A stretch of 64,000 nt of DNA from NCBI GenBank assembly GCA_019509785.1, contig JAEKLQ010000059.1, positions 1-64,000 on the forward strand. The letters run 5' to 3'. Both the position numbers and the translations under genes were made by a program. Under the pieces are notes generated by a model. The model was not told where the DNA came from and did no database searches. It was given only the letters and a program-made list of their open reading frames with translations. Below, piece after piece: positions 1 through 64,000 of the stretch. The DNA comes from Fibrobacterota bacterium (GTDB taxonomy: Bacteria; Fibrobacterota; Fibrobacteria; UBA11236). Every line of letters starts with the position of its first letter. Position 1 is the first letter of the stretch.

Positions 1-544
<544 letters not shown>

Positions 545-2071
545 CTAAGGCAGGGCGTCGCCCCGCGGCGCCAGCCCAGCCACCTTGCCGATCACCAGCA
601 GGGTGGGGGAGTCGAAACCCAGGCGTGACGTCTCTTCCCGGATACCCTCCAGGGTGGAAACGCAAACGCGTTGATCCGGGAGGGTCGCGTTCTGGATGGC
701 AGCCGCCGGAGTCCCGGGTTCCCATCCTTGCGCGAGGAATGCGGGTACGATTTCGGCCAGCCGATGCAGGCCCATCACCAGCACGATGGTATCGGCCTTT
801 GGGATTTCGGTATTGGTGGCGGAATACGCCATGCCGGACATGACCGCGAATGAGCGCGCCACTCCCCGATGGGTCAAGGGGATGCCGGCCCAGGCAGGTC
901 CCGCCGTGGTGGAGCTGACGCCGGGGATCACCCGCCAGGGAATACCCTTGGCCTGCAATGCCAGCACCTCTTCCCAGCCTCGGCCGTATACGAATGGGTC
1001 GCCCCCCTTGAGACGCACCACGCGTTTCCCCGCGAGGGCATGTTCCACGAGGCGGACTTCGATCTCATCTTGCCGGGTGGATTCGAAATGCCCGCGCTTA
1101 CCCGCCGCGATCAGGCGGCAGTCGGACGGGGCGAGGTGAAGGACTTCTTCCGGGATCAAGCGATCATGAATGATGACTTCGGCCCGGCGCAGGATGTCCG
1201 CAGCCAACAAAGTCAAAAGGCCCGGATGGCCGGGTCCCGCGCCCACCAGGTCGACCCCGGGCAGGACGTTAACCGTGCCGGAAGGATGTCGCCCGGCGTC
1301 CGGCGCTCCTGCCTCTCGATCCCTCTCTACCTGCCCGTCCATCCCCGCCGAATCCGGATCCCCGCTCGACTTCACGGCTTGATCCAGCATGGTTTCGGCC
1401 TGCGCCCGGTCGCCGGCCTTCAGGGCTTCCAGAAGGGCCCGGTAGGGAAGGTTCTCCAGTATCGATGCGGCTCCCGGTATGCCCCGGGCGCGTAATCGGG
1501 AACGGAAACCGGAAAGCAAGGCGGCGGCATCGGCCACTTCCGGCCCCAGGGCCTGGGAGAGAACTCGTTTCAAGTGCCGGGTAAGGCCGGGAGCGGCCCC
1601 TCCGGTCCCTACGGTAACCGTCACGTTACCCTGCCGGAGGACCCCCGGGACGTGGAAGCTCCCCGCTTGCGCCGCATCCGCCACGTTGCAGAGGATATTC
1701 GCCTTGCGGCAGATCGCGGCGATCTCCCGGTTCACCGAGGTATCGTCGCTGCAGGCGAAGACGAGGTATTTGCCGCCTTCGTCGCCGGGACGGAACGGGC
1801 GGTGCTCCATGCGGAGGGCCGAAGCCAGGCGCTCCACAGCGGGCGAGATTTCCGGGGCCACTATGGTGACGTCCGCGCCGCAACGCAATAGCTCGGCCAG
1901 CTTGCGCGCGGCCACGGAACCTGCCCCGACCACGAGGACGGGTTTCCCATGCAGATCCACCGCGAGGGGATAAAGTATGCGCGAGGATTGCGGGATCGGC
2001 TCCGAATGCTCATCCGAAGGCCCATCCGAAGGTTCATCCGAAGGCGTAAGCGAGGATATATCCGAAGACAT
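545..2071 (-). CDS. cysG: Siroheme synthase: precorrin-2 dehydrogenase/ferrochelatase fused to uroporphyrinogen-III C-methyltransferase
   Basis: Makes siroheme from uroporphyrinogen III, the cofactor of sulfite and nitrite reductases. The 508-residue protein has an N-terminal SirC/Met8-type module (residues about 30-240) opening with the NAD-binding stretch GKPVLVVGAGSVAARKLAEL. A linker rich in Asp, Ala and Gly follows, then a CobA/SUMT methyltransferase module (about 275-500) with VDLVGAGPGHPGLLTLLA, the RLKGGDPFVYGRG motif and VIPGVSS. This is the standard CysG fusion and length. The first 25 residues are a low-complexity Ser-Asp repeat made by a 12-bp DNA repeat, absent from typical CysG. 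It lies between a glycosyltransferase run and metG on the same strand. Confidence 0.93.
   Translation of the reverse strand: MSSDISSLTPSDEPSDGPSDEHSEPIPQSSRILYPLAVDLHGKPVLVVGAGSVAARKLAELLRCGADVTIVAPEISPAVERLASALRMEHRPFRPGDEGGKYLVFACSDDTSVNREIAAICRKANILCNVADAAQAGSFHVPGVLRQGNVTVTVGTGGAAPGLTRHLKRVLSQALGPEVADAAALLSGFRSRLRARGIPGAASILENLPYRALLEALKAGDRAQAETMLDQAVKSSGDPDSAGMDGQVERDREAGAPDAGRHPSGTVNVLPGVDLVGAGPGHPGLLTLLAADILRRAEVIIHDRLIPEEVLHLAPSDCRLIAAGKRGHFESTRQDEIEVRLVEHALAGKRVVRLKGGDPFVYGRGWEEVLALQAKGIPWRVIPGVSSTTAGPAWAGIPLTHRGVARSFAVMSGMAYSATNTEIPKADTIVLVMGLHRLAEIVPAFLAQGWEPGTPAAAIQNATLPDQRVCVSTLEGIREETSRLGFDSPTLLVIGKVAGLAPRGDALP
2009..2044 (-). repeat. Three 12-bp tandem repeats in the 5' end of cysG
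   Basis: Three near-identical units (2009-2020, 2021-2032, 2033-2044; core CATCCGAAGG) are followed by more degenerate copies toward the cysG start. Being 12 bp long they keep frame and encode SD-x-x tetrapeptides (SDEP, SDGP, SDEH) ahead of the folded SirC domain. Length change here would be tolerated by the protein. Confidence 0.8.
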
Positions 2072-2089
2072 ATCCGGAAAGGTAGCAAG

Positions 2090-2803
2090 TCAGGAGGCGG
2101 CTTTCCGGCCTTCCCGTCGTAACCGTCCGCGCAGGTATTCCCTCCCGACGACCCAGAGGATTTTCTTTCCCGCCCGCCAGCTGCCTAACACCGTTCCCGA
2201 AATCTTCGACTTTCCGATCCGCTTGCGGTAAGAAACCGGGACCTCTTCGATGCGCAGTCCCAGGGCGGCCGCCTTCACTTGCATCTCGATGGTCCAACCG
2301 AAATCGCGGTCCTCCATTCCCAGCTTTCGCAAGGCGTCCATGCGGATGGCCCGGAAGGGGCCTAGATCGGTATAGGCCACGCCCCAACCCAAGCGCACCA
2401 GGCGCGTCGTCAGCCAATTCCCGAAGCGCGCCACCGGCAATAGGGCTCCCGGTTCGCTTTGGCCGAGCGTCCGCGATCCGATCGCCAAATCCGCCCGGCC
2501 CGACCGGAGGGGCTCCAACAGGCGATCCATTTCCCGCGGATCGTCGCTGAAGTCCCCGTCCAGGAAAACCGCAACCTCGGTATCCACGGGCAAGGCGGCG
2601 ATCCCGCCCAGGCATGCCGCCCCGTACCCGCGGCGGCCCTCGGCCACCACCGTAGCGCCCGCGTTACGTGCGACGGCGGCGGTCCCGTCGGTGCTGCCGT
2701 TGTCCACCACGATCACCTGGGCCGCAACGGCGGGAATGGCGGCTAGCACCTTGGCGATGGCCAGCTCTTCATTCAGGGCCGGGATGATCACTACTACTTT
2801 CAT
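2090..2803 (-). CDS. Family 2 glycosyltransferase (polyprenyl-phosphate sugar transferase type)
   Basis: A 237-residue cytoplasmic GT-A enzyme. It starts MKVVVIIPALNEELAIAKVL, has the nucleotide-sugar site VIVVDNGSTDG near residue 35, the metal-binding AVFLDGDFSDDP near 90, and the acceptor-side region DLGPFRAIRMDAL with GWTIEMQVKAA. This resembles dolichyl/polyprenyl-phosphate mannosyl- or glucosyltransferases that load a lipid carrier. The ATG at 2803 overlaps the TGA of the upstream gene (ATGA), so translation is probably coupled. The open frame extends far upstream, but that part is a shadow of the membrane gene in another frame. Working with the neighbouring GT-C protein, which uses lipid-linked sugars, is a natural inference. 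Confidence 0.88.
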   Translation of the reverse strand: MKVVVIIPALNEELAIAKVLAAIPAVAAQVIVVDNGSTDGTAAVARNAGATVVAEGRRGYGAACLGGIAALPVDTEVAVFLDGDFSDDPREMDRLLEPLRSGRADLAIGSRTLGQSEPGALLPVARFGNWLTTRLVRLGWGVAYTDLGPFRAIRMDALRKLGMEDRDFGWTIEMQVKAAALGLRIEEVPVSYRKRIGKSKISGTVLGSWRAGKKILWVVGREYLRGRLRREGRKAAS

Positions 2804-4101
2804 TCCGTCTTCTCCCGTCCGCGGCACCAAGCGAGCCAGGCTCCCAGCATCAGGGGCGGCAGATACTCCGGGAGGCGAAGCCAAACCCGCTCGGACCAGG
2901 CGCCCGTGGCCGCCATGCGCGCGTACACCTCGTAACTGATCAGGCTGGTCGCGGTGAGGAGCAGCCAAGGCCGATTCAGCCGCAAGGTCGCGAAGGGAAG
3001 GATCCAGATGAGATACCAGGGGTGGAGGGTGGGGGAGAAAAGCAGTACGGTTCCCAGGCAGGCCAGGGCCTGGGATTCCGGCGGATCCCGGCGCGTCCTC
3101 CATAGGCAGGCGCCCAAGACCGCGCAGAAGAGGGCCGCGAGCAGGGCGTTGCGCGCCATCGCCGGCAGGAATGGGAAACCGTAATCCATCAGTCCGGGAA
3201 CGGCGCCGTTGAAACGGAAGCGCGTGGCGAACCGTCGCAGCACGTCTAACGCGCCCACCCGCCACAAGAGCATGCCGACCGCCGCGCACGCAGCGAGTGC
3301 CCATGCCGCCCCCCTTCGCCAGCCGTCGCGCAGGACCAGCAAGGGCGCCAACGCCAGCGAGGAGATCTTCGCCAAGCCTCCCATCCCCAGCCAAGCGGGC
3401 GCCCAACCGGATCCCAAGGCCCACAGAAAAGCCACGTTCAACCCGGCGGACAACGCGTCGAAGTGCCCTCTCCCCGCGCTTTCGAAGATCAAGAGCGGAT
3501 TCAGGAAATAGGCGGCAAGCACATGGGATGCGTACTGGTATGCGGGTCCGGTCCCGCGTAAGCTCTCGTTCCCGCCCAGGCTTTCGCCCTTATCCCGGCG
3601 CCCCCGCAACAGGCCCGACAATGCGAAGAAGGTCGCGACATCGCAGGCTAGGAAACCCGCCTTGAAGACGAGTATCTTCGGCCCCAGGCGCGCCAAGAGA
3701 CGGAACAGGGCTTGGGCCAATGGGGGATAGAGCGTTGGCAGGTGCGGATGGTTGATGCGGGCCCAGTCGGCATCGCGCAGGAAGGCCAGGTAAGGATGAT
3801 CCGGGGCCAACAGGTAAGGGCTGAAACCGTTGAGGCTTACCTTGCCTTCCCAAATGAATCGATAGATATCGTCAGAAGGCGGTAGAGGGAGCAGGATCAG
3901 CCGCGCGGCCATGCCGATGGCGAGTATGGGGCCTATCCCGATCGGCGCCCGGTTTTCCGCCCATGCGAACCCGTATACGAGGAAGGCCGCGCCCAGGCAG
4001 GCCCAATAAATCGGAAGGGCCCCTTCCAAGGGGCCCAAGCGCGAGAGAACGAGGAATGGCAGGAGGAAAAGGACGGCCGCCGCAAAGCTCCGGCGGTCCA
4101 T
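2800..4101 (-). CDS. GT-C integral-membrane glycosyltransferase (GT87/mannosyltransferase-like)
   Basis: A 433-residue, very hydrophobic protein with about ten membrane segments. The acidic loop after the third helix reads LPPSDDIYRFIWEGKV, matching the DDxxRYxWDG-type motif of lipid-phosphate-sugar-dependent GT-C enzymes. YPPLAQALF and FNPLLIFESAGRGHFDA are also typical of GT87-like mannosyltransferases. It likely adds sugars on the outer face of the inner membrane from a polyprenyl-phosphate donor. It overlaps the downstream GT2 by 4 bases and follows the cellulose-synthase-like gene after 10 bases, so all belong to one operon. The sugar and the acceptor cannot be read from the sequence. 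Confidence 0.78.
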   Translation of the reverse strand: MDRRSFAAAVLFLLPFLVLSRLGPLEGALPIYWACLGAAFLVYGFAWAENRAPIGIGPILAIGMAARLILLPLPPSDDIYRFIWEGKVSLNGFSPYLLAPDHPYLAFLRDADWARINHPHLPTLYPPLAQALFRLLARLGPKILVFKAGFLACDVATFFALSGLLRGRRDKGESLGGNESLRGTGPAYQYASHVLAAYFLNPLLIFESAGRGHFDALSAGLNVAFLWALGSGWAPAWLGMGGLAKISSLALAPLLVLRDGWRRGAAWALAACAAVGMLLWRVGALDVLRRFATRFRFNGAVPGLMDYGFPFLPAMARNALLAALFCAVLGACLWRTRRDPPESQALACLGTVLLFSPTLHPWYLIWILPFATLRLNRPWLLLTATSLISYEVYARMAATGAWSERVWLRLPEYLPPLMLGAWLAWCRGREKTE

Positions 4102-4111
4102 GGGGACGTCT

Positions 4112-5632
4112 TTAGGCTTCTTGCAGGGCCGGGACGGTCGCGAACTTGACCAGGTAGAACTTGCGCAGGTAATGGGTCAAGGACATGGTGCCTACGACCA
4201 GGAAGCCGACGGCGTACAGGCCCAGGAAAGGCCCGACCAGGTACTTCTCGGCAGAGGTGTACTGGTAAAAACCCGTGAAGCAATACGCGGCGAGGGACAA
4301 TTCCACCACCGAGGCATAGGGGAACTTCGACTTGTAAACGTGCACCTGCTTATCCCCCGCCTTAGGAGTGCGAATGAAAGCTCCCTTGCGGCCGGACAGG
4401 GCCGAAAGGACAGCGCGCGTATTATTGAGGGCCACGCCCACGCCCAAGGCCATCAAGGTGGGCAAGGAAAGGATTCGGCTCTTCCAATTCTTCCGGGAGA
4501 CGCGCTGAGCCACCAAATACAGGATGGACGGGGCCAGGGAGGAGATGAGGATCAAGACGCACAGTCCCGAGAAGGCCACGGTGCCGACCTTGAAGGGGAA
4601 CCAGAACAGCAACGGCAGCGCCAGGATGGCGGTCAAAAGCATCAGGGGATGGATGGCGTAGTGCGTCGTATGCAGAACGCTTTGCAGCTTGACGCGCCAG
4701 GAAACATTGGCGCGGAGCACTTGCGGCAACAGCTTCACCGCGGTCTGGATGGAGCCCTTGGCCCAACGGAATTGCTGTGACTTGAAGGCGTTGATGTCGG
4801 AAGGGAGCTCGGCGGGCACGACCACGTCGTAGAGGAATTTCATGCGCCAGCCATGCAATTGCGCGCGATAGGAGAGATCCATGTCCTCGGTGAGGGTATC
4901 GCCCTGCCATCCGCCCGAGGTCTCGATGGCGCTCTTGCGCCAGATCCCGGCGGTGCCGTTGAAGTTCATGAACAGCCGTCCCCAGGAGCGCGCCGATTGC
5001 TCGATCACGAAATGCCCGTCGATGCCGATGCTTTGCGCCAAGGTGAGGGAGGACTCTTGGGAGTTGAGATGGCCCCAGCGGGCTTGCACCAGGCCGATTT
5101 CCTCATCCATGACCAGGAAGGGCACGCAACGCATGAGGTAATCGGTGGGCGGGACGAAATCGGCATCGAAGATGGCGATGAAATCGCCGCTGCATACCTG
5201 CATGCCCTCGTTCAACGCGCCGGCCTTGTAGTCATGGCGGTTGGTGCGGTGGATAAGCTTGATATCGTGGCCCTGTGCGCGCATTTCGGCCACCATGCGG
5301 GCCGAAATCTCTTCCGACCCGTCGGTCGAATCATCCAGGACCTGGATTTCATGCTTGTCCTTGGGGTACTCCATGGCGCATACCGCCCGAATCAGGCGTT
5401 CCACGACATTGGCCTCGTTGTAAACCGGCAATTGGGTGGTGACCTTCGGCATGCGGTCCATGCCGCTTTCGGCATAATAGCGACGAAGCTTGCGCTTATC
5501 GTGGACCACTTCCTTCCGCTTATTCTTCAGGAATAGCGCCAACAGCCAGTAACAATTGATGCCATAGGTGAATAGCCCCACGGAGGCTATGGCATACAGG
5601 CCAAACATGGCGTAGATGATCGGTGAGGGCAT
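4112..5632 (-). CDS. Processive family 2 glycosyltransferase, cellulose synthase/CslA-like
   Basis: A 506-residue inner-membrane protein: one N-terminal transmembrane helix, a large cytoplasmic GT-A domain (residues about 60-310), then four more helices. All four hallmark motifs are visible: the first Asp pair in VLDDSTDGSEE, the metal-binding DADF, the catalytic TEDMD and the product-binding QQFRW. The overall pattern is closest to CslA/glucomannan-synthase-like bacterial proteins rather than BcsA, since no PilZ domain follows. It should polymerise or add beta-linked sugars and extrude them. It sits immediately after the DUF2064 gene (one intervening base) in the glycosyltransferase operon. 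Confidence 0.85.
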   Translation of the reverse strand: MPSPIIYAMFGLYAIASVGLFTYGINCYWLLALFLKNKRKEVVHDKRKLRRYYAESGMDRMPKVTTQLPVYNEANVVERLIRAVCAMEYPKDKHEIQVLDDSTDGSEEISARMVAEMRAQGHDIKLIHRTNRHDYKAGALNEGMQVCSGDFIAIFDADFVPPTDYLMRCVPFLVMDEEIGLVQARWGHLNSQESSLTLAQSIGIDGHFVIEQSARSWGRLFMNFNGTAGIWRKSAIETSGGWQGDTLTEDMDLSYRAQLHGWRMKFLYDVVVPAELPSDINAFKSQQFRWAKGSIQTAVKLLPQVLRANVSWRVKLQSVLHTTHYAIHPLMLLTAILALPLLFWFPFKVGTVAFSGLCVLILISSLAPSILYLVAQRVSRKNWKSRILSLPTLMALGVGVALNNTRAVLSALSGRKGAFIRTPKAGDKQVHVYKSKFPYASVVELSLAAYCFTGFYQYTSAEKYLVGPFLGLYAVGFLVVGTMSLTHYLRKFYLVKFATVPALQEA

Positions 5633-5633
5633 C

Positions 5634-6272
5634 TTATCCTATTCCCAGATGTTTGAGTGGTTCCAGGTGTCTTACCCGCTCGAAGTCTGCCAGGGTATCG
5701 ACATCGGAAAAAGCGTTAAGCGAAATGTAACTTAAAGAATGGATTTTTAGAATATTTAAGGTTTGCTCCAGAACTTGCCCCGTGCTCCAAGGGATGCTTT
5801 GGAAAAGCGCCGGGCGTTCTTCTTTCAAGCCGAGCAAATAGTAACCTCCGTCTTCCGTCGGTCCAAGGACGGCATCGCAATCATTGAGCGCGGTAAAAGA
5901 GGAAACTATGGATTCTTTCGAAATTTGCGGGCAGTCACAACCGATGACTACGGATTTACGCGCGCCGCGGTCGAAGCTGGCGGCGAAAGCGGCGCTCAAT
6001 CGGGTTCCCAAATCTCCTTGCGCTTGCGGTAGATAGGCATCCATTCCCGGCGCCCAGTCGGCGCCGTCTTGCGCATGGGACGGCGGATCGGCCATGAGGA
6101 TCTTGCGGCAGGGCAAGGCGCGGGCGACCGTGAGCGTGTGGTGGAGCAGCGCCTGGTAGACACGCAATGCGTTCGCGGTTCCCATGCCGCGCGCCAATCG
6201 CGTTTTGCAATTCCCGGCCTGGGGATACTTGGCGAAGACGAGGAGTTCGTCGGAGCTGGTTTCCGCAATCAC
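5634..6272 (-). CDS. DUF2064/TIGR04282-type nucleotidyltransferase-like glycosyltransferase
   Basis: A 212-residue soluble protein of the TIGR04282 (transferase 1, rSAM/selenodomain-associated) family, a CofC/MobA-like fold. Family marks are LLVFAKYPQAGNCKTRLA near the N-terminus, the GCDCPQI metal site near residue 115, and AVLGPTEDGGYYLLGL. Such proteins cluster with glycosyltransferases; the exact reaction is not established. The start is GTG at 6272, 7 bases after a -10-like TAATTT (6285-6280 on the minus strand), consistent with a leaderless mRNA and with this being the first gene of the operon. The last third is more AT-rich than its neighbours. Confidence 0.85.
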   Translation of the reverse strand: MIAETSSDELLVFAKYPQAGNCKTRLARGMGTANALRVYQALLHHTLTVARALPCRKILMADPPSHAQDGADWAPGMDAYLPQAQGDLGTRLSAAFAASFDRGARKSVVIGCDCPQISKESIVSSFTALNDCDAVLGPTEDGGYYLLGLKEERPALFQSIPWSTGQVLEQTLNILKIHSLSYISLNAFSDVDTLADFERVRHLEPLKHLGIG

Positions 6273-6279
6273 GCGGGGA

Positions 6280-6285
6280 AAATTA
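6280..6285 (-). promoter_or_regulatory. Candidate -10 element for the DUF2064/glycosyltransferase operon
   Basis: TAATTT on the minus strand lies 7 bases before the GTG start at 6272, so the predicted transcription start falls on or next to the initiation codon. No clear -35 is visible. The same spacing recurs at several other genes in the window. Confidence 0.35.
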
Positions 6286-6330
6286 AGAAAAGCGGAGCCG
6301 GGGTAAAATGGAAATGAGGAGGAAGGCAGC

Positions 6331-6354
6331 GATCCGGGTCAAGGGACCCGGATC
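6331..6354 (-). terminator. Strong hairpin after the zinc-motif gene
   Basis: A perfect 10-bp stem (GATCCGGGTC paired with GACCCGGATC) closes a 4-base loop. It lies 13 bases beyond the stop of the gene at 6367-6900 and before the GTG start of the glycosyltransferase operon. No T-run follows, so it may act as a 3' stabiliser or a non-canonical terminator. Confidence 0.55.
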
Positions 6355-6366
6355 GGCGAGGGGTAT

Positions 6367-6900
6367 CTAGTGAACGGTGCCGCGGGGCTTTTTGGTGGGG
6401 AAAGGGACCAGGTGGGGCTGGCTCAAGGCGTATTCCTCGAACTGCGCCTCGTAATCGGACCACTTGCCGAACTCGGGGCGCTGTTGGTAATCAGGCTTAC
6501 GGCCCGTGGCCAGCATCTTCTGGAAGTGGCGGCGCTTGTATTCGGTGCGATGCAGCTCGCAATACATGGGATAGATATTATGGTCGGGATATAAAGTGAA
6601 GGAGTATTCTCGGCCGCAATCGGGCAGGGAGCAGCACAAGGTCTTCTGCATCGGCTGGATGGCATCGGGCTCGATCACCAGGTTGGTGTCTTCGGGCTTG
6701 GGCGCCTCTTTCGGCACGAAACGTTCCGCGCGGCTTTTGCGGGTACGATGATCCACGCAATAGAGGCTCGTGGGCGAACCCTCGAACTTCTTGTTGCAGG
6801 CGGGGTGCTTGCAGGTGCGGATTTCCTTGCGGACCCGGCTGCCGGTGTTCATCCCCTGGCCGAATGACCGTGCTTCGATTACATGCGCTGTCTTTTCCAT
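6367..6900 (-). CDS. Uncharacterised protein with two C-x4-C...C-x2-H zinc motifs
   Basis: No function is recognised. The 177-residue basic protein contains two similar cysteine/histidine clusters. The first (about residues 30-52) reads CKHPACNKKF then YCVDH. The second (about 89-118) reads CSLPDCGREY then YCELH. Each has the spacing C-x4-C-(12 to 18)-C-x2-H, expected to bind one zinc ion, so the protein looks like a tandem duplication of a small zinc ribbon. The segment between is acidic and Pro-rich; the tail is rich in Tyr, Phe and Arg. DNA, RNA or protein binding are all possible. It is divergent from algH. The start at 6900 is the first ATG before the conserved part. Confidence 0.7.
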   Translation of the reverse strand: MEKTAHVIEARSFGQGMNTGSRVRKEIRTCKHPACNKKFEGSPTSLYCVDHRTRKSRAERFVPKEAPKPEDTNLVIEPDAIQPMQKTLCCSLPDCGREYSFTLYPDHNIYPMYCELHRTEYKRRHFQKMLATGRKPDYQQRPEFGKWSDYEAQFEEYALSQPHLVPFPTKKPRGTVH

Positions 6901-6997
6901 GGTGCGGTGCTCTCCCTAAGACCATTATCGGAGGCGGGACCGCATTCCTTGAGTGATGAAGTGGAAGTTGAAGCGGTCAAATCACTCTGGCTTGCAA

Positions 6998-7016
6998 AAA
7001 AACCCAATGGGTTTTT
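6998..7016. other. Symmetric A/T-flanked hairpin between divergent genes
   Basis: AAAAACCC-AAT-GGGTTTTT forms a perfect 8-bp inverted repeat with T-runs in both directions, the shape of a small bidirectional intrinsic terminator. It sits between the divergent starts at 6900 and 7112, where a terminator is not expected, so it may block antisense read-through or belong to a short untranslated transcript. Confidence 0.45.
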
Positions 7017-7099
7017 GGAGCCTTGCCCGGCTCGCGGGAGAGGCGGCGGATGTAAGCGGGAGGGCCCGTTCCGCCACCGTATCCAGTAACCAAAATTCC

Positions 7100-7105
7100 T
7101 ATATT
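7100..7105 (+). promoter_or_regulatory. Candidate -10 element giving a leaderless algH mRNA
   Basis: TATATT ends 6 bases before the ATG at 7112, placing the predicted transcription start on the initiation codon. No obvious Shine-Dalgarno precedes that ATG. Confidence 0.45.
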
Positions 7106-7111
7106 GGGCCA

Positions 7112-7696
7112 ATGGCCACCGAGTCCTCCGCCGCCGGCGCACGCGATGAGTTCGATGCGACGGAGCACGTCGCCCGGCTCAAGCCCGGAGTGGTGCTCCT
7201 CGCGCGGGACATGTCCGATCCCAATTTCAATTCCACCGTCGTGCTCGTCTGCCAGCATGGCGCGGAAGGGTCGTACGGCCTGGTGCTCAATCGGCCCTCG
7301 CATATGCCTCTCTCCGAGGTGTTCGATAAGCCTCCCGTCTGGGCCGGCGATGCCTCCCGCAAGCAGCGCATCTACATAGGCGGGCCGGTGCAGCCCGAGG
7401 AATTGCAGATCCTGCAAGTCACCACCGAACCCGTTCCCGGCTCGTACCAGGTGGCGCCCGAAGTTTTTCTGGGCGGATATTGGGGCGATCTCAAGGACAT
7501 CATCGAGCTCGATCCCCGGACCATCCGGTTGTTCCTCGGGTACTCGGGTTGGGGCGCGGACCAACTCGCCCGCGAGGTGCAGGCGGAAGCCTGGGAAGTG
7601 TGGAGCGTGGACGTGAAGCGGTTGCTGCTGGGGCCCGAGGACGCCTGGGCCGGCGGCATCGGGCAGATCAAATCCTTCCTGTCGACCCTGCGATAG
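7112..7696 (+). CDS. algH: YqgE/AlgH family protein
   Basis: A 194-residue soluble protein of the conserved UPF0301/AlgH family, whose biochemical role is still unsettled (linked to alginate and stress regulation in pseudomonads). Recognisable stretches are LKPGVVLLARDMSDPNF, SYGLVLNRPSHMPLSEVF, IYIGGPVQPEELQ and FLGYSGWGADQLAREV with a final SWEVWSVD-like segment. I chose ATG at 7112 (MATESSAAGARDEFD): the family body starts soon after, and the open frame upstream is Arg/Gly-rich and unrelated. A -10-like TATATT 6 bases upstream fits leaderless initiation. The next gene, gltB, is 263 bases away and probably transcribed separately. Confidence 0.9.
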   Translation: MATESSAAGARDEFDATEHVARLKPGVVLLARDMSDPNFNSTVVLVCQHGAEGSYGLVLNRPSHMPLSEVFDKPPVWAGDASRKQRIYIGGPVQPEELQILQVTTEPVPGSYQVAPEVFLGGYWGDLKDIIELDPRTIRLFLGYSGWGADQLAREVQAEAWEVWSVDVKRLLLGPEDAWAGGIGQIKSFLSTLR

Positions 7697-7710
7697 CTTC
7701 TTCCTAATCC

Positions 7711-7760
7711 TGCCACTTAGGCCGAATCGTGCCACTTGGGCAAATCGGCCTTGATTCGGC
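7711..7760. promoter_or_regulatory. Nested inverted repeats and a direct repeat between algH and gltB
   Basis: TGCCACTT occurs twice, 19 bases apart (7711 and 7730). The second copy is part of TGCC-acttg-GGCA (7730-7742). This is nested inside an 8-bp inverted repeat GCCGAATC (7721-7728)/GATTCGGC (7753-7760). It may be the algH 3' hairpin or an operator for gltB; the sequence alone does not decide. Confidence 0.35.
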
Positions 7761-7959
7761 AACCGCCCGCCGGCAAAAAAAGGTGACTAATCCGGAATTC
7801 TTCTTATTTTTCCGATCGAATGGCTGCCTCATCCGGTCACCCCTCTAAGTTGAAACGCAGGTAAGGTTTTTCCGAGCGGGTTTGCCCGCGACCTCTCCTG
7901 CAAAGGGGAGGGGAGGGTAGTCATTGTGTCGTACGCAAGTTTTTAAGCAGGAATACAAT

Positions 7960-10900
7960 ATGAAGGCTCCAGGAATTCCCCAGAATGAAGGCTTGTACGA
8001 TAGCGCGTACGAGCATGATGCCTGCGGCGTGGGATTCGTCGTCCATATCAAGGGAAAGAAGTCCCACGACATCGTGGCCAAGGGCATCCAGCTCCTGGTC
8101 AACCTCGAGCATCGCGGCGCCGCCGGCGCCGAACGCAATTCCGGCGACGGCGCGGGAATCATCACCCAGATGCCACATGCCTTCTTCCTCAAGAAATGCA
8201 CCGAGCTGGGCATCGCCTTGCCGCAGCCGGGCGAGTACGGCGTGGGCCAACTGTTCCTGCCCAAGCCCGAAGATCAACGCAAGGAGATCGTCAAGCTCTT
8301 CACCCGTTGCGTGGAAGAGAGCGGCCAGATCGTCCTGGGCTGGCGCAGCGTGGAGACCAACAATTCCGAACTGGGCGAGTCGGTCAAGCGCACCGAGCCC
8401 GCCCATTGGCAGGTCTTCATCAAGCGCGGCAAGAACGCCAAGGATCCGGAAGCCTTCGAGCGCAAGCTGTACGTCATCCGCAAGTACGCCGAACGCGTGA
8501 TCCGCGATTCCAAGCTGCCGGGCAGCGAAACCTTTTACTGCGGCTCGCTCTCGTACAAGACCATCGTTTACAAAGGCCTGTTCCTCTCGCCCCAGGTGAT
8601 GACCTATTTCCCCGATCTATCGGATGAGAGCTTCGAATCGGCCCTGGCCCTGGTGCACAGCCGCTTTTCGACCAACACTTTTCCGACCTGGCCTTTGGCC
8701 CATCCGTTCCGCTACATCGCCCACAACGGCGAAATCAACACCCTGCGCGGCAACGAGAACTGGATGAAGTCGCGCGAGACCTTGCTCAAGAGCAAGCTGT
8801 TCACGCCGGACGAGATCAAGAAACTGCTCCCCATCATCGATGAGAAGGGTTCGGATTCGGCCAAGCTCGACAACGTGGTGGAACTCCTGGTCCTGTCGGG
8901 CCGGTCCTTGCCCCATGTCATGATGATGCTCATTCCCGAAGCCTGGGAAAAGGATCCGGAGATGAGCCCGGAGAAGAAGGCCTTCTACGAATACCATGGC
9001 ACCTTGATGGAACCGTGGGACGGCCCCGCTTCGGTGGCCTTCACCGACGGCCAGATGATTGGCGCCACCCTGGATCGCAACGGCCTGCGGCCTTCGCGCT
9101 ACCAGTTGACCGAGGACGACATCCTGGTGATGGCCTCGGAAGCGGGCGTGATCGAATTCCCGGCCGACAAGATCAAGCTGAAGGGCCGCCTCCAACCCGG
9201 CAAGATGTTCGTGGTTTCCCTCGAGGAAGGCCGCATCATCCCCGACGACGAAATCAAGATGAAGGTCGCGACACGCAAGCCTTACGCCAAGTGGCTGGCC
9301 AAGAACAAGATCGAAATCGTGAACCTCAAGCCGCCCCGCGAAATCCGCCAACCGGATCCCGAGACGGTCATGAAGCGCCAGAAGACCTTCGGCTATACGC
9401 TGGAAGATCTGCGCATCCTGATGGCCCCCATGGTGAACAGCGGGGAAGAGGCGCTGGGATCGATGGGCAACGACGCGCCCTTGGCCGTGCTCTCGGACAA
9501 GTCGCGCAACCTGTTCGATTATTTCCATCAGCTCTTCGCCCAGGTGACCAACCCGCCGATCGACAAGGATCGCGAGGAGATGGTCATGTCCCTGACCTCC
9601 TTCGTGGGTAAGGAAGACAACCTGCTGGACGAGACGGACAAGCATTGCCGCGTCATCGAATTGCCCCAGCCGGTCCTGACCAACGACGATCTGGAACGCC
9701 TGCGCTGGGTGGACAAGAACCATTTCCAGGCCCGCACCATCCCCATCGTCTTCAAGGCTTCCTCCGGGGAAGACCGTTTGGCCAAGGCCCTGGAACGGAT
9801 CCGCCGCCAGGCCTCCGAAGCCATCGCCGAAGGCTATAACGTCATCGTGCTTTCGGACAAGCCCATCGATTCGGACCATGCGGCCATCCCGTCGCTGCTG
9901 GCCGTCGCGGCCGTGCATCATCATCTGATCCGCGAGGGCACGCGCTCGCAATGCGGCATCATCATCGAGACCGGGGAAGCCCGCGAGGTCCATCATTTCG
10001 CCCTCTTGCTGGGCTACGGCGCCAGCGCCATCAATCCTTACCTGGCCTTCGAGACCATCGAGGACATGCGCCGCCGCAAGATGCTGAAGGACGGCCTGAC
10101 TTCGGAGAAGGCCCAGCAGCTCCTGATCAAATCGGTCAACAAGGGTCTGCTCAAGGTCATCTCCAAGATGGGCATCTCCACCATCCAGTCGTATATCGGC
10201 GCGCAGATCTTCGAAGCCGTCGGCCTTTCGAACGACGTGGTGGACGAATACTTCACCGGCACGGTTTCGCGCCTGGGAGGCATCGATCTGGCCACCTTGG
10301 AAGAGGAAACCTTGCTCCGCCATCGTTTCGCCTATCCGGAAATCCCGGAAGAGGAAACGGCCGAACTCGAAGTGGGCGGCCAGTACCAATGGCGCCAGCG
10401 CGGCGAGCGCCACCTCTTCAATCCGGATACCATCCACAAGCTGCAGCACAGCGCGCGGACCAACGATTACAAGCTCTACAAGGAGTTCACCAAGCTGGTG
10501 GACGACCAGACCCGCAATCTCTACACCATCCGCGGCCTGCTGGAGTTCAAGGACATACAGCCCATTCCGCTCGAATACGTCGAGTCGGTGGAGTCCATCC
10601 TGAAGCGATTCGCCTCCGGCGCCATGTCGTACGGGTCGATTTCCTGGGAAGCGCATACCACCATGGCCATCGCCATGAACCGCATCGGCGGGAAGAGCAA
10701 TACGGGCGAAGGCGGCGAGGACGCTTCCCGTTTCCAACCGCTCCCCAATGGGGACAGCATGCGTTCGGCCATCAAGCAAGTGGCTTCGGGCCGCTTCGGG
10801 GTGACCAGCAATTACCTGGTCAACGCCGACGAGTTGCAGATCAAGATGGCGCAGGGAGCGAAGCCCGGCGAGGGCGGGCAATTGCCCGGCTGGAAGGTGG

Positions 10901-12591
10901 ACAAGTTCATCGCCAAGACCCGGCATTCGACTCCCGGCGTGGGCCTCATCTCGCCTCCGCCACATCACGATATCTATTCCATCGAGGATCTCGCCCAGCT
11001 GATCTACGATCTGAAGAACAGCAACGATAAGGCCCGTATCAGCGTGAAGCTGGTGGCCGAAGTCGGCGTGGGCACGGTGGCCGCGGGCGTGGCCAAGGCC
11101 CATTCCGATGTCATCCTTATCTCCGGCCATGACGGCGGTACGGGCGCTTCGCCCCTCACGTCGATCAAGCATGCGGGCCTGCCCTGGGAACTCGGCCTGT
11201 CCGAAGCGCATCAGGTATTGATCAAGAACGGCCTGCGCGGCCGCGTGGTCTTGCAGACCGACGGCCAATTGCGCACCGGACGCGATATCGCCGTGGCCGC
11301 CTTATTGGGCGCGGAGGAATGGGGCGTGGCGACCGCGGGCCTGGTGGTGCTGGGCTGCATCATGATGCGCAAGTGCCATCTTAATACCTGTCCCGTGGGC
11401 GTAGCCACCCAGGACCCGGACCTGCGCAAGCTGTTCAACGGCGAGGCGGATCACGTGGTGAACTATTACCGCATGCTGGCCCAGGATCTGCGCGAGCATA
11501 TGGCCATGCTGGGCTTCCGCACCGTCAACGAGATGGTGGGCCGCGTGGACAAGCTGGCGCCTAAGCGTGACGTCAAGCATTGGAAGGCCAAACAACTCGA
11601 TCTGAATAAGTTGCTCTTCAACATGGCCGATACCCATAAAGGCATGGGGACCTTCTGCTGCGAGCGGCAGGATCATGGTTTGGAAAAGGCTCTCGACTGG
11701 AAGCTGATGGAAGCCGCCAAGGACGCGCTCGAGCATGGCAAGCCGGTCCGGAAAGAGGACTTCACCATCCGTAACGTCAACCGCACGGTGGGGACCATAC
11801 TCTCCTCCAACATTTCGCGCCGGTACGGCGAGGATGGCCTGCTGGAAGACACCATCTGGTTCAAGTTCAAGGGTTCGGCGGGGCAGTCCTTCGGCGCTTT
11901 CGGGGCCAAGGGCCTGACCTTCGTACTGGAAGGCGAAGCCAACGATTATTTCGGCAAGGGATTATCGGGCGCCAAGCTCATCTTGTACCCGCCCCTGGAA
12001 AGCAAGTTCATCGCCCGCGAGAACGTCATCATCGGCAACGTGAGCTTCTACGGGGCCACCGGCGGCGAGGCCTACGTGCGCGGCATGGCGGGCGAGCGTT
12101 TTTGCGTGCGTAACTCCGGCGCCAAGGTGGTGGTGGAAAGCTGCGGCGACCACGGTTGCGAATACATGACCGGCGGGCGCGCGGTGGTGCTGGGCGAAAT
12201 CGGCCGCAACTTCGCGGCCGGCATGAGCGGGGGCATCGCCTATATCTGGGATCCCCAGGGCAAGATGGCCGCTCGCGTCAATAAGGAAATGGTGGATTTG
12301 GAAGAGGTGACCCAGGCCGAAGAGGCCATCGCCCTGAAGGAAATGATCGAAAAGCATCTGGAATACACGCGAAGCGGATCGGCCAAGGAAATCCTGGCGG
12401 ACTGGAAGCACAATGCCGCCAAGTTCCTGAAGGTGATGCCGCGCGATTTCAAACGGGCCATGGCCGATCTGGCCGTGGAGAAGGCGGCCGGGCATGCGGC
12501 CCCGACCGAAGGCGTGGGGGCCCCCGGGGCCTCGGGCGCCGTCGCCGAGGATTTGGTTTCGCCGATCGTGACTCCGAAAGCGAAGGTATAA
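7960..12591 (+). CDS. gltB: Glutamate synthase (NADPH) large subunit
   Basis: Converts glutamine plus 2-oxoglutarate to two glutamates, the main ammonia-assimilation step together with glutamine synthetase. The 1543-residue protein has the usual order: an Ntn amidotransferase domain, a central domain, an FMN-binding synthase domain and a C-terminal GXGXG beta-helix. The nucleophile is Cys22 in DACGVGF, exposed after removal of a 21-residue propeptide. The 3Fe-4S cluster cysteines are Cys1133, Cys1139 and Cys1144 (CIMMRKCHLNTC). The start ATG at 7960 (MKAPGIPQNEG) has an AGCAGGA ribosome site; a TTG 12 codons upstream is less likely. gltD follows after 5 bases, so the two subunits are co-transcribed. 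Confidence 0.98.
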   Translation: MKAPGIPQNEGLYDSAYEHDACGVGFVVHIKGKKSHDIVAKGIQLLVNLEHRGAAGAERNSGDGAGIITQMPHAFFLKKCTELGIALPQPGEYGVGQLFLPKPEDQRKEIVKLFTRCVEESGQIVLGWRSVETNNSELGESVKRTEPAHWQVFIKRGKNAKDPEAFERKLYVIRKYAERVIRDSKLPGSETFYCGSLSYKTIVYKGLFLSPQVMTYFPDLSDESFESALALVHSRFSTNTFPTWPLAHPFRYIAHNGEINTLRGNENWMKSRETLLKSKLFTPDEIKKLLPIIDEKGSDSAKLDNVVELLVLSGRSLPHVMMMLIPEAWEKDPEMSPEKKAFYEYHGTLMEPWDGPASVAFTDGQMIGATLDRNGLRPSRYQLTEDDILVMASEAGVIEFPADKIKLKGRLQPGKMFVVSLEEGRIIPDDEIKMKVATRKPYAKWLAKNKIEIVNLKPPREIRQPDPETVMKRQKTFGYTLEDLRILMAPMVNSGEEALGSMGNDAPLAVLSDKSRNLFDYFHQLFAQVTNPPIDKDREEMVMSLTSFVGKEDNLLDETDKHCRVIELPQPVLTNDDLERLRWVDKNHFQARTIPIVFKASSGEDRLAKALERIRRQASEAIAEGYNVIVLSDKPIDSDHAAIPSLLAVAAVHHHLIREGTRSQCGIIIETGEAREVHHFALLLGYGASAINPYLAFETIEDMRRRKMLKDGLTSEKAQQLLIKSVNKGLLKVISKMGISTIQSYIGAQIFEAVGLSNDVVDEYFTGTVSRLGGIDLATLEEETLLRHRFAYPEIPEEETAELEVGGQYQWRQRGERHLFNPDTIHKLQHSARTNDYKLYKEFTKLVDDQTRNLYTIRGLLEFKDIQPIPLEYVESVESILKRFASGAMSYGSISWEAHTTMAIAMNRIGGKSNTGEGGEDASRFQPLPNGDSMRSAIKQVASGRFGVTSNYLVNADELQIKMAQGAKPGEGGQLPGWKVDKFIAKTRHSTPGVGLISPPPHHDIYSIEDLAQLIYDLKNSNDKARISVKLVAEVGVGTVAAGVAKAHSDVILISGHDGGTGASPLTSIKHAGLPWELGLSEAHQVLIKNGLRGRVVLQTDGQLRTGRDIAVAALLGAEEWGVATAGLVVLGCIMMRKCHLNTCPVGVATQDPDLRKLFNGEADHVVNYYRMLAQDLREHMAMLGFRTVNEMVGRVDKLAPKRDVKHWKAKQLDLNKLLFNMADTHKGMGTFCCERQDHGLEKALDWKLMEAAKDALEHGKPVRKEDFTIRNVNRTVGTILSSNISRRYGEDGLLEDTIWFKFKGSAGQSFGAFGAKGLTFVLEGEANDYFGKGLSGAKLILYPPLESKFIARENVIIGNVSFYGATGGEAYVRGMAGERFCVRNSGAKVVVESCGDHGCEYMTGGRAVVLGEIGRNFAAGMSGGIAYIWDPQGKMAARVNKEMVDLEEVTQAEEAIALKEMIEKHLEYTRSGSAKEILADWKHNAAKFLKVMPRDFKRAMADLAVEKAAGHAAPTEGVGAPGASGAVAEDLVSPIVTPKAKV

Positions 12592-12596
12592 GGGAA

Positions 12597-14063
12597 ATGG
12601 GAAAGATTACCGGATTCAAGGAATACGAACGCAAGACCCCGAAGTACCTGGCGGTCGACGATCGCACCAAGAACTACCAGGAGTTCGTGGTGCCCCTTTC
12701 GAAAGAGGAAGTGGAGCAACAGGGCGCCCGCTGTATGGATTGCGGCGTGCCGTTCTGCCATACCGGATGCCCCCTGGGCAACATCATCCCGGACTTCAAT
12801 GATCAGGTCTACAACGCCAAGTGGGAACCCGCGTTGCGGACCTTGCTTTCCACCAACAATTTCCCCGAGTTCACCGGCCGGATTTGCCCGGCCCCTTGCG
12901 AGTCGGCCTGCGTGCTGGGCATCAACAAGCCCCCGGTGAGCATCAAGAACATCGAAGTCTCCATCATCGATTACGCCTTCTCCCAAGGCTGGATCGTCCC
13001 GGAACCGCCGGCCGTCCGCACCGAGAAGAAGGTGGCGGTGATCGGTTCGGGCCCCGCGGGCCTGGCCGCCGCCGATCAATTGAACAAGGCCGGGCATTGG
13101 GTGACCGTATACGAGCGCGCCGATCGCATCGGGGGTCTGCTCCGCTACGGCATCCCGGACTTCAAGTTGGGTAAGAACCACGTGCAGCGCCGTGTGGACC
13201 TGATGGAGAAGGAAGGGGTCAAGTTCGTGACCAAGACCGAAGTGGGAGTGAACCTGCCCCTGGCCGAGCTGAAGCAGAACTTCGACGCCATCGTGCTGGC
13301 GATAGGTTCTACCGCGCCGCGCGACTTGCCGATTACGGGCCGCGACGCCAAGGGCGTCTATCCCGCCATGCACTTCCTGACCCAGAACAATAAGCGCGTC
13401 GCCGGCGATAAGATCCCGAAAGAGATCGAACTGCTGGCCACCGGCAAGAACGTGGTCGTCATCGGCGGCGGCGATACCGGTTCGGATTGCGTGGGCACTT
13501 CCATCCGGCATGGGGCCGCTTCCGTGACCCAGATCGAGCTTTTGCCCAAGCCCCCGCCCGGCCGCACCCTGGATACGGCCTGGCCCAACCACCCTGGCCC
13601 CCGCATGCTGTCGACTTCCTCTTCGCAGGCCGAAGGATGCCAGCGCGATTGGGCCGTGCAGTCCAAGGAATTCGTGAAGGATGCCGACGGCAATCTCAAG
13701 GCCATCAAGGCCGTGCGTCTCGATTGGTCGTCGGGCAAGCCGGTGGAGATCCCGGGTTCGGAATTCGAGATGAAGGCCGAACTGGTTCTCCTCGCCATGG
13801 GCTTCCTTTTCCCGGAGACGAAAAACTTCGTGGATCAACTCGGAGTGGAGAAGGATGAGCGCGGCAACGTGAAAGCCAACGCCAAGTACGCGACCAACGT
13901 GGAAGGGGTGTACGCCGCCGGCGACGCCCGCCGCGGCCAGTCCCTGGTGGTGTGGGCCATTTCCGAGGGCCGCGAATGCGCCCGCCACGTGGACGAGTTC
14001 CTGAGCGGACAGTCTTCCATGCTGGCGTCCAAGAATCGTTCGCTTACCGAAGTAAGCGCCTGA
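12597..14063 (+). CDS. gltD: Glutamate synthase small subunit
   Basis: The FAD- and NADPH-binding beta subunit that feeds electrons to GltB. The 488-residue protein begins with a cysteine-rich 4Fe-4S domain (CMDCGVPFCHTGCPLGN near residue 43, CPAPCESACV near 97). A Rossmann FAD motif follows (VAVIGSGPAGLAAADQL near 146), then a second NAD(P) motif (VVVIGGGDTGSDCVG near 285) and a C-terminal GVYAAGDARRGQSLVVWA segment. Length and layout are those of bacterial GltD. It lies 5 bases downstream of gltB with the ribosome site AAGGGAAATGG region overlapping the gltB stop. A strong GC hairpin lies just after the stop. Confidence 0.98.
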   Translation: MGKITGFKEYERKTPKYLAVDDRTKNYQEFVVPLSKEEVEQQGARCMDCGVPFCHTGCPLGNIIPDFNDQVYNAKWEPALRTLLSTNNFPEFTGRICPAPCESACVLGINKPPVSIKNIEVSIIDYAFSQGWIVPEPPAVRTEKKVAVIGSGPAGLAAADQLNKAGHWVTVYERADRIGGLLRYGIPDFKLGKNHVQRRVDLMEKEGVKFVTKTEVGVNLPLAELKQNFDAIVLAIGSTAPRDLPITGRDAKGVYPAMHFLTQNNKRVAGDKIPKEIELLATGKNVVVIGGGDTGSDCVGTSIRHGAASVTQIELLPKPPPGRTLDTAWPNHPGPRMLSTSSSQAEGCQRDWAVQSKEFVKDADGNLKAIKAVRLDWSSGKPVEIPGSEFEMKAELVLLAMGFLFPETKNFVDQLGVEKDERGNVKANAKYATNVEGVYAAGDARRGQSLVVWAISEGRECARHVDEFLSGQSSMLASKNRSLTEVSA

Positions 14064-14069
14064 TACCGG

Positions 14070-14102
14070 CCGGCGGCCGGCCCCATGGGGCCGGGCCGCC
14101 GG
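14070..14102 (+). terminator. GC-rich hairpin after gltD
   Basis: CCGGCGGCCGGCCCC pairs with GGGGCCGGGCCGCCGG through a 2-base turn, with one bulge. It begins 6 bases after the gltD stop. A short T-rich stretch (about 14115-14121) follows later rather than immediately, so efficiency as an intrinsic terminator is uncertain. Confidence 0.6.
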
Positions 14103-14201
14103 TCAATCTTCCCCAATTTTTCCGATTCATCCCAACCTTCCCCAAGGTCCCCGCGCTTTGCGCTGGCCGCCCCCCTCTGCCACCCCCAGAATGGTTAAAC
14201 C

Positions 14202-14576
14202 ATGTCCTTGGATGGCGTGACACCCTCCCTCGATCCGACGGGGGAAATCAGCACCTTTTGTCCGGTCCGACTCCATCTGGCCGATCGGCGCTTCGACGGC
14301 CTCTTGGATACCCTGGATGCCAAGGGGGGATCGTTCTACGTGCTCACGGATGGGGATATCCCACGGCCGGGCACCCGCCAGCGCGAGGATCTGGAAATGC
14401 AAAGACGCGCGGAACTCGTATTCGGCCCGCCCGAAAGCGAATTGCGCATACCGTGCAAGGTGCGCAGCATGCGCATCGATGAAGACGGCCTTTTCATGTA
14501 CGTGGGCCTGGATTTCCAGTTCGGCGCGGAAATGGATCGCCGCCGTCTGGATGGGTTCATCGCCTCACTTTGGTGA
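14202..14576 (+). CDS. PilZ-like domain protein
   Basis: A 124-residue single-domain protein whose pattern fits a PilZ beta-barrel: FCPVRLHLADRRFDGLLDTL then LDAKGGSFYVL, a middle ELRIPCKVRSMRI strand and the typical end MYVGLDFQFGAEMDRRRLDGFI. Classical PilZ domains bind c-di-GMP through RxxxR and (D/N)xSxxG; here only weak versions are visible (D-A-K-G-G in place of DxSxxG), so c-di-GMP binding is doubtful. An EAL phosphodiesterase is encoded nearby (16021-17364). It stands alone between gltD and the DUF5005-like gene. The start has no strong ribosome site. An unrelated beta-barrel remains possible. Confidence 0.6.
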   Translation: MSLDGVTPSLDPTGEISTFCPVRLHLADRRFDGLLDTLDAKGGSFYVLTDGDIPRPGTRQREDLEMQRRAELVFGPPESELRIPCKVRSMRIDEDGLFMYVGLDFQFGAEMDRRRLDGFIASLW

Positions 14577-14636
14577 GCCTCTCGGCCGGCGCCGCTTCCC
14601 GCCATCCATAGCGGCGCGTTTCCATTCGACCCGAAC

Positions 14637-14642
14637 TATATT
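14637..14642 (+). promoter_or_regulatory. Candidate -10 element before the DUF5005-like gene
   Basis: TATATT lies 33 bases before the ATG at 14676, giving a short leader that contains the ribosome site GAGGGA. The -35 is not obvious. Confidence 0.35.
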
Positions 14643-14675
14643 CCCTTCCAGGGAAGTCTCCCGTAGCGAGGGAAT

Positions 14676-15998
14676 ATGAAAAGCGCCATAAGCGTTTGCG
14701 CGTTCTGTCTCGGCTGCATTGGCTTCACGGCCGCCGCCGATGCCTTGCCTTCCTCCACCCATGTCGAGAAAGCGGATTCCTGGTCCGCCCTGTTCAAGCG
14801 CGGCGAGGGCTGGACCGGCGCCGACGGCATCTTTTCCATTCCCCTATCGGGCTACGAGGGACCCGGCCATGCGTCGGGAGGGAAAACCTTGTTCGTATTC
14901 AGCGACACCTTCATCGGCCATGTGGATTCTTCCACCGGGGCACGCAAGAACGCCGTCCTGATCAACAATTCCCTGGCCGTGCTGGATGGCGACCAGCCGG
15001 ACCCCGCGCGGATCCGGTTCCTATGGGGCAGCACCGATAAGGCCGCGCCGACCGCGGCATTCGTCCCCGATCTGCCCTCGACCGCGGGGAGACAGGCCTG
15101 GTATTGGCTGCAAGACGGTTTCGCCCGTAATGGTTATGTGTACGACCTGCCCATCATCATGGCCCGGGATACGACCGGCGCGCCGGGCTTCCAATTCAAG
15201 GTTACCGGCGTCGCCCTGCTGAAGATCCCTCTGGATTCCAACGGCGATCCGGACATGGCGCATGCGGTCCAGCGGGAAACGCCCTTGTTCCACGGCGGCG
15301 CCAAGCCGTTCTATTTCGGCTGCGGCATCTTCGTGAATACCCGCTCCGCCGGGGCCCCCGATCCGGACGATTCGGTGTACGTGTACGGTCGCGACGGCCT
15401 GTACGTGGCGCGCGTCCAGGCGGATGAGTTCGAGGATTTCGGCAAGTGGCGCTACTGGGACGGCCAGGGTTGGAACGAGGACATCGCCAAGTCCGCGTCC
15501 CTAGGCTTGGGCGGCCCGGAACTCAGCGTCATCGCCATCGATGCGGGAGCCTTGCGGGGCAAATACCTGCTGACCACCATGGGACTCGAGAACAAGCTTT
15601 TCGTGCGCATCGGGGATAGCCCGGCGGGCCCCTTCGGGGATCGCCACGATGTCTACGTCGCGCCGGAATGGAGTCCCTCCGATTCCATCGTAACTTACAA
15701 TGCCAAGGCCCATCCCAGCCTTTCCCGGGACGGAAACTGGTTGGTGACCTACAACGTGAATACCACCAGTTGGGCGCGCGATCTGGCCGATGCGGACATC
15801 TATCGTCCCCGCTTCCTATGGATGCGTTTCGATCCGGCCGATGCCCTTCTCGGGACTCCCGAAGCGCGCGCCAGAAGTCGCGCAGGGGCGGAATGGAATG
15901 GAAGCGGATCGATCGGATTCGGGCGGGCTTCCGGCGCGGTCCGCGGGACCGATGGCCGGCTATGGCCCCCGGCGCAAGGGCTGCCGGCCGGGCGCTAG
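14676..15998 (+). CDS. Secreted protein resembling DUF5005/DUF4185 beta-propeller families
   Basis: A 440-residue exported protein. Residues 1-23 form a signal peptide ending near AAADALP. The mature part starts with WSALFKRGEGWTGADGIFSIPL and KTLFVFSDTFIGHVD, the opening blades typical of DUF5005/DUF4185-like proteins (five-bladed propellers related to glycoside hydrolases of unknown specificity). Later come YGRDGLYVARV and SDSIVTYNAKAHPSLSRDGNWLVTYN, also propeller-like. The last 50 residues are Gly/Arg-rich and poorly conserved in appearance. GAGGGA precedes the ATG. A carbohydrate-related extracellular role is inferred from the fold only. The gene ends 22 bases from the convergent EAL gene. 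Confidence 0.6.
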   Translation: MKSAISVCAFCLGCIGFTAAADALPSSTHVEKADSWSALFKRGEGWTGADGIFSIPLSGYEGPGHASGGKTLFVFSDTFIGHVDSSTGARKNAVLINNSLAVLDGDQPDPARIRFLWGSTDKAAPTAAFVPDLPSTAGRQAWYWLQDGFARNGYVYDLPIIMARDTTGAPGFQFKVTGVALLKIPLDSNGDPDMAHAVQRETPLFHGGAKPFYFGCGIFVNTRSAGAPDPDDSVYVYGRDGLYVARVQADEFEDFGKWRYWDGQGWNEDIAKSASLGLGGPELSVIAIDAGALRGKYLLTTMGLENKLFVRIGDSPAGPFGDRHDVYVAPEWSPSDSIVTYNAKAHPSLSRDGNWLVTYNVNTTSWARDLADADIYRPRFLWMRFDPADALLGTPEARARSRAGAEWNGSGSIGFGRASGAVRGTDGRLWPPAQGLPAGR

Positions 15999-16020
15999 CG
16001 CCGACTCCCGGGCCCGGGAA

Positions 16021-17364
16021 TCATCCCAGGCCCACGTCCAGGCATAAGATGAAAGGATGCCCGTCGGCATCCTGGAAGCGGCAGGAAAGGGTGCGGCAAA
16101 GCATTCCCGACGCCAGGGACAGATAAGGCTCGGTGGCATGGGGGAAATCCCCGCTTTCGGCCAAGCCGTAGAAGTATTCCTTGGAAGAATGATCCGCGCC
16201 CTCGGTCGCCGGCAGGAACAGGCGCGAACGGGGCTTGGCCGCCATGGCCGGGGCGAACACCGTGGGCGTTACCTGCAATCCGTCGCAGCTCAAAACGTAT
16301 AGGCATTCGATGCGGGGCGAACGCAAGGCAAGCCGGGCCAAGGTTTCCTCGAAGCAGGCGAAGCGGGACGAGGCGGTTTCCGAGAGCATTCCCGCCATCA
16401 AATCCGTCCGGGCCTGCTTCTCCGCGCGGTTGCGGCCCATACGCTCCTCGGCTCGCTTACGTTGCTTATCCGCCGCCGCGAAGAGATGCGAATCCACCAG
16501 CTCGAGCGAGAGTCGATCGGGGGCGGAGGGCCGGCCGAAGAAAAAGCCCTGCACCATATCCGCTCCCAGATCCACGCAAACGGAGACTTCCTCTTCCGTC
16601 TCCACGCCTTCGGCGAGGACCAGCGATCCGACCCGCCGGCCAAGGCCGACCAGGGATTTGAAGAGTTCCTGTTTGTGGAAGTCGGTTTCGATGCCTACGA
16701 TCAGGGACCGATCCAGTTTCAGGATCTCCGGCTTCAACAGGCCGATGCGATCGAGATTGGAGAAGCCCGCGCCCAAATCGTCCAGGGCGATCAGGAATCC
16801 CTGCTCGCGGTGGGTTTGCACGAAGCGCACCAGCGCTTCCACGTCCGCGACCTTGGACTCGTTGATCTCGATCACGATTTGGCCGGGGACGAGGCCGCAT
16901 TCGCTTACCGCGCGCCTCAGCACGCCCGATCCCAGTACCCCCTGATCCAGCACCGACGATTCGAAGTTGAGGAAGAGGAGCGGCGACTGCGGGGCGCCGG
17001 CCATGGGGGCAAAGGCCGTCAGGGCCTTGCGACGGCACAACCGATCCAGCGCGACGGTTTCCCCGCGGCGGGAAGCCCAGGCGAAAAGATCGAGAGGGAG
17101 GATGGGCCGTCCCGATCCGATTTCCCTCGGCCGCGCGAGACCCTCCACGCCGATGATGGCCTTTTTCTTGAGCGAGATGATGGGCTGGAAATGGATGTCG
17201 AGGGAACCTTCGCTTAGCACGGAATCCCATGCCGAATCCGCGCTTTGCGGAGTCCAATCTTGCGCGGGTACGGGCGCGATCAAACGCGCCGGGGCGATGG
17301 TGCGGGGCCAGGTTTGCCAAGGCGCCGGGCCGCCGCGTCCGCCGGCCTCTCTTCTTTGCGGCAT
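16021..17364 (-). CDS. EAL-domain c-di-GMP phosphodiesterase with YkuI_C-like PAS/Cache domain
   Basis: Likely hydrolyses c-di-GMP to pGpG. The 447-residue cytosolic protein has an EAL domain at about residues 45-290. Despite the degenerate signature EGLAR (Glu74), the catalytic set appears intact: Asn in FLNFESS, Glu in IEINESK, the Asp pair in ALDDLGAGFSNL, Lys in ILKLDRSLI, Glu in LAEGVETEEE and Gln in MVQGFFFGRP. A helical linker leads to a C-terminal domain (about 320-447) with SKEYFYGLAESG and EPYLSLASGMLCRTLSC. This matches the PAS-like YkuI_C domain that follows EAL in Bacillus YkuI and probably senses a ligand. It faces the DUF5005-like gene convergently. CGGAGA precedes the ATG. Confidence 0.85.
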   Translation of the reverse strand: MPQRREAGGRGGPAPWQTWPRTIAPARLIAPVPAQDWTPQSADSAWDSVLSEGSLDIHFQPIISLKKKAIIGVEGLARPREIGSGRPILPLDLFAWASRRGETVALDRLCRRKALTAFAPMAGAPQSPLLFLNFESSVLDQGVLGSGVLRRAVSECGLVPGQIVIEINESKVADVEALVRFVQTHREQGFLIALDDLGAGFSNLDRIGLLKPEILKLDRSLIVGIETDFHKQELFKSLVGLGRRVGSLVLAEGVETEEEVSVCVDLGADMVQGFFFGRPSAPDRLSLELVDSHLFAAADKQRKRAEERMGRNRAEKQARTDLMAGMLSETASSRFACFEETLARLALRSPRIECLYVLSCDGLQVTPTVFAPAMAAKPRSRLFLPATEGADHSSKEYFYGLAESGDFPHATEPYLSLASGMLCRTLSCRFQDADGHPFILCLDVGLG

Positions 17365-17521
17365 CGGTTCTCCGAAAAAAATACCGATCAGATTGTAGGA
17401 TATGGCGCAGGGGCGTGGCCCGCCTGCCGGATAGGGGCCGGTCGGGAATTGTCAAGGAATCGCGAAGAACCCAAGCGGCAGCGAAGCAGCTAAACTGGAC
17501 CGCGCCGCAATTTTTTTGGTT

Positions 17522-19810
17522 CTAAGTGGGCTGCGAGGCCGGCAGCCCGCGCGTGCCCGGCGGATTCGCCAGGCCGCCTTTGGCGGCCCGCGGCTTAGAT
17601 CCCCACCCCAGCTTCACGCCCACGGCCGTCGCCGCCATGAAGGACAGTTCGCCGCCGATGTAGCTGAAGAGCTTGGTGGCCGCTCCGGTGGTGAATCCAT
17701 AGGAATGCAGTCCCACGTTCAAGAGGTTCACGCCGAACCAGGCCAGGCTCACCACGATCGCGCCGAATACCGCGCCCTGCGCCATGCCGAAGGCGCGGAT
17801 ATAGCCCCACTGCTTGGCATGCAAAAGGATGATGCACCAGATGACGATCAGGAGCGCGCCGTTTTCCTTCGGGTCCCAGCCCCAGAAACGGCCCCAGCTC
17901 TGATCGGCCCAGATCCCGCCCAGCACCGTCCCGATGAAGGAGAACAGCAACCCGAAGCATAGGGTCCCGTACACCATCTTGCTGATTTCCTTCAGCCGTT
18001 CGGACTTCCCACCGGCTTCGCCGGTGGGACCCAAAACCCCGCGGCCGCCGTCCGCGGGTTCGCCGCGGGACGCTTCATCGCCGCGGATGGTCGCCGGCCA
18101 TAAGGCCCGGATCAACCAGAGGTGGCCGATGGCACCCGCCAGAAGGCAGGCCGAATAGCCGATGGTCACGCAGACCACGTGGGTGGAGAGCCAGAAATTG
18201 CTGTTGAGCACGGCCACCAGCATTTTCATGGTATCGCCCTCGGCCGCGTAGCGATTGGCGATGGATAAGAGAACCACGCCCAGGAGCGAAGCCGACAAGA
18301 GGCCGATGGCCCGGCTGGGCTTCTTCCGGTTGATGCGTTCGATGAAAAGGGCCGCCAGGATGGAAACCGCGGCGACGAACGGGAAGGTTTCGAAAAGCGA
18401 AGTCACCGGGGGCCGCTTCATGATGAGGATGCGCGCGACGATGCCGGAGATATGCACGGCATAGCCGGCCAGGAAGACCCAGAGCGCGCCTTTGTACATC
18501 CACTCCTTGCGGGTCAGGAAATAGGCGAAGCAAGCGATGAGGGCGAACCAATACAGGACCAGGCCCCAATAGAAAGGCTCGCTTTTCTGGTACAGGATTT
18601 CCAACGGGAAATGGGTCTCGGAAAGCTGCTCGTATGCCCGGTTCTCCATGGCGCCCACATAGTCGCCGGCGTCCTTGCTAAAGCCCGCCTGATCCCCGGC
18701 GCGGTAGGCCGCAGCGGCATCGGCCCAGTAGTCCAACTCTTTGCGGAAGGATTGCAATTCCTCGGGCACGGCCACGATCTCGGCGGGGCTGACCCAGCCC
18801 GGCACTCCCGCGGCCGCGGCCATGGCGGGCGGAATGGGGAAGCACCGGAAAGGGGAAGGATGAAGCGTTTGGGAGTTCATGTACATGGCCTGGGACAAGG
18901 CTACGATCTCCCGTTCCATGGGGGTGCGTTGGGCTTCGCCGCGGTTTCCGATGCCCTCCAGGACCTTGGCGATGGGCTGCGCGTCCATCATGAGATCCCA
19001 GAACGAGTAGCGCGGTTGCCCGGGCTTGAGTTGCAACAGGGCGCGGGTTTCCGCCAACTGCACCTCGTAAGCGGCGTTCGGCAATGCGAAGGAAAAGGTG
19101 CGGGAGAGGTTCACGAATTCCACCAGGTTGCCGAATACGCGCAGCACTTCCTTCTGCACCAGATTCCGCTTCTCATCCTGCAAGGCGTTCGCTTTGTCGG
19201 CCAGCTCCTGGAGCTTCGGCAGCGATTTCTCCAATTGGGAGAACGAATAGCGGCGGCTTTTCTCGGGGGCCACTCCCAGGGCTTCGGCCACTTCGGGATT
19301 GTTGATCAGGAAGATGCGCAGATCGCCCACCGTTTCCGGCGCGAAAAGGATCTTGGCCATCACCTGCATGGCGGAAAGGTTTTGATAGCTGGTACGCCCC
19401 GAGAATTGCAACAGCATGTGCCGCGCGTAGGTGATCATGGGCTTGAGGCGGCCCTCGTGCAGCACGGGCACGGCTTCTAACGCCTTCACGTCATGGACGG
19501 GGACGATCGGTACCGGGCCCGGTTTCGGCAGCAAGGATCCCATGCCGGCATGCGCGTGCGGATCCGCGCCGGTTTCCGGGCCCCCGGTCTCCGGGCCGAC
19601 CTCGGGATGCCCGTCGGGTAGGGAACCGTCCGTAGCCGTCGGCCCGTTGGCGGGCGCGACCGCGCCCCCGGCCTTATGGGACTCTTCGAAAAGCGAGTCG
19701 AACTTCTGATCCATGGCGGCGGGGGCCGGATTGGCGCTTTGCGATTGCGCGCGGGCGAAGGGCGCGGCCAGTGCGAGCAGGATCCACAGGCTGTTGGCGA
19801 TGCGAGTCAT
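17522..19810 (-). CDS. ccsA: Cytochrome c biogenesis protein CcsA/ResC with large N-terminal periplasmic domain
   Basis: Inner-membrane heme handler of the system II cytochrome c maturation pathway. The 762-residue protein has a signal peptide, then about 380 soluble residues (including VPVLHEGRLKPMITYARHML, a segment seen in long CcsA variants). Multiple membrane segments follow, with the CcsA core. The heme-binding WWD signature is WADQSWGRFWGWDPKE at about residues 630-645, followed by the conserved HAKQWGYIRAFG region. It overlaps resB by 4 bases (ATGA), so the two halves of the heme-ligation machine are translated together. The stretch near residue 600 is a Gly/Glu-rich loop. No thioredoxin-like partner is encoded here. 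Confidence 0.92.
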   Translation of the reverse strand: MTRIANSLWILLALAAPFARAQSQSANPAPAAMDQKFDSLFEESHKAGGAVAPANGPTATDGSLPDGHPEVGPETGGPETGADPHAHAGMGSLLPKPGPVPIVPVHDVKALEAVPVLHEGRLKPMITYARHMLLQFSGRTSYQNLSAMQVMAKILFAPETVGDLRIFLINNPEVAEALGVAPEKSRRYSFSQLEKSLPKLQELADKANALQDEKRNLVQKEVLRVFGNLVEFVNLSRTFSFALPNAAYEVQLAETRALLQLKPGQPRYSFWDLMMDAQPIAKVLEGIGNRGEAQRTPMEREIVALSQAMYMNSQTLHPSPFRCFPIPPAMAAAAGVPGWVSPAEIVAVPEELQSFRKELDYWADAAAAYRAGDQAGFSKDAGDYVGAMENRAYEQLSETHFPLEILYQKSEPFYWGLVLYWFALIACFAYFLTRKEWMYKGALWVFLAGYAVHISGIVARILIMKRPPVTSLFETFPFVAAVSILAALFIERINRKKPSRAIGLLSASLLGVVLLSIANRYAAEGDTMKMLVAVLNSNFWLSTHVVCVTIGYSACLLAGAIGHLWLIRALWPATIRGDEASRGEPADGGRGVLGPTGEAGGKSERLKEISKMVYGTLCFGLLFSFIGTVLGGIWADQSWGRFWGWDPKENGALLIVIWCIILLHAKQWGYIRAFGMAQGAVFGAIVVSLAWFGVNLLNVGLHSYGFTTGAATKLFSYIGGELSFMAATAVGVKLGWGSKPRAAKGGLANPPGTRGLPASQPT

Positions 19811-20955
19811 ACGGCGGCCTCCCTGCGCACGAACGGGATCAGGCGGATGAGGAAATGCAGCAGCAGCCCCGCGAAAACGGTGATGCTGGAAACATAAGGG
19901 AGCACGCGGCCGGGATTGGTCACCACCGCGAAGGTTGACTTATTGGCCTGCCCTTCCGCCTGCGCATAGGATGCCTGGAAGAAGGTAAAGCCGTAGGTAC
20001 GCAGGGGATTGTTCATCCACACCTTCACCGGGCGGCTGGAGCCGTTTTCGGTCAGGTCGGCGTAGCTCTCGAAGCTGCTGGGGATGTCGGTGCCGGGGTG
20101 CAGGTTTTTCACGAATCGATTCAGCTTCAGGCTGAAGGGGAGGGGATAATGCTTCAAGCGCAATTGCGCGAAGACCTTTTTGCCTGCCAGGGTGAGGGAG
20201 AGAGGCCTGGGCTCCTGCGCGTAGAGCAACACCTCGCGATCCGGTTGGCCCGGCTCGCTCAAGGTGAAGATGACCCCGGGCGCGTTCTGGGTCACCTCTT
20301 TCTCCGGCTTGCGCTGCTCCAAGAGCCCGATGCCCGAGCCGTTCAGGTAATGCGGCCCATTGGTGGCCTGGGTGGTGAAGGCGTCGGAGTTCTGGTAATA
20401 GGCGTGGACGGTGATGCGTGCCCCATAGGGTAAGATGTCCAACTGCCGGCCCGGTTGCAGCGCATCCGAGCCCCAGGCGAAAACGCTATTGGTGTCTCCC
20501 CGGCTTTCCCAGAAGGCCAATTCGAATTCATGGTAGGCCGTGGTGAAATGCCCGGTTTCCCCTTCCGCCAAGGTGAGTTGGGATTCCACCGCCAGCATCT
20601 GGGTGATGAATCCGCCCACGAGCAAAGCCATGATCCCGAGATGGACGATCCACAGGCCGATGCGGTTGAGGCGCCAGGTCAGCTGCACCGTCATCATCAC
20701 GGCGAGTTGGATGGAGAGGATCCAGATGACCAGGCTCGCTCCCGGCAGCGGAAAGAACCCGCCGACCAGCACGATGCCGTATCCGAAGAAGCGCTTCTGC
20801 GCTTCGAACAAGCCATGATCGGCCTGGTACAAGGTGCCGAAGAAGATCAGCGCGAAAAGGATCAAGAGGCAAATCAAGGTGATGGCGGGATGCAACACGG
20901 CCTTGACGAGGCCGCTACGTGCGGCCGTCCGCCGCCAGGAACGCGCTTCCGTCAT
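19807..20955 (-). CDS. resB: Cytochrome c biogenesis protein ResB (Ccs1)
   Basis: Partner of CcsA in system II heme delivery and ligation. The 382-residue protein has three N-terminal membrane helices (residues about 20-125), including LICLLILFALIFFGTLYQAD. A large periplasmic domain carries GETGHFTTAYHEFELAFWES and LKLNRFVKNLHPGTDIPSSF, and a final helix precedes FLIRLIPFVRREAAV. This is a short ResB form. It is linked by ATGA overlaps to the lipoprotein gene upstream and ccsA downstream, giving a tight three-gene operon. The segment NPLRTYGFTFFQASY is the usual ResB motif near the end. Confidence 0.9.
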   Translation of the reverse strand: MTEARSWRRTAARSGLVKAVLHPAITLICLLILFALIFFGTLYQADHGLFEAQKRFFGYGIVLVGGFFPLPGASLVIWILSIQLAVMMTVQLTWRLNRIGLWIVHLGIMALLVGGFITQMLAVESQLTLAEGETGHFTTAYHEFELAFWESRGDTNSVFAWGSDALQPGRQLDILPYGARITVHAYYQNSDAFTTQATNGPHYLNGSGIGLLEQRKPEKEVTQNAPGVIFTLSEPGQPDREVLLYAQEPRPLSLTLAGKKVFAQLRLKHYPLPFSLKLNRFVKNLHPGTDIPSSFESYADLTENGSSRPVKVWMNNPLRTYGFTFFQASYAQAEGQANKSTFAVVTNPGRVLPYVSSITVFAGLLLHFLIRLIPFVRREAAV

Positions 20956-21656
20956 GCCTTAGTACCTGCGATGCGCAACGACTTGCAGAAGGCGGCGACT
21001 TGGGGCTTTTGCTTTTTCACCTGGGCGAAATCGCCCATGGCCTTCACGAACACGGTATACTCCTCGGTCTGCACGATGGCCCCGTAGATGGTTTTGGATT
21101 GCGTCATATCCCCCGAAAGCATCCCGGTCAGATCGATGAGCATGCCTTCCTGCCCGGTGGCGGTCTTGAAGCGGGGCGCCTTTTTGATGATTCCCTCCAT
21201 CTCTTCGGGGGAAGCCTTGAGGCCCACTTGGCCCATCCAGCGGCGGATATTGGCTTCCAGGCCTCCCGCGGTTCCCCCGAGTTGCACCACGGAAACGTCC
21301 ACGGCATTCGGATCGATTTCGCCGGAGTTGGCCAGATTCGGATCCATGGCGGCGAAGCTGCCGACGCGCATGGCATTGGCGGAATCCTTGGGCACCCAGC
21401 CCTTGGGTAACGTCCAGGTTACCTTGATGTCCGCCGGCGGGGCCGCCATCGCGGGCATCCCCGCTCCTCCCGGCATGCCCATGCCGCCCATGGGGCCGGC
21501 GGCCGCGATGGGTTTGAAAGCCACTTCGGAGTAGACGCGGGGCTTTTCCTCCTCGCACCCCGACAGCAGCGATAGGGCCAGCGCGACGACGGCTCCGTTG
21601 CAGGTGGATTTCAGGCTGAAAATGCGGTTTTCAAGGAAAAAAGACGGTCTCGACAT
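20952..21656 (-). CDS. Lipoprotein of the resB-ccsA operon, function unknown
   Basis: A 234-residue predicted lipoprotein. A somewhat long signal peptide ends in the lipobox LLSGC near residue 34. A Gly/Met/Pro-rich linker (PMGGMGMPGGAGMPAM) leads to a domain starting VTWTLPKGWVPKDSANAMRV and ending QVAAFCKSLRI. Its 4-base overlap with resB implies a role in cytochrome c assembly or respiration, but I do not recognise the family by function. The Met-rich segment could bind copper; that is speculation. The initiation codon at 21656 leaves a long basic n-region, and a start slightly downstream is possible. Confidence 0.75.
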   Translation of the reverse strand: MSRPSFFLENRIFSLKSTCNGAVVALALSLLSGCEEEKPRVYSEVAFKPIAAAGPMGGMGMPGGAGMPAMAAPPADIKVTWTLPKGWVPKDSANAMRVGSFAAMDPNLANSGEIDPNAVDVSVVQLGGTAGGLEANIRRWMGQVGLKASPEEMEGIIKKAPRFKTATGQEGMLIDLTGMLSGDMTQSKTIYGAIVQTEEYTVFVKAMGDFAQVKKQKPQVAAFCKSLRIAGTKA

Positions 21657-21854
21657 CGGGGTTAATCTAGAAAATGAGCCTTCTCCGCATTTCCGCGCGT
21701 AGCCTGGCCGCCACCCGTCGCGGGGCCGCCGTGCTTTGGGGCCGAATGCCCCGTTTCCGCTCGGCTGGGCTTTCCGGACGGGGATTTCAGGAATCCAACC
21801 GTTGTGGATAGATCAGGGGTAAAAACTTTTTTTCCGCTCCCTTGCGGAGATCGA

Positions 21855-21898
21855 ATCCACATATGCCGCAACGCGTTCATCCTGCTTTATATGTGGAT
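21855..21898. repeat. 10-bp inverted repeat ATCCACATAT/ATATGTGGAT upstream of nrdA
   Basis: ATCCACATAT (21855-21864) and its exact reverse complement (21889-21898) are 34 bases apart, close to three helical turns. TGTGGAT also occurs at 21803 and, inverted, at 22026. Such spacing fits cooperative binding of a regulator; the copies also resemble one-mismatch DnaA boxes (TTATCCACA). Confidence 0.5.
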
Positions 21899-22027
21899 AG
21901 TGTTGAAAAGAAAACGCGATTCCGGCCTTCCCGTTTTGGCTATCCTTATCCCTCTAAAACGCCCTCTTTATCCCCGCTCCGGACCGCTTTCGGCTAAGTC
22001 CTTGTTTCTTCTTTAAATAGCTTCGAT

Positions 22028-22043
22028 CCACAACATATTGTGG
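22028..22043. promoter_or_regulatory. Candidate NrdR box upstream of nrdA
   Basis: CCACAACATATTGTGG matches 13 of 16 positions of the NrdR-box consensus acaCwAtATaTwGtgt. Its arms CCACAA/TTGTGG are perfectly complementary. NrdR is the ATP-cone repressor of ribonucleotide reductase operons. A half-site ACACTA lies at 22092. The nrdR gene itself is not in this window. Confidence 0.5.
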
Positions 22044-22355
22044 GGGGTGCGGAAAAAATCCCCATGATCTAGTTGCAAAGGTATTTTCAAAACACTACAC
22101 TTCATCAGCAAGTCGACGCTAAATGCAGAACTCCCCAACGAACCGCCCAGCATGGGGGTCGATCCGCCAAGCGGCTGGAAGCGCTCCCCCGGAGGGGCGG
22201 CCCCGAAGCGGGCGAAGAGCGCCAAGAGCGCGAGCAGCGTGCTGGTGAAGAAGGTACGGCGGATGCGGGGAGAGTATCTGGCGACGAGGGGCTGAACGGG
22301 ACAACCGGAGGATCGCTATCCGGGTTCAATGCAGGAACAAGAGGAGAATGATTCA

Positions 22356-25300
22356 ATGAGCATGACGCTGGTGGACAAGGAGTCCGTGCGTACGATTGAT
22401 GCGGTGGGAACGGTAGTCGCGGGCCTCGACCCGGCCAAGTACCAGGTAGAGCGCCGCAATGGCACCGTGGTGAGTTTCAAGGGCGATAAGATCGTTAACG
22501 CCATCACCAAGGCGTTCCTGGCCCAGGAAGGCCTGGAGCGGGCCACCGCGCGCATTTCGGAAGAGGTCCAACGCATCGCCGACCTGGTCTTCGCGGCCCT
22601 CTCCAAGCGCCGGCCCAACGGCGGCACGTGGCATATCGAGGACATCCAGGACCAGGTGGAACTGGCCCTGATGCGCGTGGGCCGGCCCGAGGTGGCCAAG
22701 CGTTACGTGCTGTACCGCGAAGAGCGCGCCCGCCTCCGCGAAGCCGCCAAGTCCGGCGCAACGGCGGCCCCGGCACAGTCGCCGGCCATCGAATACACGG
22801 TGACCGACGCCCAAGGCAGGGTGAAGCCCTTGAACCGCGCCCGCGTGGAAACGGTCATCCGCGAAGCCGTGACCGGCTACGAGGCCGTCGTCCCCTTCGA
22901 ACGCATCCTCAAGGAGGCCCTGGCCAATCTCTTCCCCGGCATCCCCGAGAAAGACGTGTCCAAGGCCATGGTCATGGTGGCCTGTTCCCATATCGAAGAA
23001 GACCCCGCCTGGAGCTACGTCACCGCCCGCATCCTCATGGACGATATCCGGGACGAAGTGCTCGGCGAGCGCCTCACCCAGGCCCAGATGACCCCGCGCT
23101 ACGTGACCTATTTCGGCGAATACGTGCAATTGGCGGTGGACGCGCAGCTTCTGGACAAGCGCCTGCTGGAGTTCGACCTCGATCGCATGGGCAAGGCCCT
23201 CAAGCCCGAGCGCGATCTCAACATCACCTACCTCGGCCTCAAGACCCTGGTCGATCGCTACTTCGTGCATACCCCGGACGGCCGTACCATCGAGCTCTTA
23301 CAGGCCTTCTGGATGCGCGTCGCCATGGGCCTGGCCCTCAACGAGGTGGACCGCGAGACCCGCGCCATCGAGTTCTACGAGGTGCTGTCCAGCTTCCGAT
23401 TCACCAGCTCCACTCCCACCCTGTTCAATTCCGGCACTTTGCATTCGCAGATGTCCTCCTGCTATCTCACCACCGTCCCGGACGATCTGAACGGCATCTT
23501 CGGCGCCATCCGCGACGACGCCATGCTGTCCAAGTTCGCCGGCGGCCTCGGCAACGACTGGTCCAACGTGCGCGGCCTGGGCTCCCATATCAAGGGCACC
23601 AACGGCAAGAGCCAGGGCGTGATCCCCTTCCTCAAGGTGGCCAACGACACTGCCGTGGCGGTGAACCAGGGCGGACGCCGCAAGGGCGCCATGTGCGCCT
23701 ACCTGGAAACCTGGCATATGGACATCGAGGAATTCCTCGACCTGCGCAAGAACACCGGCGACGATCGCCGCCGCACCCATGATATGAACACGGCCAACTG
23801 GATCCCGGATCTGTTCATGAAGCGCGTGATGACGGACGGGGAGTGGACCCTGTTCAGCCCCAACGAGGTCCCAGACCTGCACGATCTGTACGGCCAGGCC
23901 TTCGAGAAGCGCTACAAGCATTACGAAGAAGAGGTCCGCCAGGGCCGCATCAAGACCTTCAAGAAGATGAGCGCTACGGCCTTGTGGCGGAAGATGCTCA
24001 CCATGGTCTTCGAAACCGGCCATCCCTGGATGACCTTCAAGGATCCCTCCAACGTCCGTTCGCCCCAGCGGCATGCGGGCGTGGTGCATAGCTCCAACCT
24101 CTGCACCGAGATCCTGCTCAACACCAGCGAGGCCGAAATCGCGGTCTGCAACCTGGGCTCGCTGAACATGGTGGCGCATATCCGGAACGGCAAGCTCGAC
24201 GACCAGCTGATGGGGGAGACCGTCGCCATCGCCATGCGCATGCTCGACAACGTCATCGACCTGAATTATTACCCCGTGGTACAGGCCCGTAACTCCAACC
24301 TGCGCCATCGTCCGGTGGGACTGGGGCTGATGGGCTTCCAGGACGCCCTCTACGAGCTGGGCATCGCCTACTCATCGGACGCGGCCGTGGAGTTCGCGGA
24401 CTACTCCATGGAGGTCATCTCCTATCATGCCATCCTGTCCAGCTCCAAGCTGGCCAAGGAACGCGGGACCTATCCCAGCTACCAGGGCTCGTCCTGGTCC
24501 AAGGGCCTGCTTCCCATCGACACCATCGAGATCATGGCCGCCGAACGCGGCGAGCCGGTCTTGATGGATACCAAGTGCAACCTGGACTGGGCGCCGGTGC
24601 GCGAGCATATCAAGCTGTGGGGCATGCGCAATTCCAATACCATGGCCATCGCTCCCACCGCCACCATCTCGAACATCATCGGGGTCTCGCAGTCCATCGA
24701 GCCTACCTACAAGAACCTGTACGTGAAGAGCAACCTGTCGGGCGAGTTCACCATCATCAACAACTACCTGGTCGAGCGCCTCAAGAAGCTGGGCCTGTGG
24801 GACAAGGCCATGGTGGACGATCTGAAGTACTTCGACGGCGAACTGGCCGAGATCAAGCGCATCCCCGAGGCGGAGAAGAGGATTTTCCTGACCTCGTTCG
24901 ATATCGAGCCCAAGTGGATGATCGCCTGCGCCATGAAGCGCCAGAAGTGGATCGACATGGGCCAGAGCCTGAACCTATACATGGCCCAGCCTTCGGGCAA
25001 GAAGCTGGACGCCATGTACAAGCTGGCCTGGCAGGCCGGCCTCAAGACCACGTATTACCTGCGGTCCCTGGGCGCCACCAACGCGGAGAAATCCACCCTG
25101 GACAAGACCCGCGGTGTGAACGCGGTATCGGCGGGGGACGTGCTGGCGGGCCCGGTCAACGGCCTGGACGGCAAGTCCAAGGAGGCGGCTTTCGCGAATG
25201 CGGCCATCAAGCCCAGCATCGTGAAGGACCCGATGGATTCGGCCGCCGCCGCCGCGGCGTTGTCCGCTCTCAAGGGTACGAACGGGAGCGCCCATGCATC

Positions 25301-25442
25301 CGCGGCCTCGGCGCTCGACCGCGCCGCCGCTTCGGCGCGGGAATTGGCTGAAGCGGAAACCGATCGGAGCGATCGGGCCAAAGAGGCGGCCAAGGCCGCC
25401 TGTTCCATCATCAACGGCGAGGAGTGCGAAGCATGCCAATGA
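22356..25442 (+). CDS. nrdA: Ribonucleoside-diphosphate reductase, alpha subunit (class I, two ATP-cones)
   Basis: Reduces ribonucleotides to deoxyribonucleotides. The 1028-residue protein starts at ATG 22356, with GAGGAG 9 bases upstream. Two tandem ATP-cone domains (about residues 25-120 and 140-235) precede the barrel, an arrangement known from chlamydial and pseudomonad NrdA. Key residues are visible: redox pair Cys369 (MSSCYLTTV) and Cys598 (AVCNLGSLN), thiyl-radical Cys583 with Asn581 and Glu585 (NLCTE), and the radical-transfer Tyr pair in [12 protein letters not shown]-terminal Ala/Ser/Asp-rich tail of about 90 residues ends in CEACQ (Cys1024, Cys1027), the shuttle dithiol. nrdB overlaps its 3' end. 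Confidence 0.97.
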
Positions 25443-26758
25443 ATTGGGATGACGAAGACGATAAGAGCGGAACCCCCAGCGTATTCGGCGGAGCGGCGGT
25501 CGCACCCGCCGCGCCTCCCGCGGAGCTGAAGCCCAGTTCGATCTTGGCGGAAACGGTAATGACTCCGCGCTCGCCGGCCGTTCAGCGCATGGTGGCGGAA
25601 GCCGCCGCGACCCGGACGGTCGCTCCCGCCCAGGGCCTGCGCCCGAATGCCCCGCCCGTCCTGGATGCCGCCGCGGAGGCCATGGCCGCCGCCGCCGCAT
25701 CCCTCAACGGCACCGCCAAGCTGGTCTCCCTGTTGGGCGAATCCGTCTCCCGCGTGAAGGTTGACGAGAAGCGCATCATCAATTGCCGCGCCGACCTCAA
25801 CCAATTGGTGCCCATCAAGTACCAATGGGCCTGGCAGAAATACCTGGACGCCTGCGCCAACCATTGGATGCCGCAGGAGATCAACATGTCCCGGGATATC
25901 GAGCTCTGGAAGAGCAACGAGCTCACCGAGGACGAGCGCCGCATCGTGAAGCGCAACATGGGCTTTTTCTCGACTGCGGATTCGCTGGTGGCCAACAACA
26001 TCGTGCTGGCGGCCTACAAGCACATCACCAATCCGGAATGCCGCCAATACATGCTGCGCCAGTCCTTCGAAGAGGCCTTGCACACCCATGCTTATCAGTA
26101 CATCATCGAGTCCCTCGGCCTGGACGAGGCCGAAATCTTCAACATGTACCATGAGATCAATACCATCCACGGCAAGGATGCCTTCGAGATCGCGCTCACC
26201 CGCGAAATGCTGAAGCCGGATTTCGAGACGGAAAGCTTCAAGGGGGCCCAGACCTTCCTGGAGAACCTGATCGGCTACTACGTGATCATGGAAGGCATCT
26301 TCTTCTACAGTGGCTTCGTGATGATGCTGAGCTTCCAGCGCCAGAACCGGCTTCCCGGATCCGGCGAGCAGTTCCAGTACATCCTCCGCGACGAAACCAT
26401 GCACATGAACTTCGGCATCGACGTGATCAACCAGATCAAGATCGAGAACCCGGACTTGTGGACCCCGGCCGTGAAGGAGAAATCCACCGAGCTCATCCGC
26501 AAGGCGGTGGAATTGGAAATCGCCTACGCCAAAGACACCATGCCGCGCGGCATCCTGGGGCTGAACGCCGCCATGTTCGAGGACTACGTCCAATACGTGG
26601 CGGACCGCCGCCTGGAGAAGATCGGACTGCCCAAGGTGTACGGCGCCAGCAATCCTTTCCCCTGGATGTCGGAAATCCTGGACCTCAAGAAGGAGAAGAA
26701 CTTCTTCGAGACCCGGGTGACCGAATACCAGACGGGCGGGGCGCTGAGCTGGGAGTAG
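25433..26758 (+). CDS. nrdB: Ribonucleoside-diphosphate reductase, beta subunit (radical-generating)
   Basis: Holds the dimetal centre that starts radical chemistry in NrdA. The 441-residue protein has a disordered Ala/Pro-rich N-terminal extension of about 110 residues, then the ferritin-like core. Ligand segments are DIELWKS, Glu214 and His217 in [13 protein letters not shown], Glu in EGIFFYSGF, and Glu and His in [10 protein letters not shown]. Much of the core reads like Chlamydia trachomatis R2 (the NPFPWMSE...[14 protein letters not shown] end), but at the radical position, four after His217, this protein has Tyr221 where chlamydial R2 has Phe. ATG 25433 is preferred because GAGGAG lies 8 bases upstream; it overlaps the nrdA end by 10 bases. 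Confidence 0.96.
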
Positions 26759-26895
26759 GCGACGACCGCCCCCAAGCGGTAGGACGCCGGCCCGGGGCCG
26801 CAACCCCCCGCCAGAGCGGCGGGATTTCGAATCGGAACCGAAGGGGCTCGCGCAAGCGGGCCCTTTCGCTATGCGCGAAGGAAGGGAAGGGAAGC

Positions 26896-27273
26896 ATGGG
26901 AGAAGATGAGAAGGCAGGCACGCGCCCCGCAATCGACGCGGCTACGTTGAAGCAATGGATCCGGGAAGGCCGGAAGTTCCGTCTGATCGATATCCGCAGC
27001 CCGGAACAGCATGCCGCGGGCCATATCCCCGGCGCGCAGAACGAATTCATCAATGCGGCGCTGAAGCAGGGCGACGAGAAGGCCGTGGACCGGATCGAAA
27101 CCGGGGATGGGATTCCCATCGTGACCGTCTGCAACCAAGGCGGCTCATGCCGCATCGCATCGGACCTGCTCCGGAAAAAGGGCGTGGAAGCCTATGCCCT
27201 GGAAGGGGGTATGAAGGCTTGGCTTACGGCCGGAAACCCGGCGGAGACCGCTTCTAAGACAGGGCCGGAGTGA
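26896..27273 (+). CDS. Single-domain rhodanese-like sulfurtransferase
   Basis: A 125-residue cytoplasmic protein with one rhodanese domain: FRLIDIRSPEQHAAGHIPGA (the DxRxxxEFxxGHIPGA pattern) and the active-site loop IVTVCNQGGSCRIASDLL with catalytic Cys79. A second cysteine, Cys85, sits at the other end of the loop, which is unusual for simple rhodaneses (usually CxxGxR). It ends with the normal ALEGGMKAWLTAGNP. It transfers sulfane sulfur or acts as a thiol carrier; the acceptor is unknown. GGAAGGGAAG precedes the ATG. The longer open frame upstream overlaps nrdB and is not used. Confidence 0.88.
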   Translation: MGEDEKAGTRPAIDAATLKQWIREGRKFRLIDIRSPEQHAAGHIPGAQNEFINAALKQGDEKAVDRIETGDGIPIVTVCNQGGSCRIASDLLRKKGVEAYALEGGMKAWLTAGNPAETASKTGPE

Positions 27274-27349
27274 GCCATACGGGCCGCATTCCGGTGTTGA
27301 AGATTCTGCATTCGAAAAGAGCGGCGGAGGGCTTACGGAATCCCATACA

Positions 27350-27859
27350 TTGATTTTGATTTCCTCGTTATTGCTTCTATTCGGCTGCAAAGAGGGATCT
27401 CAAAAAAGCGCCGTAGCGGAAAAAGACATCCCCGAAAATAGGATCTGCTACGTCTACCCCGGTTATTCCCCGTGCTCTGTTTTGCATTATGAGCTTTCAT
27501 TTCCGGAATTAGTCGGATATTTGAAAATCGATGAGAGGCAAGTCAACGCGAACATCATGAAAAGGATGTTAGACAAACTCGGGAATAAGAGTCTGGCGTC
27601 GAAAGGGCTGGAGATTCCCTGCGAAAAGATGGATGAGCCGGGATTTGCGCCGCCCTTTTTGAATAAAAATTGTTCAACAACCAGTTATTCAATCAACGGG
27701 ATTAATAGCAATGTCGATGAGGAGACGGACTCATCCATCGTTTTCGCGATCGAATACTTCGAAGAACAGCCGAACAATCTCAGAACCGACAATCGGTACT
27801 CGATGACCATCAGGAAAAGCGATGGGTCCATCGACATTCGAAAAGCCGCCTTGCCCTGA
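27350..27859 (+). CDS. AT-rich lipoprotein-like orphan protein
   Basis: Not recognised. The 169-residue protein opens with a short hydrophobic stretch ending in LLLLFGCKEG, a plausible lipobox with Cys13, and continues as a polar secreted domain with four further cysteines (RICYVYPGYSPCSV, EIPCEKMDE, NKNCSTTSYSI), which could form two disulfides. The only start codons available are TTG at 27350 or 27356; no ATG or ribosome site is seen. Base composition and codon use are visibly more AT-rich than every neighbour, suggesting recent acquisition. It ends 40 bases from the convergent DUF2911 gene. Confidence 0.6.
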   Translation: MILISSLLLLFGCKEGSQKSAVAEKDIPENRICYVYPGYSPCSVLHYELSFPELVGYLKIDERQVNANIMKRMLDKLGNKSLASKGLEIPCEKMDEPGFAPPFLNKNCSTTSYSINGINSNVDEETDSSIVFAIEYFEEQPNNLRTDNRYSMTIRKSDGSIDIRKAALP

Positions 27860-27898
27860 TATCTGCTGAACGGTCTTGGGCGGCCTCATTTTATCGGA

Positions 27899-28789
27899 CT
27901 AATTCCTTTTCCCCGCTTCCCCCCAGCCCGCCACGGTCTTATCGATCATCGTCACCGCGTAGGCATCGGCCGGATCCTTCGCCGCCGCTTCCCGCGCCTG
28001 CTTCGCGTACTTCTTGGCTTCATCCAACTTTTTATCCGTAGCCAGCATCTCGGCCTTGGCCCAAAGGTTGTTGTAGACCGGCTTGATCTTGATGGACTTG
28101 TCGATCCACTCCATGGCCTGCTTGCGGTCGATGCCGTAGGTCCAGTAGAACTTGGCCGCATTCATGTAAGCGGCTTGATCGTCCGGCTTGGCCTTGGGCA
28201 GGCCTTCCTTGATCTTGGCTATGCCCGTTTGCAGGAACTCCACGCGGATATTGATGGGGGCTTTCAGTTTCTCCCAATGCGCGACCAAAGTGGCCCCGCT
28301 GTCCGAAAGATTTTCGAAGCTGTACTCCAGCCGTTCAAGATGCTCCGCGGCTTGATGCGGCACGGTAATGCGCAGGGCATCGTCCTTAGCATCGTAGGTA
28401 AAGGCGCCCCAGGTCTTGTAGGTTTTGCTGAAGATGAAGGTCCAATCTTTCTCCGTAGGCAAGATGAAAAGGCCGTATTTACCCTTGGGCAGGAGCTGGC
28501 CGTTGAGTCGCGCATCCGTCGACAATTCCAGGACGGTGGCTTCGTTCGCCCCGGCCCGCCAGACCTTGCCATAAGGCACCAGGCCTCCCCAGATGACGCG
28601 GCCGTTCACGGCGGGACGGCTGTAGGTGACCGTGGCGGTGGTGTAGCCGAAGGTCTGGCTAACCGATGCCATGGGGCTCACGCGGGGTATATCCACCGCG
28701 GGTTGCGCCCACGTCATGCACGCCGCGAGCGCGAACGCAGCGCCGGCTTTCGCGGAAGAACGGGACAGAGCACGGGTTTTCAACTGCAT
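27899..28789 (-). CDS. Exported DUF2911 protein
   Basis: A 296-residue exported protein with a signal peptide (MQLKTRALSRSSAKAGAAFALAACMTWAQP). The DUF2911 domain occupies residues about 35-190, with SVSQTFGYTTATVTYSRPAVNGR, LVPYGKVWRAGANEATVLEL and LPKGKYGLFILPTEKDWTFIFS. A helical TPR-like tail follows (YMNAAKFYWTYGIDRKQAMEWI, EAKKYAKQAREAAA). The biochemical function of DUF2911 is unknown; it is common in Bacteroidetes and relatives. Starting at ATG 28789 gives a clean signal peptide, whereas the longer frame to 28918 adds unrelated residues. The Cys in LAAC is not followed by a convincing lipobox context, so processing by signal peptidase I after AQP is preferred. Confidence 0.8.
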   Translation of the reverse strand: MQLKTRALSRSSAKAGAAFALAACMTWAQPAVDIPRVSPMASVSQTFGYTTATVTYSRPAVNGRVIWGGLVPYGKVWRAGANEATVLELSTDARLNGQLLPKGKYGLFILPTEKDWTFIFSKTYKTWGAFTYDAKDDALRITVPHQAAEHLERLEYSFENLSDSGATLVAHWEKLKAPINIRVEFLQTGIAKIKEGLPKAKPDDQAAYMNAAKFYWTYGIDRKQAMEWIDKSIKIKPVYNNLWAKAEMLATDKKLDEAKKYAKQAREAAAKDPADAYAVTMIDKTVAGWGEAGKRN

Positions 28790-28877
28790 ATGCGCCTCTG
28801 GGTGGGTGTGTGCGACATGGGTGGTATGGCCTTCCATGCAAGTACGGGATGCCGTTCCGGAACGTCCTTTAGATAGG

Positions 28878-28883
28878 TATTTT
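28878..28883 (+). promoter_or_regulatory. Candidate -10 element before the DUF488 gene
   Basis: TATTTT ends 7 bases before the ATG at 28891, another case where the predicted transcript begins at the start codon. GAAGGG directly abuts the ATG with no spacer, so it cannot work as a normal ribosome site. Confidence 0.35.
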
Positions 28884-28890
28884 CGAAGGG

Positions 28891-29463
28891 ATGGCGGAAG
28901 CTCCGGTGACGCGCGCATTGTATACCGTTGGGCACTCGAATCAGCCCTTGGAATCCTTCCTCGGTCTGCTCAAAGCCCATGGCATCCGCTTCCTCGCGGA
29001 TATCCGCCGCTATCCGGGATCCCGTCGTTGGCCCTGGTTCGGACGCGATGCCTTGCCGGCGTCCTTGGCCGAGAACGGCATCGCCTACCGACATTTCCCT
29101 TCCCTGGGAGGCCGGCGCAGTCCGGAGCCGGGATCGCCCAACGGGGCTTGGAGGGTGCCGCAGTTCCAGGCCTATGCGGATTACATGGCGACGCCGGAAT
29201 TCCGGGCCGGTCTGGATGAACTCCTCGCCTTGCTTCCCGAAGGCCCGTTGACCGTGCTCTGCGCGGAGGCATTACCGTGGCGTTGCCATCGGAACTTGCT
29301 TTCGGACGCGGTCCTGGTCAGGGGGATACCGGTATTCCATATCATGAGCGGAGGGAAGCTAAAGCCCCACGCCTTGCCCGATTTCGCGAAGGTGGAGAAC
29401 GGAGGGGAGCAGCCCCGATTGACCTATCCGCCGCAGGAAGAAGCCCAGTCGAAGTTGCTTTGA
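28891..29463 (+). CDS. DUF488 family protein
   Basis: A 190-residue cytosolic protein of the DUF488 family. Marks are TRALYTVGHSNQPLESFLGLL at the start, FLADIRRYPGSRRWPWFGRDAL (the DvRs/PxS-like loop), FPSLGGRRSPEPGS and LTVLCAEALPWRCHRNLLSDAV, with the conserved C-x6-C-H-R cluster that may form a ligand or metal site. The enzymatic role is not established. It is divergent from the DUF2911 gene. A -10-like TATTTT 7 bases upstream suggests a leaderless mRNA. Confidence 0.85.
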   Translation: MAEAPVTRALYTVGHSNQPLESFLGLLKAHGIRFLADIRRYPGSRRWPWFGRDALPASLAENGIAYRHFPSLGGRRSPEPGSPNGAWRVPQFQAYADYMATPEFRAGLDELLALLPEGPLTVLCAEALPWRCHRNLLSDAVLVRGIPVFHIMSGGKLKPHALPDFAKVENGGEQPRLTYPPQEEAQSKLL

Positions 29464-29541
29464 GCCTAAGGGGATAGTTACTTTTACCGGCCACACCCGG
29501 TCGTCCGGGGTTACGCCCGGTCATGCGGGCAGGGAGGCAAC

Positions 29542-29964
29542 ATGGCGGCAGTCAACGCGTACATCAACTTCGACGGCAATTGCGACAAGGCTTTCGACTT
29601 CTACAAGTCCGTTTTCGGCGGCGATTTCCAGGCCCGCATGACGTTCGGCGAGGCGCCCGGCATGGACGTGCCGCCCGCCCAGAAGAACAAGCTCATGCAC
29701 GTGGCCCTGCCCATCGGCAAGAACACCCTCCTCATGGGCAGCGACTGGTCCGCGCAGTTCGGCCCCATGGTGCGCGGCAATTCCTTCTCCCTCTCGGTGA
29801 ATGCCGATACCCAGTCCGAGGCCGACAAGGTGTTCAAGGCCCTGTCCGATGGCGGTAAGGTGACCATGCCCATCGGCGTGGCCTTCTGGGGCGCTTACTT
29901 CGGCATGTGCACCGACAAGTTCGGCATCAATTGGATGGTGAATCACGAAATGAAAAAGGCCTGA
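29542..29964 (+). CDS. VOC family protein (PhnB/YjdN-like)
   Basis: A 140-residue protein with the vicinal-oxygen-chelate fold of the PhnB-like group: AVNAYINFDGNCDKAFDFYKSVFGGDFQARMTFGE at the start, MHVALPIGKNTLLMGSD in the middle, and WGAYFGMCTDKFGINWMVNHE at the end. Such proteins often dimerise and may bind a metal; substrates are usually unknown and several are resistance- or glyoxalase-like. The ribosome site GGGAGG lies 5 bases before the ATG. The next gene starts 24 bases downstream on the same strand. Confidence 0.88.
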   Translation: MAAVNAYINFDGNCDKAFDFYKSVFGGDFQARMTFGEAPGMDVPPAQKNKLMHVALPIGKNTLLMGSDWSAQFGPMVRGNSFSLSVNADTQSEADKVFKALSDGGKVTMPIGVAFWGAYFGMCTDKFGINWMVNHEMKKA

Positions 29965-29987
29965 GACGGCATCCGCCGTCCTCGTCA

Positions 29988-30347
29988 ATGCCCAGGCATC
30001 GTTCCAACCGTTTCGAAGCCGCTACCCAGCCTTTGCTGCCGCGCGCCGCCTTCCTGAGGCGCCTGGCTCGGCATGGGCGTTTAGCCATCCTCTTCATCGC
30101 GATCTCGCTGCTGATCGGGATGGCCGGGTACCGGGCCTTCGGGGGCTTGTCCTGGCTGGATTCCTTCCTGAACGCCAGCATGATCTTGACGGGCATGGGT
30201 CCGGTTTCGCCGATGACGACGCCGGCGGCGAAGATATTCGCCGGCTGTTACGCGCTGTTCAGCGGCTTGGCCTTCTTGAGCTCGGCGGGCATCTTGTTCG
30301 CGCCCATCGTGCATCGCGCTTTGCATCGGTTTCATCTGGGGACGTAG
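29988..30347 (+). CDS. Small two-helix membrane protein with pore-loop-like segment
   Basis: A 119-residue protein: a basic N-terminus (about 33 residues), a membrane helix (LAILFIAISLLIGMAGYRAF), a re-entrant-looking segment (LDSFLNASMILTGMGPVSPM), a second helix (IFAGCYALFSGLAFLSSAGILF) and a short basic tail. The layout copies a two-helix potassium channel subunit (helix, pore loop, helix), but where the filter TVGYG would be the sequence reads TGMGP, followed by the channel-like spacing SPMTTPAAKIFAG. It may form a non-potassium pore or be an inactive relative. The start ATG 29988 is the first that leaves no unrelated residues. It may be co-transcribed with the VOC gene. Confidence 0.65.
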   Translation: MPRHRSNRFEAATQPLLPRAAFLRRLARHGRLAILFIAISLLIGMAGYRAFGGLSWLDSFLNASMILTGMGPVSPMTTPAAKIFAGCYALFSGLAFLSSAGILFAPIVHRALHRFHLGT

Positions 30348-30479
30348 GCCGTTTGGCCTGCCTGTCCCGGAATCGGCCCCGCTTAGAGGGGAAATGGGAA
30401 GCGCGGACAATCCCCGAGGTTTACCTTAGAGGCGGCCATAACGGTTGACCTCAGTAACAGATTGGCAGCGCCGGGAACC

Positions 30480-31700
30480 ATGATCAGAAAAGCCAGCTAC
30501 GCATTTCTCCCTTTGCTCGGGTCCATGGCCATCGCAGGGCCCATCACCACCGTGCCTTGGAACGGGCATACCGGCGCGGTTAGCTTCACCTACGACGATG
30601 CCCGCTCCAGCCAAATCCCCACCCTCCTGCCGCAATTGGATTCCCTGAAGATCAAGGCGACCTTCTTCATCGCGGTGACCGGTACGGGCGGCGACTTCGA
30701 GGCGAGGAAGGCGGATTGGATCAAGGTCTCGAAGAACGGCCACGAGCTGGCGAACCATACCAAGAACCACGTGAACGTGCCCGCCGATCCCCAGGCCGCC
30801 AGCATCATCCAGGAAATGGCGACCTACCTGCGCGCCCTCGACCCGGGCGTTCAATCCGTCAGCTTCGCCTATCCCAATTGCAACGTGAACGGCAAGACCG
30901 GCGTGGGCTCGGAGGACTTCCTCGCGCGGGGATGCGGGGGAACCCGTTATGCCTGGGGCACCCAGCCTGCGGATTGGATGAACATCGAAGGCCTGATCCT
31001 GACTCCCACGAGCGTGGCCAGCGGGATCAGCCACGTCAACGGGGCCAAGTCCGGCAATACATGGGCCGTTACCATCGTGCATGACGTAAAAGAGAATCCG
31101 GATTCCTACAGCCTTACCCCCGCGGACAATCTGTCCATGCTCAAGGCCGGAGTTTCCAGCGGCGTCTGGATCGATACCTACCAGAACATCGGCGCTTACT
31201 ACCGCGCGCATTTCACGTTGGATACGGTTAACGCGACCGCCACCTCCGATGGTTGGAAAATGGCCTGGACATCCCCCAACCCCAAGCTGCCGAAAAGCAT
31301 CAATATGCGGGTGAAGCTCTCCGCGACCCCCTTCGGAAGCGCTTTCACCGTCCAGCAAAATGGCGTCACCATCGCCCCGGAGAGCGACGGTTCTTACGTC
31401 ATCGATTTCATGAAGCTTTCCCTGAACGTGCTTAAGACCACTACTGGCGTGGCGTCGGGGGCGTTCTTGCCTTCCACCTTAAAGGCTCGGGCGGTCCGCA
31501 ACGGGATCGCCTTCGCGGGGGTAATCGGCGAACCCGAAGCCCTGGTGGTGGACGTGCGGGGAAGCTGCGTATTCCAAGGTAAGGTGTCCCATGGCCTGGT
31601 ACCTCTCCCGATGGACCGCTTGCAGGGAGTCCTTTTCCTGACCTTGTCCGATCGCGCCAGCGGCGCGTCGGTGCGCGCCACCATCGGACCGGTCCGTTGA
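30480..31700 (+). CDS. Secreted polysaccharide deacetylase (NodB homology)
   Basis: Removes acetyl groups from a GlcNAc- or xylan-type polymer outside the cytoplasm. The 406-residue protein has a signal peptide (MIRKASYAFLPLLGSMAIAG). The NodB domain shows the first motif SFTYDD (Asp39, Asp40) and the metal-binding HTKNH (His93, His97). FAYPNCNVNGKTG and a TIVHDV segment supply the later motifs. A beta-rich region follows (about 245-335). The last 60 residues (ALVVDVRGSCVFQGKV, MDRLQGVLFLTLSD) resemble the beta-strand pattern of type IX secretion sorting domains. GGGAACC lies just before the ATG. Substrate cannot be told. Confidence 0.85.
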   Translation: MIRKASYAFLPLLGSMAIAGPITTVPWNGHTGAVSFTYDDARSSQIPTLLPQLDSLKIKATFFIAVTGTGGDFEARKADWIKVSKNGHELANHTKNHVNVPADPQAASIIQEMATYLRALDPGVQSVSFAYPNCNVNGKTGVGSEDFLARGCGGTRYAWGTQPADWMNIEGLILTPTSVASGISHVNGAKSGNTWAVTIVHDVKENPDSYSLTPADNLSMLKAGVSSGVWIDTYQNIGAYYRAHFTLDTVNATATSDGWKMAWTSPNPKLPKSINMRVKLSATPFGSAFTVQQNGVTIAPESDGSYVIDFMKLSLNVLKTTTGVASGAFLPSTLKARAVRNGIAFAGVIGEPEALVVDVRGSCVFQGKVSHGLVPLPMDRLQGVLFLTLSDRASGASVRATIGPVR

Positions 31701-31725
31701 ACGCCGGGCCCATCGTCCCATCCAT

Positions 31726-32304
31726 TTGAAATCGCTGCTGCAGGAAATCAGGGGCTGCGCCATTTGCGCGGGCCATCTGCCCGGCCTCCCCAGGCCCATC
31801 CTTTCCGCCCATGCCCGGAGCCGCATCTTGATCATCGGCCAGGCCCCCGGCGCCAAGGTTGACGCCACCGGCGTTCCCTGGAGCGATCAAAGCGGCAAAG
31901 AACTCCGCCGCTGGCTCGCGGTCGAGGAAGACGCGTTCTACGACGTCGGGAACTTCGCCCTGGTCCCGATGGGATTTTGCTTCCCGGGAACCGGGAAGTC
32001 GGGCGATTTGCCGCCCCGCCCCGAGTGCGCGCCGCAGTGGCACGCGCGTCTGCTTAAGGCCATGAAGTCGGTACGGCTGGTTCTGCTCATCGGTTTGTAC
32101 GCGCAGCGTTATTACCTGGGCCAGGCGGGCGGGAAGTCGGTGACGGAAAACGTGAGGAACTTCCGCCTTTTCCTACCCGGCTATTTGCCGCTGGTCCACC
32201 CGTCCCCCCGGAACAAGATCTGGCACAAGCGGAATCCCTGGTTTGAGACCGAAGTGCTGCCGGAGCTTAGAGAGCGGGTTCGCGGGGCGCTGAAGAACCC
32301 TTAG
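31726..32304 (+). CDS. Uracil-DNA glycosylase superfamily protein
   Basis: A 192-residue protein of the UDG fold. N-terminal ICAGHLPGLPRPILSAHARSRILIIGQAPGAKVDATGVPWSD contains the GxxPG loop where the catalytic region lies, and LVHPSPRNKIWH is the second signature (HPSPxN). The first motif lacks the Glu/Asp-containing G-E-x-P-G and has GQAPG instead, so it belongs to the divergent MUG/UDG-like family whose members are not all active glycosylases. Base-excision repair is the inferred role. The start is TTG at 31726, 25 bases after the deacetylase stop. The stop overlaps the convergent receiver gene by 4 bases. Confidence 0.8.
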   Translation: MKSLLQEIRGCAICAGHLPGLPRPILSAHARSRILIIGQAPGAKVDATGVPWSDQSGKELRRWLAVEEDAFYDVGNFALVPMGFCFPGTGKSGDLPPRPECAPQWHARLLKAMKSVRLVLLIGLYAQRYYLGQAGGKSVTENVRNFRLFLPGYLPLVHPSPRNKIWHKRNPWFETEVLPELRERVRGALKNP

Positions 32305-32717
32305 GAACTCTTGGAAACGAGTTCTTTCCACTTCGGGCTCATGGCCCAAACCCGGCTAATCCGTTCCGTCAATTCCGCCATGGTGAATGGCTTCCTGATG
32401 AAGTCCGCGCCGTCCGGGCAGAGCTTGAAATTCGCGAGGATTTCCGCCGTATATGCCGACATGAAGAGGACTTTAAGGAATGGCTTTATGGACGAGAGCC
32501 GGTTCGCCAAATCGCGGCCATTCATGTGAGGCATGATGATATCCGAAATCAGGATATCGATGTTGGTTTCGGGGGTCGTGGCTATGAGCAGGGCTTCGCG
32601 TCCGCTCTGGGCCTCGAATACTTCGAAACCGGCGGCTTTCAAATTGATGCAGATAAGTTCCCTGACCGACCGTTCATCGTCCACGACGAGCAGGGTCGGC
32701 TTCCTATTGGCTAACAA
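32301..32717 (-). CDS. Stand-alone response-regulator receiver domain
   Basis: A 138-residue CheY-like protein. All receiver positions are conserved: acidic pair in LLVVDDERS, phospho-acceptor Asp in ILISDIIMPHMNG, Ser in VLFMSAY and Lys in FIRKPFTM. No output domain, so it signals by protein contact. The partner histidine kinase is not nearby. Initiation is probably TTG at 32717, since the only upstream ATG is out of frame; an AAGG lies 15 bases ahead. Sequence around its 5' side is AT-richer, with a TATAG-type promoter likely between 32770 and 32800. Confidence 0.88.
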   Translation of the reverse strand: MLANRKPTLLVVDDERSVRELICINLKAAGFEVFEAQSGREALLIATTPETNIDILISDIIMPHMNGRDLANRLSSIKPFLKVLFMSAYTAEILANFKLCPDGADFIRKPFTMAELTERISRVWAMSPKWKELVSKSS

Positions 32718-32862
32718 TCCGGCATCGCCTTTCTTTAGGGATGGAATGAAACTAAATCCGTTCCGATCCTATAGTGGATATTTCTTTGGTAGAATAACCA
32801 AAATCGGAAAAGAGGGACACCGGAAAATGGAAATTCGGGGCAAAATCCCGGGGAGGAGCGGC

Positions 32863-33111
32863 CTAATCCGGGACGATAAAGCCCCATTCACTGGCCGGAA
32901 GCCGGCTTAACCCCATCATGACCGGGATTTCCGGGTCCTGAGGGTTTTCCCGGCCTTTTTCCAACGCCCGCTTACGAAGGGTCAGCTTTCGGCCCATCGG
33001 GTTCATCTGCCGGAACAGGTTCAAGTCCCGGGGAGTCAAGGCAACTCGCTGTCCGTTTTCATCGAGATAGTAGGTGCCGGAATCATTCACCAGCTTCATT
33101 GTTCTAAGCAT
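32863..33111 (-). CDS. Small uncharacterised protein
   Basis: An 82-residue soluble protein of unknown function, with start MLRTMKLVNDSGTYYLDENG, a basic helical middle (RKLTLRKRALEKGRENPQDP) and an acidic end SEWGFIVPD. YYLDENGQRVALTPRDLNLFRQMNP looks like a small folded unit. The ATG four codons downstream (MKLVND) is equally possible. It is divergent from the pseudo-receiver gene, sharing a 130-base intergenic region with a 9-bp palindrome. Composition and reading frame look coding, but there is no family match I know. Confidence 0.5.
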   Translation of the reverse strand: MLRTMKLVNDSGTYYLDENGQRVALTPRDLNLFRQMNPMGRKLTLRKRALEKGRENPQDPEIPVMMGLSRLPASEWGFIVPD

Positions 33112-33161
33112 AGAACTCGGATCGATTAGACGTTAAGTTAAACCTTGGGAAAATAATAGCG

Positions 33162-33182
33162 TTACGCACAACCTGTGCGTAA
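33162..33182. promoter_or_regulatory. Perfect 9-bp palindrome TTACGCACA-acc-TGTGCGTAA
   Basis: The inverted repeat has a 3-base centre and lies between the divergent starts at 33111 and 33246. No T-run follows on either strand, which favours an operator for a dimeric regulator over a terminator. Confidence 0.5.
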
Positions 33183-33233
33183 GCGTTTGACCGTCCTAGC
33201 CCTCGCCCTGGGCTTGGATCATTGCCTGGATCC

Positions 33234-33239
33234 TATATT
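33234..33239 (+). promoter_or_regulatory. Candidate -10 element of the pseudo-receiver gene
   Basis: TATATT ends 6 bases before ATG 33246, again predicting a leaderless transcript; no ribosome site is visible. Confidence 0.4.
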
Positions 33240-33245
33240 CGCCCC

Positions 33246-33653
33246 ATGCCAAAAGGAGCGGGCCCGTCGGTGCTGGTGGCCGAGAACAATCCGGTGGAAC
33301 GCGCCATGATGTGTTCCATCCTCGAATCCCTCGGCATATTCCCGGATTCGGCGGCGCATGGCCGCGAAGCCTTGGATGCATGCCGGATGCGCGCCTATGA
33401 TCTCGTTTTCCTGGAGTGCCGCATGCCCGTGATGGACGGCATCGCGGCCGTGGCCGAAATCCGCGCGGGGGAAGCCGGGAAGGAAAAGCGGGCTTACATC
33501 GTGGGTATGGCCGAAAAGGCAGGGGAAGATTGGGCCGGGCCCGGTCTTCCGCAAGGCATGGACGTATTGATCACCAAACCATTGAACCTCGAAGTAGTCC
33601 GTGATTCCCTCCATAAAGCCATGGGAAACCGACCGAACTTCCGATCCGCTTAA
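33246..33653 (+). CDS. Degenerate receiver (pseudo-receiver) with Glu at the phospho-acceptor position
   Basis: A 135-residue single receiver domain similar to those of hybrid kinases (SVLVAENNPVERAMM, YDLVFLECRMPVMDG, MDVLITKPLNLEVV). Aligned by eye to the usual YDLxLMDCQMPxMDG, the phospho-accepting Asp is Glu57 (codon GAG 33414). One of the acidic-pocket residues is Asn14, and the conserved Thr is Ala in VGMAEKAG; the Lys in TKP remains. It should not be phosphorylated normally and may mimic the active state. The ATG at 33246 sits 6 bases after TATATT. No output domain or kinase is adjacent. Confidence 0.8.
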   Translation: MPKGAGPSVLVAENNPVERAMMCSILESLGIFPDSAAHGREALDACRMRAYDLVFLECRMPVMDGIAAVAEIRAGEAGKEKRAYIVGMAEKAGEDWAGPGLPQGMDVLITKPLNLEVVRDSLHKAMGNRPNFRSA

Positions 33654-33748
33654 GAAACGGTCCCTTAAATAGGCTCTCCGCCGGCCGGCTCGCAGACGCG
33701 GCGCCATTTTTTTATTTAGGGGCGGAACATGCCCGTCCTCCGCCGTAA

Positions 33749-34339
33749 ATGCGCCTAACGGTTCCCGTGGCCTTAGGCCTCTGCCTGCTATCCGCGCCGC
33801 TGGCCGGGGCGGCCGGCTTGCCTCCGTTGACCGACACGGAACGATTCCGGCTGGAAGATCGCTATCGCGTGGGGAATTATCTGGCCATGGGCGGCATGTT
33901 CGCCGAAGCCGTCGCCGCCTTGACCCATGACCGCGCCTTGGCATCGGGTTTCTACGGGGCGTCGGTTGCCATGCGCTTCACGGGGCTTCCGATCATGGCT
34001 TCGTCGGCCCAAACGTTATGTACCGATGGCGGTTCGGGTCGTTGCGCCAACGGGGGCTATGCGTACTTCGCCCTTAGCGCGGTGGCGGAAGCGGCCTTGG
34101 CGGGGGAATTGTATGCCCTCGATTATGACCGGCGCCATGGGGCGCCCCGTAGCCTGTCGCATCTGGCGGGAGCGTACGCCGCCGCGGGGGCTTCCGCCAC
34201 GGCCTACTTGGTTTCCTGGTACCGTTTCCGCGACCTGCGCGCGCGCAGCGGGGAAGAGGAGCGCGTATCCGTTGCGGTACGACCCATGCCCGGGGGAGGG
34301 GGATTAACCTTGCGTTTCGCGTTCGGCGGGGACCGCTGA
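33749..34339 (+). CDS. Exported small-residue-rich protein, unknown function
   Basis: A 196-residue protein with a signal peptide (MRLTVPVALGLCLLSAPLAGAAG). The mature part contains hydrophobic helices (GYAYFALSAVAEAALAGEL, LAGAYAAAGASATAYLVSWYRF) that may be membrane-embedded, and a Cys pair (LCTDGGSGRC). The end RVSVAVRPMPGGGGLTLRFAFGG reads like a final outer-membrane strand ending in a hydrophobic pattern. The family is not recognised. Its 3' end overlaps the convergent ltrA-like gene by 36 bases. There is no clear ribosome site. Confidence 0.55.
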   Translation: MRLTVPVALGLCLLSAPLAGAAGLPPLTDTERFRLEDRYRVGNYLAMGGMFAEAVAALTHDRALASGFYGASVAMRFTGLPIMASSAQTLCTDGGSGRCANGGYAYFALSAVAEAALAGELYALDYDRRHGAPRSLSHLAGAYAAAGASATAYLVSWYRFRDLRARSGEEERVSVAVRPMPGGGGLTLRFAFGGDR

Positions 34340-35572
34340 CGGCTCGCGATCCGTTTCCCGCGGATCGGCTCCCGGAAGGGAGAAGCGGTAATGCACCCAG
34401 GCCTGGATGCCGATGACCACGGGCACCAACAGGATGGCCGAAGCGACCGCCAAGAGCGCGAGGGGCCCCAGCGCCCGCCCGAAGGGCGCCGTTCCGATCA
34501 AGGCGATGGCGCAAAGCGCCAGCACCCGAGAGGTGGGACGGATGTAGGAACGATCCTCTTCATTCTCGGACATGATGCGGGTGAGGCCGAGGATGGCCAG
34601 GGGGATCACCGCCAGCGATAGGCAGAACAGCCAGGGGACGTCGCCCGGCAGGCTGCCGCCCATATGCCCGATCAACACCTTCACGCAAGCGCCCACGAAG
34701 CTCAAGGCGGCCAGGAGCGGAAAGTGCAGGAAGATGAGGGCCTGCATGTTATGGTAGCCGGGCTTGGTCTCCTGCTCGCTGGTCATGTCGAAATACAGCG
34801 ACCAGAGCAAGAAGGAGAGGAAGAGGGCCAAGGCCGCGGCGGCCCAGGCAGCCGGGCTGCGGTGCTTGGCTTCGCTTACCCCCGCGACCGTGCCGACGAT
34901 GCTCTCCGTGAGCACGATGATGGTGAAGAGCCCGAAACGTTCCACGAGCGCGGCGGAAGCGGAGAATACCTGCCCCCGCTCGCGCAACACGCCCACGATG
35001 GTGGGCCACCCCATCAATGGAGGCGAGATATCCACCAGGACCGCGGCGATCCAAAGCCCGGTCGCCAGGCGCGCGTGGCAAAAGGCCGAAGCGATCAACA
35101 GCGCCAATCCTATCAGATACCCGATGGTGAAGAACTTGCTGAAGACGCGATGGGAAGGATCGAAGAAGCCCACGCTCCACCACAAGTAGGTGACGATGGC
35201 TTGCGAAAAGGCGAAAGCGCAGGCGAGACCGCCGGTGCGGCCGGCGAAGGCGGCGGGAATGGCGATGGCGACCGCGGCGATGGCGAGCATCTGCAGGAAG
35301 GTCAGCACGCGCGTGCGGATGCCGTCGCTGCCGTGCAGATCATAGTATTGGCTGCCGTTGGTCCACGCCCAGAAGATGAGGGAGAAAAGCAGGAAGCAAA
35401 AACCCGCCACCGGCCAGGAGGGATGGGTCGAAAGTTGTTGGGTCAATTGGGAAATGGCGGCCACGAAGGAGAGATCGTAAAACAGCTCGAGCCAGCCGAT
35501 CTTCCGCTCGTGCAGGCGATCGTCGAAATTGCGCGGGGGACCCCACCAGAGGTTTCTATTACTTCCGGACAT
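34304..35572 (-). CDS. Low-temperature-requirement A (LtrA) family membrane protein
   Basis: A 422-residue inner-membrane protein with about eleven to twelve helices. The family signature is ERKIGWLELFYDLSFVAAI near the N-terminus, and later RFGLFTIIVLTESIVGTVAG, the repeat of the same motif (LFTIIxxGE-type), and LIFLHFPLLAALSFVG. LtrA was named from a Listeria cold-growth mutant; its transport substrate is not established. ATG 35572 (MSGSNRNLWW) is preferred, with GGAGAG upstream. The last 45 residues are charged and lie over the opposing gene's 3' end. Confidence 0.85.
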   Translation of the reverse strand: MSGSNRNLWWGPPRNFDDRLHERKIGWLELFYDLSFVAAISQLTQQLSTHPSWPVAGFCFLLFSLIFWAWTNGSQYYDLHGSDGIRTRVLTFLQMLAIAAVAIAIPAAFAGRTGGLACAFAFSQAIVTYLWWSVGFFDPSHRVFSKFFTIGYLIGLALLIASAFCHARLATGLWIAAVLVDISPPLMGWPTIVGVLRERGQVFSASAALVERFGLFTIIVLTESIVGTVAGVSEAKHRSPAAWAAAALALFLSFLLWSLYFDMTSEQETKPGYHNMQALIFLHFPLLAALSFVGACVKVLIGHMGGSLPGDVPWLFCLSLAVIPLAILGLTRIMSENEEDRSYIRPTSRVLALCAIALIGTAPFGRALGPLALLAVASAILLVPVVIGIQAWVHYRFSLPGADPRETDREPSAVPAERETQG

Positions 35573-35846
35573 GCCTACTCTCCACAGGGCCAAAAAGTAA
35601 CTCTTCGCGATAGCGTCCGCGCTATGGAGAACGTACCCGGCGGTACACTCGCAGTTCCGGGGGCAAGCATCCTATCCGCGCCCGGAAGCGGGATAAAGCC
35701 GATTTCGCATACATGGGCGCACTATTCGGATCTTGCGTGACAGGCGGAAACATTTTTACTTCCTTTCCGCACTAATTACGGCGAGGGGGAAACGCGCATG
35801 CGGAATCGGACTGCCCCCGTATCCAATCATCAACGGGGGAAATTTC

Positions 35847-36806
35847 ATGGGTAGGTTGAACGGATTAATCATTTCAATGTCGATCGCGGCCGTAATCGGC
35901 GCGACGGGCGAAAAGGCCGAAGCGGCCAGCGCGAAGGCGAAGGCGCGGGCCTACGTCGATACCGTGGATTACAAGCTGTCCACTTTCGACTACGGTCTTC
36001 AAGCCGGATCGTGGGGCGGCTATTGGTTCGAATACAGCGATATGAACTCGGCCGCGGCGAGCGACACCACCTTGCGGGGAAACTCGTATTTCACTGCCGG
36101 GGATTCCATCACCGGCGCGCCTTTTCCTAACAATGACACCAGCGGAGCCTATGATCCGCGCAGCTATACGCTTGATCGCACGGGAGATACCACCCTTCAT
36201 TCCTTCCACATGGGATTCGCCCTAGGCAATCGCAAACTGAGTTGCGGTACGGCCTGTAGCTACGACCCGTACATCGGCTGGGGGATGAACTTTTCCTATA
36301 GGACGCCGCCCGATGACACCGTCGATCTGACGGGTTCGACGGGGATTTCCTTCTGGGCCAAGGCCGATACGGATACCGCAGTGGTGAGTTTCAGCGTTGC
36401 GACCCTCGATTCCACGCCAGGCGCCGCCGATTATAGCCAGGTATTCAAAATCGGTCCGACCTGGGCGAAGTACACCTGCAAACTCGTCGCCTCGGCCGAG
36501 TTCGCGGAACCGTCCTATGCCGCCGTCAAGCCGTTCAATCCCGCGCGCGCGACCGGGATGGGTTGGAATTTCAGTAAGGGATTGAATGCCAAACACCCCA
36601 CCAACGGGATCGAAATCGACGATCTCGCCATCGACCATTGGACGGACTATCCCCCGGAAGACGGCATCCGCTCCGTGTCGCGCGCCTCGGCCGCGCATGC
36701 GGGCTGGCGCCTGCAAATCCAGGGATCGCAGATCCGGCTCGTCCGTCCCGACGGGGACCGCTTGCTTCCGCTCAACCTGAACGGCCGCGCCCTGCCGGCG
36801 CGCTGA
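35847..36806 (+). CDS. Secreted protein with a CBM11/CIA30-like carbohydrate-binding fold
   Basis: A 319-residue exported protein. The signal peptide (MGRLNGLIISMSIAAVIGATGEKAEAA) is followed by a beta-sandwich: YGLQAGSWGGYWFEYSDMNS, FHMGFALGNRKLSCGTACSY, VDLTGSTGISFWAKADTDTAVVSFSV, SQVFKIGPTWAKYTCKL and GIEIDDLAIDHW. The pattern of a buried strand GISFWAKA plus IDDLAI is typical of carbohydrate-binding modules of the CBM11/galactose-binding type. The short C-terminal WRLQIQGSQIRLVRPDG and LNLNGRALPAR could be a sorting signal. No catalytic domain is present. GGGGGAAA lies 5 bases before the ATG. Ligand unknown. Confidence 0.6.
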   Translation: MGRLNGLIISMSIAAVIGATGEKAEAASAKAKARAYVDTVDYKLSTFDYGLQAGSWGGYWFEYSDMNSAAASDTTLRGNSYFTAGDSITGAPFPNNDTSGAYDPRSYTLDRTGDTTLHSFHMGFALGNRKLSCGTACSYDPYIGWGMNFSYRTPPDDTVDLTGSTGISFWAKADTDTAVVSFSVATLDSTPGAADYSQVFKIGPTWAKYTCKLVASAEFAEPSYAAVKPFNPARATGMGWNFSKGLNAKHPTNGIEIDDLAIDHWTDYPPEDGIRSVSRASAAHAGWRLQIQGSQIRLVRPDGDRLLPLNLNGRALPAR

Positions 36807-36885
36807 GGGATAACGCCGCGGAAGCGGCCCATTCGCTTGCGCGCGCCCGGACCCATCCGGTCCGGGCCGCCTTCATCGGGATCCT

Positions 36886-37350
36886 ATGGCAAATGAACAA
36901 GAGGTCGGGGCCGCGCCCGGCATCGATCTGGTCGCGCGGATCCGGGCCAAGCGCACCCAAGTGGACGTTTGGTTGGCGCGCATGCGGCCCCGCAAGCGCC
37001 GCTTATTGAATACCACCATCATCGGAGGCGGGATTTCCGCCCTGCTCACCGCCGGCCCCGCGCTCGGCGGTAAACCTTTTACCGATTGGCTGACGGGCTC
37101 GCTTGCCCTTACCTCCCCGTCTTGGCGCTTGCTTTGCGGGATGGCTGCCGTCGCTTCCTGTTCGGCCGCCTTGGCTACGCAGATCATAAAGTCCAATAGC
37201 CTTGAGGAAAACCTGGCCAAAGCGCAGGGGTGCAGCGCCAAGCTCGAGATCCTCGAGCTGGCCCTGGCTGCGGGGCAAATCGACTTTAAGGCGGGCCTGG
37301 AAGAATTCGCGCGTTGCGCGGAATCGATCGCCTTCCTGCAAGGCGCCTAA
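36886..37350 (+). CDS. Two-helix membrane protein, unknown function
   Basis: A 154-residue protein with a charged N-terminal helix (DLVARIRAKRTQVDVWLARMRPRKRRLL), two likely membrane segments (NTTIIGGGISALLTAGPALGG and LLCGMAAVASCSAALATQII), and a C-terminal helical part (LAKAQGCSAKLEILELALAAGQIDFKAGLEEFARC). The layout recalls small cytosol-facing helical membrane proteins, such as those with SLATT-type domains, but I cannot assign a family. GGGATCCT precedes the ATG. It ends just before a perfect bidirectional hairpin. Confidence 0.55.
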   Translation: MANEQEVGAAPGIDLVARIRAKRTQVDVWLARMRPRKRRLLNTTIIGGGISALLTAGPALGGKPFTDWLTGSLALTSPSWRLLCGMAAVASCSAALATQIIKSNSLEENLAKAQGCSAKLEILELALAAGQIDFKAGLEEFARCAESIAFLQGA

Positions 37351-37351
37351 G

Positions 37352-37381
37352 TAACGGTCCCATGGATTTACGGGACCGTTA
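37352..37381. terminator. Hairpin between convergent genes
   Basis: TAACGGTCCC (37352-37361) pairs perfectly with GGGACCGTTA (37372-37381) around a 10-base loop. It sits exactly between the convergent stops at 37350 and 37391. The octamer ACGGTCCC also occurs at 33658, just after the pseudo-receiver gene. Confidence 0.6.
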
Positions 37382-37390
37382 AGGGCCGCT

Positions 37391-38563
37391 TCAGAAAGCG
37401 TGGTAGTCGAAGCCGACCGCGTAGACGAAGACGTGCTTCTTCTCGTCGGCGGTGGTAGCGAGGGCGGGGAAATCCGCTTTATCGGCGAGGCCGAAGTTCC
37501 CGGTCCAACCCAAGGTGATCCCGAAGTTCCGGCCTATTCCGTAGCGTCCTCCGACGCCCGTGGAGATGCTGTTCAAGGCGGGATTTTCGAGTTGGTAGGA
37601 AGCCTGGTCGGCCCCGGTGATGGTGTACTGGGCGCTCGCGCTCAGCTTCAACGGCAGCCGGTCCGAGGCGTATTCCAATCCCGCGGCGAACTCGTAACCA
37701 TCGTCATGCTGGTCCTCTATACCGCCCCAATCGGCCTGGCTGTTGAAGTAAACGTTCATGGAAAGATCGGCGCGCAAAACGGGCAGGATGCGGTAACCGG
37801 CGCCTAGCCCGAGAACCGCGGGCAGATCGCGATTGAATTTGGTTCCGGGCGCGCGCAGGACCGAGCGTAATTGCGCGATGTAGGCGTCACGGGTGCCCGG
37901 ATCATTCTTGAAAACCCCGTCCAGATTGAGTGAGGAACGCTGCACTTCCCATTCCAGGGGCACCACGGCTTCGTATCGCACGGCAAGGATCCAATCGGTG
38001 ATGTCGGTGCGGGCATAGAGGGTACGGGCGGCCAAGGAGGCCGAGAACCAGGGCCGCGGGGCGTAGCTGCCGCCCAAGGTGAACCCGTAATAGACGGACC
38101 GCAAGTAGGCGTCCGCATTCAGCTTCTGGGTTTGCAAATTGGTTTCGAGCGGAAAAGTGGTGGCCGAGCCTTTCTTATACTCGAGTTCGCCGCCGCCGCC
38201 GGGGAAGCTGAAGGCGGCGAATGCGGCCCAGTTATCCTTCTTGTAAACCGCGAACGCGGTCGGGTAGAGCGGGCTCACGATATCCGAGGTATAGGTGATC
38301 TTCCGGGCCGTGGCCGTAGGCGCGAAGCTTTGCTGGTTGAATTTGGCCACGGTTTGGTTGGAAAGCGATAATGACAGGCCGTCCTGAAGTTTAACGGCCC
38401 CGGCGGGATTATAGATGGATACGTCCGCGCCTTCGGTCGCCGCGTTCCGGCTCAAGTCGCGGATATATTCGGCGCTATTGTTGTTCCGGTTATCCACGCT
38501 ACCCGCGCGCGCGGCGGGAACCAGAGCAAGGGACATGGCCAGGGCGGGAAGCAGTGAGCGCAT
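37391..38563 (-). CDS. OMPP1/FadL/TodX-family outer-membrane transport protein
   Basis: A 390-residue outer-membrane beta-barrel for hydrophobic compounds. After the signal peptide (MRSLLPALAMSLALVPAARA) come NAATEGADVSIYNPAGAVKL, the hatch-region motif of FadL-like proteins (sA..iyyNPAG), then alternating beta-strands, ending in KKHVFVYAVGFDYHAF with a terminal Phe as expected for BamA recognition. It is divergent from the SGNH hydrolase lipoprotein gene (38716), a pairing also seen in Bacteroidetes, suggesting lipid release and uptake. AGGAGG lies before the ATG. Confidence 0.85.
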   Translation of the reverse strand: MRSLLPALAMSLALVPAARAGSVDNRNNNSAEYIRDLSRNAATEGADVSIYNPAGAVKLQDGLSLSLSNQTVAKFNQQSFAPTATARKITYTSDIVSPLYPTAFAVYKKDNWAAFAAFSFPGGGGELEYKKGSATTFPLETNLQTQKLNADAYLRSVYYGFTLGGSYAPRPWFSASLAARTLYARTDITDWILAVRYEAVVPLEWEVQRSSLNLDGVFKNDPGTRDAYIAQLRSVLRAPGTKFNRDLPAVLGLGAGYRILPVLRADLSMNVYFNSQADWGGIEDQHDDGYEFAAGLEYASDRLPLKLSASAQYTITGADQASYQLENPALNSISTGVGGRYGIGRNFGITLGWTGNFGLADKADFPALATTADEKKHVFVYAVGFDYHAF

Positions 38564-38684
38564 ATGGATATTCCTCCTGTCGTGGGGGGAGACGCGCCAT
38601 GAAGAGTCCTTGGCGCATCCCGTGGTAACCAGGCGGCGGGAAAATTAAATCTTAACGCGACTCTGTCAAAGTGCGCGGGAAAAC

Positions 38685-38690
38685 TATACT
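38685..38690 (+). promoter_or_regulatory. Candidate -10 of the SGNH lipoprotein gene
   Basis: TATACT lies 25 bases before ATG 38716. The 5' leader would hold the ribosome site CGGAGGGA. A matching -35 is weak (TGTCAA, spacing 15). Confidence 0.35.
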
Positions 38691-38715
38691 TTCCAGCTAA
38701 TCCGCGGAGGGACGC

Positions 38716-39957
38716 ATGCGCAGAGGATTACAAATACGGTTGATCACGATTCTCGCCGCTTCGGCGATGGTCGGATGTTTCGATAACTCGAGCGACGACA
38801 ACAACGGATCGGGGATTACCGCGCAATACTACGTGGCCGTGGGCAACAGCCTTACCGCCGGTTTCCAGAGCAACGGATTGCGTGCCGATTGGCAGAAAGA
38901 AAGCTATCCCGCCCTGATCGCGAAGCAAATGGGCGTGGACGCCGATTTCCAGATCCCTCTCGTGGATTCGCCCGGGATCGGGGGCAAGGTGGACGGGAAA
39001 ATCACCGAGCCTTTGACGCTGGATTCCACCGGCGCCATCGCGCCGACCAAATTCCTAGAGGTGGATCCGGCCACCCTGCTTTCCAACAAGACCCTGAACC
39101 GCCCTTATAACGACCTGGCCGTGCCGGGATGCACGACCCATGATTTCATCTTCGCTTCGGACAGCAGCACTTCCCAGGGGAACATCGGCCTCTTCAATAT
39201 CATCTTGCGCCCCGGCCTGGAAGGCGGCCTCAGCATGATGCGGCAGGCCATCCTGCTCCAGCCCACCGTTCTCACCATGTGGATCGGGAACAACGATATC
39301 CTGGCGGGAATCACCTCGGGTACGGTGATCGAAGGAACCACGGTGACTCCGGTGGCCGCCTACAAGCAGATGATGGACCTGGCCCTCGACACCTTGCTCC
39401 GGGAAACCCAGGCCCATATCTTCCTGGCCAACATCCCTTCCATCCCCACCATTCCTTTCGTGACCACCATCCCTACCTGGATTTTCAAACCCGACTTCAC
39501 CCCGGCCGTGGACACCAGCACCAAATTCCTCACGGAAGAGTCGAACGTGAAATATATCCTGCTACCGGCGCTCTCCTACATCCAAAGCAGCAAGATGGGG
39601 GTTCCCACCGCCTTGGGCGGCTCGGGCGTGAAAATCCCCGCCAGCCTGACCCTCACGGAAGAAGAAGCCGCCGCCGCCACCAGTCTGGTGGAAGGCTATA
39701 ACGCTTACCTCAAGGCGAAATGCGATGCCAATCCCACGCGCCTGACCCTGGTGGACATAAACGCTTTGCTCGAGAAGTTGCTAAAGGGCGAAATCGCCGG
39801 CCTCTCCGGTACCTTCCCGCTCCTCGATCCTACCCATAGCGCCTTCAGCCTGGATGGAGTCCATCCCAACGCGAAGGGATACCAGCAGGTGGCCAACGCC
39901 TATATCGACGCCATCAATTCGGCCCTGGGCAAGAACTACAGCCACGTCGGCGGATAA
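38716..39957 (+). CDS. SGNH/GDSL-type hydrolase lipoprotein
   Basis: A 413-residue surface or periplasmic esterase/lipase. The signal peptide ends at Cys21 (SAMVGC), followed by an Asp/Asn/Ser-rich tether. Block I is VAVGNSLTAGFQ with the nucleophile Ser45, Block II is in the PGCTTHDF region, Block III is WIGNNDIL, and Block V is SLDGVHPNAKGY with the Asp-x-x-His pair near residue 380. The insertion between Blocks III and V is long. The divergent neighbour is a FadL-like barrel. Acyl-ester hydrolysis at the cell surface with uptake of released lipid is the inferred role. CGGAGGGA precedes the ATG. Confidence 0.88.
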   Translation: MRRGLQIRLITILAASAMVGCFDNSSDDNNGSGITAQYYVAVGNSLTAGFQSNGLRADWQKESYPALIAKQMGVDADFQIPLVDSPGIGGKVDGKITEPLTLDSTGAIAPTKFLEVDPATLLSNKTLNRPYNDLAVPGCTTHDFIFASDSSTSQGNIGLFNIILRPGLEGGLSMMRQAILLQPTVLTMWIGNNDILAGITSGTVIEGTTVTPVAAYKQMMDLALDTLLRETQAHIFLANIPSIPTIPFVTTIPTWIFKPDFTPAVDTSTKFLTEESNVKYILLPALSYIQSSKMGVPTALGGSGVKIPASLTLTEEEAAAATSLVEGYNAYLKAKCDANPTRLTLVDINALLEKLLKGEIAGLSGTFPLLDPTHSAFSLDGVHPNAKGYQQVANAYIDAINSALGKNYSHVGG

Positions 39958-39978
39958 CCGATCCCTACGGCGGGGTTC

Positions 39979-39984
39979 TATATT
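39979..39984 (+). promoter_or_regulatory. Candidate -10 element giving a leaderless mRNA
   Basis: TATATT ends 7 bases before ATG 39992; there is no ribosome-site-like sequence in between. Confidence 0.4.
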
Positions 39985-39991
39985 TCCCGCC

Positions 39992-40462
39992 ATGGCGGAC
40001 AAGGCGGGCGGTGGCTTTTTCGTACGGTTGGGCGGGTGGCTGAAATCCAGCCGCCCCACGGTGACCTGGATCTATTGCAGCGCCATCCTGTTCCCGATGG
40101 CGTTCGCCCTGGTGGCGGCCCTTATCCTCCGGTACCGGCATCCGGAGTCGGCGCAAGGTTCCTTGGGATTCTTCGCCGTTTTCTACCTGTCGCTCATGGT
40201 GACCCTGGCTTCGGTCCCCCGTTCCATCATCCCCATCCTCTTGATCTGGTTGGCGGTCGCCCGCTTTAAGCCGGATTGGGATGAGCGTCGCTGGATCCGC
40301 TACGTCGGATTGTTCCTGCTGATGTTCCTGGCCGTGTCCGCCCACGCCCTGGCCTACCGCAACGGCTTCAACGTGCCGTGGCTCATCAGCGGATGGCTGT
40401 CCATCGCATTGCCGCGCATAGCCTTTCCGATGCTTAGGGAAGGCCTGGGAAAGCCGGCTTAA
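39992..40462 (+). CDS. Small multi-helix membrane protein, unknown function
   Basis: A 156-residue protein with four likely membrane helices: VTWIYCSAILFPMAFALVAALIL, LGFFAVFYLSLMVTLASVP, SIIPILLIWLAVARF and YVGLFLLMFLAVSAHALA. A final amphipathic segment follows. The family is not recognised. A -10-like element 7 bases before the ATG suggests a leaderless transcript. The next two unknown genes follow after 16 and 2 bases, so the three form a probable operon. Confidence 0.65.
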   Translation: MADKAGGGFFVRLGGWLKSSRPTVTWIYCSAILFPMAFALVAALILRYRHPESAQGSLGFFAVFYLSLMVTLASVPRSIIPILLIWLAVARFKPDWDERRWIRYVGLFLLMFLAVSAHALAYRNGFNVPWLISGWLSIALPRIAFPMLREGLGKPA

Positions 40463-40478
40463 GGCGCGAACGGAACCG

Positions 40479-41000
40479 ATGGCCACGCAGAAGGAATTGA
40501 TCGCCTTCAACCGGCTCATGGCCGAAGTGGAAGAGCGGCTGCAAGCGGAGCGGCGGCTGCATGTGGAATACGTGCAGGTCCTGACCGCGGCGATGAAGGC
40601 GTTCGACGAGCCCAATCCCGAAAAGCTTTGCGGACTCGGGCTCACCGCGGAAGACGTGCTCTCCAAGCTGGCGGATTATCCCTTCGACGCTCCGGTAATC
40701 CTGGGATCCGTGGAGGCTCCCGACGTGCAGATTCCCGGCGGGATGGGTCGCATCCGCGCGGCCTTGGGCCGGGCGGCGGGCGAGGAATGGAAAATCCTTT
40801 CGCATCCCGCGGATCCTTTTCCTTCCGATCCTTACGCGCATAACGAGGCCGATGACGTGGACCTGGATTTGTCCAACGGGGCGTTGTACCATGATCGCCA
40901 ATACGTGCATACCTTGTTCCGGAAGGACTTGGCTGCCTTCCGGGCCAGGGTGTCGGCGGAATACCCGGGGGTGCGACTTCCCCCCATGAAGGAAACCTGA
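40479..41000 (+). CDS. Uncharacterised cytosolic protein
   Basis: A 173-residue acidic protein, no known family. It begins with a helical region (LIAFNRLMAEVEERLQAERRLHVEYVQVLTAAMKAF, possible coiled coil). An alpha/beta part follows with DAPVILGSVEAPDVQIPGG and an Asp-rich loop ADDVDLDLSNGALYHDRQY. The gene follows the small membrane protein and precedes another unknown by 2 bases, so it likely acts with them. Confidence 0.65.
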   Translation: MATQKELIAFNRLMAEVEERLQAERRLHVEYVQVLTAAMKAFDEPNPEKLCGLGLTAEDVLSKLADYPFDAPVILGSVEAPDVQIPGGMGRIRAALGRAAGEEWKILSHPADPFPSDPYAHNEADDVDLDLSNGALYHDRQYVHTLFRKDLAAFRARVSAEYPGVRLPPMKET

Positions 41001-41002
41001 GC

Positions 41003-41434
41003 ATGGACGCCGCGATCGTTTTCCGCACCGAGCCCCGCAGTTTCAAGTTGGCCTTCCAGGACGAGGCCGCGGTCAATATCGCCGAGATCAACGACGAGAT
41101 CCTGGATTCGGTGGGGAAGTACGGCGAGCGCGCCGTGCTGGGCTATACGAAAAAGGGCCGCGCGGTCACCTTCGAAGAGCTGGCCCGCAACGGCATCACT
41201 TCGGATTTGCCGAGCGACGGAAGCTCCGCCCTGCGCATCCTTACCTTCGACTTCAAGGAAGAAAAGCTATTCGTGCTGGACCGGCAATCCGCCGTGCCGC
41301 TGGCGCGCTTGCGCCTGACCGTGGCTTATCGCGCCGTTCCGGCCGAGCCGGCCGCCGCTCCCGAAGCCAAGCCCCTGGACCCCGAGGATGACGATTATAC
41401 CTTGGACGTGTTCGTGAAGCGTAAGGAAGACTGA
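41003..41434 (+). CDS. Uncharacterised cytosolic protein
   Basis: A 143-residue protein, no known family. The start AIVFRTEPRSFKLAFQDEAAVNIAEINDEILDSVGKYG and RILTFDFKEEKLFVLDRQSAVPLARLRL suggest an alpha/beta fold. An Ala/Pro-rich linker and an acidic end DPEDDDYTLDVFVKRKED close it. It starts 2 bases after the preceding gene's stop, so translation is coupled. It forms an operon with 39992-41000. Confidence 0.65.
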   Translation: MDAAIVFRTEPRSFKLAFQDEAAVNIAEINDEILDSVGKYGERAVLGYTKKGRAVTFEELARNGITSDLPSDGSSALRILTFDFKEEKLFVLDRQSAVPLARLRLTVAYRAVPAEPAAAPEAKPLDPEDDDYTLDVFVKRKED

Positions 41435-41462
41435 CCCGAATCCATGGATGCGCCCACACCAG

Positions 41463-41488
41463 CCCACGCGCCCGGGCCGGCTCGTGGG
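41463..41488. terminator. Weak hairpin between convergent genes
   Basis: CCCACG (41463-41468) pairs with CGTGGG (41483-41488) around a GC-rich loop, between the convergent stops at 41434 and 41495. No T-run is present. Confidence 0.3.
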
Positions 41489-41494
41489 ACGGGG

Positions 41495-44062
41495 CTAGCG
41501 TCCCTTCTTCCTGTCCTGGTGTACCGCGGAGTTGCGCAGTTGCCCTTCCATCACCCCGTACTTCTCCGCCACGCCCAGGCGGGCGAAAACGCCGCCCGCA
41601 TCGGCCGCGCCATCGATCAGGGCCGCATAGGCCTCCACCTTGGCCCGCAGGGCGTCCGCATCCTCGTATAAGGCCTCGACGCGGAAACGGCGTACGCCTT
41701 TGGCCAAAAGGCCGGGCACCAGCTTGGCCGCGCTTTGCGGCCGACCATTAAACATGGTGTTACGGCATTCCTGATCGGCCTTCAGGGGGTGGGTGGCGCC
41801 GGTATGATCGCGGAGCTCGACGCGATGGCTTTCGCAGGGCTTTCCGCAATCCCTGAAGCTGGAACCCTGGCTCAGGAAGGCGGCGAAGACGCAATGCTCC
41901 ATGTGGAAGCTGGGCAAGTACTGGTGTACCGTGATTTCCAACCGCCGCGGCGCGGCCGGATCGTCGGCCGCCAAAGCGTCGATGAGGTCGGTCAATTGCC
42001 ATTGGTTCAGATCGTAAGAGGGGCAAAAGGTGGAAAGTCCCTTGCCCAGCAGCCAGGCGGCGGAAAGCGAATTGCTGGCGTTCAGGCTGAAATCGCCCGC
42101 CAAGTGGAGGCCCTTGCCCGCCAGCCAATGCAAGGCGCCCAGGTTGCGGACCAGGACCGCGTCCGGCGCCAGGGCCTCGATGACCTTCAGGTTATGATGC
42201 TCCGCGGGCTTGAGGATGCGGGTGGTCGCGATGCCGGCCCGGAATCCCAGCTCCCTCACGCGGGCGAGCGATGGTTTGTAATCCTTCCCGTGCTCGAAAT
42301 CGAGGTAGACCGTATCCACCGGCATTCCGCGCAATGCTTCCAGGCTGGCCGGCTCCCGGATCAGCAAATTCAGGCGCGGACGTTCCGCGTCGGCCAAAGG
42401 GGGCGCGCGCCGCAATCCTTCCAGGGCCTCGCATTCCATCCAGGTCACGGCCTCCGCGGCATCGCGCAGTACGCGCGCGGGCCGCTGGGCGCGGCGCGCC
42501 TGCAAATCCGCCACGGCGGCCTGGCGCGCCTTGCGCAACTCCTTATCCGGCAGGAACAGGCCCTCGGGAAGGTCATAGGCGAAGTTTTGCAGGCGGAAGC
42601 CCGAGCCCGAGAGCGCCGCGGCCTCGACGGAGGCCTTCTCCCGGGTTAGCGCGGCGGCGGCGGAACGGGCGGGGGAGAGGAGGGCTTCCGAACGGCCGAT
42701 CCCGGCATGGCCCAGGGAATCGCCGGCGGTGAAAGCCAAGGCTTCCCCGGGGCGGCCTTGGACGCCCATCGAAATCGGAACGGTCTTCCATCGGGATTTA
42801 TCGGAATAGCTTTGGCGCAGGGCCTTTTCCAGCGAGGGCGAATCGTTGAGCCAGCAAGGGGCGCCGACGGGGATCTCCCCGACGGGGAAATCGTTGGCGA
42901 AGCCCACGTCGACGGCCTCGGCGCCGGCGGACCGGCATGGGGTAACCGAGAAGATACGCCCGCCCCAGGTTCGCCCTTCCTTCCCGGAAGGATCGGCGAA
43001 GAACAGGCCGTCGCCTGGCTGCAAAGGATGGGCGGCAGGGAGGCGCAGGCTGCTCTGGCCCCGGCCCAATACGGTCCCGATTTCCAGGCCGCGATGCGCG
43101 CCATAGCGACCGTCCACCAGGCGTTGATGATCGACTCCGCCCAGCCAACCGCTGAAGAACCCGCGGGAATAGGTGACTTGCAGGGCGGCGATCTCATCCG
43201 GCGTCGGTGCCTCGGCGCCTGGCCCATCAGCACTTGATCCATCCAACCCCGACAATTGAGTCGCGGCGATAGCGCGGCGGTAGGCGGAGGCCGTGGCGGC
43301 CACGTACTGCGGGGTCTTGAGGCGGCCTTCGATTTTGAAGGAGTCGATCCCCAGCTCCGTCAGGGCTGTTACCTCGTCCAGGCCGCACAAGTCCTTGGGT
43401 GAGACCAGGTATTTGCGGTCGCCGAGATCCCGCTTTTCCCCGTCGACGAGGAGATCGTATTCCATGCGGCAGGATTGGGCGCATTGGCCGCGATTGGCCG
43501 ATCGGCCTCCGAAGCCTTCGCTGGTCAGGCATTGCCCCGAGTACGCGACGCAGAGCGCGCCGTGCACGAAAACTTCCAGCTCCTTGTCCGTCGCCGCGCG
43601 GATGAGCCCCATCTCCTTAACGGATACTTCGCGGCCCAACACGTAGCGCGCCAATCCCAGGTCGGCCGTGAGCGCGATGGCCTCCGAGCTGGTTACCGTC
43701 ATCTGGGTGGAGGCGTGCAGGGCTTGTTCCGGGCAGAGATGGCGCAGCAGCCGCGCCAAGCCGATATCCTGCACGATGAAGGCGTCGGCGCCGGCCTGGA
43801 GGGCGCGCGGCAGGGCTTCCAGCAAATCGCGCAATTCCTTCTCGAACAGCAGGATGTTGAGGGCCAGGAAAACCTTAACCTGATGGGCATGGCAAAAGGC
43901 GATCAAGGCGTCCAATTCGTCCCAAGAGTGATCGACGGTCCGGCCGCGGGCATTGAAACCCGGGAAGCCCACGTACACGGCATCGGCGCCGTTGTGGACG
44001 GCGGCCCGGCACATTTCCATGTCCCCCACGGGGGAGAGGATTTCGGGGGTCTTTGCGGGCAT
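41495..44062 (-). CDS. Long U32-family protein (RlhA/YdcP-like)
   Basis: An 855-residue U32 peptidase-family protein. The N-terminal barrel has PEILSPVGDMEMCRAAVHNGADAVYVGFPGFNAR and VKVFLALNILLFEKEL. The characteristic region ELEVFVHGALCVAYSGQC then GGRSANRGQCAQSCR carries the cysteines that bind an Fe-S cluster in family members studied. A central domain and a second TIM-like part with a terminal Cys region (HCVFAAFL, CGKPC, CRNTMFN) make it longer than E. coli RlhA (about 650). RlhA hydroxylates a 23S rRNA cytidine using prephenate; that role is possible but unproved. ATG 44062 lies 9 bases after a TATATT. A longer frame to 44239 adds only unrelated residues. Confidence 0.85.
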   Translation of the reverse strand: MPAKTPEILSPVGDMEMCRAAVHNGADAVYVGFPGFNARGRTVDHSWDELDALIAFCHAHQVKVFLALNILLFEKELRDLLEALPRALQAGADAFIVQDIGLARLLRHLCPEQALHASTQMTVTSSEAIALTADLGLARYVLGREVSVKEMGLIRAATDKELEVFVHGALCVAYSGQCLTSEGFGGRSANRGQCAQSCRMEYDLLVDGEKRDLGDRKYLVSPKDLCGLDEVTALTELGIDSFKIEGRLKTPQYVAATASAYRRAIAATQLSGLDGSSADGPGAEAPTPDEIAALQVTYSRGFFSGWLGGVDHQRLVDGRYGAHRGLEIGTVLGRGQSSLRLPAAHPLQPGDGLFFADPSGKEGRTWGGRIFSVTPCRSAGAEAVDVGFANDFPVGEIPVGAPCWLNDSPSLEKALRQSYSDKSRWKTVPISMGVQGRPGEALAFTAGDSLGHAGIGRSEALLSPARSAAAALTREKASVEAAALSGSGFRLQNFAYDLPEGLFLPDKELRKARQAAVADLQARRAQRPARVLRDAAEAVTWMECEALEGLRRAPPLADAERPRLNLLIREPASLEALRGMPVDTVYLDFEHGKDYKPSLARVRELGFRAGIATTRILKPAEHHNLKVIEALAPDAVLVRNLGALHWLAGKGLHLAGDFSLNASNSLSAAWLLGKGLSTFCPSYDLNQWQLTDLIDALAADDPAAPRRLEITVHQYLPSFHMEHCVFAAFLSQGSSFRDCGKPCESHRVELRDHTGATHPLKADQECRNTMFNGRPQSAAKLVPGLLAKGVRRFRVEALYEDADALRAKVEAYAALIDGAADAGGVFARLGVAEKYGVMEGQLRNSAVHQDRKKGR

Positions 44063-44221
44063 GGGATAGGGAATATAGGAACCCCGTAGCCCCGTTCTGT
44101 ACGGGAGGGCCCTCTCCGCCAGGTGCGCCCGATCCAGTCGCGAAAGCCCCCCTTCCCGAAAGACCGGAAATCGCGGTAGAATGGGAGCGAGGGCCCTAAG
44201 GAAAGGGCGAAGGGGGGTAGC

Positions 44222-44731
44222 ATGGGCATTACCATCCATTATCGGGGAAAGCTGGGCCCCAAGGTGCGCGCCAAGGAGGCGTACATTTTGGCCAGCCTCA
44301 TCAGCAAGGAAAAGGGTTGGGAGTGCTCGGGATTGGCGGAGACGGATGGTCCCGCATTATTGGCGCATCCCGACGGGGAAAGCCCCTACGACGGAAAGTT
44401 GGCCACTTTCGCCATCAACCCCCATGAGCATTGCGAGCCTCTCACTTTCCAAATCACCGCGGAAGGGTACTTCAAGAATTGGTGCAAGACGCAGTTCGCG
44501 CCCCTGGAGATCCATAAAGGCATCGTGGACTTTTTCAACCAGCTTAGGATCAAGTTCGGGGAGCTGGTGATACAGGACGAAGGCGGGTATTGGGAAACCC
44601 GCGATGAGAAGGCGCTCGAGGAGCGCATCATCAAATGCTTCCTGGAGATGCAGAAAACGAAAGACGAAGATCCGGAGTACTACGGGCCGGTCAAGAGCGA
44701 AGACGGCCGCATCACCGATTTGGTCAAATAG
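44222..44731 (+). CDS. Uncharacterised cytosolic protein
   Basis: A 169-residue soluble protein without a recognised family: MGITIHYRGKLGPKVRAKEAYILASLISKEKGWEC, LLAHPDGESPYDGKLATFAINPHEHCEPLTFQI, then YFKNWCKTQFAPLEIHKGIVDFFNQLRIKFGELVIQDEGGYWETRD. It reads as a compact alpha/beta domain and looks like a conserved family rather than an accidental frame. The upstream region has TAGAAT (about 44172) and an AAGGGGGGTAGC ribosome site just before the ATG. It is divergent from the U32 gene and convergent with the TPR gene. Confidence 0.65.
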   Translation: MGITIHYRGKLGPKVRAKEAYILASLISKEKGWECSGLAETDGPALLAHPDGESPYDGKLATFAINPHEHCEPLTFQITAEGYFKNWCKTQFAPLEIHKGIVDFFNQLRIKFGELVIQDEGGYWETRDEKALEERIIKCFLEMQKTKDEDPEYYGPVKSEDGRITDLVK

Positions 44732-44772
44732 GTTCCGAAGTCAATCACGACGGAAATCACGGAAGCGGCAGC

Positions 44773-47496
44773 TCAGCGATAAGCGGCGGGTACCCGCTTG
44801 GCGTCCCCTCCCGTGCGGATGTACTCGGCGAATAGGCGGCGGGCCTCCGGCACCGTTCCCGCCCGCGCCGACAAGGTCCCAAGGAAAAAATAAGGCGCCG
44901 ATTCTTCCGGGCAACGGGCGGTCGCCTTACGGCTCAGATCGCCGGCCAGGTCATCGTGGCCGGCCCGCAAATGGGCCTTGGCGGCCACCACCATGAAATC
45001 GCACGAAGCCGGATGCGCGTCCAAGCCGGCCTGGGCCAGCGCGACGGCCTCCGCCTCGCGATGCCCCGCGATCAAGCCGTCCACGGCGGCCATCAGGCCC
45101 AAGGGTTCGCTGGGATCGAGTTTACGGGCCTTGGCGGCCCATTCCTCCGCCTCCTGGTTCTTGTCCAGCTTGAGGAGCACCAGGGCCAGGTGGGCGGCGG
45201 CTTCGGCGCCGGGCGCGGCCTGGAAGGAACGGCGCAGGTTCTCTTCGGCCGCCTCGGGTTTCTCCTCCCGGGCGAAGGCCTGGCCTTGGCCCAACAAGCC
45301 CTTGGCCCGCCAAGAGGGCTTTTCGGAATCCATCAGTTCCTTGAAATAGAAGTGGGCCTCGCCGCTCCGGCCTTGCTTAAGGAGGCAAAGGCCCTGCAGG
45401 TACTTGGCCTCCGGGTAATCCGCGCGGTACTGTAACGCGGAGGTTAACCTTTTCCCTGCGGCGGCGTAGTCGCGGGCCGCGTATTCGGCCCGGCCCAGCA
45501 GGTAATGGGCTTCGGCGTCGGTTTCTTGCCCGGACGGGGGCGGATCCAGTAGTCCTTTCGCCTTGTCGGGCTGGTCCAAGGCCAGGTAGGCTTCCGCCCA
45601 GGCCTTGCGCACCCCGAAATCGCCGGCATAGGGCGAACCGTCCACGGCGGAAACGGCCCGGTCGGCCCTTTTGGAGGCCGTGAGCGCCCGGGCATAGGCC
45701 GCGAGATTGGCCGCCGAAGGCTTACCCGCGTAGAGTTTCCCGAGCTCGGTGACCGCCGCCCCCGCGCGACCCTGCGCCAAAAGGCAATTGCCGACGATGG
45801 CCAGGCCGTCCACGCCCAGGCGGGCGCGCACCGGTTGCAATGCCTTCATGGCCGCGTCGCATTCTTCGCGGGCGAAATAAGCGGCGCCCACCGCCTCCGC
45901 GAACTCCACCCGCTTGGGGGCCAGGCGGGAAGCCTGCTGGAAATGTTCCAGCGCCACGCCGTCCTGCTCGCGCTTGAGCGCCATTTCGCCGAGCCAATAG
46001 TGGGCTTCCGCTTCGCGCGGGCGGACCTTGAGCAAGGAATCCAGCAGGGCCTCGACCGGTTTCCAGGTGCCGCGGGCCAAGGAGAGCCTCGCCAAAAGCA
46101 TCAGGTCGCCGCGTCCTTCCGCCGATCCCCCTTCCAATCCGAGCGCCCGCCAGAGCGCCTTCTCCGCGTCCTCGCCGCGTCCGCTACGCCAGGCCATCCG
46201 GGCGGTGGCGCGGAATCCGCGCGCCTGCCATTCCGGCGATTCCACGCGGGAGAGGGAATCGTACCAGCGGGTAGCTCCCGACGTGTCCCCGGCCGCCAGC
46301 GAGGCTCCGGCGCGCGCGGCCGTTACGCGCGCGTCATCCGGCCGCAGGGCGGCCACCTGTTCCAGATCGCCCAACGCTTCGTGCGCCTTGCCGGCTTCGG
46401 CTTTCCGGATGGCCAAGTGGTAGAGCGCCACGGGATTGGGCGCGCGCCCCTCGGCCGCTTCCATCAAAACCTTCCACAGGGCCTCGCCATCCCATGCGGG
46501 CGGCGGGGGCGGCGGCGTCTTGGTCCTGGGCTTGCGGGGCGGATCGATGGACAAAGCGATGCGGCGGGCGGCCTCCGGCCCGATCAGTTCCTTGACCTTG
46601 GCGAGAAAGGCCTTCTTCTTGGGCTTGGGCGCGGGGGTCGAGAACGTTTCCTCCAGTATCGCGAGCGCGATGGACTTGGGCAGGGAACGCTTGGCCAACT
46701 CGGAAACCTCATCCCGCTTGGAAGGTTTGGCGAGCATGCGATAGGCCAAGAGGGCTTCGGCTTCCGTGGAATCCGCATCGGCTTTGAGCCAGGGCTTCAG
46801 CGAGGCCGGCGCCGGCAAGCCCGCGGCGCGCAGGACCGAATCATAAGCATGGGCCAGGTAAACGCGCGCGGCGGTCGGGCGCTGCTGCCGCTCCACGTCG
46901 GCCCAAAGCAAGGACGCCCACAGCGAACGGTAGGCGAGGGTGGTATCTTCGGCGTCAAAGAAGCGTCCGAAGCTGGCATCCCGGACGGCGGAATCACGGT
47001 AACACGCGGGTGACCCCAGGGAAGCCAGCATGCCTTCGGCCAACATAGGGTAGTAGGCGGGAGCCGGGGTTTTGGCCCGGGCTTTGGCTTTGGGGCGCGA
47101 GGCGGCCGTTCCCTGTACCGGTACGCCGCCCCGCATCGGGATGCGATCCAAAACGAAGTCCCGCGAGAGCGTATCGCCTTCGCCGATTACGATGGAACGG
47201 ACCAGCAGCTTGGGCAGGTAACCGGAGCGAGAGACCGCGAGCGTATAGGCTCCGGGTTGCAGGCCCGGGAAGGCATAGGAGCCGTTCCGGCCCGCGGCTT
47301 TGGCCGCGCGTTTCTTCCCGTCCGATCCGTACAGGACCAGGCGGGCGGAGGCCACGCCTTTGCCGGCCGGGGCGGCGGCCAAGGAAGCGCGCTCTAGGAT
47401 ATGGCCGCGCAATGTCTCGGCATGCGCCGGCAGAATCGCGAGCGCGCTCAGGCAGGCGCCCAGGAGCGGGCCATAGATACGGGAATCGACGCGCAT
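44773..47496 (-). CDS. Exported TPR protein with N-terminal carboxypeptidase-regulatory-like domain
   Basis: A 907-residue exported protein. The signal peptide (ending ILPAHA) is followed by a CarboxypepD_reg-like beta-sandwich (residues about 28-115: ASARLVLYGSDGKKRAAKAAGRNGSYAFPGLQPGAYTLAV). A linker rich in Arg/Lys/Ala/Pro precedes a long alpha-helical array of TPR repeats (from about 180 onward: AHYWLGEMALKREQDGVALEHF, AEAHYLLGRAEYAARDYAAAGKRL, AAHLALVLLKLDKNQEAEEWA). It most likely scaffolds a complex in the periplasm or at the outer membrane. AGAGGGG precedes the ATG. It lies downstream of the DUF4062 gene on the same strand, 95 bases away. Confidence 0.8.
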   Translation of the reverse strand: MRVDSRIYGPLLGACLSALAILPAHAETLRGHILERASLAAAPAGKGVASARLVLYGSDGKKRAAKAAGRNGSYAFPGLQPGAYTLAVSRSGYLPKLLVRSIVIGEGDTLSRDFVLDRIPMRGGVPVQGTAASRPKAKARAKTPAPAYYPMLAEGMLASLGSPACYRDSAVRDASFGRFFDAEDTTLAYRSLWASLLWADVERQQRPTAARVYLAHAYDSVLRAAGLPAPASLKPWLKADADSTEAEALLAYRMLAKPSKRDEVSELAKRSLPKSIALAILEETFSTPAPKPKKKAFLAKVKELIGPEAARRIALSIDPPRKPRTKTPPPPPPAWDGEALWKVLMEAAEGRAPNPVALYHLAIRKAEAGKAHEALGDLEQVAALRPDDARVTAARAGASLAAGDTSGATRWYDSLSRVESPEWQARGFRATARMAWRSGRGEDAEKALWRALGLEGGSAEGRGDLMLLARLSLARGTWKPVEALLDSLLKVRPREAEAHYWLGEMALKREQDGVALEHFQQASRLAPKRVEFAEAVGAAYFAREECDAAMKALQPVRARLGVDGLAIVGNCLLAQGRAGAAVTELGKLYAGKPSAANLAAYARALTASKRADRAVSAVDGSPYAGDFGVRKAWAEAYLALDQPDKAKGLLDPPPSGQETDAEAHYLLGRAEYAARDYAAAGKRLTSALQYRADYPEAKYLQGLCLLKQGRSGEAHFYFKELMDSEKPSWRAKGLLGQGQAFAREEKPEAAEENLRRSFQAAPGAEAAAHLALVLLKLDKNQEAEEWAAKARKLDPSEPLGLMAAVDGLIAGHREAEAVALAQAGLDAHPASCDFMVVAAKAHLRAGHDDLAGDLSRKATARCPEESAPYFFLGTLSARAGTVPEARRLFAEYIRTGGDAKRVPAAYR

Positions 47497-47591
47497 GGCA
47501 AACCCCTCTGCCCCGGCAGTGATTGGATCCGTTGAATGGGTACGCGGCCTAGACCGGCCCGGTCGTTATCTTCCCCGGCGGCCCGGCGCAG

Positions 47592-48914
47592 TCAGTTCCG
47601 CTTCAGGTCGGCGAGGATCTTTTCGGCTTCCGGATCTTTCTGATCGGCCGCCTTCAGGAACCATTTGAAAGCGGCCGTCTCGTCCTTGGGGACGCCTTTT
47701 CCGGTCTTATACATCTGCCCCAGGGCGACCTGGGCGCGGGGATGGCCTTGCTCCGCGGCGGATTGGATCCAATGGGCGGCGGCGTAGGAACTTTTCTTGG
47801 TGCCTTTGCCCCAGCGATACATCATCCCGACCTTGTATTGCGCTTCGGCCATGCCCTGGTCGGCCGCCCGCTTGTACCACTTAAGGGCGATGGAATCGTT
47901 GCGATGCACGTCTTTCCCGTTCTCGTACATCTCTCCGGCCTTATACTGATCCGCCGCCGAGCCTTGGGTGGCCTTGCGCAGGAAGGCTTTGGTGGGGTCC
48001 TCGTCATCGGTAACCGCCACGATACCCGAAGGCTTGGGCGGGGCCTCCGGTTTCGGCGCCGCGGCCATGGCGCCTACGGGAGCTTCGGCAGAAGGCTGTG
48101 CCGCAAGGGCTTGCGAAGATTGGCCTTCGGCGTTCTCGGCGCGATAGGGGACGGACCTCAGGATGGGAGTGCCTTTGAGTTTGACCGCGGCAAGGGCCAA
48201 GAGCGCCAGTCCCACCGCGCCGAAGGAGAGGACCCGCGGCAAACGTCCGCCGCTCCGGTTGCGGCGGCGGAAGGGGGTGGCCAGGGCCTTTTGCAGGATA
48301 GGAATGGTGGTCGTCGCGCTCGCGCGACCGTCCGGGGTTTGGGATTGCGGCAGCAGGGAAACGCCCATGGGTATCTTGCGCGTTTCCGAGGCCTTCGCCT
48401 TGAACTTCACGGTCTTGGGCCCGGACTTGGGCTTGAGGCCGGAGTCCTGCGCCAACCGCCACAAATCATGGGTGACCATGGAGACGAGGGAGTAGATGTC
48501 GTCGAATACCTTGGCCCCGTGGGTGGCTTCGATCTTGTCCCGGAAGGCTTTCAGTTGCGCGGCGCGGGCGGGATCCCTTTCGAAATGGGCCGGGTGCATT
48601 CCCGAATCGGGATCGCGGAGGTAGACAAGTATCCTTTTCCCGGAAGCGACACCTTCGGCGTATTCAGCTTCCGCATGCGGCGTATCCAGCCCCGGGGCGA
48701 TGACGCCATGCAGATGGCCCATGATCAGGATCAGGACGTCGCTGCGGCTGATTTCATCCTTGGCGACATCCAGGGACTGGATGGAACGCGGACAATAAAA
48801 GGTTAACGACGCGAACTGATCGGTGAGGCCTTCGAGGCCGTCGAGTACGGCGTTCCTCTCGCTCACCAAATCGCGATACGTGCTGCAGACGAATACGTGG
48901 AGGGACTTATCCAT
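47592..48914 (-). CDS. DUF4062 domain - transmembrane helix - Sel1 repeats
   Basis: A 440-residue protein with an unusual combination. Residues 1-110 form a DUF4062 domain: KSLHVFVCSTYRDLVSERNAVLDGLE, AKDEISRSDVLILIMGHLHGVIA and HAEAEYAEGVASGKRILVYLRD. DUF4062 is found at the N-terminus of predicted signalling and conflict proteins. A basic linker precedes one transmembrane helix (RVLSFGAVGLALLALAAVKL, about 230-250). An Ala/Pro linker follows, then about four Sel1 repeats (DQYKAGEMYENGKDVHRNDSIALKWYKRAADQG and successors). This suggests a cytosolic DUF4062 domain connected to periplasmic Sel1 repeats. AGGGGATCCC precedes the ATG. Function unknown. Confidence 0.8.
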   Translation of the reverse strand: MDKSLHVFVCSTYRDLVSERNAVLDGLEGLTDQFASLTFYCPRSIQSLDVAKDEISRSDVLILIMGHLHGVIAPGLDTPHAEAEYAEGVASGKRILVYLRDPDSGMHPAHFERDPARAAQLKAFRDKIEATHGAKVFDDIYSLVSMVTHDLWRLAQDSGLKPKSGPKTVKFKAKASETRKIPMGVSLLPQSQTPDGRASATTTIPILQKALATPFRRRNRSGGRLPRVLSFGAVGLALLALAAVKLKGTPILRSVPYRAENAEGQSSQALAAQPSAEAPVGAMAAAPKPEAPPKPSGIVAVTDDEDPTKAFLRKATQGSAADQYKAGEMYENGKDVHRNDSIALKWYKRAADQGMAEAQYKVGMMYRWGKGTKKSSYAAAHWIQSAAEQGHPRAQVALGQMYKTGKGVPKDETAAFKWFLKAADQKDPEAEKILADLKRN

Positions 48915-49280
48915 GGGATCCCCTGATTTTCCGTGAAGTCCCGCTAGTGGCAGGACGCCGATGCGTGGGAAGGATGCCGGCGCCGGCCCGCGCCGTCCCG
49001 AGGGATCGGGGCGGGAGGGATGAAACCGTTCCTTGTTGGAACACTTCGAAATCTACTTCCGGCCCCGAGCGAGGTCAATCGGGAAAAATCCTCCCGCATG
49101 CCTTCGACGGCTTGTCCCGGCCGGTAACCCAATCTATGAAATGGTCCCGCGCCGGCCCACAGCCACGCCCAGCCCGCGGCCGGGGTCGCCATGGGGCGCC
49201 GCGCGTCCAAGGCTGAGTCGCGGGGGTCCGGGGTAACGGAGGTGAGACCCCGGTAGGACCCAAAAAACCCATGGACCCGA
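48915..49280. other. Non-coding stretch of 366 bases
   Basis: No supported gene; the open frames present are Arg/Pro-rich, as expected from random GC-rich sequence. A hairpin around 49230-49265 (GGGTCCGGGGT with ACCCCGG...GGACCC) and a CCCG/CGGG hairpin over the stop of the lipoprotein gene with a following T-run on the minus strand (near 49268-49273) may end transcription of the polysaccharide operon. The promoter of the DUF4062 gene should also lie here. Confidence 0.5.
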
Positions 49281-50168
49281 TCAGCGGGAAAGGCCCATGG
49301 CCTCCAGGTTGGAGCGGGCCGGGGACAGGGAGTCCGCGGCATAGGCTTCTTGGAAGTCCCGCTGGGCCGCGTCCCGGTCGCCAAGGCGTAAGGAACAAAG
49401 GCCGCGATTGCCGATCGCCTCGGGGAAGCCCGGCAAGGCCTCGGCAACGAGTTGGTATTCCCCTGCGGCGAGCGCCCATTCCGCCCGGGCCCGGCGCGCA
49501 TTGGCCATATTGAAAAGCAAGGCCGATAAAGCCTGTTCCGGTCGCGCTTCGGCCAAGGAATACCAGGGCCTTTTGGCCAGGGCGAACGTCTCCCGGTAGA
49601 AGGAATCGCTGCGGGCGATCCCGCGCCGCAAGGTCTCCACGTAGAAGCTTTCCCCCGCGCTTCCCCGCAAGCGCAGGGCTATGTGCCCGGGCAGGAAAAT
49701 GGGGAAGAGGGGCAAATCCAGCGACCTGCCGACAGCCAGGTACAGGAGAACCAGGGCGACGCAAGAGCCACGGCGATGCGCCAGGGCCAGGCTGGGCACG
49801 GAGGCCGCCAAGGTGGTGTCGGCATCGAGGGCCGCCAGTCCCAGGGAATCGAAGAAGAAGGCATTGAGCCTAGCCACGCGATCCCGGTCGGTCGCCGCGG
49901 AGGCCAGCATGGGCCTGAGGCGGGTACAGTAGACGTACAGGCTTTCGGCCATGACGGGACGCGATGCGGGCATGGCACCGGGTTCGAGTTCGGCGACTTC
50001 GCGTTGGGCCAAGGCATCGAGGGCGACAAGCTGATCCTGGAAATCCGAGGGATGCTTGCGCAGGATGGCGGCCGCCTGGGAGGCCGGGTCCGGCTTTTCC
50101 AGGTGGCATGCGACCAGGGCGAAGGCCAGGCCGGCGACGCCGAGGGACGTCCGCGGAAGTCGATTCAC
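49281..50168 (-). CDS. Lipoprotein with SirB1/transglutaminase-like core and TPR tail
   Basis: A 295-residue predicted lipoprotein (lipobox LVAC, Cys21). Residues about 50-200 resemble the SirB1-type transglutaminase-like fold: HRRGSCVALVLLYLAVGRSLDLPLFPIFLPGHIALRL supplies the Cys136 and His162 of the Cys-His pair. The end (about 215-295) contains TPR-like helices (FNMANARRARAEWALAAGEYQLVAEALPGFPEAIGNRGLCSLRLGD). It may be a peptidase, an amidase or an inactive binding domain. I chose GTG 50168 because GTGA overlaps the stop of the AlgX-like gene and gives a proper signal peptide; the longer frame to 50222 lies inside that gene. Confidence 0.72.
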   Translation of the reverse strand: MNRLPRTSLGVAGLAFALVACHLEKPDPASQAAAILRKHPSDFQDQLVALDALAQREVAELEPGAMPASRPVMAESLYVYCTRLRPMLASAATDRDRVARLNAFFFDSLGLAALDADTTLAASVPSLALAHRRGSCVALVLLYLAVGRSLDLPLFPIFLPGHIALRLRGSAGESFYVETLRRGIARSDSFYRETFALAKRPWYSLAEARPEQALSALLFNMANARRARAEWALAAGEYQLVAEALPGFPEAIGNRGLCSLRLGDRDAAQRDFQEAYAADSLSPARSNLEAMGLSR

Positions 50169-52195
50169 TTCGCGGCCCAGCCTCCGGGATACACGAACAG
50201 GTCGCGCGAGGACATCATCCATACCACGAGGCGCTTATGATCGAGGTACCCGTCCCCGCGCTTCTTGAGCTTGCCGGGGGCTTCCGGCCCGCCGCCCCAG
50301 CCCATGATCAGGTCCACCGGCCCGCCCAATTCCTTGGCCAGATGGGCGGTGACGCCGGCATGTCGGCAGCCCACGGTCTGGAATACGCCCGTGTAGCTGT
50401 CGCCCAACACCAGCACCGCCGAGGAATCGGAATCCTCGTAAAGGTTGCCGGCATTATCGATGACCTGGCGTCCCAGCACGGATTCGGGAGCGACCTGGCC
50501 CTTCTTCGCGTCCGGCAGGCGCGCCTGGATATCGCCCAGGTTCTCGAAGGTGGTGTCCTTCAGCTTGTAGCTTTTCTTGTCGGCATAAACCGTATCATAC
50601 CAAGAATACTGGCGGATCCGCTCGGCTACCAATTGCGCGGCGGCCTCCAGGCCCACCGTGGTCCAATGCGTATCCTGGCGTTGGTACAAGGCCCGTTTGC
50701 CGTCCTCGCTGGCGGCCTTGATCTGAAGATAAGGATCGAGCAGATCGAGGGTCTCGACGCGGGCCTCGGCCAAATCCCGCATCAGCTTGCGTCCCAGGGG
50801 CTGGGCGATATGGCCGGGAAGGGTATCGGTGCCCGATGCCAGATACTCGGGATAAAGATCCAACTTGGTGGGGATGGGCACGAAGAGGAAGTCGATGCCC
50901 TTGGCCGCCAGTTCGTCCTTGAAGGCAGTGATGGCCGGCACCGGGCTGGCGGGCGCCCCGGGCGCGCTCCAATCGGGGGCAAGCAGATAATCGACCTCGC
51001 GGCGGAAGACCAGGAAATTGTCCTTGGCCATCAGCCCCAACACGGCGTCCGGCTCTTGGGCGGCGAAGGCTTTCAGATCGCGATGGAATAGCCCTAAGCG
51101 CCCGGCCCATTTGGACCAATCGCCTTGGCCGTAATTTTTCTTCTCGGCATCGAGCTTGGCGGCGATGGCATCCAGCCTCCCGTTCAGCCCCTTGTCCAGG
51201 CCGCGGGCCACCGGCTTGCCTTCCTTACGCTGCTGTAAAGGCGTCTTGGTTCCGCCCATCCCGTCAACCACGAAGGCATTGAAAAGCGTATCGGCGAAGG
51301 GATGCCCCTGCAAAATGAAAAGGGGATTGGCCACCCAGTTGCCGGCCAATTCCTTCTTGGCGCCTTCGGGGCTGTCCTCGTAGGGCCAGGCCGATCCGGC
51401 CTTGAGAGGGAGGAGATCGGTATTGTAGGACGGGTACCAGCGCGAGGCCAGGCTGCGGGCCCAATCGATGACCTGGGGCTCACCCAAAACCTTGGTCGCG
51501 TAATCACCGGCGATCTCCGACGTCATGGCGTCGGTGAAGACCTTGGGATCGAGGCGGCCCACCACCGAGGGATAGCCGTCATGATCATCGTCCGGGATTT
51601 CGTTCAGGAAGGAACCGAGCCAAGGCTTGAATTCCAATTCCACCCAGACTTCCTTCACGTTCCCGTTGGCGTGCAGGTATAAGGTCGCGAACTCCTGGTA
51701 GGGCTGGGAAATGTCGGTGGAGTCGCCCCACTTCTCTCCCGTTACGTTGGCGTACGCGTTGGCCAGGCCGGAGGCCTTCTCGAAATTCCACTTGAGCAAA
51801 TGCTCTAGGACCGGCGTCCAGGCCATGGGCCGGGCCTTTTCGGCGCTGGTGAGGGGCGCGAAATCGAGCATCGGTTTCACGTCCTGGATCAGGCCGTTGA
51901 AGGATACGTCGGTCAACCCGATCTTCTTGGGGGGATGGACCGCCTTCCATTCCGGATCGGCGAGCATGACGTTCTTGGAATAGGCGGCGAAGTCCAGCTC
52001 GGCCTCGGTGGGCACGCGCACGCGGCGGACCAGGGCGTGCGAGCGGATGCGGTTGTAATTGGGATTGACGGTCACGACGGCCGGCTCGGCCGTCCCCTTT
52101 TCTTCGACCTGGCAGGCGGAAAGCGCCAGGGCCAGGGCCGCGGACAAGGTAACGGATGCGGTACGGGTAACGTTACAGTTACGGATGATCGGCAT
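50165..52195 (-). CDS. AlgJ/AlgX-like SGNH O-acetyltransferase lipoprotein with unrecognised N-terminal half
   Basis: A 676-residue predicted lipoprotein (signal peptide and Cys28). The C-terminal half resembles AlgX/AlgJ: KDNFLVFRREVDYLLAPDW, then FLFVPIPTKLDLYPEYL, the DTHW motif (Asp508, His510) and LGDSYTG with Ser600 form the expected triad. Such enzymes acetylate secreted polysaccharide in the periplasm; here the lipid anchor would tether it. The first 330 residues match nothing I know; they include DDDHDGYPSVVG near 202-213, a possible Ca-binding loop. GGAGG lies 5 bases before the ATG at 52195. It sits in an operon with an ArnA-like dehydrogenase and the SirB1-like lipoprotein. Confidence 0.75.
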   Translation of the reverse strand: MPIIRNCNVTRTASVTLSAALALALSACQVEEKGTAEPAVVTVNPNYNRIRSHALVRRVRVPTEAELDFAAYSKNVMLADPEWKAVHPPKKIGLTDVSFNGLIQDVKPMLDFAPLTSAEKARPMAWTPVLEHLLKWNFEKASGLANAYANVTGEKWGDSTDISQPYQEFATLYLHANGNVKEVWVELEFKPWLGSFLNEIPDDDHDGYPSVVGRLDPKVFTDAMTSEIAGDYATKVLGEPQVIDWARSLASRWYPSYNTDLLPLKAGSAWPYEDSPEGAKKELAGNWVANPLFILQGHPFADTLFNAFVVDGMGGTKTPLQQRKEGKPVARGLDKGLNGRLDAIAAKLDAEKKNYGQGDWSKWAGRLGLFHRDLKAFAAQEPDAVLGLMAKDNFLVFRREVDYLLAPDWSAPGAPASPVPAITAFKDELAAKGIDFLFVPIPTKLDLYPEYLASGTDTLPGHIAQPLGRKLMRDLAEARVETLDLLDPYLQIKAASEDGKRALYQRQDTHWTTVGLEAAAQLVAERIRQYSWYDTVYADKKSYKLKDTTFENLGDIQARLPDAKKGQVAPESVLGRQVIDNAGNLYEDSDSSAVLVLGDSYTGVFQTVGCRHAGVTAHLAKELGGPVDLIMGWGGGPEAPGKLKKRGDGYLDHKRLVVWMMSSRDLFVYPGGWAAK

Positions 52196-52257
52196 TCGGC
52201 CCTCCCGGAGGCCCGGCGATCCGCCCGGCCTCGCGTGCAAGCGGGAAAATATAGGAA

Positions 52258-53337
52258 TCAGGTCCGGGCGGCCGGGGCCGTGCGGGGAGCATGAATCGAG
52301 AAAGCATGTTCCAGGGTACGGCGCAGGATGCCGGGCAGGCCTTCCCGGGGTTCCCAGCCTAACAAGTCCCTGGCCCGTTCGATGCGCGGCATGCGGCGAT
52401 CGGAATCGGCGTAGCCCTCCCCGTAGAAGGTTTCCGCCGAAACGCTTTCGAGGGGGAGGGAAAGGTAGCCGCGATCGCCGGTGACCGACGCGGCCGCCTC
52501 TCGCATCGATTCCGCCAGCCCGCGGATGGTGGTCTCATTGGCGGGGTTGCCCAGATTGAATATGCGGTTCTTCGCGGCCGCGGGGCGCTCCAGCATGCGG
52601 CCCAACGCCTGGACGGCTTCTTCCACGGCCAAGAAGGTGCGGCGGGCCGTTCCACCGTCGACCAGGGGCAGGGGGCGGCGATCGAGCAGGGCCGCCGTGA
52701 AGCAGGCCAGCACCCTAGGCAAGCCTTCGCCCTCCCGGCCGGGCAGGAAATCCATGCGTGGGCCCAGGAAATTGAAGGGCCGCACCAGGGTGAACTGAAG
52801 GCCCCGCTCCTTATGCAGGGCGTAGACGTAGCGTTCCAGCAATTGCTTGGCGCAGGCGTAGCTCCAGCGTTGGCTGGAAATCGGGCCGAGGAGCAAAGGC
52901 GTTTCCTCCTCGTCCATTTCATACAAGTCGGGGCGGCTTTCACCGGCGCCGGTCCAATGCGCCAAGGTTTGGCCGTACACTTCGCTGGTGGAGAACTGGA
53001 TCAGCCAGCGTCCGGCTTCGGCGCAGAAGTCGGCGATCCTGCGCGCCTGGATGAAATTGCTTTCGATGACATCCACGCCTCGGGTATTGTATTGGGAAGG
53101 ATTGCAGATGGCCGCCAGGGAGATCACCACGTCGCAAGCGGCGAAACGCTCGGTCAAGTCGGCCTGGGCATAGATATCCCCGGCATGGAAGCGGAAATTG
53201 GGGCGTCCCAGATGGTTCGCGATTTTGGCGGAGGACCAATCCCAGCCCTCCACCTGGATGGAGGGATCGGCCAGAAAGGCGTCCAGACAATGGCTGCCGA
53301 TGAAGCCGCCGCAACCCAACAGGGCGATCTTGGCCAT
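52258..53337 (-). CDS. NAD-dependent sugar-nucleotide dehydrogenase/epimerase, ArnA C-terminal-domain-like
   Basis: A 359-residue SDR extended enzyme. The NAD motif is ALLGCGGFIGSHCLDAFL; SSTSEVYG-type serine appears in QFSTSEVYGQTL; the catalytic YxxxK is in SYACAKQLLERYV. RPFNFLGPRMDFLPG and NLGNPANETTI strongly recall the ArnA decarboxylase/dehydrogenase domain, including an Arg in the RRMPRI segment that could correspond to ArnA Arg619. ArnA converts UDP-glucuronate to the 4-keto-pentose used for lipid A modification; UDP-glucuronate decarboxylation is the inferred reaction here. The AlgX-like gene follows after 62 bases, suggesting a common polysaccharide or glycolipid pathway. Confidence 0.85.
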   Translation of the reverse strand: MAKIALLGCGGFIGSHCLDAFLADPSIQVEGWDWSSAKIANHLGRPNFRFHAGDIYAQADLTERFAACDVVISLAAICNPSQYNTRGVDVIESNFIQARRIADFCAEAGRWLIQFSTSEVYGQTLAHWTGAGESRPDLYEMDEEETPLLLGPISSQRWSYACAKQLLERYVYALHKERGLQFTLVRPFNFLGPRMDFLPGREGEGLPRVLACFTAALLDRRPLPLVDGGTARRTFLAVEEAVQALGRMLERPAAAKNRIFNLGNPANETTIRGLAESMREAAASVTGDRGYLSLPLESVSAETFYGEGYADSDRRMPRIERARDLLGWEPREGLPGILRRTLEHAFSIHAPRTAPAART

Positions 53338-53397
53338 GGGTCCACAAACTAGCAAAGGTGATCGCCGCCGTCGGGAATCCGGAGCCGACGACCTTCC

Positions 53398-53403
53398 TAC
53401 CTT
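53398..53403 (+). promoter_or_regulatory. Candidate -10 of the GT-C-like gene
   Basis: TACCTT (TAnnnT pattern) ends 6 bases before ATG 53410, again fitting leaderless initiation. Confidence 0.3.
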
Positions 53404-53409
53404 TGGGCC

Positions 53410-55158
53410 ATGCATTCCCGGGCGTCCCTTCCGCTTTATCTCGCATGCGCCGCCGCCGCCGTCTGGATCGGCGCCTGCTTATGGTTCCCCCTGACCGATA
53501 CGGATATCTGGTGGCATCTGGCGGCGGCCAAATGGATGTGGGCCCACAAGGCTTTCTTGAGGAGCGATCCTTTCAGCCAATCCTCCTTAGGCGCGCCTTG
53601 GACGGATTTGCATTGGGGATTCCAGGTTCTCGCCTCCGCGCTTTGGAAGGCGGGCGGGGCCTTCGCTTTGATCGCCGGGAAATGCCTGGCGGTGATCGGG
53701 GCCGTCGCTTTCGTTCTGCGGCCCCATCTCGATCGCCGTACCTGGCCCTGGCTATTGCCCCTGGCCGCCGCGGGAGCCTATCTGGTCCGCTTCTACCTGG
53801 ACGTGCGTCCGTTGGCTATCACCCTCTTGGGTCTTGGAATCCAATACGCCGTGGTGATGGCCTATTTGCGCGGTCGTTGGCGGCGCCCTTACCTGGTCTT
53901 GATCCCGGTTCAGATCGCCATGGCCAATGTGCAGGGCCTTTACCCGTTGGGATTGATCCTGGTGGGATGCTTGTTGTCCGGCGAATTCCTGGCGCGCCGC
54001 AGCGCGCGAATCGCGCCGGCTTTTCCGGACGACTTCCGGCCGGGAGGAAGGGGCGCGGGCAGTGACGGAGCCGGGCTGGTTCCCTTGCGGCCTTTGGCAT
54101 GGGCATTGGTCCTCATGCTCGCGTCCGGATTCGCAACGCCCTATGGCTGGGACGGATTCCGTTTGCCTCTGGCCCTCTTCGCGCGCATCACGCCCGAGGC
54201 TTCCAACATCTTCTCCCGGGAGATCGCCGAGAACCTGCCCTTCCCGAGCTTGTTCCATACCGACCCCGCCCTGGCGACGGCTTGCCTGGCTTGGGCCGCC
54301 GTCGTGACTTGGACCTTCCTCGGGATCCGGCTTTCGGCGGGAACCTTGTTTCTCTGGGCGGCTTTCGGGGGCTTGGGTCTTATGGCGCAGCGGAACCTGC
54401 CCTTGGCCTTCCTGGCCGGGCTGATGGCGTCCGGACGTAACCTGGACGTTTCCTTAAGGGAAAAGGACTGCGATCCGGAGGCCGGCAAAGCCGGTAGGCG
54501 GCGGCGTTTGGCTTGGGCGGGCGCGGCGGCCCTGCTGGCCGTGGCCGTGGCCTTCGGGCCCCGCTTGCGGGCGGCCTGGGCCTATGAATTACCAGGTTCA
54601 TTGGTTACACCATTCCGCGTTCCTTCGGCGGCCGTGGACCTGCTGGCGGCGCATCCGCTTCCGGGACCCATCCTCAATGAGCTGCGCTTCGGCGGCTACC
54701 TCGAATACCGCCTCTACCCCGAGCCCGCCTTCGTGGACGGGCGCATGATCCTGCGCTCGGCGGATTTCTACCGGGACTTCCTCGCCGCCGCGGATGATCC
54801 GGAAAAGTTCCCGGAGTACCGCGCGCGTTACGGGTTCACCCATGCCTTGCTCCCCATCGCCGAGGACGCCCGTTTCCTGCCCCTGGCGGCCTTCCTGTTG
54901 CGCTCCGGTTGGGATCTGATCTATTGCGATGGGGCCTCGGCCCTGCTTGCCGATCCCGCGCTCCGGGCCGGCGGCATGGCCTTGGATTCGTTACTGCCGG
55001 ACCATCCGCTCGCCGTCGCATTGCGGACGCGGTTCGCCGCCAACCCGCGACTGCTGGGCTTGGCGACCGTGTACGCCGAAGCCTTTTTGCGCGCGGCCGG
55101 GAAGGAACGCGCGGCGTCCGATCTCGACGGCACCCTCGCATCCCCCCCAAGATTTTGA
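53410..55158 (+). CDS. Polytopic GT-C-like membrane protein
   Basis: A 582-residue protein with about eleven membrane helices in the first 410 residues, then a C-terminal soluble domain of about 165 residues. The first periplasmic loop holds FPLTDTDIWWHLAAAKWMWAHKAFLRSDPFS, a DxDxWWHL-type acidic motif shared with GT-C glycosyltransferase-like proteins of uncertain substrate. The C-terminal part contains GPILNELRFGGYLEYRLYPEPAFVDGR, resembling the conserved end of these proteins. It is divergent from the ArnA-like gene, so transfer of a sugar to lipid or protein in the same pathway is a reasonable inference. No ribosome site is apparent. Confidence 0.72.
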   Translation: MHSRASLPLYLACAAAAVWIGACLWFPLTDTDIWWHLAAAKWMWAHKAFLRSDPFSQSSLGAPWTDLHWGFQVLASALWKAGGAFALIAGKCLAVIGAVAFVLRPHLDRRTWPWLLPLAAAGAYLVRFYLDVRPLAITLLGLGIQYAVVMAYLRGRWRRPYLVLIPVQIAMANVQGLYPLGLILVGCLLSGEFLARRSARIAPAFPDDFRPGGRGAGSDGAGLVPLRPLAWALVLMLASGFATPYGWDGFRLPLALFARITPEASNIFSREIAENLPFPSLFHTDPALATACLAWAAVVTWTFLGIRLSAGTLFLWAAFGGLGLMAQRNLPLAFLAGLMASGRNLDVSLREKDCDPEAGKAGRRRRLAWAGAAALLAVAVAFGPRLRAAWAYELPGSLVTPFRVPSAAVDLLAAHPLPGPILNELRFGGYLEYRLYPEPAFVDGRMILRSADFYRDFLAAADDPEKFPEYRARYGFTHALLPIAEDARFLPLAAFLLRSGWDLIYCDGASALLADPALRAGGMALDSLLPDHPLAVALRTRFAANPRLLGLATVYAEAFLRAAGKERAASDLDGTLASPPRF

Positions 55159-55171
55159 GCCATGTCCTCCC

Positions 55172-55199
55172 TTGACAATCGAGCGCGAATGGATATACT
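55172..55199 (+). promoter_or_regulatory. Strong sigma70-type promoter
   Basis: TTGACA (55172-55177), 16 bases, TATACT (55194-55199). This is the best promoter in the window. It lies 13 bases after the preceding gene's stop and directs transcription into the attenuator-like leader. The start is predicted at 55205-55207. Confidence 0.8.
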
Positions 55200-55206
55200 T
55201 GGGAAC

Positions 55207-55317
55207 ATGTCGCACCCGTCCACCCGAGCCCAAATGACCATTTCTTGGTCCCTAGCCTGCGCCAAACGCTGGCAGGTTAAGCGTATTTGGGGCGCGGGGA
55301 GCGGGCACAGCGGCTGA
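55207..55317 (+). CDS. Possible Trp-containing leader peptide (36 codons)
   Basis: The ATG coincides with the predicted transcription start, so it would be translated leaderless. The peptide begins MSHPSTRAQMTISWSLACAK and contains three Trp (residues 14, 22, 28; codons at 55246, 55270, 55288), many for 36 residues. The TGA stop (55315-55317) lies just after the antiterminator strand 55298-55306, so a ribosome finishing translation would cover that strand and let the terminator form. Whether it is translated is unknown; it may be a chance frame over a structured RNA. Confidence 0.4.
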   Translation: MSHPSTRAQMTISWSLACAKRWQVKRIWGAGSGHSG

Positions 55318-55351
55318 TCGTCTAAACAAACGACCGGACCGTCCAGATAAG

Positions 55352-55377
55352 CCCGCTCCTCCCAGAGCGGGTTTTTT
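55352..55377 (+). terminator. Intrinsic terminator of the leader RNA
   Basis: CCCGCTC (55352-55358) pairs with GAGCGGG (55365-55371) around a 6-base loop and is followed directly by six T residues. It ends 33 bases before ATG 55410 of the transporter, so it must be read through for expression from the upstream promoter. Confidence 0.9.
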
Positions 55378-55409
55378 GCGTTTGGGCGATTTCCGGGAGA
55401 AAGGCAAAT

Positions 55410-56663
55410 ATGGCCTCGCGGCCCGATTTGAATAAGAACATCCGGAAGGGATTGGCGGTGGCGGTAACGGCATCGGCGCTCTTCTCGGCGAAATCCGTTT
55501 TCCACAAGCTGTGCTTCCGTTATGGAACGCCGCCCGTGGTGCTGCAAACCCTGCGGGCGTTGTTCTCCCTGCCGTTCTTCGTCTGGCCCTTCGTCGCCCG
55601 GCGCTTCGCCGCCAACTTCATCGCCCGGCGCGCCGCCGCACGGAGCCCCGCCGCCCCCTTCGAGGGCAAGCGGCCTGTCGCGGCCCCAACCTTCGCGGCC
55701 AAGGATGTCCTGATCCTGGCGGTGCTGGGCTTGACCGGCTTCTACGTGGCGAGCCTGTTGGATATGCTGGGGTTGCAATACGTATCGGCGGGCACGGAAA
55801 GGCTGATCCTGTACGTGTATCCCACTCTCGTGATCCTGTTCTCGGCCTTCATTTTCCGCAAAGCCATTCCGCGGGCCCTCTACGCGCCTTTGGCCTTGTC
55901 CTACCTGGGGATAGCCGTTTCCTTCGGGGGGGAAGCGAAAATGGGCGGGAGCCGGTCCTTTTATGGCGGATGCCTGGTTTTCGGGAGCGCGATCTGCTAT
56001 GCCCTTTTCATGGTCTTCCAAGGAAAGCTGGTGCACCGGTACGGCCCGCGTTTTTTCGCCGCCGGTTGCATGCTCTTCTCCTTCGCCGGCTACTTCGTCC
56101 ACTTCCTGATTTGCTATCCGCTCTCGGCCTTGGCGCAGCCGCGCCCGGTGTTGTGGATCGCCGCCTTCACGGCGGTGTTCTGCAACGTGGCCCCGACCTA
56201 TCTGACATCCTACGCCATAAAGCTGGCGGGATCGGGACCGACATCGGTGGCGGGCACGGTGGGACCCGTTTCGACCCTGGTGCTGTCGTCCTGGCTGCTG
56301 GGGGAGAAGGCCGGATGGCCGCAGATCGTGGGGCTGGCGCTGGTGGTAGCGGGGGCGTTACGCCTGTCCGCCGGGGGGAAAGGCGGGGGTCAAGGACCTT
56401 CCTCGCCGCCGGCGCCGGCCAAAGGCGCGTCCGGATCGGCGACAGGCGGCGGCAAGTTCGCGTCTTCCACGGCGCGGGGAACTCCGGCATCGGCGCCGGG
56501 TCGGCGGGCTTCGGCCATGGGGATTTCGGATTCGGCGCGGGCCGTCCCCGTTCCTCCGGAGCTTTCCGATCCGGCCGCGTCGGCAGCCGCCTTTCTGGCG
56601 TCGACGAAAGGCGGAGGCTCTATGGTTTGGGGCCGAGGCAACAGCCATTCGCGCAGCGCATAG
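55410..56663 (+). CDS. EamA-family (DMT superfamily) transporter
   Basis: A 417-residue inner-membrane protein. Two EamA repeats (about residues 15-160 and 190-330) supply ten helices: AVTASALFSAKSVFHKLCFRYGTPPVVLQTLRALFSLPFFVW, SAGTERLILYVYPTLVILFSAF and TSVAGTVGPVSTLVLSSWLLGEK are typical. EamA proteins move amino acids, sugars or other metabolites; the substrate is open. The last 85 residues are Gly/Ser/Ala/Pro-rich and are encoded opposite another gene, so the true C-terminus may be functionally dispensable. It lies behind an attenuator-like leader. GGGAGAAAGG precedes the ATG. Confidence 0.85.
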   Translation: MASRPDLNKNIRKGLAVAVTASALFSAKSVFHKLCFRYGTPPVVLQTLRALFSLPFFVWPFVARRFAANFIARRAAARSPAAPFEGKRPVAAPTFAAKDVLILAVLGLTGFYVASLLDMLGLQYVSAGTERLILYVYPTLVILFSAFIFRKAIPRALYAPLALSYLGIAVSFGGEAKMGGSRSFYGGCLVFGSAICYALFMVFQGKLVHRYGPRFFAAGCMLFSFAGYFVHFLICYPLSALAQPRPVLWIAAFTAVFCNVAPTYLTSYAIKLAGSGPTSVAGTVGPVSTLVLSSWLLGEKAGWPQIVGLALVVAGALRLSAGGKGGGQGPSSPPAPAKGASGSATGGGKFASSTARGTPASAPGRRASAMGISDSARAVPVPPELSDPAASAAAFLASTKGGGSMVWGRGNSHSRSA

Positions 56664-56968
56664 CCGGCCCAAGCCCCTACCGCGCCCATGAGGCCGGCCA
56701 CCGCGCCGGTGGCGGCGATCGCCCCCAGCGGCCCGGGCAAGTGGAAGAGGGGAGCGACGCGATGGGAGAGGATGTGGTGGTTGCGGAAGTCCTGCCAGGC
56801 CGCCGAGCCGGCCCAGGCCGCCGCCGCTCCCAGAAAGCCGGATAGCGCGGCGATGCCCGCGCGGCGCGGCAGCCAGGCCCCGATGGCGCACGCCGCCAAG
56901 GCCGGCCACCACCAAGGAAAGATGTAGCCACCCAGCCAACAAACGCCGAACAGGAGCAAACCCGCCAC
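56390..56968 (-). CDS. Small membrane protein with Ala/Gly-rich tail, downstream of the acylase
   Basis: A 192-residue protein beginning at GTG 56968, which directly follows the TGA of the acylase gene (TGAGTG), so translational coupling is likely. Four hydrophobic segments are seen in the first 115 residues (LLLFGVCWLGGYIFPWWWPALAACAIGAWL, IAALSGFLGAAAAWAG, AIAATGAVAGLMGAVGAWAGYALRE). The tail (about 120-192) is low-complexity and acidic. Its 3' half lies opposite the transporter C-terminus for 274 bases. The family is unknown. Confidence 0.6.
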   Translation of the reverse strand: MAGLLLFGVCWLGGYIFPWWWPALAACAIGAWLPRRAGIAALSGFLGAAAAWAGSAAWQDFRNHHILSHRVAPLFHLPGPLGAIAATGAVAGLMGAVGAWAGYALREWLLPRPQTIEPPPFVDARKAAADAAGSESSGGTGTARAESEIPMAEARRPGADAGVPRAVEDANLPPPVADPDAPLAGAGGEEGP

Positions 56969-59470
56969 TCAGCGCCCCCTCAATTGCAAGCGATAATCGG
57001 CTTCCTGCCCGGCGACGCCGGGATCGGAAAAGAAGGATAAGGGATAATGCCTACCCGTGGCCCAATCCGCCACGAACTCGGCGTAATGGGGGGAGCCGGG
57101 ATTGCCCGATTGCCCGCCGGGATAGATGCCGTAACCGGTGGGTTGCCCCGAGAGGTCCACCACCATCCGCCAAGAAGGGCCATGCACGCCCTTCAACGAG
57201 TTGACGCAATCGGCGCAGCCTCCCGCACGTATTCCCAGGGCCCCGAAGGGGGCGATATGCGCCAGATGGTTGATCTCCACGGGCCGGTAGGCGGCCCAAT
57301 CCGGCGGCCCGCCGGGCCGGTTGCGCAGGGATGCGCATGCGTCGCGGAAGGTGCGGAGGGCCAGGGAAGATAAGGTTTCATGGGCCGGGGTGGTGATGTC
57401 ATCGAACCATTCCGCGTCCGGTTCCTCGAGGATCAACCTGCGGGTGCGATCCTTGGACGGCCATTGATAATGGGCCGAGTCGCCCCCGAATTCATCCGAC
57501 CAGATCGCCTTATACAGCAACCGCCACCATTGATCGAAAACGGCGGCCGGCCGGCTTTCCGGCCGATGCCGGAAATCCCAGGCCGCGAGGGATTGACGGG
57601 CGGTGGAATCCTCACGGGAGAGCGGAGCCCGGGCGATGCGGGGAAGCAGGGCGGGAACCAGGTCCGCCGCGGTGAGATCGTACTCATCCTGCAACATGGC
57701 GAAGGCCCCGCCGACGGTGAGGGACTCAGCCTCGGCCGCCAAGGCGGCCACGCGGCGGGCCCGGGGGCCGTCGAGATAGCCGGCGCCCAGGTAGAAAGGG
57801 TAGGTGGAATCGGCGGGACTCTGGTTCGCCGAAGCCAGCCAGCCTTGGGCCGGGTTGCGCGCGGCCGGTTCGTACCTGCGGGGCAGCCAACCCGACCAAT
57901 CGTTGCCCGGCTGCGATCCGTCCAAGGTGAATCGCCCTTGGCCTTTCCATTTGCGCGGGAAGAGGCCATGATGGAAAAGGGCGATGTCCCCGTCCACCGA
58001 CGCGAAGGCGAAGTTCTGGGACGGGCAATGGTAGGGGTCCAAGGCCGCCGCGAAATCGGCATAGTCCCTCGCCCGCATGATGTCGATGAAGGCGCGCAGT
58101 TCGTTGGAAGGATCCAGGGCCAGCCAATGCAGGGCATGCAGGGCGGGCGTATTGCGGGTGAAAGGCTTTTCCTGATCCTTCAGCACCACCGGCCCCTGAT
58201 GCGTATATACGATGGTATCCAGCACGGTCGCGCCGCCCCGCACCTTGATGGCTTCCACCTCCTTGCGGGTCGGCTTCCAATTCCCTCCGTACTGGTATTC
58301 GGAAAGGGAGGCATCCTTGAACGTCACCCGGTACCAATCCAGTACGTCGTCCCCGCCGTTGGTCACGCCCCAGGCGATCTTCCGGTTGAAACCGATGATG
58401 ACGGCGGGCGAGCCCGGAAGCGAGGCTCCGTAAACGCCCAGGCCCGGCGCCGAAAGCTGGATCTCGTACCAGATGGACGGCAAGCTGAGTTCGAGATGGG
58501 GATCGTTGGCGAGCAGGGGATGGCCGCTGGCGGTATGCGCGCTGGAGATCACGAAATTGTTGCTGCCATTGCCCGGATCGGGACTCCGTTCGGGGACCGA
58601 GGGGGACGCCGTATCCTTTCCGTCGACGCCGAAGGGCAGTAAGGTCGGGGGCAAGGGACGTGCGCCCAGCCCGGCAGGGGCCGGTGGCGGCGCCGGCGCG
58701 GCGGTATCCCATGCCGTCCCGGGAGGGATCACGGGAGGCGTTTCCGGATGCCTCAGCGGGAAGAAGCGCGCGGTGAAATCCCGTCCCATCCGGGCCAGGG
58801 TATTGGACATCGGCACTTCGTCGCCGCCGCCCGACAAGGTCCATTGCATGTTCTTGAGCATCAAGGCCGTGTAGAGGGAACTCCATTTCCCGGGAGCATA
58901 GTCGAGCAATTTGTACTCGATCGGGTAATCCTTGGGGTCGAGCCCGGCGATCCACGCGTTGACGCCTTCGGCATAGGCGCGCACGGCCGTCGCGGTCTCT
59001 TCGTCGCGCAGCATCACCTCCAGGGATCGCGCGGCCGCCTGCGGGATGCCGAGGCGGCGCTGGAAGCGATCATGCTCGATGAGGTTCGGGCCCAGCACTT
59101 CAGCCAACCGTCCCGCGCCGGCCAGCGACTGGATTTCCATTTGCCAAAGGCGGTCTCGGGCGGTGACGAAACCCTGGGCGAAGAACGCATCGTGCGGGTT
59201 CTGCGCGAAGATGTGCGGCACCCGGCGTTTATCGAACACCACCGTGACCGGTTCGGCCAATCCCGGCAGGCTCAATTTCTCATCACTCGCGCGCAGGCTT
59301 TCGGCATTGCGCCAAAACCCGCCGAAGGGGCTGAAGAAGCGCGCTATGGGGGGCACGGGGCCGAGGCGGGAGTCGAGTAGGATGCAAACCAGGACCATCA
59401 GGCCGAGCCGCAAGGCCGGGCGAACCCAGCCGGCGCCCGGGGACGGGGCCCGCGGAGAACCGGGAATCAT
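56969..59470 (-). CDS. Penicillin acylase-family Ntn hydrolase
   Basis: An 833-residue exported or membrane-anchored amidase (hydrophobic segment about 20-33). The family cleaves itself into alpha and beta chains to expose a Ser nucleophile; here the site is NGSNNFVISSAHTASGHPLLANDPHL, with Ser303 (codon 58564-58562). The downstream NDPHLELSLPSIWYEIQL and VYGASLPGSPAVIIGFNRKIAWGVTN are standard. The alpha-chain part contains VPHIFAQNPHDAFFAQGFVTARDRLWQME. Substrates may be acyl-homoserine lactones, beta-lactams or other amides. A TACCTT 8 bases before the ATG suggests leaderless initiation. It precedes the small membrane protein without a gap. Confidence 0.9.
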   Translation of the reverse strand: MIPGSPRAPSPGAGWVRPALRLGLMVLVCILLDSRLGPVPPIARFFSPFGGFWRNAESLRASDEKLSLPGLAEPVTVVFDKRRVPHIFAQNPHDAFFAQGFVTARDRLWQMEIQSLAGAGRLAEVLGPNLIEHDRFQRRLGIPQAAARSLEVMLRDEETATAVRAYAEGVNAWIAGLDPKDYPIEYKLLDYAPGKWSSLYTALMLKNMQWTLSGGGDEVPMSNTLARMGRDFTARFFPLRHPETPPVIPPGTAWDTAAPAPPPAPAGLGARPLPPTLLPFGVDGKDTASPSVPERSPDPGNGSNNFVISSAHTASGHPLLANDPHLELSLPSIWYEIQLSAPGLGVYGASLPGSPAVIIGFNRKIAWGVTNGGDDVLDWYRVTFKDASLSEYQYGGNWKPTRKEVEAIKVRGGATVLDTIVYTHQGPVVLKDQEKPFTRNTPALHALHWLALDPSNELRAFIDIMRARDYADFAAALDPYHCPSQNFAFASVDGDIALFHHGLFPRKWKGQGRFTLDGSQPGNDWSGWLPRRYEPAARNPAQGWLASANQSPADSTYPFYLGAGYLDGPRARRVAALAAEAESLTVGGAFAMLQDEYDLTAADLVPALLPRIARAPLSREDSTARQSLAAWDFRHRPESRPAAVFDQWWRLLYKAIWSDEFGGDSAHYQWPSKDRTRRLILEEPDAEWFDDITTPAHETLSSLALRTFRDACASLRNRPGGPPDWAAYRPVEINHLAHIAPFGALGIRAGGCADCVNSLKGVHGPSWRMVVDLSGQPTGYGIYPGGQSGNPGSPHYAEFVADWATGRHYPLSFFSDPGVAGQEADYRLQLRGR

Positions 59471-59478
59471 GGCGTGGA

Positions 59479-59484
59479 AAGGTA
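59479..59484 (-). promoter_or_regulatory. Candidate -10 of the acylase gene
   Basis: On the minus strand, TACCTT ends 8 bases before ATG 59470; no ribosome site is present in between. Confidence 0.3.
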
Positions 59485-59507
59485 GGATCTATTGCGAAAG
59501 GTCGGAT

Positions 59508-61343
59508 CTATTTCTTGCGGAGGCGCGCGAGCTCTTCCGATCGCTTCTCGGCGAAGCGGCAACGCTTATCCTCGGCTTCGGCGTTGCAATCCGCGAAGCG
59601 GCTGAACCGATCCCAGGCCGAGACGGCCGCGTCGAGGTTCTCCGGCTTCTGCTCGATATAGGTGTACTGCCCGTCCAACGCATTGGCGTAGGCGTACAGC
59701 GCGTCCTTCTGGAAATCGTGCGGATTGAACCAATTGGAATTGCGCAGCACCGTGGTCTTGGTGGAATTGAAATACGCCTCCAGGCGTTCCTTCGCTTCCA
59801 TGTACAAGGCTTGCCCGTAATAAAGCTGGCCCAGGTAGGCGTCGATGGCGGGATCGTCGTAATCGCGGCGCAGCCCTTCGAGCACCGAGCGGGCCTTGGT
59901 CAATTGATCCTTATGCCGGAAGTAGATGGCCGCGCTGCGCAGGCGCGCCTCGAGATAGGCGTCGTGATCGCCGCCCTTGTCCGGCGGGGGCACCAGTTCG
60001 TAGGCGGCGAGGGCCCCGCTGTAATCCTTCGCCATCTCCGCTTCCAGGCCCTTGCCCAGGATGGTGGAGAAATAGGAGCGGAGTTCGGGCGAAGCCGAAA
60101 AGCCGTGCATGAACCGCCAGCCGCGCCAGAAGGTGTAACCGGACAAAGCCAGGGCGACCAGGGAGGCGCACAGGGCCACGGTGGGGTAGGCGCGTTTCCA
60201 CGAGAACGGGATGCGGGCCGTGCCGCCGCTGCCCCAGCTCCGGAAAGCCCGCAAGGAGATCTGCAAGGTCTCCTGGATCTCCGCCGCCGTGGCGGGACGA
60301 TGATCGGGATCCTTGGAGAGCAGCTTCTCGACCAGCTCTTCGGTCAGCGGGGAGATGGCCGAGCGTAGCTTGCGCACGCGCTCGAATTTGCAATCGTCGA
60401 TCTTCCACAGCAGGGATGCCAGGTTGTCGGCCTCGAAGGGCCGGCGCCCGGTGCACAACTCGTACAGGAGCACCCCGAGGGAAAAGAAATCGCTGCGCGC
60501 GTCCAGGGCGTCCCCATTGATCTGCTCGGGGGACATGTAATGGGGCGTGCCCACCACGGTGCCCTGCATGGTGCGCGTATTCACGCTCATGGGCTTGGCC
60601 GCGCCGAAGTCCATCAGCTTCACCGTGCCCGTGGTGGTGATCATGATGTTCTCGGGCTTGATGTCCCGGTGCAAGATCCCCTTGATGGTCTCGCCCTCCG
60701 AGGTCTTGATCGGCACGTTATGGGCGTAGTCAAGAGCGCCGGCGATTTGCGATGCGATCCCCAGGATATCCGTTTCCCGGAGGCGCACGTGGTTGCCGAG
60801 ATAGGTCCGCAGGGATTGCCCTTCCACGTATTCCATCTCGATATAGAACTGCCGGGCGATTTCGCCGGTATCGAAGACGCGCAGGATGTTGGGATGATCC
60901 AGTCGGGCGGTGAGTTGGGCTTCCTGCTTGAAGCGTTCGAAATTATCCGCGTCCTCGGCCAGGGCGGGCCGCAGGATCTTGATGACGCGATCCAGCCCGA
61001 AGTTCACGTTATGCGCGCGGTAGATGAGGGCGCTGCCGCCCTCGTTGATCTTCTCCAGGATCTTGCAATTGCCCACCATGCGCCCGAGGAAGGGATCGCC
61101 CGAGAATGGATCGACGGGAACCCCGTCCGCGAACAGGGACGGATCCGCCTGGGGCATTTGGCCCGTGGCCGGTTCGGCCTGGACGGGGATCTGCTGGGAC
61201 GGGGAAATCGGAAGGATGGCCTGGGACCCGGTCGCGAAGAGCCGGTCCGGATAGGCCGGTCCCACTTCGGCTTGGCCGGGCTTGGTCGCGCCTTTGCCCA
61301 AGGCGCGGGTCTTCATGGTGGTTATGTCCTGGTCCTGATCCAT
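59508..61343 (-). CDS. Transmembrane Ser/Thr protein kinase (PknB-type) with extracytoplasmic helical domain
   Basis: A 611-residue protein. After a 90-residue disordered start comes a protein kinase domain (about residues 90-365): the glycine loop EKINEGGSALIYRAH, Lys in DRVIKILRPAL, HRDIKPEN with His225-Arg226-Asp227, DFGAAKP, and the activation-loop end GTPHYMSPEQI. A transmembrane helix (PTVALCASLVALALSGYTFW, about 390-410) leads to an extracytoplasmic region of about 200 residues with TPR-like helices (LEAEMAKDYSGALAAYELVPP, AYLGQLYYGQALYMEAKERLEAYF). It phosphorylates Ser/Thr of unknown targets. ATG 61343 gives a soluble acidic start; a longer frame upstream is not used. Confidence 0.9.
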   Translation of the reverse strand: MDQDQDITTMKTRALGKGATKPGQAEVGPAYPDRLFATGSQAILPISPSQQIPVQAEPATGQMPQADPSLFADGVPVDPFSGDPFLGRMVGNCKILEKINEGGSALIYRAHNVNFGLDRVIKILRPALAEDADNFERFKQEAQLTARLDHPNILRVFDTGEIARQFYIEMEYVEGQSLRTYLGNHVRLRETDILGIASQIAGALDYAHNVPIKTSEGETIKGILHRDIKPENIMITTTGTVKLMDFGAAKPMSVNTRTMQGTVVGTPHYMSPEQINGDALDARSDFFSLGVLLYELCTGRRPFEADNLASLLWKIDDCKFERVRKLRSAISPLTEELVEKLLSKDPDHRPATAAEIQETLQISLRAFRSWGSGGTARIPFSWKRAYPTVALCASLVALALSGYTFWRGWRFMHGFSASPELRSYFSTILGKGLEAEMAKDYSGALAAYELVPPPDKGGDHDAYLEARLRSAAIYFRHKDQLTKARSVLEGLRRDYDDPAIDAYLGQLYYGQALYMEAKERLEAYFNSTKTTVLRNSNWFNPHDFQKDALYAYANALDGQYTYIEQKPENLDAAVSAWDRFSRFADCNAEAEDKRCRFAEKRSEELARLRKK

Positions 61344-61504
61344 GGTCCGCTTAAACTTAGTCAAGTTTCCGGACCCCTGGATCGGCCGCCGGAACCGGCC
61401 GGGCGGGGGCATCTGTTTCGGTAGACTTCCTATTTTGGGATCGGCGGGCCTCTCTCGGGAAGGCGGGTTCGCGGGAAGACGAAAGAGCCGGGCAGGTTGC
61501 ATCC

Positions 61505-62467
61505 TTGGACGGAAATACGGAAAGCGCAGGCGGAAATTTGATCCTGGTAACGGGTGGCGCGGGAACCATGGGGCTGCGGCTGACCCGGGCCCTGATGGCC
61601 GAAGGGCATGCGGTGCGCGCCCTATGCCTGCCGGGGGATCCCGCCGCCGCGAAGGTCCGGGCCCTAGGGGCGGAGGCCGCTTTCGGCGACATTACCGACC
61701 TGGCTTCCTTGGGCCGGGCCCTGGCGGGCGTCCGCATCGTCTTCCATTTGGCCGCCGTTCTCTTGAGCCCCGGGCGGCCCGAAGTCTTCCGTCAGGTCAA
61801 CGCCTACGGCACGCGGAATCTGGTCGCCGCGGCCGAGAGCGCTGGCGTTTCGCATTTCATCTACGTCTCCTCGATTTCAGTCGCCTATCCGCGCGGCAAC
61901 GCCTACGCGCGCTCGAAGGCGCATGGCGAGGCGTACGTGAAAGCCTCGCGGCTGGACTGGACCATAGTGCGCCCCACCTTGGCATATGAGGACGGGGGAG
62001 CGGCCGAGTTCATGGCCTTCCTCGCCCACGTGCGGCGCGGCCGATCGGTATGGCTGCCGGCGGGCGGGCGGGCGCGCAAGAATCCCGTGCACGTGGAGGA
62101 TCTCGCCGCCGGCTTCGCGGCCCTTCCCGGCAATGCCGTCGCTTACGGGAAAACCTACGTGTTTTCGGGAGACGAGTCATTGACCTTGCGCGAGATGGCC
62201 GAACTGCTCTTGGCCCGGATGGGAAGCCCCAAGCCGGTGCGCGGCTTGCCAGCCTGGTTATGCCTGGCCGCCGTGGGTTCGGCATGGTTGCTTTCGCTTG
62301 CGACGCGTCGGCCGCCCTTCTTCACCTGGCAAACCTATACCGGCCTGATCCAGGATGCGGACTTCCCGCCTGATCAGGCCCGGGCCGAACTGGGCTATGC
62401 GCCGCGCCCTTTCCGCGCGGGAGTTGCCACCCTGGCCTCGCTGCGCGATCCTTCGAGGGCCAAATGA
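61505..62467 (+). CDS. NAD(P)-dependent epimerase/dehydratase (SDR extended)
   Basis: A 320-residue enzyme with the Rossmann motif LILVTGGAGTMGLRLTRAL near the N-terminus, the FGDITDLASLGRALAGVRIVFHLAAV segment, and the catalytic Ser/Tyr/Lys region IYVSSISVAYPRGNAYARSKAHGEAYV. The C-terminal part carries a hydrophobic stretch (LPAWLCLAAVGSAWLLSLAT), as in SDRs that act on lipids or isoprenoid-linked sugars. Initiation is probably TTG at 61505 (MDGNTESAGG); no ATG precedes the Rossmann motif. It forms a likely operon with the GT2 gene 13 bases downstream. The substrate is unknown. Confidence 0.82.
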   Translation: MDGNTESAGGNLILVTGGAGTMGLRLTRALMAEGHAVRALCLPGDPAAAKVRALGAEAAFGDITDLASLGRALAGVRIVFHLAAVLLSPGRPEVFRQVNAYGTRNLVAAAESAGVSHFIYVSSISVAYPRGNAYARSKAHGEAYVKASRLDWTIVRPTLAYEDGGAAEFMAFLAHVRRGRSVWLPAGGRARKNPVHVEDLAAGFAALPGNAVAYGKTYVFSGDESLTLREMAELLLARMGSPKPVRGLPAWLCLAAVGSAWLLSLATRRPPFFTWQTYTGLIQDADFPPDQARAELGYAPRPFRAGVATLASLRDPSRAK

Positions 62468-62480
62468 GCTCGAGGACGAC

Positions 62481-63230
62481 ATGACGGGTCCTGCCTTGGG
62501 TATTTTCATCCCCGCGTACAATGCCGCCGGGACCTTGCCCGCGGTGATCGATCGGATCCCGAAGGATCTCTGGGCCGATATCGGGACCGTGACGGTGATC
62601 AACGACGGAAGCAGGGACGATACCGCTGCGGTGATGGAGCGGTTATGCGCCCGTTATCCCAAGCTGCGCTTGCACAATTTCGATCGCAACCAGGGCTACG
62701 GCATGGCGGTGCGCCGCGGGCTGGGGTTTTGCCGCGAGAGCGGCTGCGAATATTCCGCCTGCCTGCATGCCGACGGCCAATATCCACCCGAAAAATTGGT
62801 CCTTTTTCTGTCCCATATGCGGCGCCAGCGCGTGGACGTGCTGCAAGGCAGCCGGCACAAGGACGGGACCGCGCGGGCCGGGGGCATGCCGCGCTATAAG
62901 ATCGCGGCGGGCAAGACCCTCACCTGGATGGAAAACCGCTGCTTCGGCCTGGACCTGAGCGACTACCATTCCGGTTTCCTCATGTACAGCCGGCGGGCCC
63001 TGCGTTCTATCCCCTTCGAGAGGCTAAGCCTTTACTTCGATTTCGATCTGGAAGTGATCGCTTCGGCGCGGGCCTTGGGACTGCGCATCGATGAATTGCC
63101 CATCCCCACGCGCTATGCCGGCGAGAAATCGTATCTCAATCCGGTGCGATACGGGTTCCGCGTGCTGAGGGTGATGGCCAGGTATCGGCTGGGAAAATAC
63201 GCCGAAGCCGCCGGCGCTTCCCGGGCTTGA
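62481..63230 (+). CDS. Family 2 glycosyltransferase (polyprenyl-phosphate sugar transferase-like)
   Basis: A 249-residue GT-A enzyme: LGIFIPAYNAAGTLPAVIDRIP, VTVINDGSRDDTAAV and the metal-binding ACLHADGQYPPEKL. The acceptor side SDYHSGFLMYSRRAL and the FDFDLEVIASARALGLRIDELPIPTRY motif resemble dolichyl-phosphate mannosyltransferase-type proteins. No membrane helix is evident. It starts 13 bases after the epimerase stop (GAGGACGAC before the ATG) and probably acts on the same glycolipid. It is the second small GT2 of this type in the window. Confidence 0.85.
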   Translation: MTGPALGIFIPAYNAAGTLPAVIDRIPKDLWADIGTVTVINDGSRDDTAAVMERLCARYPKLRLHNFDRNQGYGMAVRRGLGFCRESGCEYSACLHADGQYPPEKLVLFLSHMRRQRVDVLQGSRHKDGTARAGGMPRYKIAAGKTLTWMENRCFGLDLSDYHSGFLMYSRRALRSIPFERLSLYFDFDLEVIASARALGLRIDELPIPTRYAGEKSYLNPVRYGFRVLRVMARYRLGKYAEAAGASRA

Positions 63231-63257
63231 CTCTTACCTTAGGTCCCACTGGATAAT
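63227..63257 (+). promoter_or_regulatory. Candidate promoter of the 2-hydroxyacid dehydrogenase gene
   Basis: TTGACT (63227-63232, over the preceding stop codon) and GATAAT (63252-63257) are 19 bases apart. GATAAT ends 5 bases before ATG 63263, in line with leaderless initiation. Spacing is longer than optimal. Confidence 0.4.
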
Positions 63258-63262
63258 ATCCC

Positions 63263-64000
63263 ATGAAACCTCCCCCCATTCCCGCGGCCTTGTGCGGTAA
63301 CCACGCTTGGCAACTCGATCGCGTTTACGGGCGCGGCCGCAAGGCCGAACTCGCGGCCGAGACCCTCTTGTTCCCCGAGTACGTGACCACCGCCGATTTC
63401 CCGCGCCAGGCGCAAAGCCTGGGCGGCGTGCAGGTCGCGTTTTCGACCTGGGGCATGAACGAGGAATTGGCGCGCATGCTGGCCGGCCTGCCCGACCTGA
63501 AAGCCTTCTTCTACGCCGCGGGATCCGTGCGCGCCTTCGCCAAGCCATTATTGGACCGGGGAATCATGGTGGTGAGCGCTTGGGCCGCCAATGCCGTACC
63601 GGTTTCGCAGTTCGCCCTGGCCCAGATCCTGCTTTCCCTCAAGGGTTATTTCCGCAACGCGCGCGAGGCCCGCAAGCCCGCCCATCGCGGACGCCTATTG
63701 GAAACCGATGCACCCGGCGTGATGGGGGAGACAGTCGCCTTGCTGGGCTGCGGCATGGTGGGCAAGGCCGTAGCGGGCCTGTTACGTCCCTTCCGCGTGG
63801 ACGTGCTGGCGTACGACCCGTACCTCTCCGAGGGCGACGTCGCGATCTTGGGCGTGCGCCCGGCCGGCCTGGAGGAATGCTTCGCCAAAGCCTACGTTGT
63901 CAGCAACCACCTTCCCGATCTTCCCGCCACGCGCGGGCTATTGGCCCGCCCCCTCTTCGCTTCCATGCGGACGGGAGCTACCTTCATCAATACCGGCCGC
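63263..64000 (+). CDS. D-isomer-specific 2-hydroxyacid dehydrogenase-family protein (3' end outside window)
   Basis: Runs off the right edge after 246 codons. The N-terminal catalytic lobe reads VQVAFSTWGMNEELARMLAGLPDLKAFFYAAGSVR. The NAD-binding lobe has ETVALLGCGMVGKAVAGLLRPF (GxGxxG), preceded by the helix VSQFALAQILLSLKGYF. NHLPDLPATRGLLARPLFASMRTGATFINTGR is the typical loop preceding the catalytic His. The first lobe's SAWAANAVPVSQFAL indicates a member of the glycerate/phosphoglycerate dehydrogenase-like group, probably acting on a sugar-derived acid. ATG 63263 is the first in frame. Confidence 0.9.
   Translation, partial: MKPPPIPAALCGNHAWQLDRVYGRGRKAELAAETLLFPEYVTTADFPRQAQSLGGVQVAFSTWGMNEELARMLAGLPDLKAFFYAAGSVRAFAKPLLDRGIMVVSAWAANAVPVSQFALAQILLSLKGYFRNAREARKPAHRGRLLETDAPGVMGETVALLGCGMVGKAVAGLLRPFRVDVLAYDPYLSEGDVAILGVRPAGLEECFAKAYVVSNHLPDLPATRGLLARPLFASMRTGATFINTGR

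Follow-up and report, generated by a model that had tools for sequence, protein, structure and literature searches.

A probable trp-type transcription attenuator with a leaderless leader ORF upstream of an EamA-family transporter gene in Fibrobacterota

Results

Elements between the upstream ORF and the EamA gene

The locus lies within a 64,000-nucleotide stretch of a Fibrobacterota contig, referred to here as the window, and its upstream neighbour is a 582-codon ORF that ends at 55158. The original prediction had described a promoter, a leader ORF with three TGG codons, an antiterminator strand, a six-T terminator and a gene encoding an EamA transporter, and all of these were recovered at the following positions.

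55172..55177, + strand: −35 hexamer (TTGACA), 11/12 match; its position relative to the leader ATG is constant in 13 orthologues, and it is weakest in L021
55194..55199, + strand: −10 hexamer (TATACT), separated from the −35 hexamer by a 16 nt spacer and ending 7 nt before the leader ATG
55207..55317, + strand: leader ORF encoding MSHPSTRAQMTISWSLACAKRWQVKRIWGAGSGHSG and a stop; 36 codons, TGA at 55315-55317, three TGG codons
55246..55248, + strand: Trp14 codon (TGG), not conserved
55270..55272, + strand: Trp22 codon (TGG), the conserved putative control codon, with the antiterminator core GAGCG 29 nt downstream
55288..55290, + strand: Trp28 codon (TGG), not conserved
55296..55306, + strand: antiterminator 5′ strand GGGGAGCGGGC, overlapping the final codons of the leader ORF and able to pair with 55351-55361, a pairing kept in 13/13 orthologues
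55351..55372, + strand: intrinsic terminator hairpin GCCCGCTC-CTCCCA-GAGCGGGT, kept in 13 orthologues, with a 5′ arm that doubles as the antiterminator 3′ strand
55372..55377, + strand: terminator U tract (six T), 32 nt before the EamA ATG at 55410
55410..56663, + strand: putatively regulated gene, an EamA-family (DMT superfamily) transporter of 417 aa (Pfam PF00892, E=3.5e-23)

The promoter, at 55172-55199, is the one promoter-like site in the 600 bases from 54900 to 55500, where shuffled sequences give 0.1 ± 0.3. Only 7 nt separate the −10 box from the leader ATG. Transcription should accordingly begin at the ATG or within 1–2 nt of it, giving a predicted leaderless transcript, and so short a gap could not hold a Shine-Dalgarno site ahead of the leader ATG in the window. 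The proposed exact complementarity between GGAGCGGGC (55298-55306) and GCCCGCTCC (55351-55359) was confirmed and, with G-U pairs allowed, the duplex extends to 11 contiguous pairs from 55296-55306. The duplex between the terminator 5′ arm and the strand at the leader stop is stronger in the window than in shuffled sequences (p=0.003). The window leader as a whole also folds more stably than shuffles (z=−3.0), with a branched, stable structure in its 5′ half.

Conservation of the arrangement across the phylum

The EamA subfamily was defined by 13 strong profile matches (E<1e-74) among 168 Fibrobacterota genomes, the next matches lying at E about 1e-28. These 13 orthologues span at least five genera, and all of them keep the whole arrangement of promoter, leaderless ORF, TGG codon, antiterminator strand and terminator. 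In every case 6–9 nt separate the −10 box from the leader ATG, and the ORF holds one or more in-frame TGG codons. A GGAGCGG-like strand lies near its stop, with a GCCCGCTCC-type terminator containing GCCCGCT 24–33 nt farther on. The leader ORF is 30–36 codons long, with one of 60.

The alternative pairing is conserved in 13/13 orthologues. In their alignment it is present in 83% of cells, compared with 34–55% when it is slid by 1–3 columns, two antiterminator pairs are changed on both sides, and L010 carries a compensating change in which ATGAGCGGGT is paired with GCCCGCTCAT. Against shuffles, the duplex over the 13 orthologues gives a Fisher p of 1e-7 without correction for relatedness. Since the core is nearly invariant, antiterminator covariation on its own is weak. 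In L010-L014, the other members of the genus, the sequence GATTCG...CGGATC directly after the leader stop can form an inner helix that lengthens the stem of the antiterminator; this helix comprises 9 pairs in L014 and is weaker in the window.

No such leader was found upstream of EamA homologues outside the subfamily (those of Fibrobacter and of two Burkholderiales-type MAGs, L040 and L041), and a DNA-level search of the window's genome revealed no near copy of it. TrpC is present in 12/13 leader-bearing genomes and in most others, so that genomes with and without the leader are not distinguished by Trp prototrophy.

The original prediction had also described a three-way junction (P1–P3) and had offered a ligand-binding riboswitch as the alternative to attenuation. 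The junction is a predicted fold; among orthologues the initial half of the leader is unconserved, and whole leaders vary in length from 30 to 60 codons. The stable branched fold in the 5′ half of the window leader speaks for a riboswitch with an incidental ORF, yet no conserved aptamer is apparent and the reading frame is kept although this 5′ half varies in sequence and length. No Rfam family reaches its threshold, and the same switch core lies behind leaders of quite different sequence (see below). We therefore regard a riboswitch as extremely improbable.

The control codon and selection on the leader peptide

In 10/13 leaders the Trp codon lies 28–31 nt before the core GAGCG, the exceptions being L012 (38 nt), L017 (34 nt) and L021 (17 nt). 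The leader stop falls 8–16 nt past the start of the core, L021 alone having 31 nt, and the conserved Trp and the stop are 11–16 codons apart. Given that Trp makes up about 1.7% of residues in the proteins of the window, so fixed a place would not be expected by chance, even when separate lineages alone are counted. A ribosome stall had been proposed at Trp14 or Trp22; alignment of the leaders favours Trp22, rather than Trp14, as the conserved control position in the window. Ten of the 13 leaders have a single Trp codon, with three in the window and two each in L015 and L016; none are adjacent, and tandem control codons are thus absent.

Comparison within the genus indicates selection at the amino-acid level near this codon. 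Around Trp22, pN is 0.30 and pS is 0.60, whereas upstream the values are 0.59 and 0.56, respectively (column permutation, p=0.006). Conserved residues alongside strongly diverged synonymous sites argue that the leader ORF is translated; they also leave room for a role of the nascent chain. Trp might accordingly act as a residue of a leaderless arrest peptide and not as a codon alone, the chain around it stalling the ribosome a few codons farther on once a small molecule (free Trp, an indole or a compound that targets the ribosome) is sensed, so that the antiterminator forms and an EamA exporter is induced through the core that elsewhere in the phylum would serve amino-acid starvation. The conserved residues (a genus motif K-x-W-x-V-K-x-I/V), the single Trp of most leaders and a spacing with room for stalling some three codons past Trp all fit such a mechanism. 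Precedents also exist: the EamA proteins characterised best are amino-acid exporters (PMC11005379), TnaC senses and responds to free Trp (PMC8429421), and the TopAI-YjhQ uORF is an antibiotic-sensing uORF (PMC12121999). The motif is confined to the genus, however, family g2 having W-[VA]-I-[VI], and the variable Trp-to-stop distance differs from TnaC arrest at the stop. Together with the codon content of the sister leaders described below, this makes an arrest peptide rather unlikely.

Folding of the leader with a ribosome in place

The 13 leaders were folded to the point at which the terminator 5′ arm has been made and the 3′ arm has not, with a ribosome footprint placed over either the Trp codon or the stop codon. 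Throughout the 13, the modelled antiterminator probability is 0.65–1.00 with the ribosome at Trp and 0–0.28 with the ribosome at the stop. A Trp-versus-stop difference as large as that observed was reached by shuffles in 98/780 cases overall (window, 4/60; L016, 36/60), and the footprint folding is for this reason support, rather than proof, for the switch. In a 1:2 pause/protector hairpin check, folds of the free RNA hold the antiterminator from forming in some leaders (L011, L016 and L021) and not in others.

In the finished RNA at equilibrium the terminator is favoured in 12/13 leaders even with the ribosome at Trp. This result could be read as the absence of any regulated switch, the terminator being a constitutive upstream one or that of a small RNA, the complementary strand a product of chance and the ORF spurious. 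Terminators containing GCCCGCTCC are indeed common here, and a covariance model of the core (see below) also matches ordinary terminators at the ends of genes, with scores up to about 42 bits. The equilibrium fold is not decisive, however, because attenuators act by timing, and timing would decide between antiterminator and terminator here as it does in known attenuators (PMC1183508). Against the absence of a switch also stand the retention of promoter, ORF, Trp and both strands in 13/13 orthologues, the amino-acid-level selection within the ORF, and the match between codon content and pathway before ilvB, citramalate synthase and trpE. We consider it very unlikely that the element is unregulated.

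The same switch core before other genes

A covariance model of the switch core (R1) was searched across the phylum, and a second model (R2), built on the R1 matches, was searched in 14 genomes. Weak matches, scoring no more than about 42 bits, frequently fell on ordinary terminators at gene ends (L115, L137-L143) and were counted only where leader architecture was present. The same core was found behind Ile-rich leaders (for example, MKSTLAIRIIITPPGSGL) before citramalate synthase at 8 loci (TIGR00977, 682 bits), behind Leu/Ile/Val-rich leaders (for example, MKATKSVLSTILSVVIIIIVLLNNQGGETGL) before acetolactate synthase ilvB at 9 loci (TIGR00118), and behind MNLVYKSEIRKIAFWWRSFINRAVLS, which has Trp-Trp codons, before trpE at 1 locus. 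Control codons in these sister leaders mostly lie 14–35 nt before the core, a range that spans the Trp position of the EamA leaders; in the trpE leader the Trp pair is 19–22 nt before the core, compared with 28–31 nt for EamA.

As the type of codon fits the pathway of the enzyme encoded downstream, the sister leaders calibrate the codon reading of the EamA leader, and this match is what codon sensing, rather than an arrest peptide, predicts. Because the same switch precedes other genes with fitting codons, the EamA leader very probably belongs to a group of ribosome-mediated attenuators that respond to amino acids across the phylum.

Several individual loci may be described further. The window's genome has three such leaders, before the EamA gene, citramalate synthase and an orphan gene. 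The citramalate synthase leader (G000:C33:20728-20801, − strand; loci L003 and L132) is the Ile-rich MALRAIARIRIISIDNERSGA with the same core; it is also found in seven relatives, and ATTCGAATT is kept in the leaders inspected. The third copy (G000:C22:81901-81982, − strand; locus L002, with L125, L131, L133, L134 and L135 of the same type) precedes the orphan gene, the product of which contains LRPGGLLCFH..DRDRAW and is methyltransferase-like by eye, and two of its relatives show no Pfam match; leaders of this type hold Trp-Arg and Cys/Arg/Met codons. The ilvB-type loci (L106, L107, L108, L109, L111, L112, L114, L116 and L118) come from other classes of the phylum. The trpE leader (L117:1501-1586, − strand, in G075) encodes AFWWRSF, apparently has a Shine-Dalgarno site and scores 34.3 bits against the Rfam Trp_leader threshold of 41, a partial resemblance. 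A Thr/Arg/Asn-rich leader, MNSLYLLIKPTRNTKRTRTVNGMRNWSGLL, with the same core lies before a glutamate synthase (gltB-like) gene at L110:1501-1582 (+ strand). No leader of this kind precedes the trpEGDC operon of the window's genome or of two relatives.

Discussion

Taken together, these results make it highly probable that the element is a ribosome-mediated (trp-type) transcription attenuator, as originally proposed. A short leader ORF lies upstream of the gene, and the predicted antiterminator and terminator are mutually exclusive in that they share one strand. In the footprint model, a ribosome at Trp would leave the antiterminator strand free, and one at the stop would cover it. What the sequences show directly is the set of elements, the fact that these are conserved, and the recurrence of the switch, with codons to match, before ilvB, citramalate synthase and trpE.

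The best overall explanation, which we consider likely, is an attenuator with a pause at Trp22 and an EamA gene turned on by scarce tRNA-Trp. RNA polymerase would initiate at the leader ATG or immediately beside it, and a 70S ribosome would load on the leaderless ORF and trail the polymerase. When charged tRNA-Trp is scarce, the ribosome would pause at Trp22, leaving 55296-55306 free. That strand would then pair with the 5′ arm of the terminator (55351-55361) ahead of synthesis of the 3′ arm, and the EamA gene would be transcribed. When Trp-tRNA is plentiful, the ribosome would reach the stop at 55315 and cover 55296-55306, allowing the terminator to form. The control codon would then place the transporter in tryptophan or aromatic metabolism, uptake of Trp or a precursor being perhaps the simplest role.

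We also judge it likely that Trp-tRNA shortage is the signal that switches the transporter on. Several observations count against this reading. The Trp codon of the EamA leaders lies farther from the core than the Trp pair of the trpE leader. Ten of 13 leaders have one Trp codon, and modelled attenuators use two or more control codons, with fewer codons lowering sensitivity (PMC1183508). The conserved residues around Trp would not be needed for pure codon counting. Induction by starvation would be odd if the transporter is an exporter, as are the best-characterised EamA proteins (PMC11005379). For an orphan subfamily of EamA transporters, the control codon points to Trp or aromatic metabolism as a physiological lead and poses the question of whether Trp-tRNA shortage induces a DMT-type transporter when most characterised relatives are amino-acid exporters. 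More generally, Fibrobacterota are indicated to use mostly leaderless, ribosome-mediated attenuators in which one recurring core serves several amino acids.

The arrangement resembles trpL of E. coli and Salmonella (RF00513) in that the Trp codons of a leader ORF are followed closely, around its stop, by an antiterminator strand, and this strand competes with an intrinsic terminator. The E. coli trpL terminator is likewise of the GCCCGC/GAGCGGGC type. Unlike trpL, the window leader precedes an EamA transporter gene rather than trp biosynthesis genes, the EamA leaders usually have one Trp codon, and the window ORF is leaderless, without a Shine-Dalgarno site and below Rfam detection. RF00513 gave no match in the window at the gathering threshold (41 bits), and a loose search listed none at E<=10 in 54000-56500 and none at E<=1 for six orthologues. 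Resemblances to the Rfam Thr, Leu and Trp leaders at loose E-values were sub-threshold, mostly at the terminator, and were set aside.

TnaC, of the tryptophanase operon, is likewise a short leader peptide with a single functionally key Trp. It arrests the ribosome at the stop codon and blocks Rho, whereas the window switch involves an intrinsic terminator and the variable Trp-to-stop spacing offers no fixed stop-codon arrest position.

In Actinobacteria, the attenuators described for trp, trpS, leuS and ilvB have predicted leader peptides, control codons and terminators before amino-acid genes (PMC1262725). As in Fibrobacterota, the antiterminator triples are conserved within the phylum; unlike the window, the leaders have double or triple UGG codons, and the word 'transporter' occurs 0 times in the main text of that paper (PMC1262725).

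The original prediction had held that the arrangement is not known from described systems, which is too strong: what is proposed is attenuation of the trp type, here combined with a leader ORF that is leaderless and with a transporter gene as target. Our literature searches on Fibrobacter attenuators or EamA/Trp leaders found no papers, and no description of ribosome-mediated attenuators of this kind in Fibrobacterota was found in the literature searched. A leaderless leader ORF with Trp attenuation has, however, already been described in the trpL of Sinorhizobium meliloti (peTrpL), which shares with the window a transcript that begins at the leader ATG, Trp codons and transcription attenuation (PMC7298713). 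It differs in regulating trpE(G), in encoding a 14-aa peptide and in belonging to another phylum (PMC7298713), and its class of trp attenuator has several consecutive Trp codons, unlike the window. As far as the literature searched extends, three features are new: a transporter is the target, one control codon alone is conserved together with the residues around it, and a single switch core is used repeatedly across the phylum.
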